38,439 bases of DNA from a virus, in the IMG/VR virus record IMGVR_UViG_3300031975_000202, positions 1 through 38,439 of that record, one strand, 5' to 3'. Shown piece after piece: positions 1-38,439 of the stretch. The notes below the pieces were generated by a model that was not told where the DNA came from, searched no databases, and saw only the letters and a program-made list of their open reading frames with translations. A program made the translations under genes and the position numbers. Each line of letters begins with the position of its first letter. Position 1 is the first letter of the stretch.

Positions 1-187
1 TTGTACATGTTTTTGCGTTATCACTTGTACCTGCAGTTGTTACAGTAACGTTTCTAGCCGCTCCTCCTGCAAAAGTAGTATTAGCCATAGTTGCACTCGT
101 ATTAGGTCTAGCTGCAGTGACTAAACGATCTGCGTCTGCAGCGTTCTCGTCGTTTACAGTTAAAACCTTAACGTCTGAAATACCCAT
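1..187 (-). CDS. virion structural protein, N-terminal fragment (cut by left edge)
   Basis: An ATG at 187 is preceded by a good ribosome-binding site (AGGAGATT), and the frame stays open to the window edge, so about 62 residues are visible and the C-terminus is missing. The product starts MGISDVKVLTVNDENAADAD and is rich in Thr, Ala and Asn, like a virion surface protein. From residue 34 it reads MANTTFAGGAARN, which resembles the first residues of the next gene upstream in the operon (MANTTFTGAVRSKN). The two are therefore probably tandem relatives, or this protein carries an extra N-terminal segment. It lies last in the visible part of the head operon, after the capsid gene. A decoration or head-fibre role is inferred from position and composition only; no family was recognised. 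Confidence 0.7.
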   Translation of the reverse strand, partial: MGISDVKVLTVNDENAADADRLVTAARPNTSATMANTTFAGGAARNVTVTTAGTSDNAKTCT

Positions 188-209
188 ATTAATCTCCTAA
201 GTGTGAAGA

Positions 210-225
210 TGGGGCTTGCGCCCCA
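210..225 (-). other. intercistronic RNA hairpin with GNRA loop
   Basis: Read on the minus strand, TGGGGC-GCAA-GCCCCA forms a perfect 6-bp stem closed by a GCAA tetraloop. It lies between the stop of the gene at 235-888 and the ribosome-binding site of the partial gene at 187. There is no U-run after it (TCTTCAC follows), so it is a poor intrinsic terminator. It is more likely an mRNA-stabilising or processing hairpin between two abundantly needed structural proteins; that role is inferred. Confidence 0.5.
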
Positions 226-234
226 CCTGATTAA

Positions 235-888
235 TTAAGCATCGTAACCGAAGAACTCAATAAGAATCTTACCAGCGGTGTAGTCTGCGTTAGTTGCTGC
301 ACCTGTAACCATATAAATATATTTATCTGCTGCTGGCGGTGTTGGAATACTGACTACGCTATTTAAAGCTAAATCACCACTGTCACACATTTGCGTTTGG
401 TTTGTTAAACTTGTTATTGCTGCATCTTCTGTACCAGTTGCTTCATCCGCATACCATAAGTTGATATCTGGATCTCCACCTGCTGGAGCTTCTAAGCAAG
501 TTAATTTTCCGCCTAGAACTGTTCCGTTTACTGCTGCTGTAATTTGTCCAATATGAGAATTAGCAGTTGCTGCTTTTCCGATGATATCACCAGAACCAGA
601 TGATGCTAAACCTGTTAAATCAATTAAAATTTTAGTATGAAAAATACCGCCTGTTTTAATTACTGAAGCTGCATAAACTGTACCTGTACCAGTTGTAATA
701 CCCGTACCTGCAGTTGTTGCAATAGTATTTCCAGTTAGAGTTGATCTTCCTGTTACGCCAAGCGTGCCACCTACAGAAGCGTTTGTACCATATGTGGAAT
801 TAGTTGTGACTGCGCCTATCGCGGAAACAGTAATGTCTTCAAAACCGTTTTTTGAGCGAACAGCACCAGTAAAAGTTGTATTAGCCAT
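235..888 (-). CDS. capsid-associated structural protein (putative decoration protein)
   Basis: 217 residues from an ATG at 888 with a strong AAGGAG site about 7 nt upstream. The N-terminal third (about residues 20-75) is Gly/Thr/Ala/Ser-rich with repeated GT and TG steps. The rest looks like a compact beta-rich domain ending EFFGYDA. There is no signal peptide or membrane segment. It follows the major capsid gene after a terminator and a candidate promoter, which suggests it is made separately and in large amounts. Its first residues (MANTTFTG) match an internal stretch of the next gene downstream. Position and composition suggest a head decoration or other surface virion protein; I do not recognise a named family. 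Confidence 0.6.
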   Translation of the reverse strand: MANTTFTGAVRSKNGFEDITVSAIGAVTTNSTYGTNASVGGTLGVTGRSTLTGNTIATTAGTGITTGTGTVYAASVIKTGGIFHTKILIDLTGLASSGSGDIIGKAATANSHIGQITAAVNGTVLGGKLTCLEAPAGGDPDINLWYADEATGTEDAAITSLTNQTQMCDSGDLALNSVVSIPTPPAADKYIYMVTGAATNADYTAGKILIEFFGYDA

Positions 889-949
889 GTAAATCTCCTT
901 ATCTTGGCAAATGTCAGCCGTACCATACGACTGTTAAGGTAATTTTTAT

Positions 950-977
950 ATTATACACGAACCCGTGTAAAAAGAAA
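950..977 (-). promoter_or_regulatory. candidate promoter for the decoration-type genes
   Basis: On the minus strand there is a perfect TATAAT (955 to 950), with a weak TTTCTT at about the right distance upstream (16-nt spacer) inside the A/T-run of the capsid terminator. A short inverted repeat (ACACG-N4-CGTGT, 955-968) overlaps the spacer and could be an operator or an RNA stem. The start of the next gene is about 55 nt downstream of the expected transcription start. The -35 match is poor, so this is tentative. Confidence 0.3.
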
Positions 978-995
978 GGGCGATGTTACTCGCCC
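969..995 (-). terminator. rho-independent terminator after the major capsid gene
   Basis: On the minus strand GGGCGA-GTAACA-TCGCCC forms a 6-bp stem with a 6-nt loop, followed directly by TTTCTTTTT. It begins 12 nt after the stop codon of the capsid gene. It would reduce read-through from the head operon into the decoration-type genes or set a strong capsid transcript end. Confidence 0.8.
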
Positions 996-1007
996 CCTCT
1001 AAAAGTT

Positions 1008-1916
1008 TTATGCTCCAGGTGAACCGAAGATCCCTAACGGGTCAGATACACCAAAACTGTAACGCTCACGAGCCTTATAACGACTGTTACCTGTATCAAA
1101 GTCAGCATCCATAGATGTTGCCATTGGGCTACGAGTAAAGTGTTTTAGACCGTTTGGAACGTCTGTCATTAAGAACCAAGCATCTGTATCAGTTAGATAA
1201 TGGTTAACAGTGTATCCACCAGGGACAGCTCCGTTGCTACGGATTGCGTTTAGATCGTTGTCTGCTGTACCTACACGACCTTCTGTTTCCAATAGCCTAG
1301 TTGCAACGAATTGCAAGTTCGGTGGAATCACAAGTTTCTTAGGTTTTGCAGCGATCAACAAGCCGCGCTCGTCTGTCCAACCTGCAATTTGAATGATAGC
1401 CGCTTCAAGCGAAGTCTCATTCAAGTCTGCGGGCGTTGCTGGCTCATTCGAGTTAGTACCACCACTTACTAACGGGTGTGCAGTAGAACAAAGCTCCACT
1501 CCATCTCCATAAGTAGTGCCAGAGTCAAAGGCATTATTTAAAATTGTAGATGCCTTAACTTGTTTTGTGTACGCCATGGCACGAGCAAGCGCTTTAGTAT
1601 AACGTTGTGATATAGAATCATACAAGTTATCCTCAATAGCCTCTTCAGTAACTGAAAAACCCATTGCGATTGTTTCGTGGTTGTAGCGAGCCGTGAAAGC
1701 CTCTTGAGCATTGTCGTATTCGATGGCAGAGCCCTCGTCTTTGACTGGTGCTGCGGAGAAGCCTGATAGCTTAGTTTCCTCTTCAAAAGAACGGTCAGAT
1801 GTCTCTGAATCAAAGATCTCTGCGTGCTCCTCACCGTACTTAGCATATTCTAAACCGAATAATGCGTTCAAGCCAGGAAGCAATTCTTTAAGGAGTTGTG
1901 CGCGTGATATAGCCAT
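1008..1916 (-). CDS. major capsid protein
   Basis: 302 residues, ATG at 1916 with AAGGAG about 8 nt upstream. The N-terminus MAISRAQLLKELLPGLNALF, followed by an acidic stretch, and the middle segment (YNHETIAMGFSVTEEAIED, then ALARAMAYTKQVKASTILNNAF, about residues 78-130) resemble the major head proteins of marine tailed phages and Mu gpT-like capsids, which share the HK97-type fold. The length is typical. It is encoded after scaffold and two small structural genes, the usual order, and is followed by a strong terminator. About 400 copies per particle would be expected for such a phage. No separate prohead protease is visible, and there is no obvious cleaved N-terminal delta domain; the separate scaffold gene at 3030-4055 would serve that role. 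Confidence 0.8.
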   Translation of the reverse strand: MAISRAQLLKELLPGLNALFGLEYAKYGEEHAEIFDSETSDRSFEEETKLSGFSAAPVKDEGSAIEYDNAQEAFTARYNHETIAMGFSVTEEAIEDNLYDSISQRYTKALARAMAYTKQVKASTILNNAFDSGTTYGDGVELCSTAHPLVSGGTNSNEPATPADLNETSLEAAIIQIAGWTDERGLLIAAKPKKLVIPPNLQFVATRLLETEGRVGTADNDLNAIRSNGAVPGGYTVNHYLTDTDAWFLMTDVPNGLKHFTRSPMATSMDADFDTGNSRYKARERYSFGVSDPLGIFGSPGA

Positions 1917-1928
1917 TATTTATCTCCT

Positions 1929-2564
1929 TTATAGGCCAACTGGATTACGATAAGCATGTCCACCAATGAACACGTTGCTACCATTATCAGTATGTGTACT
2001 AAATATAACAAGCAATTCTTGGAAGGTATCGCTTCCAGTTGCTGTAGTATCGACTACATCAATAATATGAAGTGGTAGTGTTGAAGTGGTAGCGACGCTG
2101 TTGTTAGCAGCTAACTTCGATCGTCCATTAATAGTAGTTAGTGTATTACTAAGGATTGAAGTTTTATTACCAATAACAGTCCTTCCCAATGTTGCCATTG
2201 TTGTCCCTGAAGAGCATATAGCTACTTTCATTATTAAGTCAGGGTCATCTGCAACAAACGCTTCAATATCACTAGCAACAATGCTAGCAGGATACTGATT
2301 GTTGAATGTTAGCTGGCTAGTGTTCGGGTCAGTATAACTACAACCCATAAAAACACCTAGTGTACCAGTAGCTGGGAAAGCTGTTGTACTCCCGTCACGC
2401 TCAATGGTTCCGTCATTTACACGTTTTACTAAATCGCCTTTTCCGATAGCTGTGCCGTAGTTGCTAGCTATCTTCATTTTGCGAGTAGCGCCTGTGTAAG
2501 GACGACCACCAATCAGACCAACGGGAACAAGCCCATAAGGGGCGTCTATAGTTGGATAAGCCAT
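1929..2564 (-). CDS. virion structural protein upstream of the capsid gene
   Basis: 211 residues starting MAYPTIDAPYGLVPVGLIGG. The ATG at 2564 is preferred over a TTG two codons earlier because the AGGAG site lies 8 nt from the ATG but only about 2 nt from the TTG. The protein has no membrane segment and looks beta-rich, with many Thr, Ser, Gly and Val. The N-terminal segment with APYGLVPVGLIGGRPYTGATR resembles a class of small head proteins encoded next to capsid genes in marine phages. The gap to the capsid gene is 12 nt, so the two are likely co-expressed. A capsid-vertex or decoration role is inferred; no named domain was recognised. Confidence 0.6.
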   Translation of the reverse strand: MAYPTIDAPYGLVPVGLIGGRPYTGATRKMKIASNYGTAIGKGDLVKRVNDGTIERDGSTTAFPATGTLGVFMGCSYTDPNTSQLTFNNQYPASIVASDIEAFVADDPDLIMKVAICSSGTTMATLGRTVIGNKTSILSNTLTTINGRSKLAANNSVATTSTLPLHIIDVVDTTATGSDTFQELLVIFSTHTDNGSNVFIGGHAYRNPVGL

Positions 2565-2587
2565 ATCCAATTCTCCTTTGATTTAAA

Positions 2588-3037
2588 TTAATTGCCTTTT
2601 CCAAAAGTAACCTTAGATTTCCTGTCGTTAAACAAGGGCATCCTAGGGTCGTTCTCGCGCATGAGGTTGTTGTCTACCGAATGTATCTGGCTATCCGTCT
2701 GCTGCTTATAGTATGAGCTGCGTTCATCAACCAATTCGACAGGAGCTTTACATAACATCAGACCACCAATTACAACGTTCTCTGCAAATCTTTCGTTTTC
2801 TACAGTAACCATTACAATCTCAGGGTGATCAGAGGCTTTTACAGGCTCCCAACCTTCACGTATTTTTGAAGAAACATTTGTAGCATCGACTTGCCCTTGA
2901 TTGCTTGTTCGTACCCATCGAAATGCGTATCCTGGTTCTGGATTCGGTGAAGGTAATACTTCAGGACGAGTCCATGCCTTTTTACGTACTGTATTCTCAC
3001 GGGTAGTCATTTCACGATCTATGCGATTTTCAACCAT
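2588..3037 (-). CDS. conserved-type head-operon protein of unknown function
   Basis: 149 residues, ATG at 3037 with GAGGAA upstream and an 8-nt overlap with the end of the scaffold gene, which suggests translational coupling. The first 25 residues are highly charged and basic. The rest includes YAFRWVRTSNQGQVDATNVSSK and a GGLMLCKAP segment. There is no membrane span or signal peptide. Its place between scaffold and capsid genes points to head assembly or a minor virion component. I do not recognise a family. Confidence 0.55.
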   Translation of the reverse strand: MVENRIDREMTTRENTVRKKAWTRPEVLPSPNPEPGYAFRWVRTSNQGQVDATNVSSKIREGWEPVKASDHPEIVMVTVENERFAENVVIGGLMLCKAPVELVDERSSYYKQQTDSQIHSVDNNLMRENDPRMPLFNDRKSKVTFGKGN

Positions 3038-4055
3038 TTTCTTTCCTCATGTCTATTGCAACCTGTCTGGCGTATTGTTCTGGAGTTAGTCCCAACCTTT
3101 TAGCGAGAGAAACTTGTGTCTGCGTTAATGTCACTTTTTTGGGTGACGTGCTCCGCGTAGCGGGTGCAACCACATTTGATCTTCGCTTTGGCTTTTCTGC
3201 CTCCGTTATTGCAACATCCTCGAACTCATCGGGGAAAAGTTGCCGCATACGAGTATTTATTGCCTCGTAGTATTCATCGCTCTGCAAGTCTGTGCCTTGC
3301 TTCGCTAATCTATCATGCGTGACCATTGCCATAGCCGTCATTTCGTCATTTGATCCATACCAAGGGTTTTTTTCAGCCCAGTCTAAGGCTTTTGGATCGA
3401 CATTAGGTTCTGCAGCGGTCTCTTGAGGTGATGCTACAGGCGTTTCAACTTCCTGTAAAGGTCGAATTTTATAATTATCTAACTTATCAGTTTTAATCTT
3501 AGCAGCGGTTAAACTTTCTTGTGCTGTAAGTAGTAAATCTGAGTCCCCAGCCTCATACGCTTGTTTATATGCTTTTTTAGCAGAATCAAGCTCAACAACT
3601 GCGCCCTTCTTAGCTTGCTCAAGCATTGCTGTTTGGTTTTTGTTAACACTGCCTTTTAGTTTTTTGTTCTCATCTACAAGAGATTGTGTTAATGCCTCCA
3701 ACTCTTTCTTTTCTCTAAAAGCCGCTTCTTTAGCGCGTCTCTCATCGTGGTAGCCTTTGCTAAAATGTTGTATTCTTTTACGAACTTTTTCTGAGTAGTC
3801 TTCCAACTCCTCATCAGTAACATCTTCTGGGGGTTCAGAGGCTTTACGATTCCTATCAGCTTTAGGAGTGTCGTTAACAACCTCAATTTCTATTTCTTTT
3901 TCAGGAGCAGGTTCAACTTTAACTTCTTCTTCTTTTGTTTTTTCTTTTGTTTCTCCAGAAACGTCAACTTCTATTGCGCTAGAATTTTCTACCTCAATAA
4001 CTTCATTTTTTTCTTCCTCGTCAGGGAAAGTATATTGGACTTTTTGAAATGGCAT
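3030..4055 (-). CDS. capsid scaffolding protein
   Basis: 341 residues. The N-terminal 90 residues are very acidic and low-complexity (Glu/Lys/Val-rich). Residues about 95-200 are predicted coiled coil (RKRIQHFSKGYHDERRAKEAAFREKKELEALTQ region and following). A short folded segment follows (WAEKNPWYGSNDEMTAMAM), and the C-terminus is a basic helical tail (about residues 290-341). An acidic, coiled-coil protein with a basic C-terminal helix, encoded between portal and capsid genes, is the standard pattern for phage scaffolds, which bind the capsid protein through the C-terminal tail and leave the prohead before packaging. It overlaps the next gene by 8 nt. The assignment rests on architecture and position, not on a catalytic motif. 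Confidence 0.75.
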   Translation of the reverse strand: MPFQKVQYTFPDEEEKNEVIEVENSSAIEVDVSGETKEKTKEEEVKVEPAPEKEIEIEVVNDTPKADRNRKASEPPEDVTDEELEDYSEKVRKRIQHFSKGYHDERRAKEAAFREKKELEALTQSLVDENKKLKGSVNKNQTAMLEQAKKGAVVELDSAKKAYKQAYEAGDSDLLLTAQESLTAAKIKTDKLDNYKIRPLQEVETPVASPQETAAEPNVDPKALDWAEKNPWYGSNDEMTAMAMVTHDRLAKQGTDLQSDEYYEAINTRMRQLFPDEFEDVAITEAEKPKRRSNVVAPATRSTSPKKVTLTQTQVSLAKRLGLTPEQYARQVAIDMRKENG

Positions 4056-4066
4056 TTTCTATTTCC

Positions 4067-4453
4067 TTATGCTCGTGTCACACCACGGGGGTCGTTTACT
4101 ATAGCTTCGATTGAATCATCGTTCATTAAACGATACTCAACACCACCAACTTTAAATCTTGTGCCTGTATTTGCACGGAACATCACGTAGTCCCCTGGAT
4201 TACACCAAGGTTTATCTCCGAAACGTTCCTTATCTGAATATGCCTGCTCGCCCATATCTACTACAAGACCTATGATCGACATAATATGCTCTTGGTGCAT
4301 AGTTGTAGATGTTTTTAGAAGTTTAGTGTTTTCATAGGTTTCTTCTATTTCAGGCATAGCGACAAGCAAACGGTATCCTACAGGTATAGGTAACTGTACC
4401 TCTAGTTCTTGTTCCGTCATTTCTTCAGGTATTAGTTCTGCTACTTTAGTCAT
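4067..4453 (-). CDS. GroES-like co-chaperonin (Cpn10 fold)
   Basis: 128 residues. There are ATGs at 4462, 4459 and 4453; the last (MTKVAEL) has the best spacing to GGAAG. Residues 24-128 align with the GroES core: PVGYRLLVAM (first strand), a loop at about 40-57 in the position of the GroES mobile loop, IIGLVVDMGEQAY (matching GEVLAVG), then NPGDYVMF (matching VGDIVIF) and DDSIEAIV (matching ESDILAIV). GroES caps the host GroEL folding chamber; phage relatives such as T4 gp31 adapt GroEL for capsid protein folding. The gene sits between portal and scaffold genes, which fits a capsid-folding job. The mobile loop is not clearly of the Ile-Val-Leu type. There is no GroEL gene in the window, so it would work with the host chaperonin. 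Confidence 0.75.
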   Translation of the reverse strand: MTKVAELIPEEMTEQELEVQLPIPVGYRLLVAMPEIEETYENTKLLKTSTTMHQEHIMSIIGLVVDMGEQAYSDKERFGDKPWCNPGDYVMFRANTGTRFKVGGVEYRLMNDDSIEAIVNDPRGVTRA

Positions 4454-4646
4454 TATCATCATCTTCCATATAATTGCGCGAGAGGTCTTCTATGTATTGT
4501 ATGCTGGACTCAAGACCCCGTATCAGTCCAGTAACTTCCTTATACTGAGCAAAGTCTTTTGGACCCCCAGAAGTAAGAAATTCAGTTGCGTTAGCTTTTT
4601 CAGCTACGATTTTTTCTTTAAGCACGTCAAAGACGGTTTTTGCCAT
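4446..4646 (-). CDS. small helical protein between portal and co-chaperonin genes
   Basis: 66 residues, MAKTVFDVLKEKI onward, with a YKEVTGLIRGLESSIQYIEDL helix and a very acidic end (EDDDND). It begins on the last base of the portal stop codon and overlaps the following gene, so it is translationally coupled on both sides. Small proteins with a similar YxxVTGxIRGLE segment are common next to portal genes in marine podovirus-like phages, where their function is unknown. A DNA-packaging or portal-assembly accessory role is only a guess from position. Confidence 0.6.
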   Translation of the reverse strand: MAKTVFDVLKEKIVAEKANATEFLTSGGPKDFAQYKEVTGLIRGLESSIQYIEDLSRNYMEDDDND

Positions 4647-7045
4647 TATTGTCCCTTACCTTTGCCATTCTGCATAGTTTTCATAGTCTCAAGATCAATC
4701 TTTGCGTTAGACGTTCGCCTGTCTGCTGCCATCTTTACACCTGATTTTTGAGCGTCCATCATCATTTCTTGTTCTTCAAGTTCAAGTTTCCGAGTATCTA
4801 TCATAGCATCGACTTTATCTTTTTGAGTCTTACGCTCTACATCTTGCTGCTTGATCTGTACTTCTTGTTGTTTGATTTGCATCATTGGATCTTTTGCTTG
4901 TTCTTGCGCTTGCTGTTGTGCAGCTTGTTTTTGATGTTCTTGTGCAAGTTGTACACCTGCCTTGGCTACTAACCTAGCTAAGTCTACTTCAATTTCTTCA
5001 GGTAGTTCAGCGTTAGGTATAGGTAAATCAACGCCTAAACGTTCTTCTATATCTTTACGGTATTTAAAGCCAAGATGTTCAGCTATATGTGACTGTAGTG
5101 AAGCCATAATTTGTTGTGCCTGTGGGTTCTGCCCGATAGTCTGCGCTATCATTGGATCTTGCATAAAGGAAGTATGTGTAGCTATGTGAGCTTCGTGGTC
5201 TTGGTAGATAAACGCTTTCATCGGTGTACCAGTCAACGCTGCCATGTTCTCACTTACAGGGTCTACAGGTTTCATATCATCCTTAACAGGTACAAGTTTA
5301 TCTGCGTTCTTAACTCCTAGAACTTCTATCATCTGCCTGTGGAGCTGGGGTAGGTCATATATCTGTGGCGCTTGTTGCGACATCTGCAAGATAGCTTGGT
5401 ACTGCACAACACGTTGTGCCATAGTAGAACTGTTAGGATCGCTAACTGGTATCACATCAATCATCATGTAATCAGCTTGACGTGCGCCTATCTCACCTCG
5501 AATCGGTTGGTAGGCATACTCCATCGGTGCGTACTCAGCCATTAATACTTTTAGAAGTTTAAACTCTTGCTTCATCGCATAATGCACACGAGCCTGTACT
5601 GCAGCCATAGGTTTTAGTGTACGCTCCAAGAGTGCGAGTGTTGTGCCAACAGGGGCATTAGCAGACATGTCAGATATGTTCATATCACTAATAGCGCCGA
5701 GCCTACGGCCTTCTTGTGTAATCTTGTCTAGGAGTGCTAGTAGAGTCTGACTTGGTTCTTTATACGGTAGAGGCATGATGTTATCACGGATACTACCTGA
5801 CGGTACATCCACGTCTTTAAACTCTCCTGGCTCTATCGGTGCATCGTCACCCTTGATACGCAACCCGCGAGACTTTAAACCCCCAGGGAGATTCGAAAGA
5901 GTTCCAGCGTCAACAAGTTGTCGTATCAAGGATGTACCCGCCCTAGCATATCCACCAATGATGTGAATAAGCCCCAGCCCATAGAACCCAAATCCAGGTA
6001 CATATACATAATGTACGAAGTGCTGACGTTTGAGGTTTAAATCGTCATCTGGGTTCCAATTCCTACGTATTGCCAATATTTCGTTAGAGCCACGCTCTAG
6101 TGTTACAACATATGGTTTAGCAATATCATCGTCAGAATCACCACTCTCATCAATTATAAGATCGGCGTGTACTTCATAGACGGTGTAACGATCGTCGTCG
6201 GTGAGGGAATACCCACCTTCTTCTGCTTTGCGTTCTTCTATATCTGTATGGAACGCTTGTGGTTCTCCAAGATCTACTTCACGGTAAAACCCGTTAGCTT
6301 GTAGTTTCTTTAACTCATTCTTAGTTTTACGCATAACATGAGTAACACGCTCTGCGGTTTCTATATGTGATGCTCCGTAAGGAACAATAACATCCTCTGC
6401 TGGGATATAAACAGCAACTTGACGGCCCATAGTAGAATCATAGTATACTTTCTTAAACGCCGACCCTGCTAGTCCAAGACTATAGAGTAATCTTTCATGT
6501 TCTGGTCTATACTCGACCATGTTCTCTGTAAGCTCATAATTCATGTCAGCTTTAACGCGGGCAGCGGCTTCTTCTTTTTCTTTAGTCTCGTCACCTAATA
6601 TCTTAGTTTTAACAGGTCCAGAGGAGGGAAACGTCTCTGACATTGTCTCCGCTTGGAAACGTATTGCTGCTTCAGCTAGCACTGTGGAGTATACCCCACA
6701 CGCGCCTTGCCAAGGTTCTGTACGTTCTTCATACTTAAATCCTAGTACGTCTAACCCTTTTACAAACGTATCTGCCCAGTCCTTGCGGCTATCTACATCA
6801 GACTCAACTAAACCAAAAATATCATCAGATAGTTTATCAAGTATACCTTCGTCTAATATTTCAGCTAGATTCTCGTCAAACGCGCCACCTTCCATACCTT
6901 CTGCCCCAGGCATAATAGTAATCTCCATACTACCGTCATCTAGTGTAACGCTTTCAGGGTTTACAATTTCAATTTCAAGTTCAGAAGAGTCTTTATCCTC
7001 ATCTATACCTACGGGGGCTTGGTATAATCCTTTTTCAATAGCCAT
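4646..7045 (-). CDS. portal protein
   Basis: 799 residues, within the size range of P22-type portals (about 725 residues). The N-terminal 75 residues are acidic. The core includes TEPWQGACGVYSTVLAEAAI, a long head-tail vertex domain, and ARAGTSLIRQLVDAGTLSNLPGG with GLRIKG (about residues 365-400), typical of marine phage portals. The last about 120 residues form a Gln/Glu/Lys-rich coiled coil, comparable to the barrel helices of P22 portal. The portal forms the dodecameric ring at one capsid vertex through which DNA enters and leaves. The ATG at 7045 shares its A with the stop codon of the large terminase gene (TGATG), which indicates coupling. Confidence 0.88.
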   Translation of the reverse strand: MAIEKGLYQAPVGIDEDKDSSELEIEIVNPESVTLDDGSMEITIMPGAEGMEGGAFDENLAEILDEGILDKLSDDIFGLVESDVDSRKDWADTFVKGLDVLGFKYEERTEPWQGACGVYSTVLAEAAIRFQAETMSETFPSSGPVKTKILGDETKEKEEAAARVKADMNYELTENMVEYRPEHERLLYSLGLAGSAFKKVYYDSTMGRQVAVYIPAEDVIVPYGASHIETAERVTHVMRKTKNELKKLQANGFYREVDLGEPQAFHTDIEERKAEEGGYSLTDDDRYTVYEVHADLIIDESGDSDDDIAKPYVVTLERGSNEILAIRRNWNPDDDLNLKRQHFVHYVYVPGFGFYGLGLIHIIGGYARAGTSLIRQLVDAGTLSNLPGGLKSRGLRIKGDDAPIEPGEFKDVDVPSGSIRDNIMPLPYKEPSQTLLALLDKITQEGRRLGAISDMNISDMSANAPVGTTLALLERTLKPMAAVQARVHYAMKQEFKLLKVLMAEYAPMEYAYQPIRGEIGARQADYMMIDVIPVSDPNSSTMAQRVVQYQAILQMSQQAPQIYDLPQLHRQMIEVLGVKNADKLVPVKDDMKPVDPVSENMAALTGTPMKAFIYQDHEAHIATHTSFMQDPMIAQTIGQNPQAQQIMASLQSHIAEHLGFKYRKDIEERLGVDLPIPNAELPEEIEVDLARLVAKAGVQLAQEHQKQAAQQQAQEQAKDPMMQIKQQEVQIKQQDVERKTQKDKVDAMIDTRKLELEEQEMMMDAQKSGVKMAADRRTSNAKIDLETMKTMQNGKGKGQ

Positions 7046-8601
7046 CAGTAAAATCCACTTCCTCTGCGTTGTTTAAAGTACCGAACCTCGTCAGGCTCGT
7101 CATTTGGTAGTCTTATAAATCCACCCTGTCTAAAGCGCATCAGGGCCATTACGGTAGAGTCAACAAGGTCATCATGGCTCATAAACGGAAATCCTGCAAT
7201 CTCTTCTATCACTTCTTCTGCCCAACGTGTCTCTGGAATCCAACATAGTCCAGACGCTACGATGTCCGTCACAGAGTTTAAACGCGCCAATTTGTCACCA
7301 GACCCTCTGTGTGGTGTGTATTCTTGTACAGGTAACCCCATACGTCTCATCTCTTGGTAGAGTGCTGTACCTGCACTTTTTTTCTCCACAATGAACGCAT
7401 CTGGGTCCCATTCACTATATTCTTCCATAGCTAATTCTTTTAACTCTGGAAACTCCATACGCTTTTTTATACTGTTTAGCAAAATAATATTGTAGTTGTC
7501 TACTTCTTCGTTTAAAAACACCCCCCAAGTTGTCAATGCGGTAAAGTCAGCGCGATTATGTGTCTCTGCTGCTGCATCTAAAGACATGATAACGTATTCA
7601 CACGAGGGCGGGTCTTCTTTCTGCCACACATTCCACCATTCACGTTTAACAAGTGCGGCTTCTTCAGCAGTGGGTTGTTGTTGATACTGTGCGTTCCACT
7701 GATACACAGGCATAGACGCTTTTGTACGTAGTAACGCGTCAAGGTCAAAAAACTCAGGCCATAAGGGTTTTTGTGTAGATTTTTTTGTTTCATCGTCTAT
7801 AGTGTCCAAAATAGCGGGGAACTCCACCACATCATACTGATCTGAGCGTTCATTCTGCCCCATATCTCGTACAACACGCCCTGTCAGATCATCCATGTGC
7901 CAACGTGTTTGTATTATGGCAACGCTACCTCTAGGCATAAGTCGAGTACGGGCTCCGAATGTAAACCACTCGTAGGCTTTTTCGAACACTTCAAAATTTC
8001 CGTTAATGACATCTTGTTCAGAATGGGGGTCATCAATGAGCAAGAGGTCAGCACCCCTACCAGCAATAGAAGACCCAATACCGCACGCATAATACTCACC
8101 TCCAGAGTTTGTGTTCCATCGACCCGCTGACTTAGAGTCCGATGCTAATTTAACTGTAGGAAATATAGACCTATAATCATCTGTGGCGATTAAATTCCGT
8201 ACTTTACGTCCAAAATCTACCGCTAAGTCAGTCGTGTGAGATACCATCATCACTTTTTTGTTAGGATTTCGTCCTAAATACCACGCTGGGAAGAAAATAG
8301 ACACAAGTTGTGATTTTCCGTGTCGTGGTGGTATATTTACACAGATGCGGTCTTTCTCTCCCGCTTCAATATCCATTAACATGTTAGCCAGCAGCCTGTG
8401 ATGCTTACCAACTATGTAATCAGACTGCATACGCTTACAAAATTCTACTAAATCATCGTATGCGGCCTTATTTGTACGGCGAGTATCTAATTCCTCAACC
8501 ATACGGTCGATCTCAGCAATCTCGTCAGAGGTATATTGGTCTAAATTGTCTAGCATTTGCTGAATCTCAACATCAGAAAAATCTAAAACAGGTTTATTCA
8601 C
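7045..8601 (-). CDS. terL: terminase large subunit (ATPase-nuclease packaging motor)
   Basis: 518 residues, GTG start at 8601 inside the end of the small-terminase gene (8-nt overlap). Motor domain: Walker A-like PPRHGKS at 91-97 and Walker B LLLIDDP at 187-192, with a downstream QTRWHMDDL segment typical of the family. Nuclease domain (RNase H fold): acidic residues Asp342 (SLDAAA), Glu406 (IVEKK) and Asp477/478 (SHDDLVDS). It pumps DNA into the prohead through the portal and cuts the concatemer. All catalytic motifs are intact and the length is normal. The nuclease motifs look like those of headful or P22/cos-type large terminases; the packaging strategy cannot be read from this alone. Confidence 0.93.
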   Translation of the reverse strand: MNKPVLDFSDVEIQQMLDNLDQYTSDEIAEIDRMVEELDTRRTNKAAYDDLVEFCKRMQSDYIVGKHHRLLANMLMDIEAGEKDRICVNIPPRHGKSQLVSIFFPAWYLGRNPNKKVMMVSHTTDLAVDFGRKVRNLIATDDYRSIFPTVKLASDSKSAGRWNTNSGGEYYACGIGSSIAGRGADLLLIDDPHSEQDVINGNFEVFEKAYEWFTFGARTRLMPRGSVAIIQTRWHMDDLTGRVVRDMGQNERSDQYDVVEFPAILDTIDDETKKSTQKPLWPEFFDLDALLRTKASMPVYQWNAQYQQQPTAEEAALVKREWWNVWQKEDPPSCEYVIMSLDAAAETHNRADFTALTTWGVFLNEEVDNYNIILLNSIKKRMEFPELKELAMEEYSEWDPDAFIVEKKSAGTALYQEMRRMGLPVQEYTPHRGSGDKLARLNSVTDIVASGLCWIPETRWAEEVIEEIAGFPFMSHDDLVDSTVMALMRFRQGGFIRLPNDEPDEVRYFKQRRGSGFY

Positions 8602-9187
8602 TATCCAGGCCCAATTCTGCGTCTACATCTAACGCTTCCCCGTCAATAATTACAGCAGTATCCATCTCTGCCACAGGATTTGCTAGTTTTGTTAGTTTAG
8701 AACGTAGTTTCTCGCGTAAATCATCCGTAGATTGGTGTGTTATAGTAACTTCGGACTTCTCTGCGAACAATCCTACGTCTGAAATCTTACCTAGAAGCTC
8801 TAATGCACGTATTCGTACACGAGGATCAGGGTTATCGGTCTCTAACAGTAACTTATTTGTCACAAGGTGACGTATCTGCACAGAACTTTCTACTACAGAC
8901 TGCCCAAATTCCTGTATGATACTGTTTGTAAGGAGTAGTGATGCTGGAGTTAGAGTAGCAATCCGCTTATGTGTAACTTTTTTAGACGTCTTTTCAGGGT
9001 CATTTGCATAAGCATTAACAATCTTAGCTGCAGTTTCCTTATCTTCCTTAGTTGGTTTTACATCTAACCCGTGTTTTGCAAGTTCTGCTGCAGTGTTGGA
9101 TGCTGACTCCATACGATCCTTTAGATCTACAGGCGGTGGAGACTCTGATAATTTTACATTCAGTTCAGGTTCTACTGTTATTGTCAT
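8594..9187 (-). CDS. terS: terminase small subunit (DNA recognition)
   Basis: 197 residues from ATG 9187; a longer frame would need a TTG at 9247 without a visible ribosome-binding site. The N-terminal 60 residues are charged. The middle is helical (LTPASLLLTNSIIQEFGQSVV). The segment RIRALELLGKISDVGLFAEK, followed by a basic helix, is typical of the oligomerisation region of marine phage small terminases. It recognises the packaging site and hands DNA to the large subunit. It is the first gene of the head operon, next to the divergent control region. No clear ribosome-binding site precedes the chosen ATG, so the start is less certain than the identity. Confidence 0.72.
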   Translation of the reverse strand: MTITVEPELNVKLSESPPPVDLKDRMESASNTAAELAKHGLDVKPTKEDKETAAKIVNAYANDPEKTSKKVTHKRIATLTPASLLLTNSIIQEFGQSVVESSVQIRHLVTNKLLLETDNPDPRVRIRALELLGKISDVGLFAEKSEVTITHQSTDDLREKLRSKLTKLANPVAEMDTAVIIDGEALDVDAELGLDSE

Positions 9188-9435
9188 TTTTACATCGCAG
9201 GTTGTTAGCCGTAAACGTGTTATAGGACGAAAAAAAATTTTACACAAGCCTTTTGAGATTTATAGGGGGGGCCTTTGCTATATAGAGGGGGGTGGGGTAG
9301 CCAAACTCAAAAAATATAGAATTATTCGTGGAAAATAGTAATACATAGACGTACATGGAACCAGCTTGACAAAGTGGGTCATGGGGGGAGGGTAGGTATC
9401 GCCAAATGTAGTTTCGTGTCAATTCGTGTAGTCCC

Positions 9436-9465
9436 TTGTGTAAACGTGTTATCCTATGCTATAAA
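9436..9465 (+). promoter_or_regulatory. probable promoter of the 9533 gene
   Basis: TTGTGT (9436-9441), an 18-nt spacer and TATAAA (9460-9465). The expected start near 9472 would put the first GTTATGGG palindrome (9490-9508) in the 5' untranslated region, as at the 10912 promoter. Confidence 0.45.
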
Positions 9466-9489
9466 TAGTTATCGGCCAAATGGTTCGAC

Positions 9490-9508
9490 GTTATGGGCTT
9501 CCCATAAC
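9490..9508. repeat. palindrome 1 of 11 (GTTATGGG-CTT-CCCATAAC)
   Basis: A perfect 8-bp inverted repeat with a 3-nt centre. It lies between the candidate promoter at 9436 and the ATG at 9533; the gap to the ATG is 24 nt and the AGGAG site is at 9519-9523. An ATG inside the palindrome would be stopped at once by the TAA in its right arm. Confidence 0.9.
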
Positions 9509-9532
9509 ACACATAACTAGGAGTTATATACT

Positions 9533-10189
9533 ATGACTAATAACTATATCGCATCGGCAAGGGACGCGCTTGCAACACCTCTAACAGATTGGAACAAGGC
9601 AAGTAACAATGCTGATAGAAAGGCATCTGGCTTGGGTGCAATAGCAATAGAACATGAGATCAAATCTACCGATACATTCGCGCCAATACTTGGCAAGGAT
9701 AAAGTTAATCCTAAATCAACAGCGAGTGTTGAACTGTTCGCAATGCTTAAAGAGGTTTTGGTTGAGACGTGTTTACTTAAACCAGAACAAGCTCTATATA
9801 ACTTTGATCTTGATGCCTATAGAAAAAAGCTAGGCATTACATTAAAAGAGAAAAGCTTTAATGTGGCATACCAGAAAAAAGCTCAAGGTAAATCTCAAGC
9901 CATCCAAAAGCTTGGCTCTAAGATGCGAGATTTTCGTAAAGTTATAATTACCGCTGAAGATGTGGACAAGCCAAAAGCTGAACCTAAAACTCCGATTGTA
10001 TCGGCAAGAGATAACCTCAAGCGAGTATTTAATATACTTAATCATGATACTAAGTTATCCGATGGTTTTATCAGCCATGAATTAAAACTTGGCGACGATG
10101 GTGCTATGGAAAGGACTAAGTTACTTACAACTATCCAAGGACTATATAAACAACTCGGTGGTAAAGGTCCACTTACATCACAAGACTAA
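9533..10189 (+). CDS. early single-gene unit, unknown function
   Basis: 218 residues, MTNNYIASARDALATPLTDW onward, with a good AGGAG site 9 nt before the ATG. It is a soluble, largely helical, Lys-rich protein with no membrane segment. There are two similar short stretches: SARDALATPL near the start and SARDNLKRVFNIL at about residue 159, suggesting two related helical parts. It is the only gene between its own promoter and a strong terminator, so it is expressed apart from the operon downstream. A separately transcribed gene at the head of the early side is a reasonable place for a regulator or a host take-over protein, and it would be the first candidate for a protein that reads the palindromes; this is speculation. 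No family was recognised. Confidence 0.7.
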   Translation: MTNNYIASARDALATPLTDWNKASNNADRKASGLGAIAIEHEIKSTDTFAPILGKDKVNPKSTASVELFAMLKEVLVETCLLKPEQALYNFDLDAYRKKLGITLKEKSFNVAYQKKAQGKSQAIQKLGSKMRDFRKVIITAEDVDKPKAEPKTPIVSARDNLKRVFNILNHDTKLSDGFISHELKLGDDGAMERTKLLTTIQGLYKQLGGKGPLTSQD

Positions 10190-10195
10190 CAACTT

Positions 10196-10222
10196 GGGGA
10201 GCTTAATTGCTCCCCTTTTTTT
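10196..10222 (+). terminator. strong rho-independent terminator after the 9533 gene
   Basis: GGGGAGC-TTAATT-GCTCCCC forms a perfect 7-bp stem, followed by seven T. It lies 6 nt after the stop codon. It isolates the 9533 gene from the origin-like region and the following operon. Confidence 0.95.
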
Positions 10223-10235
10223 GTACCTAAAAAAA

Positions 10236-10386
10236 GATACCAGTTGTAGTATAGCGCCGCGCCTGGCTGCGCTCGTGTGTACCACATGAGAATACGATAC
10301 CAGTTGTTGTTCCGCACCTCGCCTTACAATGTGTCACGTTATGGGGAGCCCATAACACCACATGAATAAATGATACCAGTTGTTGT
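10236..10386 (+). repeat. three direct repeats of GATACCAGTTGTWGT
   Basis: Copies at 10236-10250 (with A at the variable base), 10296-10310 and 10372-10386 (both with T), starting 60 and 76 bp apart. They alternate with palindrome 2 in a non-coding stretch, all in the same orientation. Two weaker matches to the core ACCAGTT follow the last palindrome near 17455 and 17461. They could be protein-binding sites of the replication or partition type; function unknown. Confidence 0.75.
10338..10356. repeat. palindrome 2 of 11 (GTTATGGG-GAG-CCCATAAC)
   Basis: Same perfect 8-bp arms, 3-nt centre. It is not in front of a gene but between the second and third GATACCAGTTGT repeats. The preceding bases are TGTCAC, close to the CAC that flanks most copies. 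Confidence 0.9.
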
Positions 10387-10461
10387 TTAGCGGTGTGCCT
10401 CACGATGACACGTTTTGGTACGTATACACACGTGACACAGGCGCTGCGCATTATGTGGCAC

Positions 10462-10480
10462 GTTATGGGAGGCCCATAAC
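10462..10480. repeat. palindrome 3 of 11 (GTTATGGG-AGG-CCCATAAC)
   Basis: Same arms, 3-nt centre. It directly abuts the first TAATGTTCCA unit of the iteron-like array at 10481, which links the palindrome family physically to the candidate origin. Confidence 0.9.
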
Positions 10481-10835
10481 TAATGTTCCATAATGTTCCA
10501 TGTAATGTTCCAAAAAAGGGGGTAATGTTCCATAATGTTCCATAAATATTTACCGAAAGTGTACATTATGTTTTCGTTGTAAAACGTTGTATCTGGTTGT
10601 ACATGGTGCAATGTGGCTATGCGAAAACCCTCTATATATATATATATTTATATAATGTTCCAAAACCCGCGAAATTGAGCGACCTTGTTGGGAAAGACCT
10701 CTCGCAGATTGCTCTGTTCCATTTCTCAATCGCACATTTTAAGTCGTCCTCAATTTCCCTAAAAATGGAACATTGGAACATTGCTTTGTTTTCAATGACT
10801 TACAGACACACGCAACGGAACATTATGGAACATTA
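10481..10835. other. iteron-like array with AT-rich core: candidate replication origin
   Basis: TAATGTTCCA occurs six times in the plus orientation (10481-10490, 10491-10500, 10503-10512, 10523-10532, 10533-10542, 10653-10662). Four near-identical copies of its reverse complement follow (from 10766, 10774, 10816 and 10826). The two-unit block at 10481-10500 and the inverted block at 10816-10835 agree in 19 of 20 positions, so the ends form a long inverted repeat. Between them is an uninterrupted A/T tract of about 24 bp of TA steps (10633-10656). No gene is supported here. Iterons around a melting element are the usual design of a protein-initiated origin. It could also be a large regulatory or packaging site. 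Confidence 0.6.
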
Positions 10836-10911
10836 CAGTACATTACATCGCTTACCACCATCCAACACTATTTATAGTAGTATCTCACGCCCTGATACGT
10901 TCTACTCTCAT

Positions 10912-10940
10912 TTGACATTGGTTACAAAGTATGGTATAGT
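10912..10940 (+). promoter_or_regulatory. consensus sigma-70 promoter of the early operon
   Basis: TTGACA (10912-10917), exactly 17 nt, then TATAGT (10935-10940). This is the best sigma-70-type promoter in the window. Transcription would start near 10947, about 30 nt before palindrome 4 and 70 nt before the ATG at 11017. It would serve the palindrome-spaced operon from 11017 to 17403 and perhaps beyond. Confidence 0.85.
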
Positions 10941-10976
10941 ATATGTATGGGCACAGTATATTTACCCTACAGCAAC

Positions 10977-10995
10977 GTTATGGGCCCCCCATAAC
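10977..10995. repeat. palindrome 4 of 11 (GTTATGGG-CCC-CCCATAAC)
   Basis: Perfect 8-bp arms, 3-nt centre, in the 5' untranslated region between the strong promoter and the ATG at 11017 (gap 21 nt). It is the last copy with a 3-nt centre. Confidence 0.9.
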
Positions 10996-11016
10996 ACAAC
11001 CATAGAGGAACACGTT

Positions 11017-11253
11017 ATGACACATACTAGTAAGACTACTGGCAAATACTTGCACAGTGACATCGTCACCCATGAAGAGAAACGTTCATGGAAACTCAGT
11101 GATACCGTCAAAGATGAAGAGCAGATGTTCTGGGAACTCCCTAACACTATGCCTACCATCACAACGCAAGACTATTTCCATTACACATGGCAAGTCAAGC
11201 CATCGGACAACCGTTCACCATTCCCTCACAACAACAAGACAGAGAGAGTGTAA
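11017..11253 (+). CDS. small protein of unknown function, first gene of the palindrome operon
   Basis: 78 residues, MTHTSKTTGKYLHSDIVTHE onward, from ATG 11017 with GAGGAA about 7 nt upstream. A longer frame reaches back to 10597, but it would run through the AT tract, the inverted iterons and the consensus promoter, so the short form is chosen. The protein is hydrophilic, rich in His, Thr and Trp, with no membrane segment or recognised motif. The stop codon at 11251-11253 is followed by CAC and palindrome 5. Being first behind the strongest promoter suggests an early, perhaps host-directed, role; no function can be assigned. Confidence 0.6.
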   Translation: MTHTSKTTGKYLHSDIVTHEEKRSWKLSDTVKDEEQMFWELPNTMPTITTQDYFHYTWQVKPSDNRSPFPHNNKTERV

Positions 11254-11256
11254 CAC

Positions 11257-11274
11257 GTTATGGGCTCCCATAAC
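11257..11274. repeat. palindrome 5 of 11 (GTTATGGG-CT-CCCATAAC)
   Basis: Perfect 8-bp arms, 2-nt centre, three bases after the preceding stop codon. The ATG inside it (11260) is in frame with the zinc-ribbon gene and is its most likely start, so here the palindrome encodes MGSHN. Confidence 0.9.
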
Positions 11275-11484
11275 ACAGCCGAATTACTGGCATCATGTAG
11301 TTTGTGTGGTGATGAATACCCACAAGCACGTAGAGAGTTGGGATATTATTCATGTCTATCATGTGGTGACAAGGAAGCCACCGAGACAAGACTGGGTTGG
11401 ACAATCGTACCAACACCCAAAGGTCACTACACCAGAGTGACTAACCTAGAGGAACTCAAGCACCTCAATCAGAAAATCAAGTAA
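11260..11484 (+). CDS. small zinc-ribbon protein
   Basis: 74 residues with two CxxC knuckles, C13-x2-C16 (CSLC) and C32-x2-C35 (CLSC), spaced as in a zinc ribbon. The C-terminal half is basic and ends in a short helix (LEELKHLNQKIK). The start is unusual: the only in-frame ATG before the first knuckle is at 11260, inside palindrome 5, six bases after the previous stop codon, with no good ribosome-binding site. Translation is therefore probably coupled to the upstream gene, or starts at a non-ATG codon. Such small ribbons usually bind nucleic acid or a protein partner, often in transcription. The specific role is unknown. Confidence 0.7.
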   Translation: MGSHNTAELLASCSLCGDEYPQARRELGYYSCLSCGDKEATETRLGWTIVPTPKGHYTRVTNLEELKHLNQKIK

Positions 11485-11485
11485 C

Positions 11486-11503
11486 GTTATGGGCTCCCAT
11501 AAC
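11486..11503. repeat. palindrome 6 of 11 (GTTATGGG-CT-CCCATAAC)
   Basis: Perfect arms, 2-nt centre, one base after the stop codon of the zinc-ribbon gene and 19 nt before the ATG of the AAA ATPase. The internal ATG opens a 13-codon frame that ends at 11530, just past the next gene's start codon. Confidence 0.9.
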
Positions 11504-11522
11504 ACAGTAGAAAGGAAGAACA

Positions 11523-12614
11523 ATGACTAAGACAGCGACAGCAATGTATGCGAATGACCTAGACGAGGCTACGAACTTGATAGCCAACGTGGGTAAAGAC
11601 GTTACCATAATACTACGAGGTCACACAGGTTGCGGTAAAACGTCAACCTTGAAAACGTTGGAAGGTATGTTCCCAGACCACAAACCCATATACCTAGATT
11701 GCACAAGCCTAGATCTGGGTGATCTGTGGGTTCCAGTGCATGACCGAGAGAATGGTTGTATCAAGATGGTTCCAAATGAATCGCTTGGCGTACACACAGG
11801 TAAACCTGTTATCCTACTCATGGACGAGTTTCCAAAAGCTAACAAGTCTGTGAAGAATGGTTTGTTGCGTGTCATACTTGAACGTAGTGTGAATGGTGTA
11901 CCGCTACACCCTGACAGTATTGTCTATGCGACAGGTAATCTATCGGACGAGGGGCTAGGTGATATGCTCGAAGCACACCAAGGCAATCGTATCTGTGTGG
12001 TTGAGACAGCCAAACCGATAGCAGAGCAATGGATTGCGTGGGCAATAAACAATGACGTTGACCCTGCGGTTATGTCCTTTGCGAATGAGAACCCACAGAT
12101 ATTCGCAGACTTCAGAGATGTGCAGAACCCAGAGGATAACCAATATATCTTCCACCCAAGACGAGGAGCAAGCGAACAGTTTGTTACACCGAGGTCTCTG
12201 GAGAAGGCATCGGACGTGATGAAGATACGTGAACACCTCACCACAAACTCGCTGACAAGTGCGTTGATCGGTACGATTGGCTCACGTGCGGCTATGGATA
12301 TGCTTGCCTATACCAAATTGGTAGACGACTTACCCAAGCTAGAGGACATCAAGACAAGTCCGACAACCGCGAAAGTACCAACAACCGCAAGTGCGTTGTG
12401 TATGATTGTGTATCGCACACTGGCTTCGATAGAGAAAGACTGGGTTGGCGCATGGTTGACATACCTAAAGAGGTTACCACCAGAGGCACAAGCCATGTTC
12501 GCAAATGGTGTACGTTCACCCAAGTACAACAAGCAGTCAATCATTATGACACACAAGCTGTTCACAGAATGGGCGAGAGACAATACCCATATGTTTGCGG
12601 CAGATAAAGTTTAA
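11523..12614 (+). CDS. MoxR/CobS-type AAA+ ATPase
   Basis: 363 residues, ATG 11523 with AGGAAG upstream. A single AAA_5-type module is present: Walker A GHTGCGKT (33-40), Walker B VILLMDE (96-102), sensor-1 ATGN (136-139) and a likely arginine finger near R156. The C-terminal half is helical, as in the lid of MoxR proteins. MoxR ATPases are hexameric remodelling chaperones that work with a VWA-domain partner to insert a metal or activate or dismantle a protein complex. The partner here is the VWA protein at 13761-14960, with a DUF3150-like protein between. Cyanophages carry a related gene often called cobS, but I see no cobalt-chelation context, so I do not use that name. Palindromes flank the gene on both sides. 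Confidence 0.85.
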   Translation: MTKTATAMYANDLDEATNLIANVGKDVTIILRGHTGCGKTSTLKTLEGMFPDHKPIYLDCTSLDLGDLWVPVHDRENGCIKMVPNESLGVHTGKPVILLMDEFPKANKSVKNGLLRVILERSVNGVPLHPDSIVYATGNLSDEGLGDMLEAHQGNRICVVETAKPIAEQWIAWAINNDVDPAVMSFANENPQIFADFRDVQNPEDNQYIFHPRRGASEQFVTPRSLEKASDVMKIREHLTTNSLTSALIGTIGSRAAMDMLAYTKLVDDLPKLEDIKTSPTTAKVPTTASALCMIVYRTLASIEKDWVGAWLTYLKRLPPEAQAMFANGVRSPKYNKQSIIMTHKLFTEWARDNTHMFAADKV

Positions 12615-12617
12615 CAC

Positions 12618-12635
12618 GTTATGGGAACCCATAAC
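12618..12635. repeat. palindrome 7 of 11 (GTTATGGG-AA-CCCATAAC)
   Basis: Perfect arms, 2-nt centre, CAC between it and the preceding stop codon, 18 nt before the ATG at 12654. Its internal ATG (12621) is in frame with the next gene and would add MGTHNTTEEKK to the product. Confidence 0.9.
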
Positions 12636-12653
12636 ACAACAGAGGAGAAGAAA

Positions 12654-12854
12654 ATGAATACAATGAAAAAGATTAACAACCTGCTTCGCATAAAGGACGA
12701 GGTTTTGGATACTTTCAATAACTACGATGAGTACGAACTTAGAATGAAAGTACACAATGAATACGTAGAGAGTTGTCTGACATATGATGAAATGGAAATA
12801 TATTTAACTTTATTCGAACAAAGATTATGGAAAAAAATGGAGGAAGTACAATGA
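12654..12854 (+). CDS. small helical acidic protein
   Basis: 66 residues, MNTMKKINNLLRIKDEVLDT onward, from ATG 12654 behind GAGGAG. An in-frame ATG inside palindrome 7 (12621) is an alternative start. It is almost entirely charged helix with a probable coiled coil, and has no membrane segment. It overlaps the next gene by ATGA, so it is coupled to the DUF3150-like protein and may be a subunit or adaptor of the same AAA/VWA module. No family recognised. Confidence 0.65.
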   Translation: MNTMKKINNLLRIKDEVLDTFNNYDEYELRMKVHNEYVESCLTYDEMEIYLTLFEQRLWKKMEEVQ

Positions 12855-13729
12855 ATACATCATCAATCCCAAGCATAGGGTCAAGTGCAATGCTTACCAC
12901 ATACAAAGCATCTGTATACACAGGTCGTAAGCTAGACAAACGTGCATCGCAAGAGGTGGAGTATCGTAACAATGCCACACCTCAGATGGCGAATGTCCAT
13001 AAGAAGTTACTGGGTAATTGTGAAGAACTCACAGCCATTCAGAAACACGTAGCCAATACACGTAATGCACACTCGTTTGCTACACTGGCGTGGGAAGACA
13101 ATGGCGCGAGGTTGATAACAACAGCCGCATACTTTGAGTACACCAAGATGATGTCAGGTGCAGAGCAAGTGTTCTGGAAACTCGTTGATGATCTTGTTGC
13201 AGTGTATGATAATGCCACGCAAGAAGCACGCCAACATCTGGGTGACTTGTTCAATGAAGCTGACTACCCAAACGTAGAGGAGTTAAGACGTAAGTTTGGT
13301 TGGAGTTTAACTATCGCACCCATACCACAGTCAGGTGACTTTCGGTTGGACATACAGAACGATGCGATGGAAGAACTCAAGCTACAATACGAGCAGAGTT
13401 TGGAAGCCAAGATCAATGGTTCGATGAATGATGTATGGACACGTTTACACGAGGCACTCGACAGTATGTCTACCCGTATCGACTATGGTGACCATGAGCA
13501 GAAGAAGATATTTCGAGATACACTTGTCACTAATCTGACAGACGTTCTTGATATGTTGGATACGTTCAATGTCACTAACGACCCAAAAATGCGGGAGATG
13601 AAAGCACAGCTAGAGGACACGTTATCAGGTGTTACTCCAGATGCGCTACGCGAGGACGGACATCTACGTGCGCAGACTAAGCGTGACATAGATGAAGCAA
13701 TCAAACAGCTACCGACATTAGGTTGGTAG
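12851..13729 (+). CDS. DUF3150-like protein of the AAA/VWA module
   Basis: 292 residues, ATG 12851 behind GGAGG, overlapping the preceding stop by ATGA. It is helical throughout, with the landmark LGDLFNEADYPNVEELRRKFG (about residues 135-155) followed by a short strand-rich piece, then long helices. This resembles phage DUF3150 proteins, which are found beside MoxR ATPase and VWA genes; the match is from memory of the family and should be checked. Its place between the ATPase and VWA genes suggests it is the third component, perhaps a scaffold or substrate adaptor. The stop codon shares its last base with palindrome 8. Confidence 0.6.
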   Translation: MNTSSIPSIGSSAMLTTYKASVYTGRKLDKRASQEVEYRNNATPQMANVHKKLLGNCEELTAIQKHVANTRNAHSFATLAWEDNGARLITTAAYFEYTKMMSGAEQVFWKLVDDLVAVYDNATQEARQHLGDLFNEADYPNVEELRRKFGWSLTIAPIPQSGDFRLDIQNDAMEELKLQYEQSLEAKINGSMNDVWTRLHEALDSMSTRIDYGDHEQKKIFRDTLVTNLTDVLDMLDTFNVTNDPKMREMKAQLEDTLSGVTPDALREDGHLRAQTKRDIDEAIKQLPTLGW

Positions 13730-13746
13730 TTATGGGAACCCATAAC
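13729..13746. repeat. palindrome 8 of 11 (GTTATGGG-AA-CCCATAAC)
   Basis: Perfect arms, 2-nt centre. Its first G is the last base of the preceding stop codon, and its end is 14 nt before the next ATG, with AAGGAG in between. The internal ATG opens a 13-codon frame ending at 13773, across the next start codon. Confidence 0.9.
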
Positions 13747-13760
13747 AGGAAGGAGATATT

Positions 13761-14960
13761 ATGTTATCACTAGGAGCAAAACTAACCCCAGAGCAGAGGC
13801 TACAGAAAGCTACCTCTGACATCATGGGTCACGAGAGGTATGCCGCGTTGGGTGGTGTACTTATGATCGGTGAGAGTGGCATCAAGGAAGATGCTGAATG
13901 TGCCACCGCATACACCAATGGGAAAGACTGTTACTATGGTCGTTCCTTTGTCGAAGGGTTGACCGATGCAGAGTTGCGATTTCTCGTACTACACGAGAAC
14001 TTTCACAAGATGTATCGTCACCTGATAACGTGGCAACACCTGAGTAAGAAGTGTAAGCAGACCGCAAACATGGCAATGGATCACGTCATTAACACAGAAC
14101 TTGTCAAAGAAAATACAGATGGGTTTGCCACTATGATTGAGGGCGGTTGTTGTGACAGCAAGTATCTTGGTTGGGATACAGCCAAGGTGTTCAATGACAT
14201 CTATGATGGTCAAGGTGGCGGTCAAGATAACGGTCAAGATAACGGTCAAGGCACTGGCATTGATGAACATGACTGGGATGCGGCACAAGATATGACAGCC
14301 GAGGAACAGAACGAGTTGTCACGTGAGATTGATGAGAACTTACGGCAAGGTCAGATCACAGCAGGTAAACTTGGCAATGGTGCGAACCGCGACTTGTCAG
14401 ATATACTTTCACCCCCTGTGAATTGGCGTGAAGTTTTGAAACAGTTTGCGTATACTAATTGTTCTGGGTCAGACTACTCCTCCTACGCTAAACGCAACAG
14501 GCGGTTCATGGACAGTGATGTGATATTACCTTCTGGTGTATCAGATACGATTGACGGCATTGTTGTTGGTGGTGATATGTCTGGGTCTATTGGTATCCGC
14601 GAGCAGAGTATCATCAAGGGTGGTGTCAAAGATTGTGCTGAGATGGTCAAACCTCAATGGCTACGTATGCTCTATTGGGATACGAAAGTTGTGGGTGATG
14701 AGACATACACCATTGATGAACTCGACGAGTTTGTATCTCGTACCAAGCCTGTAGGCGGTGGCGGTACAGATGTGGAGTGCGTGCCTAGGTATATGCAGGA
14801 TAAGAAAATCACACCGCAAGCGGCTATCATTATTACAGATGGTCACCTGTATGGTGGTTGGGGCAAGTGGGATTGCCCTGTGTTGTGGGTCATCATCGAC
14901 AACAAACACGCTACACCCAATGTTGGACAAGTAGTCCACGTCAATTCAAACGATCTATAA
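13761..14960 (+). CDS. metallopeptidase-like plus VWA-domain protein (DUF2201 type)
   Basis: 399 residues, ATG 13761 behind AAGGAG. The N-terminal domain carries a zinc-peptidase motif HENFH (78-82, HExxH) and downstream helical residues (MAMDHVINTELV). A Gly/Gln/Asn/Asp linker with GQDNGQDNGQG follows at 152-164. The C-terminal domain is a von Willebrand A fold with an intact metal site: DMSGS (272-276), GGGGTD (332-337) and ITDG (358-361). This architecture matches the DUF2201 family, which pairs with MoxR-type ATPases. The protein is expected to bind Mg2+ through the MIDAS and dock on the AAA hexamer encoded at 11523-12614. Whether the HExxH cleaves protein or is structural is not known. 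The substrate in the infected cell is unknown. Confidence 0.82.
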   Translation: MLSLGAKLTPEQRLQKATSDIMGHERYAALGGVLMIGESGIKEDAECATAYTNGKDCYYGRSFVEGLTDAELRFLVLHENFHKMYRHLITWQHLSKKCKQTANMAMDHVINTELVKENTDGFATMIEGGCCDSKYLGWDTAKVFNDIYDGQGGGQDNGQDNGQGTGIDEHDWDAAQDMTAEEQNELSREIDENLRQGQITAGKLGNGANRDLSDILSPPVNWREVLKQFAYTNCSGSDYSSYAKRNRRFMDSDVILPSGVSDTIDGIVVGGDMSGSIGIREQSIIKGGVKDCAEMVKPQWLRMLYWDTKVVGDETYTIDELDEFVSRTKPVGGGGTDVECVPRYMQDKKITPQAAIIITDGHLYGGWGKWDCPVLWVIIDNKHATPNVGQVVHVNSNDL

Positions 14961-14964
14961 ACAC

Positions 14965-14982
14965 GTTATGGGCTCCCATAAC
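14965..14982. repeat. palindrome 9 of 11 (GTTATGGG-CT-CCCATAAC)
   Basis: Perfect arms, 2-nt centre, four bases (ACAC) after the preceding stop and 19 nt before the ATG at 15002. The internal ATG opens a 15-codon frame ending at 15015. Confidence 0.9.
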
Positions 14983-15001
14983 ATTACAGAAAGGAAATAC
15001 A

Positions 15002-15982
15002 ATGCAAAGATATGACGATTACCCCAAGGTCAACTCATTCGCTGATGCGGAGAAAAAATACGCTGAGACCAAAGTACTGAAGTCTAAGAACCACCCTGCT
15101 GAACAGGACGTGAGACCCTTGGGGACAAGAACACGTAAGTGGGAACGTATAAAGAAGTTATCAGATGATTGCTACATTATGCTCGATGGTTGTCTACATA
15201 CTGATGACATTTGGAACGGTCGTTATTGGCCTAAACACGAACTAGTAACTCTTAATCCTAAATTCGCACCGATCATATGGACACGTAAAGGTGAGACCGA
15301 GAGTATACGTATACGCAACGGTATAGGTAGTATGGCGCATAATAGTAGGTACACGTTTTTTGAGAACTGGCTTCCCATGGGGCTTGAGTTCCAGATAGAT
15401 AGTGGTAGACAGTATATTGTAGCGAGCCACAATCGTTCGGAGAGATACTATTTACCCAAGACTATGGCTAAATCTAGGTGGTATGGACATGGTCACGCCC
15501 CTAAAAACGATGATGGACATTACCTGACGTTTACACGCTATTCACCCTACCATCCTATCGGAGATAGTTCTTGGAAACCACAGGGTGACACGTTTGAGTA
15601 TGCACACCCCAAGCAGGTTGTGGACAAGGAAGCTAAGAAGAAGCTGAAGCCGTACATCGACAGTATGTGGGAGTACATCACAACTATGTATAACGTGTTA
15701 GACATAAAACGTGCGCTTGTTATCGGAGGGTATGACTGGCAAGCGTCTCGTGAAAGACGTGAACACAACAGAGACTACTATAGTAGGGTGAAGAGTGAGG
15801 ACAAGGACGACAAGTTGTCGTTCGCGGTGAACTTCTTGACAGACGAGAGGTGTACAGACTTTACTGTCACCACAGAGGAAGACCGCAAGCTACTGCGTAG
15901 TATATATAATCGGTGGATAAATAAAGAGTTGAACCTGACAACCACCATACCATCACAAGTAGTAAGAAGGAGTAACAAGTAA
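15002..15982 (+). CDS. 326-residue protein of unknown function
   Basis: Starts MQRYDDYPKVNSFADAEKKY at ATG 15002, with AAGGAA upstream. An upstream extension to 14858 would cross palindrome 9 and overlap the VWA gene, so it is rejected. The protein is soluble and rich in Tyr, Arg, His and Trp. It has a central region that looks beta-rich (GCLHTDDIWNGRYWPKHELV, then WLPMGLEF), and a Lys-rich helical end. No catalytic motif was recognised. It is part of the palindrome operon and ends in TAATG, sharing a base with the tiny membrane peptide gene that follows. Confidence 0.7.
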   Translation: MQRYDDYPKVNSFADAEKKYAETKVLKSKNHPAEQDVRPLGTRTRKWERIKKLSDDCYIMLDGCLHTDDIWNGRYWPKHELVTLNPKFAPIIWTRKGETESIRIRNGIGSMAHNSRYTFFENWLPMGLEFQIDSGRQYIVASHNRSERYYLPKTMAKSRWYGHGHAPKNDDGHYLTFTRYSPYHPIGDSSWKPQGDTFEYAHPKQVVDKEAKKKLKPYIDSMWEYITTMYNVLDIKRALVIGGYDWQASRERREHNRDYYSRVKSEDKDDKLSFAVNFLTDERCTDFTVTTEEDRKLLRSIYNRWINKELNLTTTIPSQVVRRSNK

Positions 15983-16059
15983 TGGAGATCGTAAGAGATG
16001 TAGTCGGCATGATATGTATATGCGTTATAGTGTATGGCATATGTATGCTTGGAGTATAA
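15982..16059 (+). CDS. 25-residue single-span membrane peptide
   Basis: ATG at 15982 overlaps the previous stop codon (TAATG), and AGGAG lies 9 nt upstream. The product begins MEIVRDVVGMICICVIVYG and is hydrophobic from residue 7 to the end, enough for one transmembrane helix with two cysteines and a short charged N-terminus. The stop TAA at 16057-16059 is followed by ACAC and palindrome 10. It is too short for ordinary gene calling, but coupling, ribosome-binding site and composition support it. It might affect the host membrane or bind a membrane protein; a holin of this size would be exceptional. Confidence 0.55.
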   Translation: MEIVRDVVGMICICVIVYGICMLGV

Positions 16060-16063
16060 ACAC

Positions 16064-16081
16064 GTTATGGGTTCCCATAAC
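16064..16081. repeat. palindrome 10 of 11 (GTTATGGG-TT-CCCATAAC)
   Basis: Perfect arms, 2-nt centre, between the stop codon of the 25-residue gene and the ATG at 16101 (gap 19 nt). The internal ATG opens a 13-codon frame ending at 16108, across the next start. Confidence 0.9.
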
Positions 16082-16100
16082 ATAACAAAAGGAGAGAGTA

Positions 16101-16247
16101 ATGACTAAGAAAGATATACTGAACCGCATGAGCCGTAAGTTAGGTTCGATGCACATGAACGCAATAGCTAGTGGCAACACAAATGCCGCTGTAGATTTTA
16201 GTGAGTTGTTAGCTTTGTTAGCAATATACAGAGGAGAAGAAGAATGA
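16101..16247 (+). CDS. 48-residue protein of unknown function
   Basis: MTKKDILNRMSRKLGSMHMN onward, ATG 16101 behind GGAGAGAG and stop TGA 16245-16247 overlapping the next ATG (ATGA). It has a basic N-terminal helix and a short Leu/Ala-rich helix (FSELLALLAIYRG) near the end. It is a small coupled gene, placed exactly where the operon pattern predicts one. Function unknown. Confidence 0.65.
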   Translation: MTKKDILNRMSRKLGSMHMNAIASGNTNAAVDFSELLALLAIYRGEEE

Positions 16248-17158
16248 GTGGAGACTATAAGAAGTTAAGGGTAGCTGATGTTGATAGAGGCATCATACCA
16301 CTTGCAGGGAGAAATCAACCTGAGATTGATAGTGACCCATTGGTGGGAGTAAAACTTAAGCTACAAGACTTCATGGCTGCGGTAGGTAAAGGTATACGTG
16401 GTATCAAGTTTGGGTATATGTACGAGGATAGAGTAAGCGTATTCATGGAAGGCCACCCCTATACAATGGGGTGGATAGGTTTCTTTGATCACCGAGACAG
16501 TCCAAGAGAACGTACGGATCATTACGTGGTGTACTCTCATAACATTACAAATGGTAAGTATAGTTACTCACAACAGCAATATATGGCGGCATCTGTTAAC
16601 ATGGCTACGGCTGTGAAGAACGCTAAGACATATCTCCGTAACTACACGCCAACCCAACTTGCATACGAAGAATACCGTAGCGTGCAGGATGGTCATAGCG
16701 ACATAGGGTACGCGCAAAGTAGGCGAATCACAGACGCTAAAGCGTCAATAAGAGACCACGCTTACTTTTTACACGAGATGCAGAACTTGGTTGCAACAGG
16801 TCACGAGTTTGTCAACCCCGAATTTGCTAGTCACGTACACGAATACGTTACTGCGCAAGAAGAGGATAGACATATGCGTAAGAACGCGGCTGTGTTTGTA
16901 CGTCACTATGAACGGTTGGGTGAAGATACGTTCGATGTTGTTGAAGTACCCAGTGTTGTTGAAGGGAAGTATAAAATAAAAGGGATGGATACAACAACAT
17001 ACACTAGTGATGACTTACCAAAACATATTATGGATGGCATAGCTGTGCTTCAGATACTACCCGAAGAAAACAAAGACAGGCGTAATGGTACAAGGGGTAC
17101 GTATGTTGAGGGTGTTGGACATAAGGTCGGTGACAATATGTACTTTGTCCTTGTATGA
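16244..17158 (+). CDS. 304-residue protein of unknown function with a duplicated C-terminal domain
   Basis: ATG 16244 behind GAGGAG, coupled by ATGA at both ends. It is a soluble, Tyr/His-rich protein. Residues about 245-304 (TTTYTSDDLPKHIMDGIAVL to GVGHKVGDNMYFVLV) form a small domain that is found again as a stand-alone protein in the next gene. The N-terminal part has a segment VSVFMEGHPYTMGWIGFFDH and a helical middle. No family was recognised. The repeated C-terminal unit suggests a binding module. Confidence 0.7.
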   Translation: MSGDYKKLRVADVDRGIIPLAGRNQPEIDSDPLVGVKLKLQDFMAAVGKGIRGIKFGYMYEDRVSVFMEGHPYTMGWIGFFDHRDSPRERTDHYVVYSHNITNGKYSYSQQQYMAASVNMATAVKNAKTYLRNYTPTQLAYEEYRSVQDGHSDIGYAQSRRITDAKASIRDHAYFLHEMQNLVATGHEFVNPEFASHVHEYVTAQEEDRHMRKNAAVFVRHYERLGEDTFDVVEVPSVVEGKYKIKGMDTTTYTSDDLPKHIMDGIAVLQILPEENKDRRNGTRGTYVEGVGHKVGDNMYFVLV

Positions 17159-17403
17159 ACACGTTATACTGTATTCAGATAGATCCTGATACAAAAATAG
17201 TCAGCGTACAATGTATAGGTATGTTTTGCGTTGACAACAAACTAAACACTACTTATAACTCTTGTAACGAACTACCCGAATGGGTACAAGATAAGATAGC
17301 GGTCTTGATGGTTGCTAAACAAAACGAGGGTGTAGTGGGTGTTGGTTGTAGAACCAAGGATTCATTTTATATTACTGAAGTTATGGGAGCCCATAACGTA
17401 TAG
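17155..17403 (+). CDS. stand-alone copy of the 16244 gene's C-terminal domain
   Basis: 82 residues from ATG 17155 (ATGA overlap). Residues 32-77 (NTTYNSCNELPEWVQDKIAV to TKDSFYITEV) align with the end of the preceding protein: TTY, LP, a DxIAVL core, then a Gly-Val-Gly pair and a final strand. It is best read as a partial gene duplication. The reading frame runs through palindrome 11, so the product ends EVMGAHNV; the last residues are probably a by-product of the palindrome. Confidence 0.7.
   Translation: MNTLYCIQIDPDTKIVSVQCIGMFCVDNKLNTTYNSCNELPEWVQDKIAVLMVAKQNEGVVGVGCRTKDSFYITEVMGAHNV
17380..17397. repeat. palindrome 11 of 11 (GTTATGGG-AG-CCCATAAC)
   Basis: Perfect arms, 2-nt centre. It is the only copy inside a coding region, at the 3' end of the 17155 gene, six bases before the stop codon ends. 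It is the last copy in the window. Confidence 0.9.
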
Positions 17404-17408
17404 ACTTT

Positions 17409-17430
17409 GGGGGAGCGTTCGCGCTCTCTC
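17409..17430 (+). terminator. UUCG hairpin at the end of the palindrome operon
   Basis: GGGGGAGCG-TTCG-CGCTCTCTC can form nine pairs (two G-U) with a UUCG loop. It starts 6 nt after a stop codon. Only a weak T-rich stretch follows (AGATTAAATTTTG), so it may be a partial terminator or an RNA end that protects the upstream message. It marks the border between the palindrome-spaced genes and the tightly overlapped replication genes. Confidence 0.5.
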
Positions 17431-17479
17431 AGATTAAATTTTGAAACCAGTTTTTTGAGACCAGTTGCGAGGACATATC

Positions 17480-17815
17480 ATGGCGATGACACCAGAAGCT
17501 AAAGTGAAGAAGGTTGTAGTTAAACATCTGAAGTCTATGGGTGCGTACTACTTCTACCCAGTTACAGGAGGTTACGGAGGTAGCGGTGTACCTGACATTG
17601 TTGGGTGCTATAAAGGGAAGTTCTTTGGTATTGAATGTAAGGCTGGTAAGAACACACCTACACCATTACAGGAAAAGAACTTACGAGATATAAAGAAGAC
17701 AGATGGGATTGCTGTAGTTATCAACGAAAAAAACATGAACGATGTTGGAGCAATACTCGAAGGTGTTAACGCGGTACATAATATACCTGATCCATGGAGC
17801 CAATGGCATGAATAA
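17480..17815 (+). CDS. VRR-NUC domain nuclease
   Basis: 111 residues, a stand-alone VRR-NUC of the size typical for phages. ATG 17480 has AGGA 6 nt upstream; a TTG at 17465 is less likely. The PD-(D/E)xK core is visible: GVPDIVG (Asp39), IECKAG (Glu52, Lys54) and a downstream Gln64 (TPLQEKNL), with GGYGGSGVPD as the family signature loop. These nucleases act on branched or flap DNA in replication and recombination. It is the first gene of the replication cluster and overlaps the following gene by 8 nt. Confidence 0.88.
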   Translation: MAMTPEAKVKKVVVKHLKSMGAYYFYPVTGGYGGSGVPDIVGCYKGKFFGIECKAGKNTPTPLQEKNLRDIKKTDGIAVVINEKNMNDVGAILEGVNAVHNIPDPWSQWHE

Positions 17816-18236
17816 GAAAGAAAAAGTTTGGAAGTACTTAATTAAAAATCCACTTGCTTCGTCGAAGCAGATAGCAAAAGCTGTAGGGTGTACAACCCAC
17901 TATGCGGCCTCCCTGAAAAAGAAGACAGGTACACCAAAAGAAGTTTTCAGGAAAGAACAAGACAAGCTACGTAACAGTAGAGTAGCGTTACTCGAAGAAG
18001 CGGTGAGCCTTACATCGGGAGATAGGCAGAAAGACTATGGTAACCCTGTAGATAATATGCGCCATATCGCCCAGATATTTAACGCTATAACAGGACATAA
18101 CATAAAGACATCGGAAGTACCTGTGTTCCATATGGCTACCAAGTTAGCGCGTATGCAGACAAGCCCAAATAAACGTGACCACTACATAGACATTATGGCA
18201 TATGCAGGGATTACGTATGAGTGTGAGAAAGAATGA
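17808..18236 (+). CDS. DUF6378-like protein with N-terminal helix-turn-helix
   Basis: 142 residues from ATG 17808. Residues 1-45 resemble a small helix-turn-helix (SSKQIAKAVGCTTHYAASLKKK). The rest has the DUF6378 pattern: RQKDYGNPVDN (73-83), IAQIFNAITG, then KLARMQTSPNKRDHYIDIMAYA (112-133), with conserved Asp, Lys and Arg residues. This family is widespread in phages and resembles all-alpha nucleotide pyrophosphatases in its EAxxxxx/DxxxD style, but its reaction is not established. It is coupled to the polymerase gene by ATGA, which fits a nucleotide or replication role. Confidence 0.7.
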   Translation: MNKKEKVWKYLIKNPLASSKQIAKAVGCTTHYAASLKKKTGTPKEVFRKEQDKLRNSRVALLEEAVSLTSGDRQKDYGNPVDNMRHIAQIFNAITGHNIKTSEVPVFHMATKLARMQTSPNKRDHYIDIMAYAGITYECEKE

Positions 18237-20053
18237 ACCTTATTACAATAGACTTTGAAACTTACTACGATAAAGATTATTCTTTGCGTAAGGTGACAAC
18301 AGAAGCATATGTACGTGACCCTATGTTTGAAGTGATTGGGGTTGGCGTTAAAGTAAACAATGAAAAGACGGAGTGGGCTAGTGGTACACACAAACAAGTT
18401 AAGGAGTACCTATCAACGTTCGCCTGGGAAGACTCTATGGTACTGGCTCACAATACTATGTTTGACGGTGCTATTCTTAATTGGCATTATGGTATTAATC
18501 CTAGGGTTTATACCGATACTTTGTGTATTTCCCGTGCTGTACATGGGGTGGAAAGTAGTAGCAGTCTCAGGGCGTTGTCTGAAAGATATAACATCGGAGA
18601 GAAGGGCGACGAAGTACTCAACACACTCGGAAAAAGACGAGAGCAATTTACGGACGTTGAACTAAACGCATTTGGTGACTACTGTGTCAATGACGTTGAT
18701 CTAACTTACGAACTGTTTAAGATAATAGCTAAAGATTTTCCTCGTAAAGAGTTGAAGCTAATAGACCTGACCTTGCGTATGTTTATTGAACCTATCCTTG
18801 ATTTAGATTTAGCTGCGCTACAGCACCATCTCACAGAGACACGTTCTCGTAAGGACGCTTTGTTGACGACGGCGGGTGTAGACAAAGCTGACCTTATGTC
18901 GAACCCCAAGTTCGCTGAATTACTCCTGCACCTTGGGGTATCACCTCCTAAGAAGTTATCACCTACTACAGGCAAGGAGACATTCGCATTTGCAAAATCA
19001 GATGAGGGCTTTAAAGCACTCGAAGAACATGAAGACGACAGGGTACAACAATTAGTAGCGGCGCGTCTGGGGAATAAAAGCACGTTAGAAGAGACAAGAA
19101 CTCAGAGGTTTATTGATATATCTGAGCGTGGTCTATTACCTGTACCTGTTAGATATTACGCGGCACATACTGGTAGGTGGGGCGGTGATGACAAGATCAA
19201 CCTACAAAATCTACCAAGTCGTGGTGTCAATGGTAAGAAACTAAAGCAAAGTATAATTGCACCAGAAGGCTACACACTTATAGACGCAGACTCAGCACAG
19301 ATAGAAGCGAGGGTATTGGCGTGGCTTGCAGAGCAAGATGATCTGACCCAAGCATTTGCCAATGGAGAAGACGTTTACGTGAAGATGGCTTCTCGTATCT
19401 ATGGAGTCCCCGAAGAAGATGTTACCAAAGAACAAAGATTTGTAGGTAAGACAACTATCTTGGGTGCAGGGTACGGCATGGGCGCTATTAAGTTCCAAGC
19501 TCAGTTAAAGACTTTTGGCTCTGACATAGAGCTAGCAGAAGCACGGCGCGTCATAAACATATACCGTGAAGCTAATTGGAAAATAAACAAGTTATGGAGA
19601 GATGCGCAACATATGCTGGTAGGTCTCTCACGTAACGAGAACATACAGTTCGGGTTAGATGGGGTGATAAAAGTAGTCGATGGTTCTATGCTATTACCCT
19701 CTGGGTTGAAGTTAGGTTACGGAGATTTACAGTTCCAGACTACCGACAAGGGTGTAGAGTTTGACTACAAAACAAGGCGTGGTCGCACAAGAATATATGG
19801 TGGTAAGGTCATAGAGAATGTCTGCCAAGCCATAGCACGTTGTATAATTGGCGAACAAATGTTAAACATAGCTAAGAGATACCGTGTCGTGTTAACAGTA
19901 CATGATTCGGTTGTGTGCTGTATACCAGACGCAGAAGTAGAAGAAGCGCAGAAGTACATCGAAGAATGTATGCGTTGGACACCCGATTGGGCAAAAGGCT
20001 TACCGATTAATTGTGAGTCAGGAACAGGTAAAACATATGGAGATTGCGAATGA
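18233..20053 (+). CDS. polA: family A DNA polymerase with 3'-5' exonuclease
   Basis: 606 residues; replicates the phage genome. Exonuclease domain: DFETYY (Asp7, Glu9), AHNTMFD (Asp78) and YCVND (Tyr150, Asp154). Polymerase domain: motif A DSAQIEAR (Asp353), motif B RFVGKTTILGAGYG (Arg402, Lys406, Leu410, Tyr414) and motif C VHDS (His557, Asp558). There is no 5'-3' exonuclease domain, as usual in phages. The residue that aligns with E. coli Phe762 is leucine (Leu410); this position controls dideoxynucleotide discrimination and fidelity, and Leu defines a large group of aquatic viral polymerases. ATG 18233 and the stop codon both overlap neighbours by ATGA. Confidence 0.95.
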   Translation: MNLITIDFETYYDKDYSLRKVTTEAYVRDPMFEVIGVGVKVNNEKTEWASGTHKQVKEYLSTFAWEDSMVLAHNTMFDGAILNWHYGINPRVYTDTLCISRAVHGVESSSSLRALSERYNIGEKGDEVLNTLGKRREQFTDVELNAFGDYCVNDVDLTYELFKIIAKDFPRKELKLIDLTLRMFIEPILDLDLAALQHHLTETRSRKDALLTTAGVDKADLMSNPKFAELLLHLGVSPPKKLSPTTGKETFAFAKSDEGFKALEEHEDDRVQQLVAARLGNKSTLEETRTQRFIDISERGLLPVPVRYYAAHTGRWGGDDKINLQNLPSRGVNGKKLKQSIIAPEGYTLIDADSAQIEARVLAWLAEQDDLTQAFANGEDVYVKMASRIYGVPEEDVTKEQRFVGKTTILGAGYGMGAIKFQAQLKTFGSDIELAEARRVINIYREANWKINKLWRDAQHMLVGLSRNENIQFGLDGVIKVVDGSMLLPSGLKLGYGDLQFQTTDKGVEFDYKTRRGRTRIYGGKVIENVCQAIARCIIGEQMLNIAKRYRVVLTVHDSVVCCIPDAEVEEAQKYIEECMRWTPDWAKGLPINCESGTGKTYGDCE

Positions 20054-20772
20054 AGGGGAGACCAGAATTTATACCTACAGAAGTGTTTAGACAATACATG
20101 TCACCCACGATGTTAAACAGATATTTTGGCGTCAATGATATGTATGCAAGCAGTTATGTGGCGCGATGCAAACGTGTCGGCAGACCCATAACGTCTAAGT
20201 TTGGTCATCTTTTTAGGTATCGTCCACTAGACGTTATCGCTAGGGCGCGAGCGGAGACGTGTAAAGTAACACGGGTAGAAAAAGACCAAGTAACGCATGA
20301 TTACAAAATGTATAAAGCAAAGATAGTGGAACTAAAGGTAGAGGTAGCAGAGTTAGAAAACCGTAAAACCCGTACAACTCACACCTTATCCCTAGACGAG
20401 TGTAGCAATCGAGTAACTTCGCGGGATATGTTATTAGAGGAAGAAATAGTAGAACATAGTACAGGGGTCGACCCCGCTTGTGGGGTATACTTTCTAGTAC
20501 ACGAAGGCGCTGTTATATACGTTGGGCAGTCTGTTAACGTATACGCTAGAGTCTATACACATAAGCAAGAAGGGCATAAATTATTTAGTAGTTTTGCGTT
20601 CATAGCTTGCGAAAAAGAAGAACTAGACATACTAGAAAGTCTTTACATACATGCGCTATGTCCGTCTGGACAGGGGCGCAGTACCCACAAAAATCTTGCC
20701 GCGCCGTACAGTATGCGGCAATTAATTGAGTTAGGTAGGCGCGAGAAATACACAAGGAACCAACGACTATGA
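20050..20772 (+). CDS. GIY-YIG nuclease-domain protein with N-terminal DNA-binding region
   Basis: 240 residues, ATG 20050 behind GGAG. The N-terminal 65 residues look like a DNA-binding domain (FRQYMSPTMLNRYFGVNDMY) and are followed by a coiled coil (about 85-107). The GIY-YIG domain lies at about 143-215: GVYFL (145-149), IYVGQS (156-161), Arg167, His171 and a catalytic Glu196 in LESLYIH. Such proteins are homing endonucleases or repair/recombination nucleases. Here no intron or interrupted gene is visible, and the gene is tightly coupled to polA and to a Cas4-like nuclease, so a replication or recombination job is favoured over homing. Confidence 0.8.
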   Translation: MKGRPEFIPTEVFRQYMSPTMLNRYFGVNDMYASSYVARCKRVGRPITSKFGHLFRYRPLDVIARARAETCKVTRVEKDQVTHDYKMYKAKIVELKVEVAELENRKTRTTHTLSLDECSNRVTSRDMLLEEEIVEHSTGVDPACGVYFLVHEGAVIYVGQSVNVYARVYTHKQEGHKLFSSFAFIACEKEELDILESLYIHALCPSGQGRSTHKNLAAPYSMRQLIELGRREKYTRNQRL

Positions 20773-21437
20773 CAAAAGTATGGCCGTGGTCATTTAGTAG
20801 GCTGAAATCTTTCGAGCAGTGTCCTAAACAATTTTACCATATGAAGATAGCCAAGGATTATACTGAGGGTGAGACTGATGCCATGCGTTATGGGACAGAA
20901 GCTCATCTTGTAGCTGAAGAATACATACGTGATGGGAAGCCAGTGCCTGCTAAGTTTGCTTACATGAAGGATGTCCTGGAGGCTCTTAACAGAAGACGTG
21001 GTAACAAGACTACAGAAATAAAGATGGGTTTGACCGTAGACTTAGAGCCTTGTAAATTTAGGGCTAAAGACGTTTGGTGGCGTGGTATAGCTGATCTTGT
21101 GATTACAGACGGTAGCACTGCGTGGATTGTGGACTATAAAACAGGCAAGTCTGCTAAGTATGCAGACAAAGGGCAGTTAGAACTCATGGCCTTGGCTACG
21201 TTTAAATTCTTCCCTGAGATAAAATCCATCAATGCGGCATTGATTTTTACTAAAGCTAAAAAGTTTATAAAGCATAAATATACTGATGACATGATAGATT
21301 CTTTGTGGGATAAATGGTTATCTAAGTTTAAACGTATGGAAGTGGCTTACGAGACAGATACTTGGAACGCACATCCTAGCGGTTTATGTAAAAGACACTG
21401 CGCTGTATTAGAGTGCGTATACAATGGGAGCAACTGA
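20769..21437 (+). CDS. Cas4/RecB-like PD-(D/E)xK nuclease with a probable Fe-S cluster
   Basis: 222 residues. Nuclease residues: His46 (YGTEAH), Asp109 (GIADLV), Asp122 and Lys124 (VDYKTGK), Gln136 (GQLELMA). Four cysteines, C18 (EQCPKQFY) and C207, C211 and C216 (CKRHC, LEC), have the arrangement that binds a [4Fe-4S] cluster in Cas4 and AddB. It therefore looks like a Cas4-type 5' exonuclease used in recombination and DNA end processing. There are no CRISPR repeats or other cas genes in the window. It overlaps its upstream neighbour by ATGA, and its stop codon forms TGATG with the next gene. Confidence 0.85.
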   Translation: MTKVWPWSFSRLKSFEQCPKQFYHMKIAKDYTEGETDAMRYGTEAHLVAEEYIRDGKPVPAKFAYMKDVLEALNRRRGNKTTEIKMGLTVDLEPCKFRAKDVWWRGIADLVITDGSTAWIVDYKTGKSAKYADKGQLELMALATFKFFPEIKSINAALIFTKAKKFIKHKYTDDMIDSLWDKWLSKFKRMEVAYETDTWNAHPSGLCKRHCAVLECVYNGSN

Positions 21438-21685
21438 TGGCTTATACAAAATCACCCAGACCTTACAAGCATGAGTACCAGAAACAAAAAGAACGTGGTG
21501 AACATGAACTTCGTATGGAGAGACAACGTGCCAGACGTGAATACGATAAGAAAGGTATTAACCGTAAAGGTAAAGATATTAGTCACACAAAGATGTTAAG
21601 TAAGGGTGGCAGAAATAAAGACGGGACACGATTAGAAAGTCCTTCAAAGAACCGTGCTAGAAACGGTCATAAAAAGAAGACGTAA
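21437..21685 (+). CDS. small basic protein, degenerate HNH-like
   Basis: 82 residues from ATG 21437 (TGATG with the preceding stop). It is very basic. The segment DISHTKMLSKGG, followed by LESPSKNRARNGHKKK, resembles the HNH pattern DHIxPLSKGG...NLxxxSxxxNR, but the usual second His is missing and no zinc cysteines are present, so catalytic activity is doubtful. It may be a DNA-binding remnant of an HNH protein. Its place in the nuclease cluster supports a DNA role. Confidence 0.5.
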   Translation: MAYTKSPRPYKHEYQKQKERGEHELRMERQRARREYDKKGINRKGKDISHTKMLSKGGRNKDGTRLESPSKNRARNGHKKKT

Positions 21686-21700
21686 CATGGAGCGAGTAGT

Positions 21701-23236
21701 TTGGACATCATTAACAACAAAGCGGTATTACTTAAATTACGTGAACCTAACAAGGTAACAAGCGCAATACCTAAAAGCCGTGAATTACCTGATAACAAGG
21801 TATTAGTTAACTGGGGACTTGAAGAAGCACTGAGCCTCAAGAAACTAAACATAAAAGTCCCTTCACCTATTGAAGGAAGGTATAAATGGACGGGCAGATA
21901 CAAACCATTTGAACACCAGAAGTCTACAGCCGCCTTCTTTACTATGAATAAAAGATCGTTTTGTTTTAACGAGCAGGGTACAGGTAAGACAGCTAGTGCT
22001 ATATGGGCATCTGACTTCCTAATAAATCAAGGTAAAATACGTAGGGTGTTGGTGATCTGCCCGCTTTCTATCATGGATAGCGCATGGCGTGATGACTTGT
22101 TTACGTTTGCTACACATAGAACTGTATCTGTAGCGTATGGCCCAGCAGAGAAACGTAAGAAGATAATCAAAGAAGGCTCAGATTACGTAATAATAAACTA
22201 TGATGGTGTGGCTATTGTAGCAGATGAGATAAAGAAAGGTGGGTTTGACTTAATCATTGTTGACGAAGCTACTCATTATAAAAATGCCCAAACAACCCGA
22301 TGGAAAACATTAAATAAGTTGTTAACAGATGATACGTGGTTGTGGATGATGACGGGTACTCCTGCCGCACAAAGCCCTGTAGATGCTTACGGCCTTGCAA
22401 AAATGGTAAATAAAAATCTAGTTCCAAGGTTCTTTGGATCGTTTAAAGATCAAGTTATGAGCAGAGTATCGCAATTTAGATGGGTAATCAAACCTGCGGC
22501 TACAGAGATTGTATTTAATTCGTTACAACCTGCCATACGTTTTACAAAAGAAGAGTGTCTCGACCTACCACCAATGGTGTACGCCAAACGTGAAGTAGAA
22601 TTAACAAACCAACAAAAGAAATATTACCTGCAAATTAAAAACAAAATGGTTATGGAAGTTACAGGCGCAGAAGTTACAGCTATGAACGCGGCGGTCAGTC
22701 TTAGTAAGCTACTACAAATATCATCTGGAGCAGTGTATACTGACGCAGGGGATGTGTTAGAGTTTGACATTAGAAATAGATATAAAGTTTTACGTGAAGT
22801 TATTGATGAATCAAGCCAGAAAATATTAGTGTTTGTACCCTTTAAACACGCTATAAACATATTGACAGAAAAACTACGGGCTGATGGTATAACTACTGAA
22901 GTCATTCAGGGTAGTGTATCTGCGCCTAAACGAACAGAAATATTTAGAACTTTCCAAACAACTAAAGACCCACGCGTGTTGGTAATACAACCACAAGCAG
23001 CAGCACATGGTGTTACGTTAACAGCAGCTAACACTATAGTATGGTGGGGACCAACAAGTTCATTAGAAACCTACGACCAAGCTAACGCACGGGTACATAG
23101 ATCAGGACAGAAACATAAATCTACAGTAATACAGTTACAAGGGTCTGCCGCTGAAAAACACGTTTACAGGTTGTTAGATAAAAGAATCAACGTACACGCA
23201 GATTTAATTAATTTATACAAAGAAATACTTGACTAG
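21701..23236 (+). CDS. SNF2-type superfamily 2 helicase
   Basis: 511 residues. The start is a TTG at 21701 with GGAG 8 nt upstream; there is no in-frame ATG between the preceding in-frame stop and this codon. Motifs: I GTGKT (93-97), II DEAT (188-191), III TGTPA (218-222), V AAAHGVTLTAAN (433-444) and VI QANARVHRSGQ (460-470). Phage proteins of this class translocate on duplex DNA and are thought to remodel replication forks or recombination intermediates. The stop codon overlaps the -35 box of a promoter for the following gene. Confidence 0.9.
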   Translation: MDIINNKAVLLKLREPNKVTSAIPKSRELPDNKVLVNWGLEEALSLKKLNIKVPSPIEGRYKWTGRYKPFEHQKSTAAFFTMNKRSFCFNEQGTGKTASAIWASDFLINQGKIRRVLVICPLSIMDSAWRDDLFTFATHRTVSVAYGPAEKRKKIIKEGSDYVIINYDGVAIVADEIKKGGFDLIIVDEATHYKNAQTTRWKTLNKLLTDDTWLWMMTGTPAAQSPVDAYGLAKMVNKNLVPRFFGSFKDQVMSRVSQFRWVIKPAATEIVFNSLQPAIRFTKEECLDLPPMVYAKREVELTNQQKKYYLQIKNKMVMEVTGAEVTAMNAAVSLSKLLQISSGAVYTDAGDVLEFDIRNRYKVLREVIDESSQKILVFVPFKHAINILTEKLRADGITTEVIQGSVSAPKRTEIFRTFQTTKDPRVLVIQPQAAAHGVTLTAANTIVWWGPTSSLETYDQANARVHRSGQKHKSTVIQLQGSAAEKHVYRLLDKRINVHADLINLYKEILD

Positions 23237-23257
23237 TGTATTGATAGATACTATATG
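23229..23257 (+). promoter_or_regulatory. internal sigma-70 promoter before the SSB cluster
   Basis: TTGACT (23229-23234), a 17-nt spacer and TATATG (23252-23257). The -35 box overlaps the helicase stop codon. It lies just upstream of the gene at 23287 and would give extra transcription of the SSB and primase genes. Confidence 0.65.
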
Positions 23258-23286
23258 TAAGATCTCAATACGAAAAGGAGGGTATT

Positions 23287-23688
23287 ATGAGTAAAGAAAT
23301 AACTCCTGATAGATTGACTAAAGCGTACATTAAGATACGTGCAGAACGGTCAGCCCTGTCAGCACAGTTCAAAGAAACAGATACTAAACTGATACGACAA
23401 CAGGATAGTATAAAGAGAGCGTTGCTTGACCATTGTGACAGACACAATACAGAGAGCGTAAGAACTTCAGAAGGATTGTTCTTTAGGTCTACTAAGACAC
23501 GTTATTATTGTGAGGATTGGGATTTGATGTATGATTTTATTAGAGAGCATAACATCCCCGAACTTTTTGATAAACGTTTGAACCAGACTAACATGAGGCA
23601 GTTCTTAGAAGAGAATCCAGAAGATGTTCCTCCTAGTTTAAAAATAGATCAGGAACAAGTAATCACAGTAAGGAAGGCAAAGAAATGA
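23287..23688 (+). CDS. conserved-type replication-cluster protein, unknown function
   Basis: 133 residues, ATG 23287 behind AGGAGG. The N-terminal half is a charged helix or coiled coil (AYIKIRAERSALSAQFKETD). The second half (SVRTSEGLFFRSTKTRYYCE, then MYDFIREHNIPELFDKRLNQ) resembles a small folded domain common in marine phages beside SSB genes. It ends in a basic tail. No catalytic residues were recognised. It is coupled to the HTH gene by ATGA. Confidence 0.7.
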   Translation: MSKEITPDRLTKAYIKIRAERSALSAQFKETDTKLIRQQDSIKRALLDHCDRHNTESVRTSEGLFFRSTKTRYYCEDWDLMYDFIREHNIPELFDKRLNQTNMRQFLEENPEDVPPSLKIDQEQVITVRKAKK

Positions 23689-23933
23689 GTGAATCATTTG
23701 TACCCATAGAGGATATAGCTAAACACTTTTCAGTTAGCATATCTACGGTACGTGCGTGGGTGAGACAAAAGCACATACCAGAAGACACCTATATAAAGAT
23801 AGGATCTACGTATAGGTTCCGTGTGTCGGATGTAGAGTCTGCACTAACTTCATCTAAGAAGCATACTGGAGACGACGACACAGAGCTAAAAGTATTGGTA
23901 GATAGTTGGCAAGCTGAAGATGACGACCAATAA
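23685..23933 (+). CDS. MerR/excisionase-type HTH protein with acidic tail
   Basis: 82 residues. Residues 6-55 form an HTH_17-type winged helix (VPIEDIAKHFSVSISTVRAW, then the wing YIKIGSTYRFRVSDVESAL). The last 20 residues are strongly acidic and end in VDSWQAEDDDQ, similar in style to the tail of the SSB that follows. It could be a local transcription regulator or, as in some phages, an excisionase-like architectural protein. No integrase is present, so a regulator is more likely. Confidence 0.75.
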   Translation: MSESFVPIEDIAKHFSVSISTVRAWVRQKHIPEDTYIKIGSTYRFRVSDVESALTSSKKHTGDDDTELKVLVDSWQAEDDDQ

Positions 23934-23944
23934 AAACAATAAAC

Positions 23945-23957
23945 CTCCTGAAAGGAG
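23945..23957 (+). promoter_or_regulatory. hairpin that hides the SSB ribosome-binding site
   Basis: CTCCT-GAA-AGGAG, a 5-bp stem whose right arm is the AGGAG ribosome-binding site of the SSB gene (ATG 23964). SSB binding to such a leader would be a simple way to limit its own synthesis; that is inference. Confidence 0.45.
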
Positions 23958-23963
23958 AGCAAA

Positions 23964-24653
23964 ATGACTGAAGTATATAAAATTGAGAACGTTGAAGCCC
24001 TATGGCCTAGAATAGATCAGCCGTATCACTTTAACGAGAAGGCTAACAAATCTATGCCTTGCGGTGCTAGAGATCAAGGTGCGGAATACTCTATAGAGTT
24101 TCGTATGGACAAGGATGTAGCACAGAAACTACATAAAGAAATGTCTGCTTCTTACACACAAAACCGCCAAGATAGCTGGGCGGCTAAATTAGAAATACCT
24201 TTTGTTAAAGAAGATGATGGTAGGTACAAACATAAGTCTAACATAAAAGGTCAATATAAAGGACGGCTAACACAAGTCCTTCAAGTTGATTCTAAGGGTA
24301 ACAGGTTACCGAGTGACTTTAAACTAACGACAGGTAGTACGGCTAACATATATGTAGAGTTTGTTCCTTATAAGATGGGCGCTAATTGCGGCGTTAGTCT
24401 ACGTTTAAAAGCTGTACAAGTTGTTAAGTACTACGAATACTCAGCCCCTATAGAGTTTGATATAGTTGAAGGCGGGTATACTATGGACGGAGAAGACGAT
24501 ACTTTAGTCATCCCTCCTGTAAACGAAACTGCAGATTCTTTTGGCGAAGAGACTGTAGAAGAGCCTAAGAAAGCCGCCAAGAAGACAGCACCTCCGCCGA
24601 CCGCTGCCACTGAGGACGACTTGAGTTCTATTGTTGAAGATTGGGACGACTGA
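23964..24653 (+). CDS. single-stranded DNA-binding protein (gp2.5-like)
   Basis: 229 residues. The N-terminal about 170 residues look like an OB-fold domain, with aromatic and basic residues suited to single-stranded DNA (ARDQGAEYSIEFRMDKDVAQ, then KGQYKGRLTQVLQV). A Pro/Ala/Lys linker and a very acidic C-terminus ending SSIVEDWDD follow. An acidic tail is the usual docking site for polymerase and helicase, as in T7 gp2.5. It lies just before the primase-helicase. The domain call rests on layout and position more than on a strict motif. Confidence 0.75.
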   Translation: MTEVYKIENVEALWPRIDQPYHFNEKANKSMPCGARDQGAEYSIEFRMDKDVAQKLHKEMSASYTQNRQDSWAAKLEIPFVKEDDGRYKHKSNIKGQYKGRLTQVLQVDSKGNRLPSDFKLTTGSTANIYVEFVPYKMGANCGVSLRLKAVQVVKYYEYSAPIEFDIVEGGYTMDGEDDTLVIPPVNETADSFGEETVEEPKKAAKKTAPPPTAATEDDLSSIVEDWDD

Positions 24654-24671
24654 TAATCAGCAATAGGAATC

Positions 24672-24746
24672 CACTGCGGCTAGGTTACGCCGAAAAGGGT
24701 GATATGCTGTCACCCCTGCCGCAGTGTCTTTTGGAAACGGCGGGTG
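24672..24746 (+). promoter_or_regulatory. bistable RNA leader in front of the primase gene
   Basis: State 1: CACTGCGGC (24672-24680) pairs with GCCGCAGTG (24718-24726), and inside it GGGTGA (24697-24702) pairs with TCACCC (24710-24715). State 2: GCCG (24718-24721) pairs with CGGC (24738-24741), and CACCC (24711-24715) pairs with GGGTG (24742-24746), which overlaps the ribosome-binding site of ATG 24753. The two states share bases and exclude each other. State 1 leaves the site free; state 2 hides it. This is the layout of a riboswitch or protein-controlled translational switch. No known riboswitch class was recognised. Confidence 0.55.
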
Positions 24747-24752
24747 GAGATT

Positions 24753-27545
24753 ATGGAAACAAAGAATTTTTTAAGGAGAGTACTAGGCGGTGATGGTTTC
24801 TACTGCTTCTGTGCTTTTAGTGAACAGCGTAAGATAACAAAGTTTTATACGGATATTGACGCTGTTGCATTTGCATCTGTTAGTTTAGATGCGCAAGGAT
24901 ATGATACATATTTTGGGGTATCTACGTTTGATACAGGTAGCTCTCGTAAAGTAAGCAATGTAAAATACATTAACTCGTTTTTTCTTGACTTAGACTGTGG
25001 TACTAACAAGGATTACCCTAGTCAACGTGACGCACTTAACGACTTACGTAGATTCGTAAATAAGTTATCTTTACCAAAACCTGTTATGGTGAGTAGTGGT
25101 AATGGGGTACATGTCTATTGGACGTTGGCAACCCCTTGCCCAGTGGACGTATGGCTACCTGTAGCACTGCGCCTAAAGAAATTATGTGTCGAACATGGGT
25201 TACAGGCAGATGCGGCTGTGACTGCGGATGCCGCTAGAATTTTGCGTATACCAAACACGCACAACTATAAGAGTGACCCACCAACAGAGGCGAAACTTAT
25301 AGGGGATATGGACTCAGCACCGATTGTAGACTTTGACGAGTTCTCTGATTTACTAGGTGGTGGCGTACCCGAAGAACAAAAATTTTCTACAAGTTCTATA
25401 ACAGCTATGTTGATGGAGAACACAGAGCACGTGTTTAAAGACATTGTTATAAAGAATCAACGAGGCACAGGGTGTGGGCAGTTAGATAACATTATTAAGA
25501 ACCAAGAAGAGATAAGCGAGCCCTTGTGGAGAGCAGGTCTATCTATCGCTAAATTCTGTGTAGATGCTGACAAAGCCATACATTATGTATCTAAGAAACA
25601 CGTTGGGTACGACTACGATGCTACAGAGGAGAAGGCTAATCTTATAATAAAACCGTACCTATGTAACACATTTGACGAATACAATCAGGATATATGTCGA
25701 GAGTGTCCCCATTGGGGTAAGATAAAGTCTCCCATTGCGTTGGGCAAACGAGTTAAGGAAGCGGAGGAAGAGGTAGAAGCTCCCGCAATGAACTTACCTA
25801 ACTCTCCAATTAACAAGTATGTTATACCTAAATACCCTAGACCGTACTTTCGCGGTGCGAATGGTGGTATATACATACAAGTTCGTGACCCTGATGGAGA
25901 TCCAGTAGATAAACTGATATACCATAACGACTTATACGTTGTTAGAAGATTACGAGATATAGAGGTAGGCGAAGCTATCGTTATGCGCCTACATCTGCCA
26001 AAGGATGGGGTAAGAGAGTTTACAATACCTCTTACTGCGGTAACATCAAAAGAAGAACTACGTAAACAGCTTGCTATGCAAGGTGTAACCTTATCAAAGA
26101 TGGAAGAACTTATGCAGTATGTAACAACGTGGGTAAATGAGCTACAGGCACAGACAGAGGCAGACGAAGCGCGTAGGCAGTTTGGTTGGACTAGTGATGA
26201 GGGTGGTTCCTTTATACTAGGTAACCAAGAAGTCTTTAAAGATAAGGTGGGGTTTAACCCACCATCAACGCAGACAACAGGTCTGTTTCCTTCATTTGAA
26301 CCTAGAGGTACATTAGAGGATTGGAAAGATACCATAGACTTCTATAACCGCGAAGGGTTTGAGTTACATCAGTTTGTTGTAGGCACGTCCTTTGGTTCAC
26401 CCTTAATGCAGTTCTCGCCTATAAACTGCGCGGCTTTACACATACATAGTAAGGAATCGGGTGTAGGTAAGACTACAGCTATGGTGGCAGGTGTATCTGT
26501 GTGGGGTGACCCCGAAGATCTGATACTCTTAAAGGAAGATACATATAACACAAAGATGAACCGTGGTGAGATATACCATAACCTACCTTTATATATGGAT
26601 GAACTTACTAACATGAAGCCTTGGGAGCTATCTAATCTTGCCTACCAACTAACAGGTGGCCGTCAACGTGGACGTATGACTGCGAGTGCGAATATTGAAC
26701 GGCATAGAGGAGAAGCTTGGAGATTACTAACTGTTACTACAGGTAACGCAAGTGTGGTAGAAAAGATTGGTTTGGCTAAATCTATGCCCAAAGCAGAAGC
26801 CCAGAGGATACTAGAAGTTAAGGTTAGTCGAAAATTTTTTAGTTCTGATAGTAAACAGGAGACTGATAAATTTAGCGGTGCGATAAAGAATAACTACGGA
26901 CACGCAGGTGTGGTCTATATACAATACATTATGAATAACATGGAGGAAGCTAGGAAACTTTTAAACGAAGTACAGACTAGAGTTGACCGTGAGGCAGGGT
27001 TAACTGCGGAGAACAGGTTCTGGTCAGCTCTTGTTGCCTCTACTGTGACAGGTTTAATACTAGCTAAACGTGCGGGACTAATTAATTATGATACCAGTAA
27101 GGTCTTTTCTTGGGCCGTTGATAGGTTGAAGGAAAACAAACTACAAGTAGAAGATATGAGCATATCAGTCGAAGAAACTTTAAATGATTACATCCATGAG
27201 CATTGGAGTAATGTGTTATGGATCAAGAGTACGGATGACTTACGCAATGCTGATGTTACACAGTTAGTTATACCAGAAGCATTGCCTAGAGGTAAGTTAG
27301 TTGCGCGGTATGAAACAGATTTAAAACGAGCGTACCTAGTACCAAAACCATTGAAGGAATGGTGCGGTAAACAGCAGATAAACTACGCCTCATTTATAAA
27401 CGATCTTACGGCTAAACTTGGAGCCACAAAAAAGAAGATGCGTTTAAGCAGAGGTACACATATGAACTTACCTCCGACATGGGTTATAATAGTGGATTGT
27501 TCGATAGAGTATGAAGAAGATGCAGGGGATACTGAGGACGCATGA
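24753..27545 (+). CDS. primase-helicase fusion (AEP primase plus DUF927-type ATPase)
   Basis: 930 residues from ATG 24753 behind GGTGGAG; an upstream GTG-initiated extension would cover the RNA leader and is rejected. Residues about 10-215 are an archaeo-eukaryotic primase domain: FFLDLD (76-81, metal site), SGNGVHVYW (115-123) and RILRIPNTHNYK (162-173). A primase C-terminal helical part with a Cys-containing end (DICRECPHWG) follows. From about 470 there is a DUF927-like ATPase: Walker A SGVGKTT (about 569) and Walker B LYMDEL (about 612). It should lay RNA or DNA primers and unwind the fork together with PolA and SSB. The C-terminal about 150 residues are of unknown function. Confidence 0.88.
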   Translation: METKNFLRRVLGGDGFYCFCAFSEQRKITKFYTDIDAVAFASVSLDAQGYDTYFGVSTFDTGSSRKVSNVKYINSFFLDLDCGTNKDYPSQRDALNDLRRFVNKLSLPKPVMVSSGNGVHVYWTLATPCPVDVWLPVALRLKKLCVEHGLQADAAVTADAARILRIPNTHNYKSDPPTEAKLIGDMDSAPIVDFDEFSDLLGGGVPEEQKFSTSSITAMLMENTEHVFKDIVIKNQRGTGCGQLDNIIKNQEEISEPLWRAGLSIAKFCVDADKAIHYVSKKHVGYDYDATEEKANLIIKPYLCNTFDEYNQDICRECPHWGKIKSPIALGKRVKEAEEEVEAPAMNLPNSPINKYVIPKYPRPYFRGANGGIYIQVRDPDGDPVDKLIYHNDLYVVRRLRDIEVGEAIVMRLHLPKDGVREFTIPLTAVTSKEELRKQLAMQGVTLSKMEELMQYVTTWVNELQAQTEADEARRQFGWTSDEGGSFILGNQEVFKDKVGFNPPSTQTTGLFPSFEPRGTLEDWKDTIDFYNREGFELHQFVVGTSFGSPLMQFSPINCAALHIHSKESGVGKTTAMVAGVSVWGDPEDLILLKEDTYNTKMNRGEIYHNLPLYMDELTNMKPWELSNLAYQLTGGRQRGRMTASANIERHRGEAWRLLTVTTGNASVVEKIGLAKSMPKAEAQRILEVKVSRKFFSSDSKQETDKFSGAIKNNYGHAGVVYIQYIMNNMEEARKLLNEVQTRVDREAGLTAENRFWSALVASTVTGLILAKRAGLINYDTSKVFSWAVDRLKENKLQVEDMSISVEETLNDYIHEHWSNVLWIKSTDDLRNADVTQLVIPEALPRGKLVARYETDLKRAYLVPKPLKEWCGKQQINYASFINDLTAKLGATKKKMRLSRGTHMNLPPTWVIIVDCSIEYEEDAGDTEDA

Positions 27546-27744
27546 TCTAAACCCTGACGGGGTGCGGATCATAGTCAACTGGGATAACATGGTAACAAGT
27601 TCCTCTGTGTTTATCTTGTGTACCAACACCCAGGGGGCGATAGAACAAGCCCAGAAAATAACTGATTCTAAAGGTTGGAAGACTAAAAGTCAGGTTAGAG
27701 TAGAAAATAATAAATTAGGGGTTCGCATTTGGAGAATTGTATGA
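27511..27744 (+). CDS. small conserved-type protein after the primase
   Basis: 77 residues, MKKMQGILRTHDLNPDGVRI onward, overlapping the end of the primase gene by 35 nt. The exact start (27511 or the ATG at 27520) is uncertain. It looks like a compact alpha/beta domain with a final RIWRIV strand. Proteins with a similar THDLNPDG opening follow replication genes in other phages; function unknown. It is the last gene of the rightward unit. Confidence 0.65.
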   Translation: MKKMQGILRTHDLNPDGVRIIVNWDNMVTSSSVFILCTNTQGAIEQAQKITDSKGWKTKSQVRVENNKLGVRIWRIV

Positions 27745-27777
27745 TACAGGGGTAATACATAACTCCTCCTCCCACTT

Positions 27778-27820
27778 GACCCGTCTGGCTAGGTATTAAC
27801 TACGAAGGCGGGTCATTTTT
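27778..27820 (+). terminator. terminator at the convergence of early and late genes
   Basis: GACCCG (27778-27783) pairs with CGGGTC (27809-27814), with an inner TAG/CTA pairing, followed by ATTTTTATT. It lies 34 nt after the stop codon at 27744 and abuts the stop of the leftward giant gene, so it protects late genes from antisense transcription. It works in the plus direction only. Confidence 0.8.
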
Positions 27821-30800
27821 ATTCAAACAGTTGAAGTCCTTGATCCCATTGAGCGGAGTTTTCTTTCATAGCTTGATCTAATGCCGTTGAAAATTTTACC
27901 CCGTGGTGCATAAGGTTTGTGGTTTTTCTGTGCGCTTTCATAGACTTCTGAATTGTTTTACCACTAATTACATGGTCAGGATGTCTTTTATTAAACTCAT
28001 CCATATCTTTTTGTATATCTTGCAACTCGTTCCAATCACCTACAGTGTTAGCTATATAATATTTTTTTAATAATTTACTGCGTTTTTTGTTGGCGGCAGT
28101 GTCTATACCTTTAAGTATACTGTTTCTTTCTTGTTGAAATGTATATCCTGTGGGCGCAAACCCAACAAACTGTCCAAACTTTTCGCCTAGAGACACGTCA
28201 TCATATATAGGATCACCACGCCTGGTTTTGTATCCACCTTCAGTATTTATCCTACCAAGTCCTGGAAAAACTTTAAACACATTGGCTATGCCCGCAGGGA
28301 GAAGACTTTCGATTCCTCTTTTTCCTTCTCCGTTGTATATATCCATCCCACCTCTAATTAGTCGTTTGCCTGTGCTTAGAGCAGGACCGCCAAGGTGAAA
28401 GCCAAGAAAACCTTCTACATCATCTGGACCTCTAACTTGGTTATATCTGTTGTTTTGTATTAACAATCCAGTTAACCTAATTCTGTTAGAAACATCTATA
28501 CCTGCCATTGTAGGTACACCCTTAAAGAACCCTTCTCCAATATACTTACGTACAATAGTATCAACATCTTCTTCCTCGTCATCTAAGAAGAATAGGTTAA
28601 AGAACATACTAATAGCGCCGTATAATGGTATGCCGTACACGCCTGCAAAGAATAATGCTGTAGCATGAATACCTACGATTTGTTTTATTGCAATTTTACG
28701 TTCTTCTTTAGTAATATTAGATCTATCTAACGATCTTATAGTAGATTTAATCATAGTGTAATACATTTGAAGTCCGTAGGGTTTATACATAAATGCCACA
28801 CGACCCAAATTATTTTGAGATATACTCGGCGCTGTTTCCAACACAGTACCGCCATTTGTTTCTTGCGCATTATATATAGCGTTTGTAGCCGCTTCGTTTT
28901 TTTGTGCCGCAGTGGGTTTAGTTTTTCCTTTGTTTGTTAATCTATCTATATCTAGTTTGTACGCGGCGAGTATAGTAACTTGTCGGTTAAATCTCTCGCC
29001 GTGGTTAAAAGGTATGGCAGAAAAAGCTGAAATTCTATCTGCAACACTACGTTCTCGACCTGATTCATCTAACCCTAAAGCGTCTTGCAAAAAAGAAGTT
29101 GTTAACAATCCTCGTTCCGTTGCCATTTTTACAACAGGTGCAAGTTCTGTGTATTCTTTTTCTAATCCTTTAGTTAGTTTAAGATCTTTTTTTAGTATAT
29201 AAGTACCGTCTTCTGCTACATCATACATATCAGTTATATTGTTTTTTGCTGATGTTACTAATTTACCCATTGTACCTATTTTTCGACCTGTTTCTTCATA
29301 CCCGTACCTCGCTCCTAAATAAGGCATAACAAACAAAGGGACTTGCGATAGGTTAACAAGAGCTGATGATATGTTAAATCCGATTGTGTATATGAACGCT
29401 CCTTGGTTTAAAGCTTTTGATATACGTTGTAATGGTGGGTTTTTTGCGTAATCAAGTCGTCTGTTTAATTCTTGTCGTATTTCTCCAAACGATTTTTTAG
29501 CTGTAGGAGGTTCAACTAAGTTGTTTATTTCTGTCTGTAATTTACTTATGGCTGCGCCCCATTTTAACCTTTGTGTCTGTCTTCCTAGATCATAAGCTTT
29601 AGTATTTAAAGCAACTGCAGTATCGGCTATAAATCCTGGCGTGTTTTTACGTTTTTGCAATGTTTTGTAAAAAGATGACGCTGGTAAAGAACTTGTGTAT
29701 ATTTTTATAAAATTTTCTATAAAATCAGCAGGTACACGTAATGTTTTGCCGTCTTTGTCTTTCCATGTCCTACTTAATATATCTATGGTTTGAGATACAA
29801 AAGCTGTTGGCGGCGCTTTCTTTTTGTATTCCTCATTTGTAAATTCATCTTCTTTAATATTTATAGTTTCTGTTCTTACATCGGGGTTTGTTTTAAGATC
29901 TTCTGCTGCGTACTGACGTTCAAGATCAGTACTAAACATTTCAAATACATAGGGATCTGAGCCAGCAGGTACGGATTCTGGTTTTAAACTATAAGATAAC
30001 GCGTAAGTACCTTGACGTACTAATGGAAAATATACCTCCAAGTCGCCTATTTTAAATATTTTGTTAAGAACTTTTCTTTTATACTCCGAAGCTATTTCTG
30101 AGGTCGCAACATCATCAACACCCTTCCCCATAGTTTGTTTAAGATCTGTCCATTGTTTTTCATAAAGCGAACTCATTTTGTTATGTTGGATTTGCCCGCC
30201 AGATTGTTTTAAAGAGTTCCATTTCTTTTCATTTTTGTTCCATATATTCATTTTTTCTCTTTGAGGAGGGAGTTTAACAGCGTCATATTTAGGGTCAGAA
30301 AACCTTCCATCAAAATCAGTATTACGTTGTTTTTTATCTTTATAGTATTTTCTTTTAACGTCACCTTTATCATTAGTGTACTCTAAAATATATCGAGTAT
30401 ATTTTTCTTCCGCTTGTGCGCGAGTAAGTGTTGGGTCTACTTGTCGTATGGTAGATCCAGTTTCGGCATTATAAATTAAATCATCTAATACTTTTTTTTC
30501 TTTAGGGTTAGCTTTAGACCACTTTGCAAACTCTTGGTAAATTTTGTATACTTTTCCATCAGAAATATTTACAGCTCCACGTTGAAATTGCATCGTTTTA
30601 TCAGCAGTGTCCCCTAACTCACCAAAACCTGCTCCTTTAGCTATATCTCCCAAACCTTGAGAACCTACTAAAGACAAGTATCCACGAGTAAATGCTTTTT
30701 TACCTACTTTTAAATATTCGTTAGAATTTGCAGCAAATTTAGTTCTGCCTGCTTTGTCTATCTTACCAGCAAACATCTCATTTATTCTTTCTAGGAAACT

Positions 30801-33800
30801 TAATGTTTGTTTTGTTGAGGCGGGGTTAGAGTTAAGTTTCATAATCCCTGCGTTTCTAAATTCAGGCGCGGAAGCTAAAAGACCTTCGTATATATCGTTA
30901 CCGTGAATCAAAGTGTCCATAGCGTCTAGTGCTGTAGCCTCATTAGTAATTACTTTGGGATCAAATTCGGGTATGTATGTAAGAGCTACAGTCTTCTTAC
31001 CTGTTATTCTACGGAAGAAGTTAGCTATAATATTCTTTACTCTTTGAAACGCACTTATACGTTCACCTTTGATATATACAGATGCCAGTGTTTCTTGGAA
31101 CTCAGGGTTACTCATAACTTCCGCTACAAATTCCTGTAAATTAGTTGACCCATAAGCAGTGCCTGTCAAACCTTTAATATCTTCAAATAGAATATTTATT
31201 TGGTTTCTAGTGGGACTAGATTTGTTATCTAACTCTGCAGATACAGCAGCGTGAGCCATCTCATGTAGTAACGTGTGAGTATTTAAACCGCTATCTGCAT
31301 TTAAACGTATAGTATTAGTCTTGGGATCAAACGACCCCGCAGAATCCATAGTATCTACAACTTCTATCTTTGTAGTACCTGTATATTTTATTAACCTATT
31401 AGCTAGTTCGGCAATACTGCTGTTAGGATTTGTATGTACCAAATCAGCTAACGCAAGAGACAGCTCCCCATTTCTAAGGAGTGCTATAGTTGACGGGCGT
31501 ATTGGTATGTCCATATCAACCACGTACTCTTCAGGAAGTTTTTTTCTAAAAGTACCTTGCACACTATCAGTTTCAGGTTCCCAACCTTCACGTAAGTTTT
31601 GGTCTTTTGCACGTTTAACTGCCGCTTCTCTTTTAGCTTTATCTTTTAGATCATTATTTGTATTAGCATTTTGATTTACGTATGTGGCTCTAGTGGTCTC
31701 AAACCAATTTACAGTTTCGTCTGATAGGTTTTTGTTGACCCATGTTCTAAAGTTGTCCCCAGCTTTTTTATTCATACCTACATAGTAAGCGTCAATAATT
31801 TTTTCGTCTGTTTTCTTTATTTGACCACTTTCTATGGCAGACGCGTATGCAGCGGCATCTAAAGCCTGCATCATAGTAAGGTGTTTGTAAAAAAATTTAT
31901 TAGGTTGTCGAGACTTAAATTGTGTAGTTTCTAATATAACCTCCATGTCTCGGACACTTAATGGATTTTCTGGTGGAGATTTTACTTTTGCTGCAATATG
32001 AAACTTTTTTACATCAGAATCCATATTGGTAAGAATAATATCATCAAACTCTTCTTTTAAACCTTTTTTATCTTTAGACACTTCAGAATCTTTTAGTAGC
32101 TTTCGCCCTTGTTGTATTCTTTCTTCTTGTTCTTTCATAATAGTCTGAACTTCAGCTCTGTCTTCTATATTCCTAATAGCTTGCAATGATTTTTTATATT
32201 TTTCTACTGCATCTATTTCTGTTTGACCTGTTTTAATGTTATTTATAGCTACCAACATTGCGCCGTTTACGGCTTGTACTCTGCTCAGTCTTTCTTTCGC
32301 AGGTATAGTTTTGTCGTTTTTAATTTTATCTTTTTTAGCTTCGAATTTTTTTCTAGCTACATCTACATTAGCCTTTCGACTCCTAGAAATAGCTTCACCC
32401 GCATCAAAAACATCCCCTGCTGCATCTAAGTCAGCGTCTAAAGTTGATACAGGTTTTGGTATAACCTCTGGTGTAACTTCTGGTGTAACTTCTGGTGTAA
32501 CTTCTGGTGTAGTTTCTTGGAAACCTTCAATTGATTTTACCGCGTCTCCTAAATTATTTGCGGCATCTGTTGCGCCCCCGACTACTCCTTCTGGAGTTAT
32601 TAGCCAATTTTTGGTTTCAGTATTGTTTTTAGGATTTTCTACAGTATAACGTTTGTTCTGTAATTTTCCGTTTTTATCACGAAAAGTTTTATCTATTATA
32701 TAATCACCATTAGGCTGTTTATTTTTTGTGGTACGAACCTCTGTAACTTCTGCTGGAGCTTCTGGTGCTGCCTCTGTTTCTGGTGCTGCCTCTGGTGTAA
32801 TCTCTGGTGTAACCTCTGGTGTAATCTCTGGTGTAATCTCTGGTATAACCTCTGGTGTAATCTCTGGTGTAATCTCTGGTATAACCTCTGGTGTAACCTC
32901 TGTTGGAGCTTTTTGTTCTATTGCATCTCCTATGGCATCTAAGTCATCAGTTAATGTATCATCGACTTCGCTTTTTGTGTCATCAACAGATTCAATTTCA
33001 ACGCTATCTGGAGCCACTCCAACCTCGTCAGGTGTTGTAAGTCCCTTGGCACTCTTTGTTTCGCCCCCCTGTACAACCTTTGGTCCACTATCTGGAACGC
33101 TAGTTCCACTTGGTGTCTGGATAGGTTTTGTGTCATCTTGTACCCTTTCATCAACTGCTTCAAGTTCTGGCTCTGGTTCTGAGTCTTTTATTGGTTTTGC
33201 TGCCTCAAGTTTTGCTGCTTCAACTTCGTCTATTATTCTTTGGTTCTCCGCCTCTCTTTCAGTTTCTGCTCGCATTTCTGCTGTAGTGGCTCTTACATTA
33301 CCTGCACCACCTACAGTACCACCAATTAGACCTGCGGCCACACCTGCATCTGTATACTCTGTTATGGCTTCTTCGTTTAATAATGGTAGCCCAGCCTGCG
33401 CTCGTTCGAGCACCTGTTGCCCTATTTCAGTGGGTATCTCTACCGTAGCACCGCGCCCTGCGCCTTTAGCTACACGGGTAAACACACCTCCACCTTTCAT
33501 GGCCGCACCTGTAAACATACCACCAACTAACATTCTGTCTACTATACCTTCCATAGTAGCTTGTGGTATAGCTGTTAAGAACGCTGCTGCCTCACTTACC
33601 TGACTTCTATCTCCTCCAGCCACATCAATTTGACGTTGGCGATTCCAACCATAGAATAAAGGTAGTTGAGAAGCTATAGCAGCGGGAGCACCGCCAATTA
33701 CACCTGAAGCAATACCAAGACCCATAGGGCCTGCTGATTCTCCTAATGACTGACCAAAATAACTTAATGCGGTTCCAAAATCTTTTACGTCTTGCCGTCT

Positions 33801-34169
33801 TATAGCAGAAGGCTCGGCCCTTTGTAACGCGGCCTCATTGTCCATAGCTATGTCAGCACCGTATTCTTCAAGCCCCTCAAGACCTAAGATTTTACCAATA
33901 CCTTCCATACTACTGCCAACACCTTCTTGAGTTAGTTTTGCAGTGTTGGCTAGGCCACGACCTAAAGCTGTACGATTTGCATTTTTATAATCTTCTTGAG
34001 CTTGCAAATACGCTTCTTCGCTTGGACTTATACTGTCTGCATATTTTGAAGCTGACTCGCTCCGCACCATGTCTTCAACAGCGGCAATAATTTGCGCGTC
34101 TTGTGCGCCCTCTGGCCCCTCTACTTCGAATAAGCTTCCATCTGGCCCTTCTACTTCATATCGTGCCAT
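27819..34169 (-). CDS. giant internal virion protein with metalloprotease motif
   Basis: 2116 residues. Order: an N-terminal region opening MARYEVEGPDGSLFEVEGPEG; Ala/Gly-rich hydrophobic helices (about 145-290); a long Glu/Pro/Val/Thr low-complexity linker with VTPE/ITPE repeats (about 420-570); a helical region; a zinc-peptidase motif HEMAH (H969-H973, in LLHEMAHAAVSAE); a large central region; hydrophobic stretches (SSALVNLSQVPLFVMPYLGA, and a FFAGVYGIPLYGAISMFFNL region); and a C-terminal end with GLGRINTEGGY and TGYTFQQERNS like LPD38-type regions of polyvalent phage proteins. Such proteins are packed in the capsid and ejected with the DNA to cross the envelope. The peptidase could cut host or virion proteins. 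No lysozyme domain was recognised. Confidence 0.82.
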   Translation of the reverse strand: MARYEVEGPDGSLFEVEGPEGAQDAQIIAAVEDMVRSESASKYADSISPSEEAYLQAQEDYKNANRTALGRGLANTAKLTQEGVGSSMEGIGKILGLEGLEEYGADIAMDNEAALQRAEPSAIRRQDVKDFGTALSYFGQSLGESAGPMGLGIASGVIGGAPAAIASQLPLFYGWNRQRQIDVAGGDRSQVSEAAAFLTAIPQATMEGIVDRMLVGGMFTGAAMKGGGVFTRVAKGAGRGATVEIPTEIGQQVLERAQAGLPLLNEEAITEYTDAGVAAGLIGGTVGGAGNVRATTAEMRAETEREAENQRIIDEVEAAKLEAAKPIKDSEPEPELEAVDERVQDDTKPIQTPSGTSVPDSGPKVVQGGETKSAKGLTTPDEVGVAPDSVEIESVDDTKSEVDDTLTDDLDAIGDAIEQKAPTEVTPEVIPEITPEITPEVIPEITPEITPEVTPEITPEAAPETEAAPEAPAEVTEVRTTKNKQPNGDYIIDKTFRDKNGKLQNKRYTVENPKNNTETKNWLITPEGVVGGATDAANNLGDAVKSIEGFQETTPEVTPEVTPEVTPEVIPKPVSTLDADLDAAGDVFDAGEAISRSRKANVDVARKKFEAKKDKIKNDKTIPAKERLSRVQAVNGAMLVAINNIKTGQTEIDAVEKYKKSLQAIRNIEDRAEVQTIMKEQEERIQQGRKLLKDSEVSKDKKGLKEEFDDIILTNMDSDVKKFHIAAKVKSPPENPLSVRDMEVILETTQFKSRQPNKFFYKHLTMMQALDAAAYASAIESGQIKKTDEKIIDAYYVGMNKKAGDNFRTWVNKNLSDETVNWFETTRATYVNQNANTNNDLKDKAKREAAVKRAKDQNLREGWEPETDSVQGTFRKKLPEEYVVDMDIPIRPSTIALLRNGELSLALADLVHTNPNSSIAELANRLIKYTGTTKIEVVDTMDSAGSFDPKTNTIRLNADSGLNTHTLLHEMAHAAVSAELDNKSSPTRNQINILFEDIKGLTGTAYGSTNLQEFVAEVMSNPEFQETLASVYIKGERISAFQRVKNIIANFFRRITGKKTVALTYIPEFDPKVITNEATALDAMDTLIHGNDIYEGLLASAPEFRNAGIMKLNSNPASTKQTLSFLERINEMFAGKIDKAGRTKFAANSNEYLKVGKKAFTRGYLSLVGSQGLGDIAKGAGFGELGDTADKTMQFQRGAVNISDGKVYKIYQEFAKWSKANPKEKKVLDDLIYNAETGSTIRQVDPTLTRAQAEEKYTRYILEYTNDKGDVKRKYYKDKKQRNTDFDGRFSDPKYDAVKLPPQREKMNIWNKNEKKWNSLKQSGGQIQHNKMSSLYEKQWTDLKQTMGKGVDDVATSEIASEYKRKVLNKIFKIGDLEVYFPLVRQGTYALSYSLKPESVPAGSDPYVFEMFSTDLERQYAAEDLKTNPDVRTETINIKEDEFTNEEYKKKAPPTAFVSQTIDILSRTWKDKDGKTLRVPADFIENFIKIYTSSLPASSFYKTLQKRKNTPGFIADTAVALNTKAYDLGRQTQRLKWGAAISKLQTEINNLVEPPTAKKSFGEIRQELNRRLDYAKNPPLQRISKALNQGAFIYTIGFNISSALVNLSQVPLFVMPYLGARYGYEETGRKIGTMGKLVTSAKNNITDMYDVAEDGTYILKKDLKLTKGLEKEYTELAPVVKMATERGLLTTSFLQDALGLDESGRERSVADRISAFSAIPFNHGERFNRQVTILAAYKLDIDRLTNKGKTKPTAAQKNEAATNAIYNAQETNGGTVLETAPSISQNNLGRVAFMYKPYGLQMYYTMIKSTIRSLDRSNITKEERKIAIKQIVGIHATALFFAGVYGIPLYGAISMFFNLFFLDDEEEDVDTIVRKYIGEGFFKGVPTMAGIDVSNRIRLTGLLIQNNRYNQVRGPDDVEGFLGFHLGGPALSTGKRLIRGGMDIYNGEGKRGIESLLPAGIANVFKVFPGLGRINTEGGYKTRRGDPIYDDVSLGEKFGQFVGFAPTGYTFQQERNSILKGIDTAANKKRSKLLKKYYIANTVGDWNELQDIQKDMDEFNKRHPDHVISGKTIQKSMKAHRKTTNLMHHGVKFSTALDQAMKENSAQWDQGLQLFE
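32459..32513 (-). repeat. 12-bp tandem repeats encoding VTPE (second block)
   Basis: On the minus strand, repeats encoding TPEV follow each other at 12-bp spacing inside the giant virion protein gene, near residues 552-570. They are nearly identical at DNA level (TTCTGGTGTAAC on the plus strand), suggesting recent slippage. Confidence 0.75.
32737..32910 (-). repeat. 12-bp tandem repeats encoding V/I-T/I-PE (first block)
   Basis: About a dozen units of the TCTGGTGTAAYC type on the plus strand encode alternating TPEV, TPEI, IPEI and TPEA, then PETEAAPEAPAEV. They form an extended acidic Pro-rich linker. Several units form a higher-order 36-bp pattern (two TPE units, then one IPE unit). Confidence 0.8.
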
Positions 34170-34181
34170 AGATATATTACC

Positions 34182-35585
34182 TTAGTTTGTTCTTTTTACT
34201 TTAAGATCACTACTAGTTGGAGTAGAACCCATCCAATTTGTACTTATATTTGATTGTCTTGCTTCGGCTTCAGCTATTGCAGTTGACAATTTTCTAAGTG
34301 CCGCTGTTTCTGCGGGGTTTTGTTCTTCCCATCTTTTTAATGCTACTCGTTGAGCTTTGTCTACTTTCTGTTTAGCGTCTATTATTTTACTATTGTCACC
34401 GCTTTTTGTTGCTTTTAAATACTCCATTTCAGCTTCTCTAACAATTTGGAACACTGGACTAGTTTGTTTTATTTCTGCTAGTTCGGCCATTAAGTTATTT
34501 TGTTGCGTCCTAAGACTATTTAGACCAGAGATTGTACCTGACATTTGACGGTAATAATCTTCACTTTTAAATTTTAAATTATTAAGTTCGCTTTGTTTTT
34601 GACCAGCTTGATACGCCATACGAGCGCCCGTCATATCACCTTTTCGAGCACCACGTAACGTAGCTAAAAACTCATCACTTATACCTGTTTTCTTTTTGGC
34701 AACTGCAGGTGCAGATACGGGATCTGTTGTTTTTGGATAAGCTGGCCCAAAATCAGAAGGTGGTTTTTCTCCTAATTGTGGTACTTCTGGTTCTTGACCA
34801 CCTAACAATTTAGATCCTAAATAACCTGCCGCACCTACTGTACCAGCGGTTCTTGTTGGGGAAAACAATCTTGAGTTACTTGGTAAACCTCCTAAACCTT
34901 TGGCAGCGCGTTTTGTAGGATCAAGAGACTCAAATGCTTTAGTTTTAGGGTTTTGATAAACAGTTTGGCCTGGTTTAGGTTTATATGGCCCTGGTTTTGT
35001 AAATGCTTTTTTTGCTAGACCTTTTACTCCACCACTCATTTTAGACGCTAAACCAGGAGCAAATTTTGCTACCCCTCTCATAGCCGCTACCCTACCAAGA
35101 TTGGCTAATCCAACTCCAGGGATAAACATTAAACCCAATGATGCTATTTCCGCTGCTTTTCCTGGATTTTCTTTTACCCAGTCCATTGCTCCTCCAATTT
35201 TTCGACTAGCTCGACTACTTGTAGGTCCACCATTAGAGTAACCAACAATACCACCTTGTGCAAAAGAAGCCATCTGCCCGCCTGCTGCGGGTACACCTTG
35301 TGGTGCTCCTTGCGCAGCGCGATTCATATTAGCCTGCATATCGCCTTGCCGTTTTTGTAATACACCTGCTATACCTTTAGCTGTTTCAGCTTGAGTTTTA
35401 GTTTCTACTTCTTGAGAATTTTGATCTGTAATAGTGGCGGGATTAGTTTCGAGTTGTAATGCAATATCTCTTTCTGCGTTTGCTAGACGTTTTAATTCAC
35501 GTTCTTTTGCTAACGCTTCAATTAAAGATTGAGTTACACCCTGTCCTTGGTTAGGTTCAGGTGTCATATTTGGTATCCCTTGCAT
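34182..35585 (-). CDS. internal virion / tail-associated protein
   Basis: 467 residues, ATG 35585 behind GGAG. An N-terminal helical, Gln/Ala-rich part is followed by FAQGGIVGYSNGG (about 108-120), a Gly-rich motif often seen in internal or tail proteins of marine podovirus-like phages. Next come a hydrophobic region (EIASLGLMFIPGVGLANLGR), a basic Lys/Pro-rich part and a C-terminal coiled coil (about 350-440). The hydrophobic stretch could insert in the host envelope during ejection. Its position next to the giant protein gene suggests that both belong to the ejected core. Confidence 0.65.
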   Translation of the reverse strand: MQGIPNMTPEPNQGQGVTQSLIEALAKERELKRLANAERDIALQLETNPATITDQNSQEVETKTQAETAKGIAGVLQKRQGDMQANMNRAAQGAPQGVPAAGGQMASFAQGGIVGYSNGGPTSSRASRKIGGAMDWVKENPGKAAEIASLGLMFIPGVGLANLGRVAAMRGVAKFAPGLASKMSGGVKGLAKKAFTKPGPYKPKPGQTVYQNPKTKAFESLDPTKRAAKGLGGLPSNSRLFSPTRTAGTVGAAGYLGSKLLGGQEPEVPQLGEKPPSDFGPAYPKTTDPVSAPAVAKKKTGISDEFLATLRGARKGDMTGARMAYQAGQKQSELNNLKFKSEDYYRQMSGTISGLNSLRTQQNNLMAELAEIKQTSPVFQIVREAEMEYLKATKSGDNSKIIDAKQKVDKAQRVALKRWEEQNPAETAALRKLSTAIAEAEARQSNISTNWMGSTPTSSDLKVKRTN

Positions 35586-35594
35586 AATAAACTC

Positions 35595-36410
35595 CTAAGT
35601 ACCTAGATACGATTTAATCATAGACATAACATCACCTGAACCACCCGCAACTTTGCCAAAAGTAGATGGTTGTGTATAGTTATAAGCCGTTGTGCCTACA
35701 GGTAATCCTTGCAATAATGATTGCATATATTGAACTTGTTTGTACGGATAGTCTCGTTCTTCTTCAAATTGTTTTTTATCTGCTAACACACCTTCAGATT
35801 CTATGCCACGTTCTCTAGCGCCCATATCATATAGTTTATCTAACGCAGCTAACCCATATTTGTTAGTTTCACCTTGAGCTGTTTGTTGGCGGCCTTGTTC
35901 TACATTAAATTGATTCATAGCAGAATTATAAGCATCGCTATAACCTTGACCTGTAATACCCGCTAAATTTTGTTGTAGATTTCTTTGGTTTTCGGAATCC
36001 ATTATAGCTTGGCGAGATCCCCCAAATGCACCAGATTGTGTTAAACGTGACGCATTAGCTATTCGATCTATTTCTGATTGCCTTCTAGCTTCGTCAATTT
36101 GAGGCTGCAATGCAGCAGTAAGATACGGATTCATATATTGTTGCGCAATACCTCCAGTAAACGTGGAGGGAGAAAATGTACCCATTTGTGAAGTGGGTAT
36201 GTTTAAACTACCAATACCTTGAAAGGCTTTAGTCTGTGTGTCAGTTGGCCCCGCTGTTAAAGGGCCACCATACGATTGGTAGGGTTGGTCGGCTAATGCC
36301 TTACCTTTACCCAACATATCTGTTACATACGGTCCAACCCAATTAGATAGACTTGATTCTGTACCTATTTGTTGGGCATTAAATGTAGGGTCAAAAGTAT
36401 CTTCAGCCAT
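35595..36410 (-). CDS. virion protein, probable ejection/core component
   Basis: 271 residues, ATG 36410 behind AGGAGA. The central helical segment (QYMNPYLTAALQPQIDEARR, then ANASRLTQSGAFGGSRQAIM) is typical of small internal virion proteins in marine podovirus-like phages, in the position of T7 gp14. It is rich in Gln, Tyr and Gly, with no membrane span. The C-terminal end is Gly/Ser/Tyr-rich. The role in DNA ejection is inferred from neighbours. Confidence 0.65.
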   Translation of the reverse strand: MAEDTFDPTFNAQQIGTESSLSNWVGPYVTDMLGKGKALADQPYQSYGGPLTAGPTDTQTKAFQGIGSLNIPTSQMGTFSPSTFTGGIAQQYMNPYLTAALQPQIDEARRQSEIDRIANASRLTQSGAFGGSRQAIMDSENQRNLQQNLAGITGQGYSDAYNSAMNQFNVEQGRQQTAQGETNKYGLAALDKLYDMGARERGIESEGVLADKKQFEEERDYPYKQVQYMQSLLQGLPVGTTAYNYTQPSTFGKVAGGSGDVMSMIKSYLGT

Positions 36411-36420
36411 AATCTATCTC

Positions 36421-37248
36421 CTATGCAGGCAGTAACTTGTTAGGGTCTATCTGTTTACCCTGTTTATCGTTTCCTGTACGTTCTTTACGTACTTTAAGTA
36501 GAAATCCATCTAGTACTTTAGCGCCCGCATCTGAATTACCATTGCCTAAATGACTAACTACGTCAGCAGGTATTACGTATTCCCCGTCACTCAACGCTGC
36601 GGGTTCTACATTATCAACAGTAGCAGGTACTTGGTCAGCCATGCCATCACTAGCACCAGCTAGATATTTACCTTCTTTTAAACCTAAAATACCGCCAGCA
36701 GCCATAGCTTGAGGGGCGGGGTACAGATCAGGTCGTGCCGCTTGTCGTCTTACTACAGGATCTATTGAAGCGAGACCAGTTGCTTGTGCCATCGCAGGCG
36801 CAGTATTTACTGCATCAGGACTTTGAAACGAAACATCAGAAAAGTATCTACGCCCCATACTCCCTGGCCTACGGTTGGAATCATTTGCACGTTCTACAGG
36901 CGCTCTTACCGCTGTGTAATCAGGAATACCACCTTGATAACCTTGTGGAGCAGACTGTGGGTCAAACATACCTGTCAACCCCCCAATACCTCCAAGAATA
37001 CCACCAGCTTTTGTTATATCAAATTCACCGTCAGTAAACAAAAGATTTTTTATGAAGCTATCTTTTTCTGCTTTAGGTGCACTGGTGGGCGGTGCGTTAT
37101 AAAAAGGCACATTTCGATTTATAATTTGCCCTAAACTAGACGAAATATAAGGACTAACAGCAGAAGGAGTAGAAGTAGAACTAGAACTACTTTCGCTAGG
37201 ACCAAAGAAATATCTGTAAATATCAGATGGGTTTAAGGCTCCTGCCAT
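36421..37248 (-). CDS. virion-associated protein with conserved C-terminal domain
   Basis: 275 residues, ATG 37248 behind GGAGG, sharing one base with the upstream stop (TAATG). The N-terminus is Ser-rich and disordered. There is a Gly-rich hydrophobic piece (AGGILGGIGGLTG). The C-terminal about 90 residues (GASDGMADQVPATVDNVEPA, LSDGEYVIPADVVSHLGNGN, VLDGFLLKVRKERTG) form a strongly patterned domain seen in many aquatic tailed phages. Function unknown; likely an internal or tail component. Confidence 0.65.
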   Translation of the reverse strand: MAGALNPSDIYRYFFGPSESSSSSTSTPSAVSPYISSSLGQIINRNVPFYNAPPTSAPKAEKDSFIKNLLFTDGEFDITKAGGILGGIGGLTGMFDPQSAPQGYQGGIPDYTAVRAPVERANDSNRRPGSMGRRYFSDVSFQSPDAVNTAPAMAQATGLASIDPVVRRQAARPDLYPAPQAMAAGGILGLKEGKYLAGASDGMADQVPATVDNVEPAALSDGEYVIPADVVSHLGNGNSDAGAKVLDGFLLKVRKERTGNDKQGKQIDPNKLLPA

Positions 37249-38439
37249 TATACGTAACCTCCAATTAATTTCAATAATTCATCTTCGTCTTCGCTATCAA
37301 TATCCTCAGAACCAGAGTAAGGGTCCATCATTGCGAGTACATCATCATTTAATTCTACATTTTTTGAAGTATTTTGTAAATCCTTTTGTGGATTAAAATT
37401 TAACCCTGCCATATCATAGTTCTCGTAAGGAGATTGATACCGCTTTGCCTGTTCGGGAGTAGCAAATATAGAACTAAAATCATATAGGTAATCTAAATCC
37501 ATAAGTTCAGGTTCGGCACGGTTTATATTCATAAGCCCAGCTAATCCATCACCCCCTTCTTTTTCCGCCGCTGCTTCAATTTCTTCGGGTATTACAGTGG
37601 TCACAAGTGGGTTAATAGCTGTTTCTGTAGCTGTTTCTGTAGCTGTTTCTGGGGTTATAGCTGTTGTTGTAGCTGTTTCTGGAGTTGGAGTTACGGCTGT
37701 TTCTGTGGTTTCTGTAATTCCTAGGTCTGAGCTACTCTCTAAGTTGTTAATTATATTAGACACAGTATCAACGTCCCCAGAAGTTACTTCTTCAGAAGAT
37801 TTTCCTATTATTGAGGCGACATCACTTATCTCTATTGGAGCACCTACAAACTCACCAGCAGGTGTTGTATCAAAATCAAACTCACCTTGGACGGGAGTCC
37901 CTACAAACTCGTTAGCAGGTGTTACATCTAACATAGCTTTGTATGATGTTACAGCACGGGGGTCTAAAGCTTTTGCGTTTTCTGCGCGGGAAAAAACACT
38001 TTTCCATGTATCGTTAGGAGTACTAGCTATAGTCTCTTCAGTTGCAGTGTTACCTGTAATTGTCTCAAAGATACTTTTAAGGTTTTTGTTACTCTCTAAA
38101 TTTAAAGACATCATATCGTTAAAATTAACGTCTCTAGCGGTAGTATCTAAATCTAAACTAGCCGCATCGTCCTGCAGTATAGTCTCTAATTCCGTAGTAT
38201 CATCAGGTGTAGCTTCTAAACTTTCAGGTGTAAAACCTCTATCACCTTGTAATACGGGGTCAAACGCAACAGCATCATCAGGTGTAGCTTCTAAACTTTC
38301 AGGTGTAAAACCTCTATCACCTTGTAATACGGGGTCAAACGCAACAGTATCATCAGGTGTAGCTTCTAAACTTTCAGGTGTAAAACCTCTATCACCTTGT
38401 AATACGGGGTCAAACGCAACAGTATCATCAGGTGTAGCT
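37248..38439 (-). CDS. acidic repeat protein, partial (N-terminus beyond right edge)
   Basis: The frame is open from its stop at 37248 to the window edge. The ATG at 38114 is only internal, since the upstream codons continue without a stop through a 25-residue tandem repeat. At least 396 residues are visible. The repeat region is followed by TTELETILQDD, a short folded part, a Thr/Ala/Glu-rich stretch with repeated TATE units (about 37620-37690), and an acidic end. There is no hydrophobic segment. It is co-transcribed with the virion genes that follow, so it is probably a virion or assembly protein. No family recognised. Confidence 0.7.
   Translation of the reverse strand, partial: ATPDDTVAFDPVLQGDRGFTPESLEATPDDTVAFDPVLQGDRGFTPESLEATPDDAVAFDPVLQGDRGFTPESLEATPDDTTELETILQDDAASLDLDTTARDVNFNDMMSLNLESNKNLKSIFETITGNTATEETIASTPNDTWKSVFSRAENAKALDPRAVTSYKAMLDVTPANEFVGTPVQGEFDFDTTPAGEFVGAPIEISDVASIIGKSSEEVTSGDVDTVSNIINNLESSSDLGITETTETAVTPTPETATTTAITPETATETATETAINPLVTTVIPEEIEAAAEKEGGDGLAGLMNINRAEPELMDLDYLYDFSSIFATPEQAKRYQSPYENYDMAGLNFNPQKDLQNTSKNVELNDDVLAMMDPYSGSEDIDSEDEDELLKLIGGYV
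38201..38439 (-). repeat. 75-bp tandem repeat running off the right edge
   Basis: Units start at 38201, 38276 and 38351, with a fourth cut off from 38426. The units are almost base-identical (one C/T change seen at the unit junction). Each encodes 25 residues, beginning DDTVAFDPVLQ and ending GFTPESLEATP on the minus strand. The near-identity implies recent expansion or active homogenisation. A contig would naturally break here. Confidence 0.95.

Follow-up and report, generated by a model that had tools for sequence, protein, structure and literature searches.

An int-alpA RNA before a viral primase gene: a candidate antisense leader resembling C4

The original description of the int-alpA RNA (Rfam RF02996) is reportedly a 2017 paper in Nucleic Acids Research. 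The name implies a place between an integrase gene and alpA, which forms no part of Rfam's score criterion. The Rfam entry prints a structure without a pseudoknot and files the family as a small RNA; in the literature searched, int-alpA is named merely as present in some strains, and the accession RF02996 was not found. The C4 antisense RNA of phages P1 and P7 (RF01695) is cut at its 5′ end by RNase P. In phage P1, where Rfam finds C4, the annotation places target a2 directly behind the RNA and target b2 on the ribosome site of icd. The b′ loop of C4 partly occludes the ribosome site and a′ confers specificity (PMC5320573). A further likeness is offered by the CI RNA of phage P4 (seqA, seqC), which is leader-derived, has two complementary sites and controls replication genes (PMC4825925).

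Here we compare with these RNAs the leader of a primase gene in a marine phage DNA of 38,439 nucleotides (IMG/VR record IMGVR_UViG_3300031975_000202), the whole of which is referred to as the window. T1 denotes the site immediately following the RNA, and T2 the stretch leading up to the next start codon, where the next gene has its ribosome site.

The int-alpA RNA between the SSB and primase genes

Positions 24673–24740 of the window match int-alpA over the full model (1–71), scoring 47.8 bits (cut-off 35.8) with an E-value of 5.1e-7. The leader has the three-way junction of the family with its conserved CUAG and GAAA junction strands, and shares with it the outer stem of 8–9 bp and the tail. 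Membership is close to certain. The features of the locus are as follows.

23964–24653, plus strand: gp2.5-like SSB gene (phrog_112, E 8.4e-17)
24672–24726, plus strand: int-alpA-type RNA, three-way-junction domain (outer stem, hairpin 1, linker, hairpin 2); matched by Rfam and conserved in 46 leaders
24672–24680, plus strand: outer stem 5′ arm CACTGCGGC, exact complement of 24718–24726; pairing probability about 0.76
24683–24691, plus strand: hairpin 1 (GGTTACGCC, 3 bp); third pair changed on both sides among relatives
24692–24696, plus strand: junction linker GAAAA; the CUAG and GAA strands, either side of hairpin 1, are conserved in the family
24697–24715, plus strand: hairpin 2 (GGGTGATA-TGC-TGTCACCC); double changes in six of six scored pairs; loop the putative antisense element in relatives
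24718–24726, plus strand: outer stem 3′ arm GCCGCAGTG, exact reverse complement of the 5′ arm
24727–24752, plus strand: tail and ribosome-binding region; T1 site in relatives, here TTTTGGAA, without a clear loop complement
24737–24742, plus strand: ACGGCG, weakly complementary, with two G-U pairs, to TGCTGT at 24705–24710 in the hairpin 2 loop region
24738–24746, plus strand: CGGCGGGTG, proposed alternative partner of 24711–24721; overlaps the Shine-Dalgarno region GGTGGAG, without covariation support
24753–27545, plus strand: DUF927 primase/helicase gene, which owns the leader (PF06048, E 4e-26; phrog_8841 DNA primase/helicase, E 6.3e-45)

The SSB gene stops 18 nt upstream of the RNA, of which the window holds one copy. 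A sequence-only reading of this DNA had proposed a new riboswitch or translational switch at this place. A structured and conserved RNA does stand directly before the primase gene; because it forms the three-way junction of a catalogued family, it is not a new riboswitch, and the claim of novelty falls. Lying between SSB and primase genes, in a record without a tyrosine integrase match, the window member differs from the placement beside an integrase gene that the family name implies. Further members that pass the cut-off are located upstream of a tail fibre gene and of genes without known function, so that location does not define the family.

A GenBank search for close phage relatives gave no DNA match to the window. 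The primase has distant protein matches alone, at less than 60% identity, and no relatives of it were found in the bacterial genomes searched.

The minus strand carries another catalogued phage RNA, Mu-gpT-DE (Rfam RF03012, 60.4 bits), at 886–939, between the major head gene and the gene at 235–888. It ends at the start codon of the latter, whose Shine-Dalgarno sequence falls within the motif, and may be another translation-controlling leader. Also on the minus strand are a 2116-residue protein (27819–34169), the C-terminal part of which matches DarB-like antirestriction proteins (phrog_10089, E 4.1e-47), and, in the head gene cluster, a 131-residue protein (4067–4462) matching phage GroES-like co-chaperonins (phrog_3188, E 2.9e-9).

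Conservation of the fold and weak support for a second pairing

Both helices of the sequence-only reading are present. The arms of the 9-bp outer stem, CACTGCGGC and GCCGCAGTG, are exact reverse complements, as are GGGTGA and TCACCC of the inner hairpin (24697–24702 with 24710–24715), which can be extended to 8 bp. The folding energy of the leader is ordinary when set against shuffled sequences (z −0.33 over 147 nt), so that energy alone is uninformative and proves nothing.

Primase relatives drawn from viral contigs provided 67 distinct leaders, and 46 sequences, including the window, could be parsed into the same three-way junction. Since hairpin 2 is out of register between clades in the MAFFT alignment, base pairs were counted on a scripted segment parse. 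Among 26 distinct leaders, standard pairs fill 99.8% of pair cells, against 84.0% with shuffled partners, and 12 of 18 base pairs show compensatory changes on both sides; in these counts the positions of the hairpin 2 stem were chosen by a script that favours pairing, whereas those of the outer stem in this marine set were not. None of ten representative relatives passes the Rfam cut-off, the relatives being mostly too divergent for the model. Pattern scans of viral contigs, some of which recur, located at least 182 such RNA sites, at least 150 of them directly before the same primase. In four of the leaders (L004, L011, L012 and L013), the tblastn match to the primase starts about 1.1 kb upstream of the true start, where there is an HTH/excisionase-like frame that begins MNEPFVPIEDLAKHFSVSISTVRAWVRQKHIP; the primase is still directly preceded by the leader of int-alpA type.

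In the primase tree the junction occurs on both sides of the midpoint root, and several lineages are reduced to plain hairpins. The junction is therefore dispensable in those related genes; each of the related leaders that were read has some hairpin in this place. The constancy of a hairpin, plain in several lineages, is what would be expected of a processing or stability element that shapes, cuts or insulates the SSB–primase mRNA without any switching. Such an element leaves unexplained both the conserved junction bases and the loop covariation described below, and we regard it as quite unlikely.

The switch envisaged in the sequence-only reading depended on a second fold, in which the 3′ arm of hairpin 2 turns to the GGGTG of the ribosome site. 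The pairing is literally present, as CACCC(CT)GCCG at 24711–24721 can pair with CGGCGGGTG at 24738–24746 around a 2-nt bulge, but it is weak: its ensemble probability is 0.001 (0.1%), at a cost of about 5 kcal/mol, and 4–10% of shuffled tails do as well (the whole hairpin half is equalled in 385 of 4000, its 3′ arm alone in 157 of 4000). The arm has changed from CACCC to TACCT in L005 and L009, with compensation within the hairpin, while the GGGTG of the ribosome site is constant; the second fold is thus not kept by compensation. The nearest relatives show no compensatory changes for it, which is the outcome that the same reading had named as refuting its proposal. Between the 3′ arm and the ribosome site, the marine leaders give a modest signal for own over swapped partners (clade p 0.008), mostly from the window clade, and the genome members of the family give none. 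The pairing element of the family is the loop of hairpin 2, not its 3′ arm. A pairing of the linker CCGAAA with the tail TTTTGG was also considered and rejected, its own pairs scoring lower than swapped ones.

Complementarity of the hairpin 2 loop to T1 and T2

For most marine clades, the hairpin 2 loop has its complement in the tail immediately following the outer stem. Examples of loop and T1 are TGCCGA/TCGGCA (L015), ACCGA/TCGGT (L028), GTGCCG/CGGCAC (L115), TGTGTCA/TGACACA (L078) and GCACC/GGTGT (L040). The coupling of loop and T1 is significant by clade permutation (p 0.0007, nine clades); that of loop and T2 is weak in these leaders (clade p 0.04). The window and its nearest relatives are without a good match at T1, the window loop matching weakly as TGCTGT/ACGGCG, and loop complementarity at T1 appears to have largely decayed in the window's own clade.

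The family was also followed in bacterial genomes, being present in 40 of 369 sampled from one class; the first pattern matches were mostly from Betaproteobacteria. In 49 parsed genome members, the hairpin 2 loop is complementary to both T1 and T2. Own pairs score 15.19 at T1, against 11.81 (sd 0.32) for swapped ones, and 13.98 against 12.00 (sd 0.31) at T2, with none of 5000 shuffles reaching the observed value in either case; the loop boundaries and T2 windows were set by script and the exact scores depend on those choices. Own pairs also exceed swapped ones at both sites when one member per distinct loop is taken. Standard pairs amount to 98.3%, against 67.3% after shuffling. Control segments in the same members gave no sign of coupling, whether taken from hairpin 1, the 3′ arm with the junction, sequence upstream or coding sequence downstream; kinship among the sequences inflates own-versus-swapped counts, an effect that the controls and the clade test limit without removing. 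Applied to 28 C4 members, the own-versus-swapped test recovers the known pairings, with 22.36 against 15.29 for b′ and 16.04 against 13.5 for a′.

In all 38 members that have both pairings at a score of 12 or more, at least three loop bases are common to the T1 and T2 matches. The two pairings use the same loop bases and are therefore mutually exclusive. In some members the sites at T1 and T2 are identical: the loop CTCTCAC faces GTGAGAG in L289, CGCACCTTG faces CAAGGTGCG in L288, and CCTTCAAA faces TTTGAAGG in L284. The logic of a switch with two partners, which the sequence-only reading had seen in the window, accordingly holds for the int-alpA family, where one element has two alternative downstream partners, one of them a ribosome site; the specific pairing that it named does not.

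Some phages carry two or three int-alpA copies before different genes. In these, the loop scores 14.67 and 12.5 against its own T1 and T2, and 11.11 and 10.83 against those of the other copy. This multiplicity bears on the idea of a ligand-binding riboswitch, with the junction (CUAG, GAA) as aptamer and the T1 pseudoknot as expression platform. Nearly invariant junction bases amid variable stems, and a pseudoknot adjoining the Shine-Dalgarno sequence, would suit such a device. Several copies per phage before different genes would not, and the downstream genes examined (primase, tail fibre and many proteins of unknown function) have no common pathway. We consider a riboswitch very improbable, and a ligand as the switch signal, as once suggested for this leader, is not supported.

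In one set of phages (L423, L434, L457, L467, L480 and L481), T1 and T2 are separated by a terminator-like hairpin with a U-run. Directly after the U-run comes T2 (for example TACAGGGAA), the ribosome site of the following gene; in L481 that gene is phrog_6737-like. The arrangement suggests a termination or read-through step. In Klebsiella phage P12620-1 (L245), a single element contains a gene whose E. coli copies are annotated as integrase, the int-alpA RNA directly after it and, about 5 kb downstream, a homologue of the DUF927 primase; the RNA region has copies in 25 of 5426 E. coli genomes.

Proposed mechanism and comparison with C4 and P4 CI

Taken together, we think it rather likely, from sequence comparison, that the RNA is an antisense leader switch like that of C4, with a single loop for two targets, of which T1 has decayed in the window clade. 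The loop of hairpin 2 would act as an antisense element against its own mRNA, pairing either as a cis pseudoknot with T1, directly 3′ of the RNA, or with the next gene's Shine-Dalgarno region, T2. Pairing at T2, on the same transcript or from another copy of the RNA, would lower translation of that gene, and pairing at T1 would occupy the loop. Control of translation by the pairing, its repressive direction and its mode of action, cis or trans, are matters that we infer from these complementarities. The marine primase leaders keep the three-way junction and, in most clades, the T1 pseudoknot with compensatory changes. From its position a few bases upstream of the Shine-Dalgarno sequence, this pseudoknot would adjust how much primase is made relative to SSB. 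The window clade, having lost most of its loop complementarity, may have a weaker or a rewired switch.

The same layout would also serve an antisense RNA acting in trans in the strict sense of C4 or P4 CI: a domain of about 70 nt, released by cleavage or by termination as a stable small RNA, would repress the next gene on other transcripts and so confer immunity or control of superinfection. As in C4, a three-stem RNA is followed by a site just 3′ and a second at the ribosome site; some int-alpA members adjoin a tyrosine integrase gene, and L423, L434, L457 and L467 have the terminator-like hairpin between T1 and T2. The window record, by contrast, lacks a tyrosine integrase match, the settings are not obviously those of immunity (an SSB–primase row in the window, tail fibre or unknown genes elsewhere), and an upstream shared sigma-70 promoter does not rise above shuffled sequence. 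We hold this version to be unlikely.

For the family at large, we would tentatively extend the leader switch to a widespread class of phage regulators in which a single loop may choose between a cis decoy, T1, and a ribosome site, T2, with each copy tuned to its own gene and used for replication, tail and other genes; this extension is plausible. No description of such a choice by the loop of int-alpA was found in the sources searched. The loop complementarity rule would give an RNA previously catalogued as a small RNA a concrete and testable function, and extends int-alpA to marine phages, where it precedes a replication enzyme gene.

The rule also ties int-alpA, by its way of working, to C4, the classic immunity RNA. 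Both are three-stem leader RNAs; in each, a first site follows closely downstream, another coincides with the next gene's ribosome site, and the hairpin 2 loop can pair with the latter. C4, however, has separate segments, a′ and b′, for its two sites, whereas int-alpA members use one loop for both, in mutually exclusive pairings. The junction strands also differ, C4 having none between the two hairpins and 7 nt before the 3′ arm, and the C4 model gave no match to the window leader even at E-values up to 10. With its C4-like layout but single loop, different junction and lack of a C4 match, the leader would work like C4 without being a member of that family. The CI RNA of P4, which we liken to int-alpA by description, differs in acting through transcription termination and in having one site on each side of the RNA.
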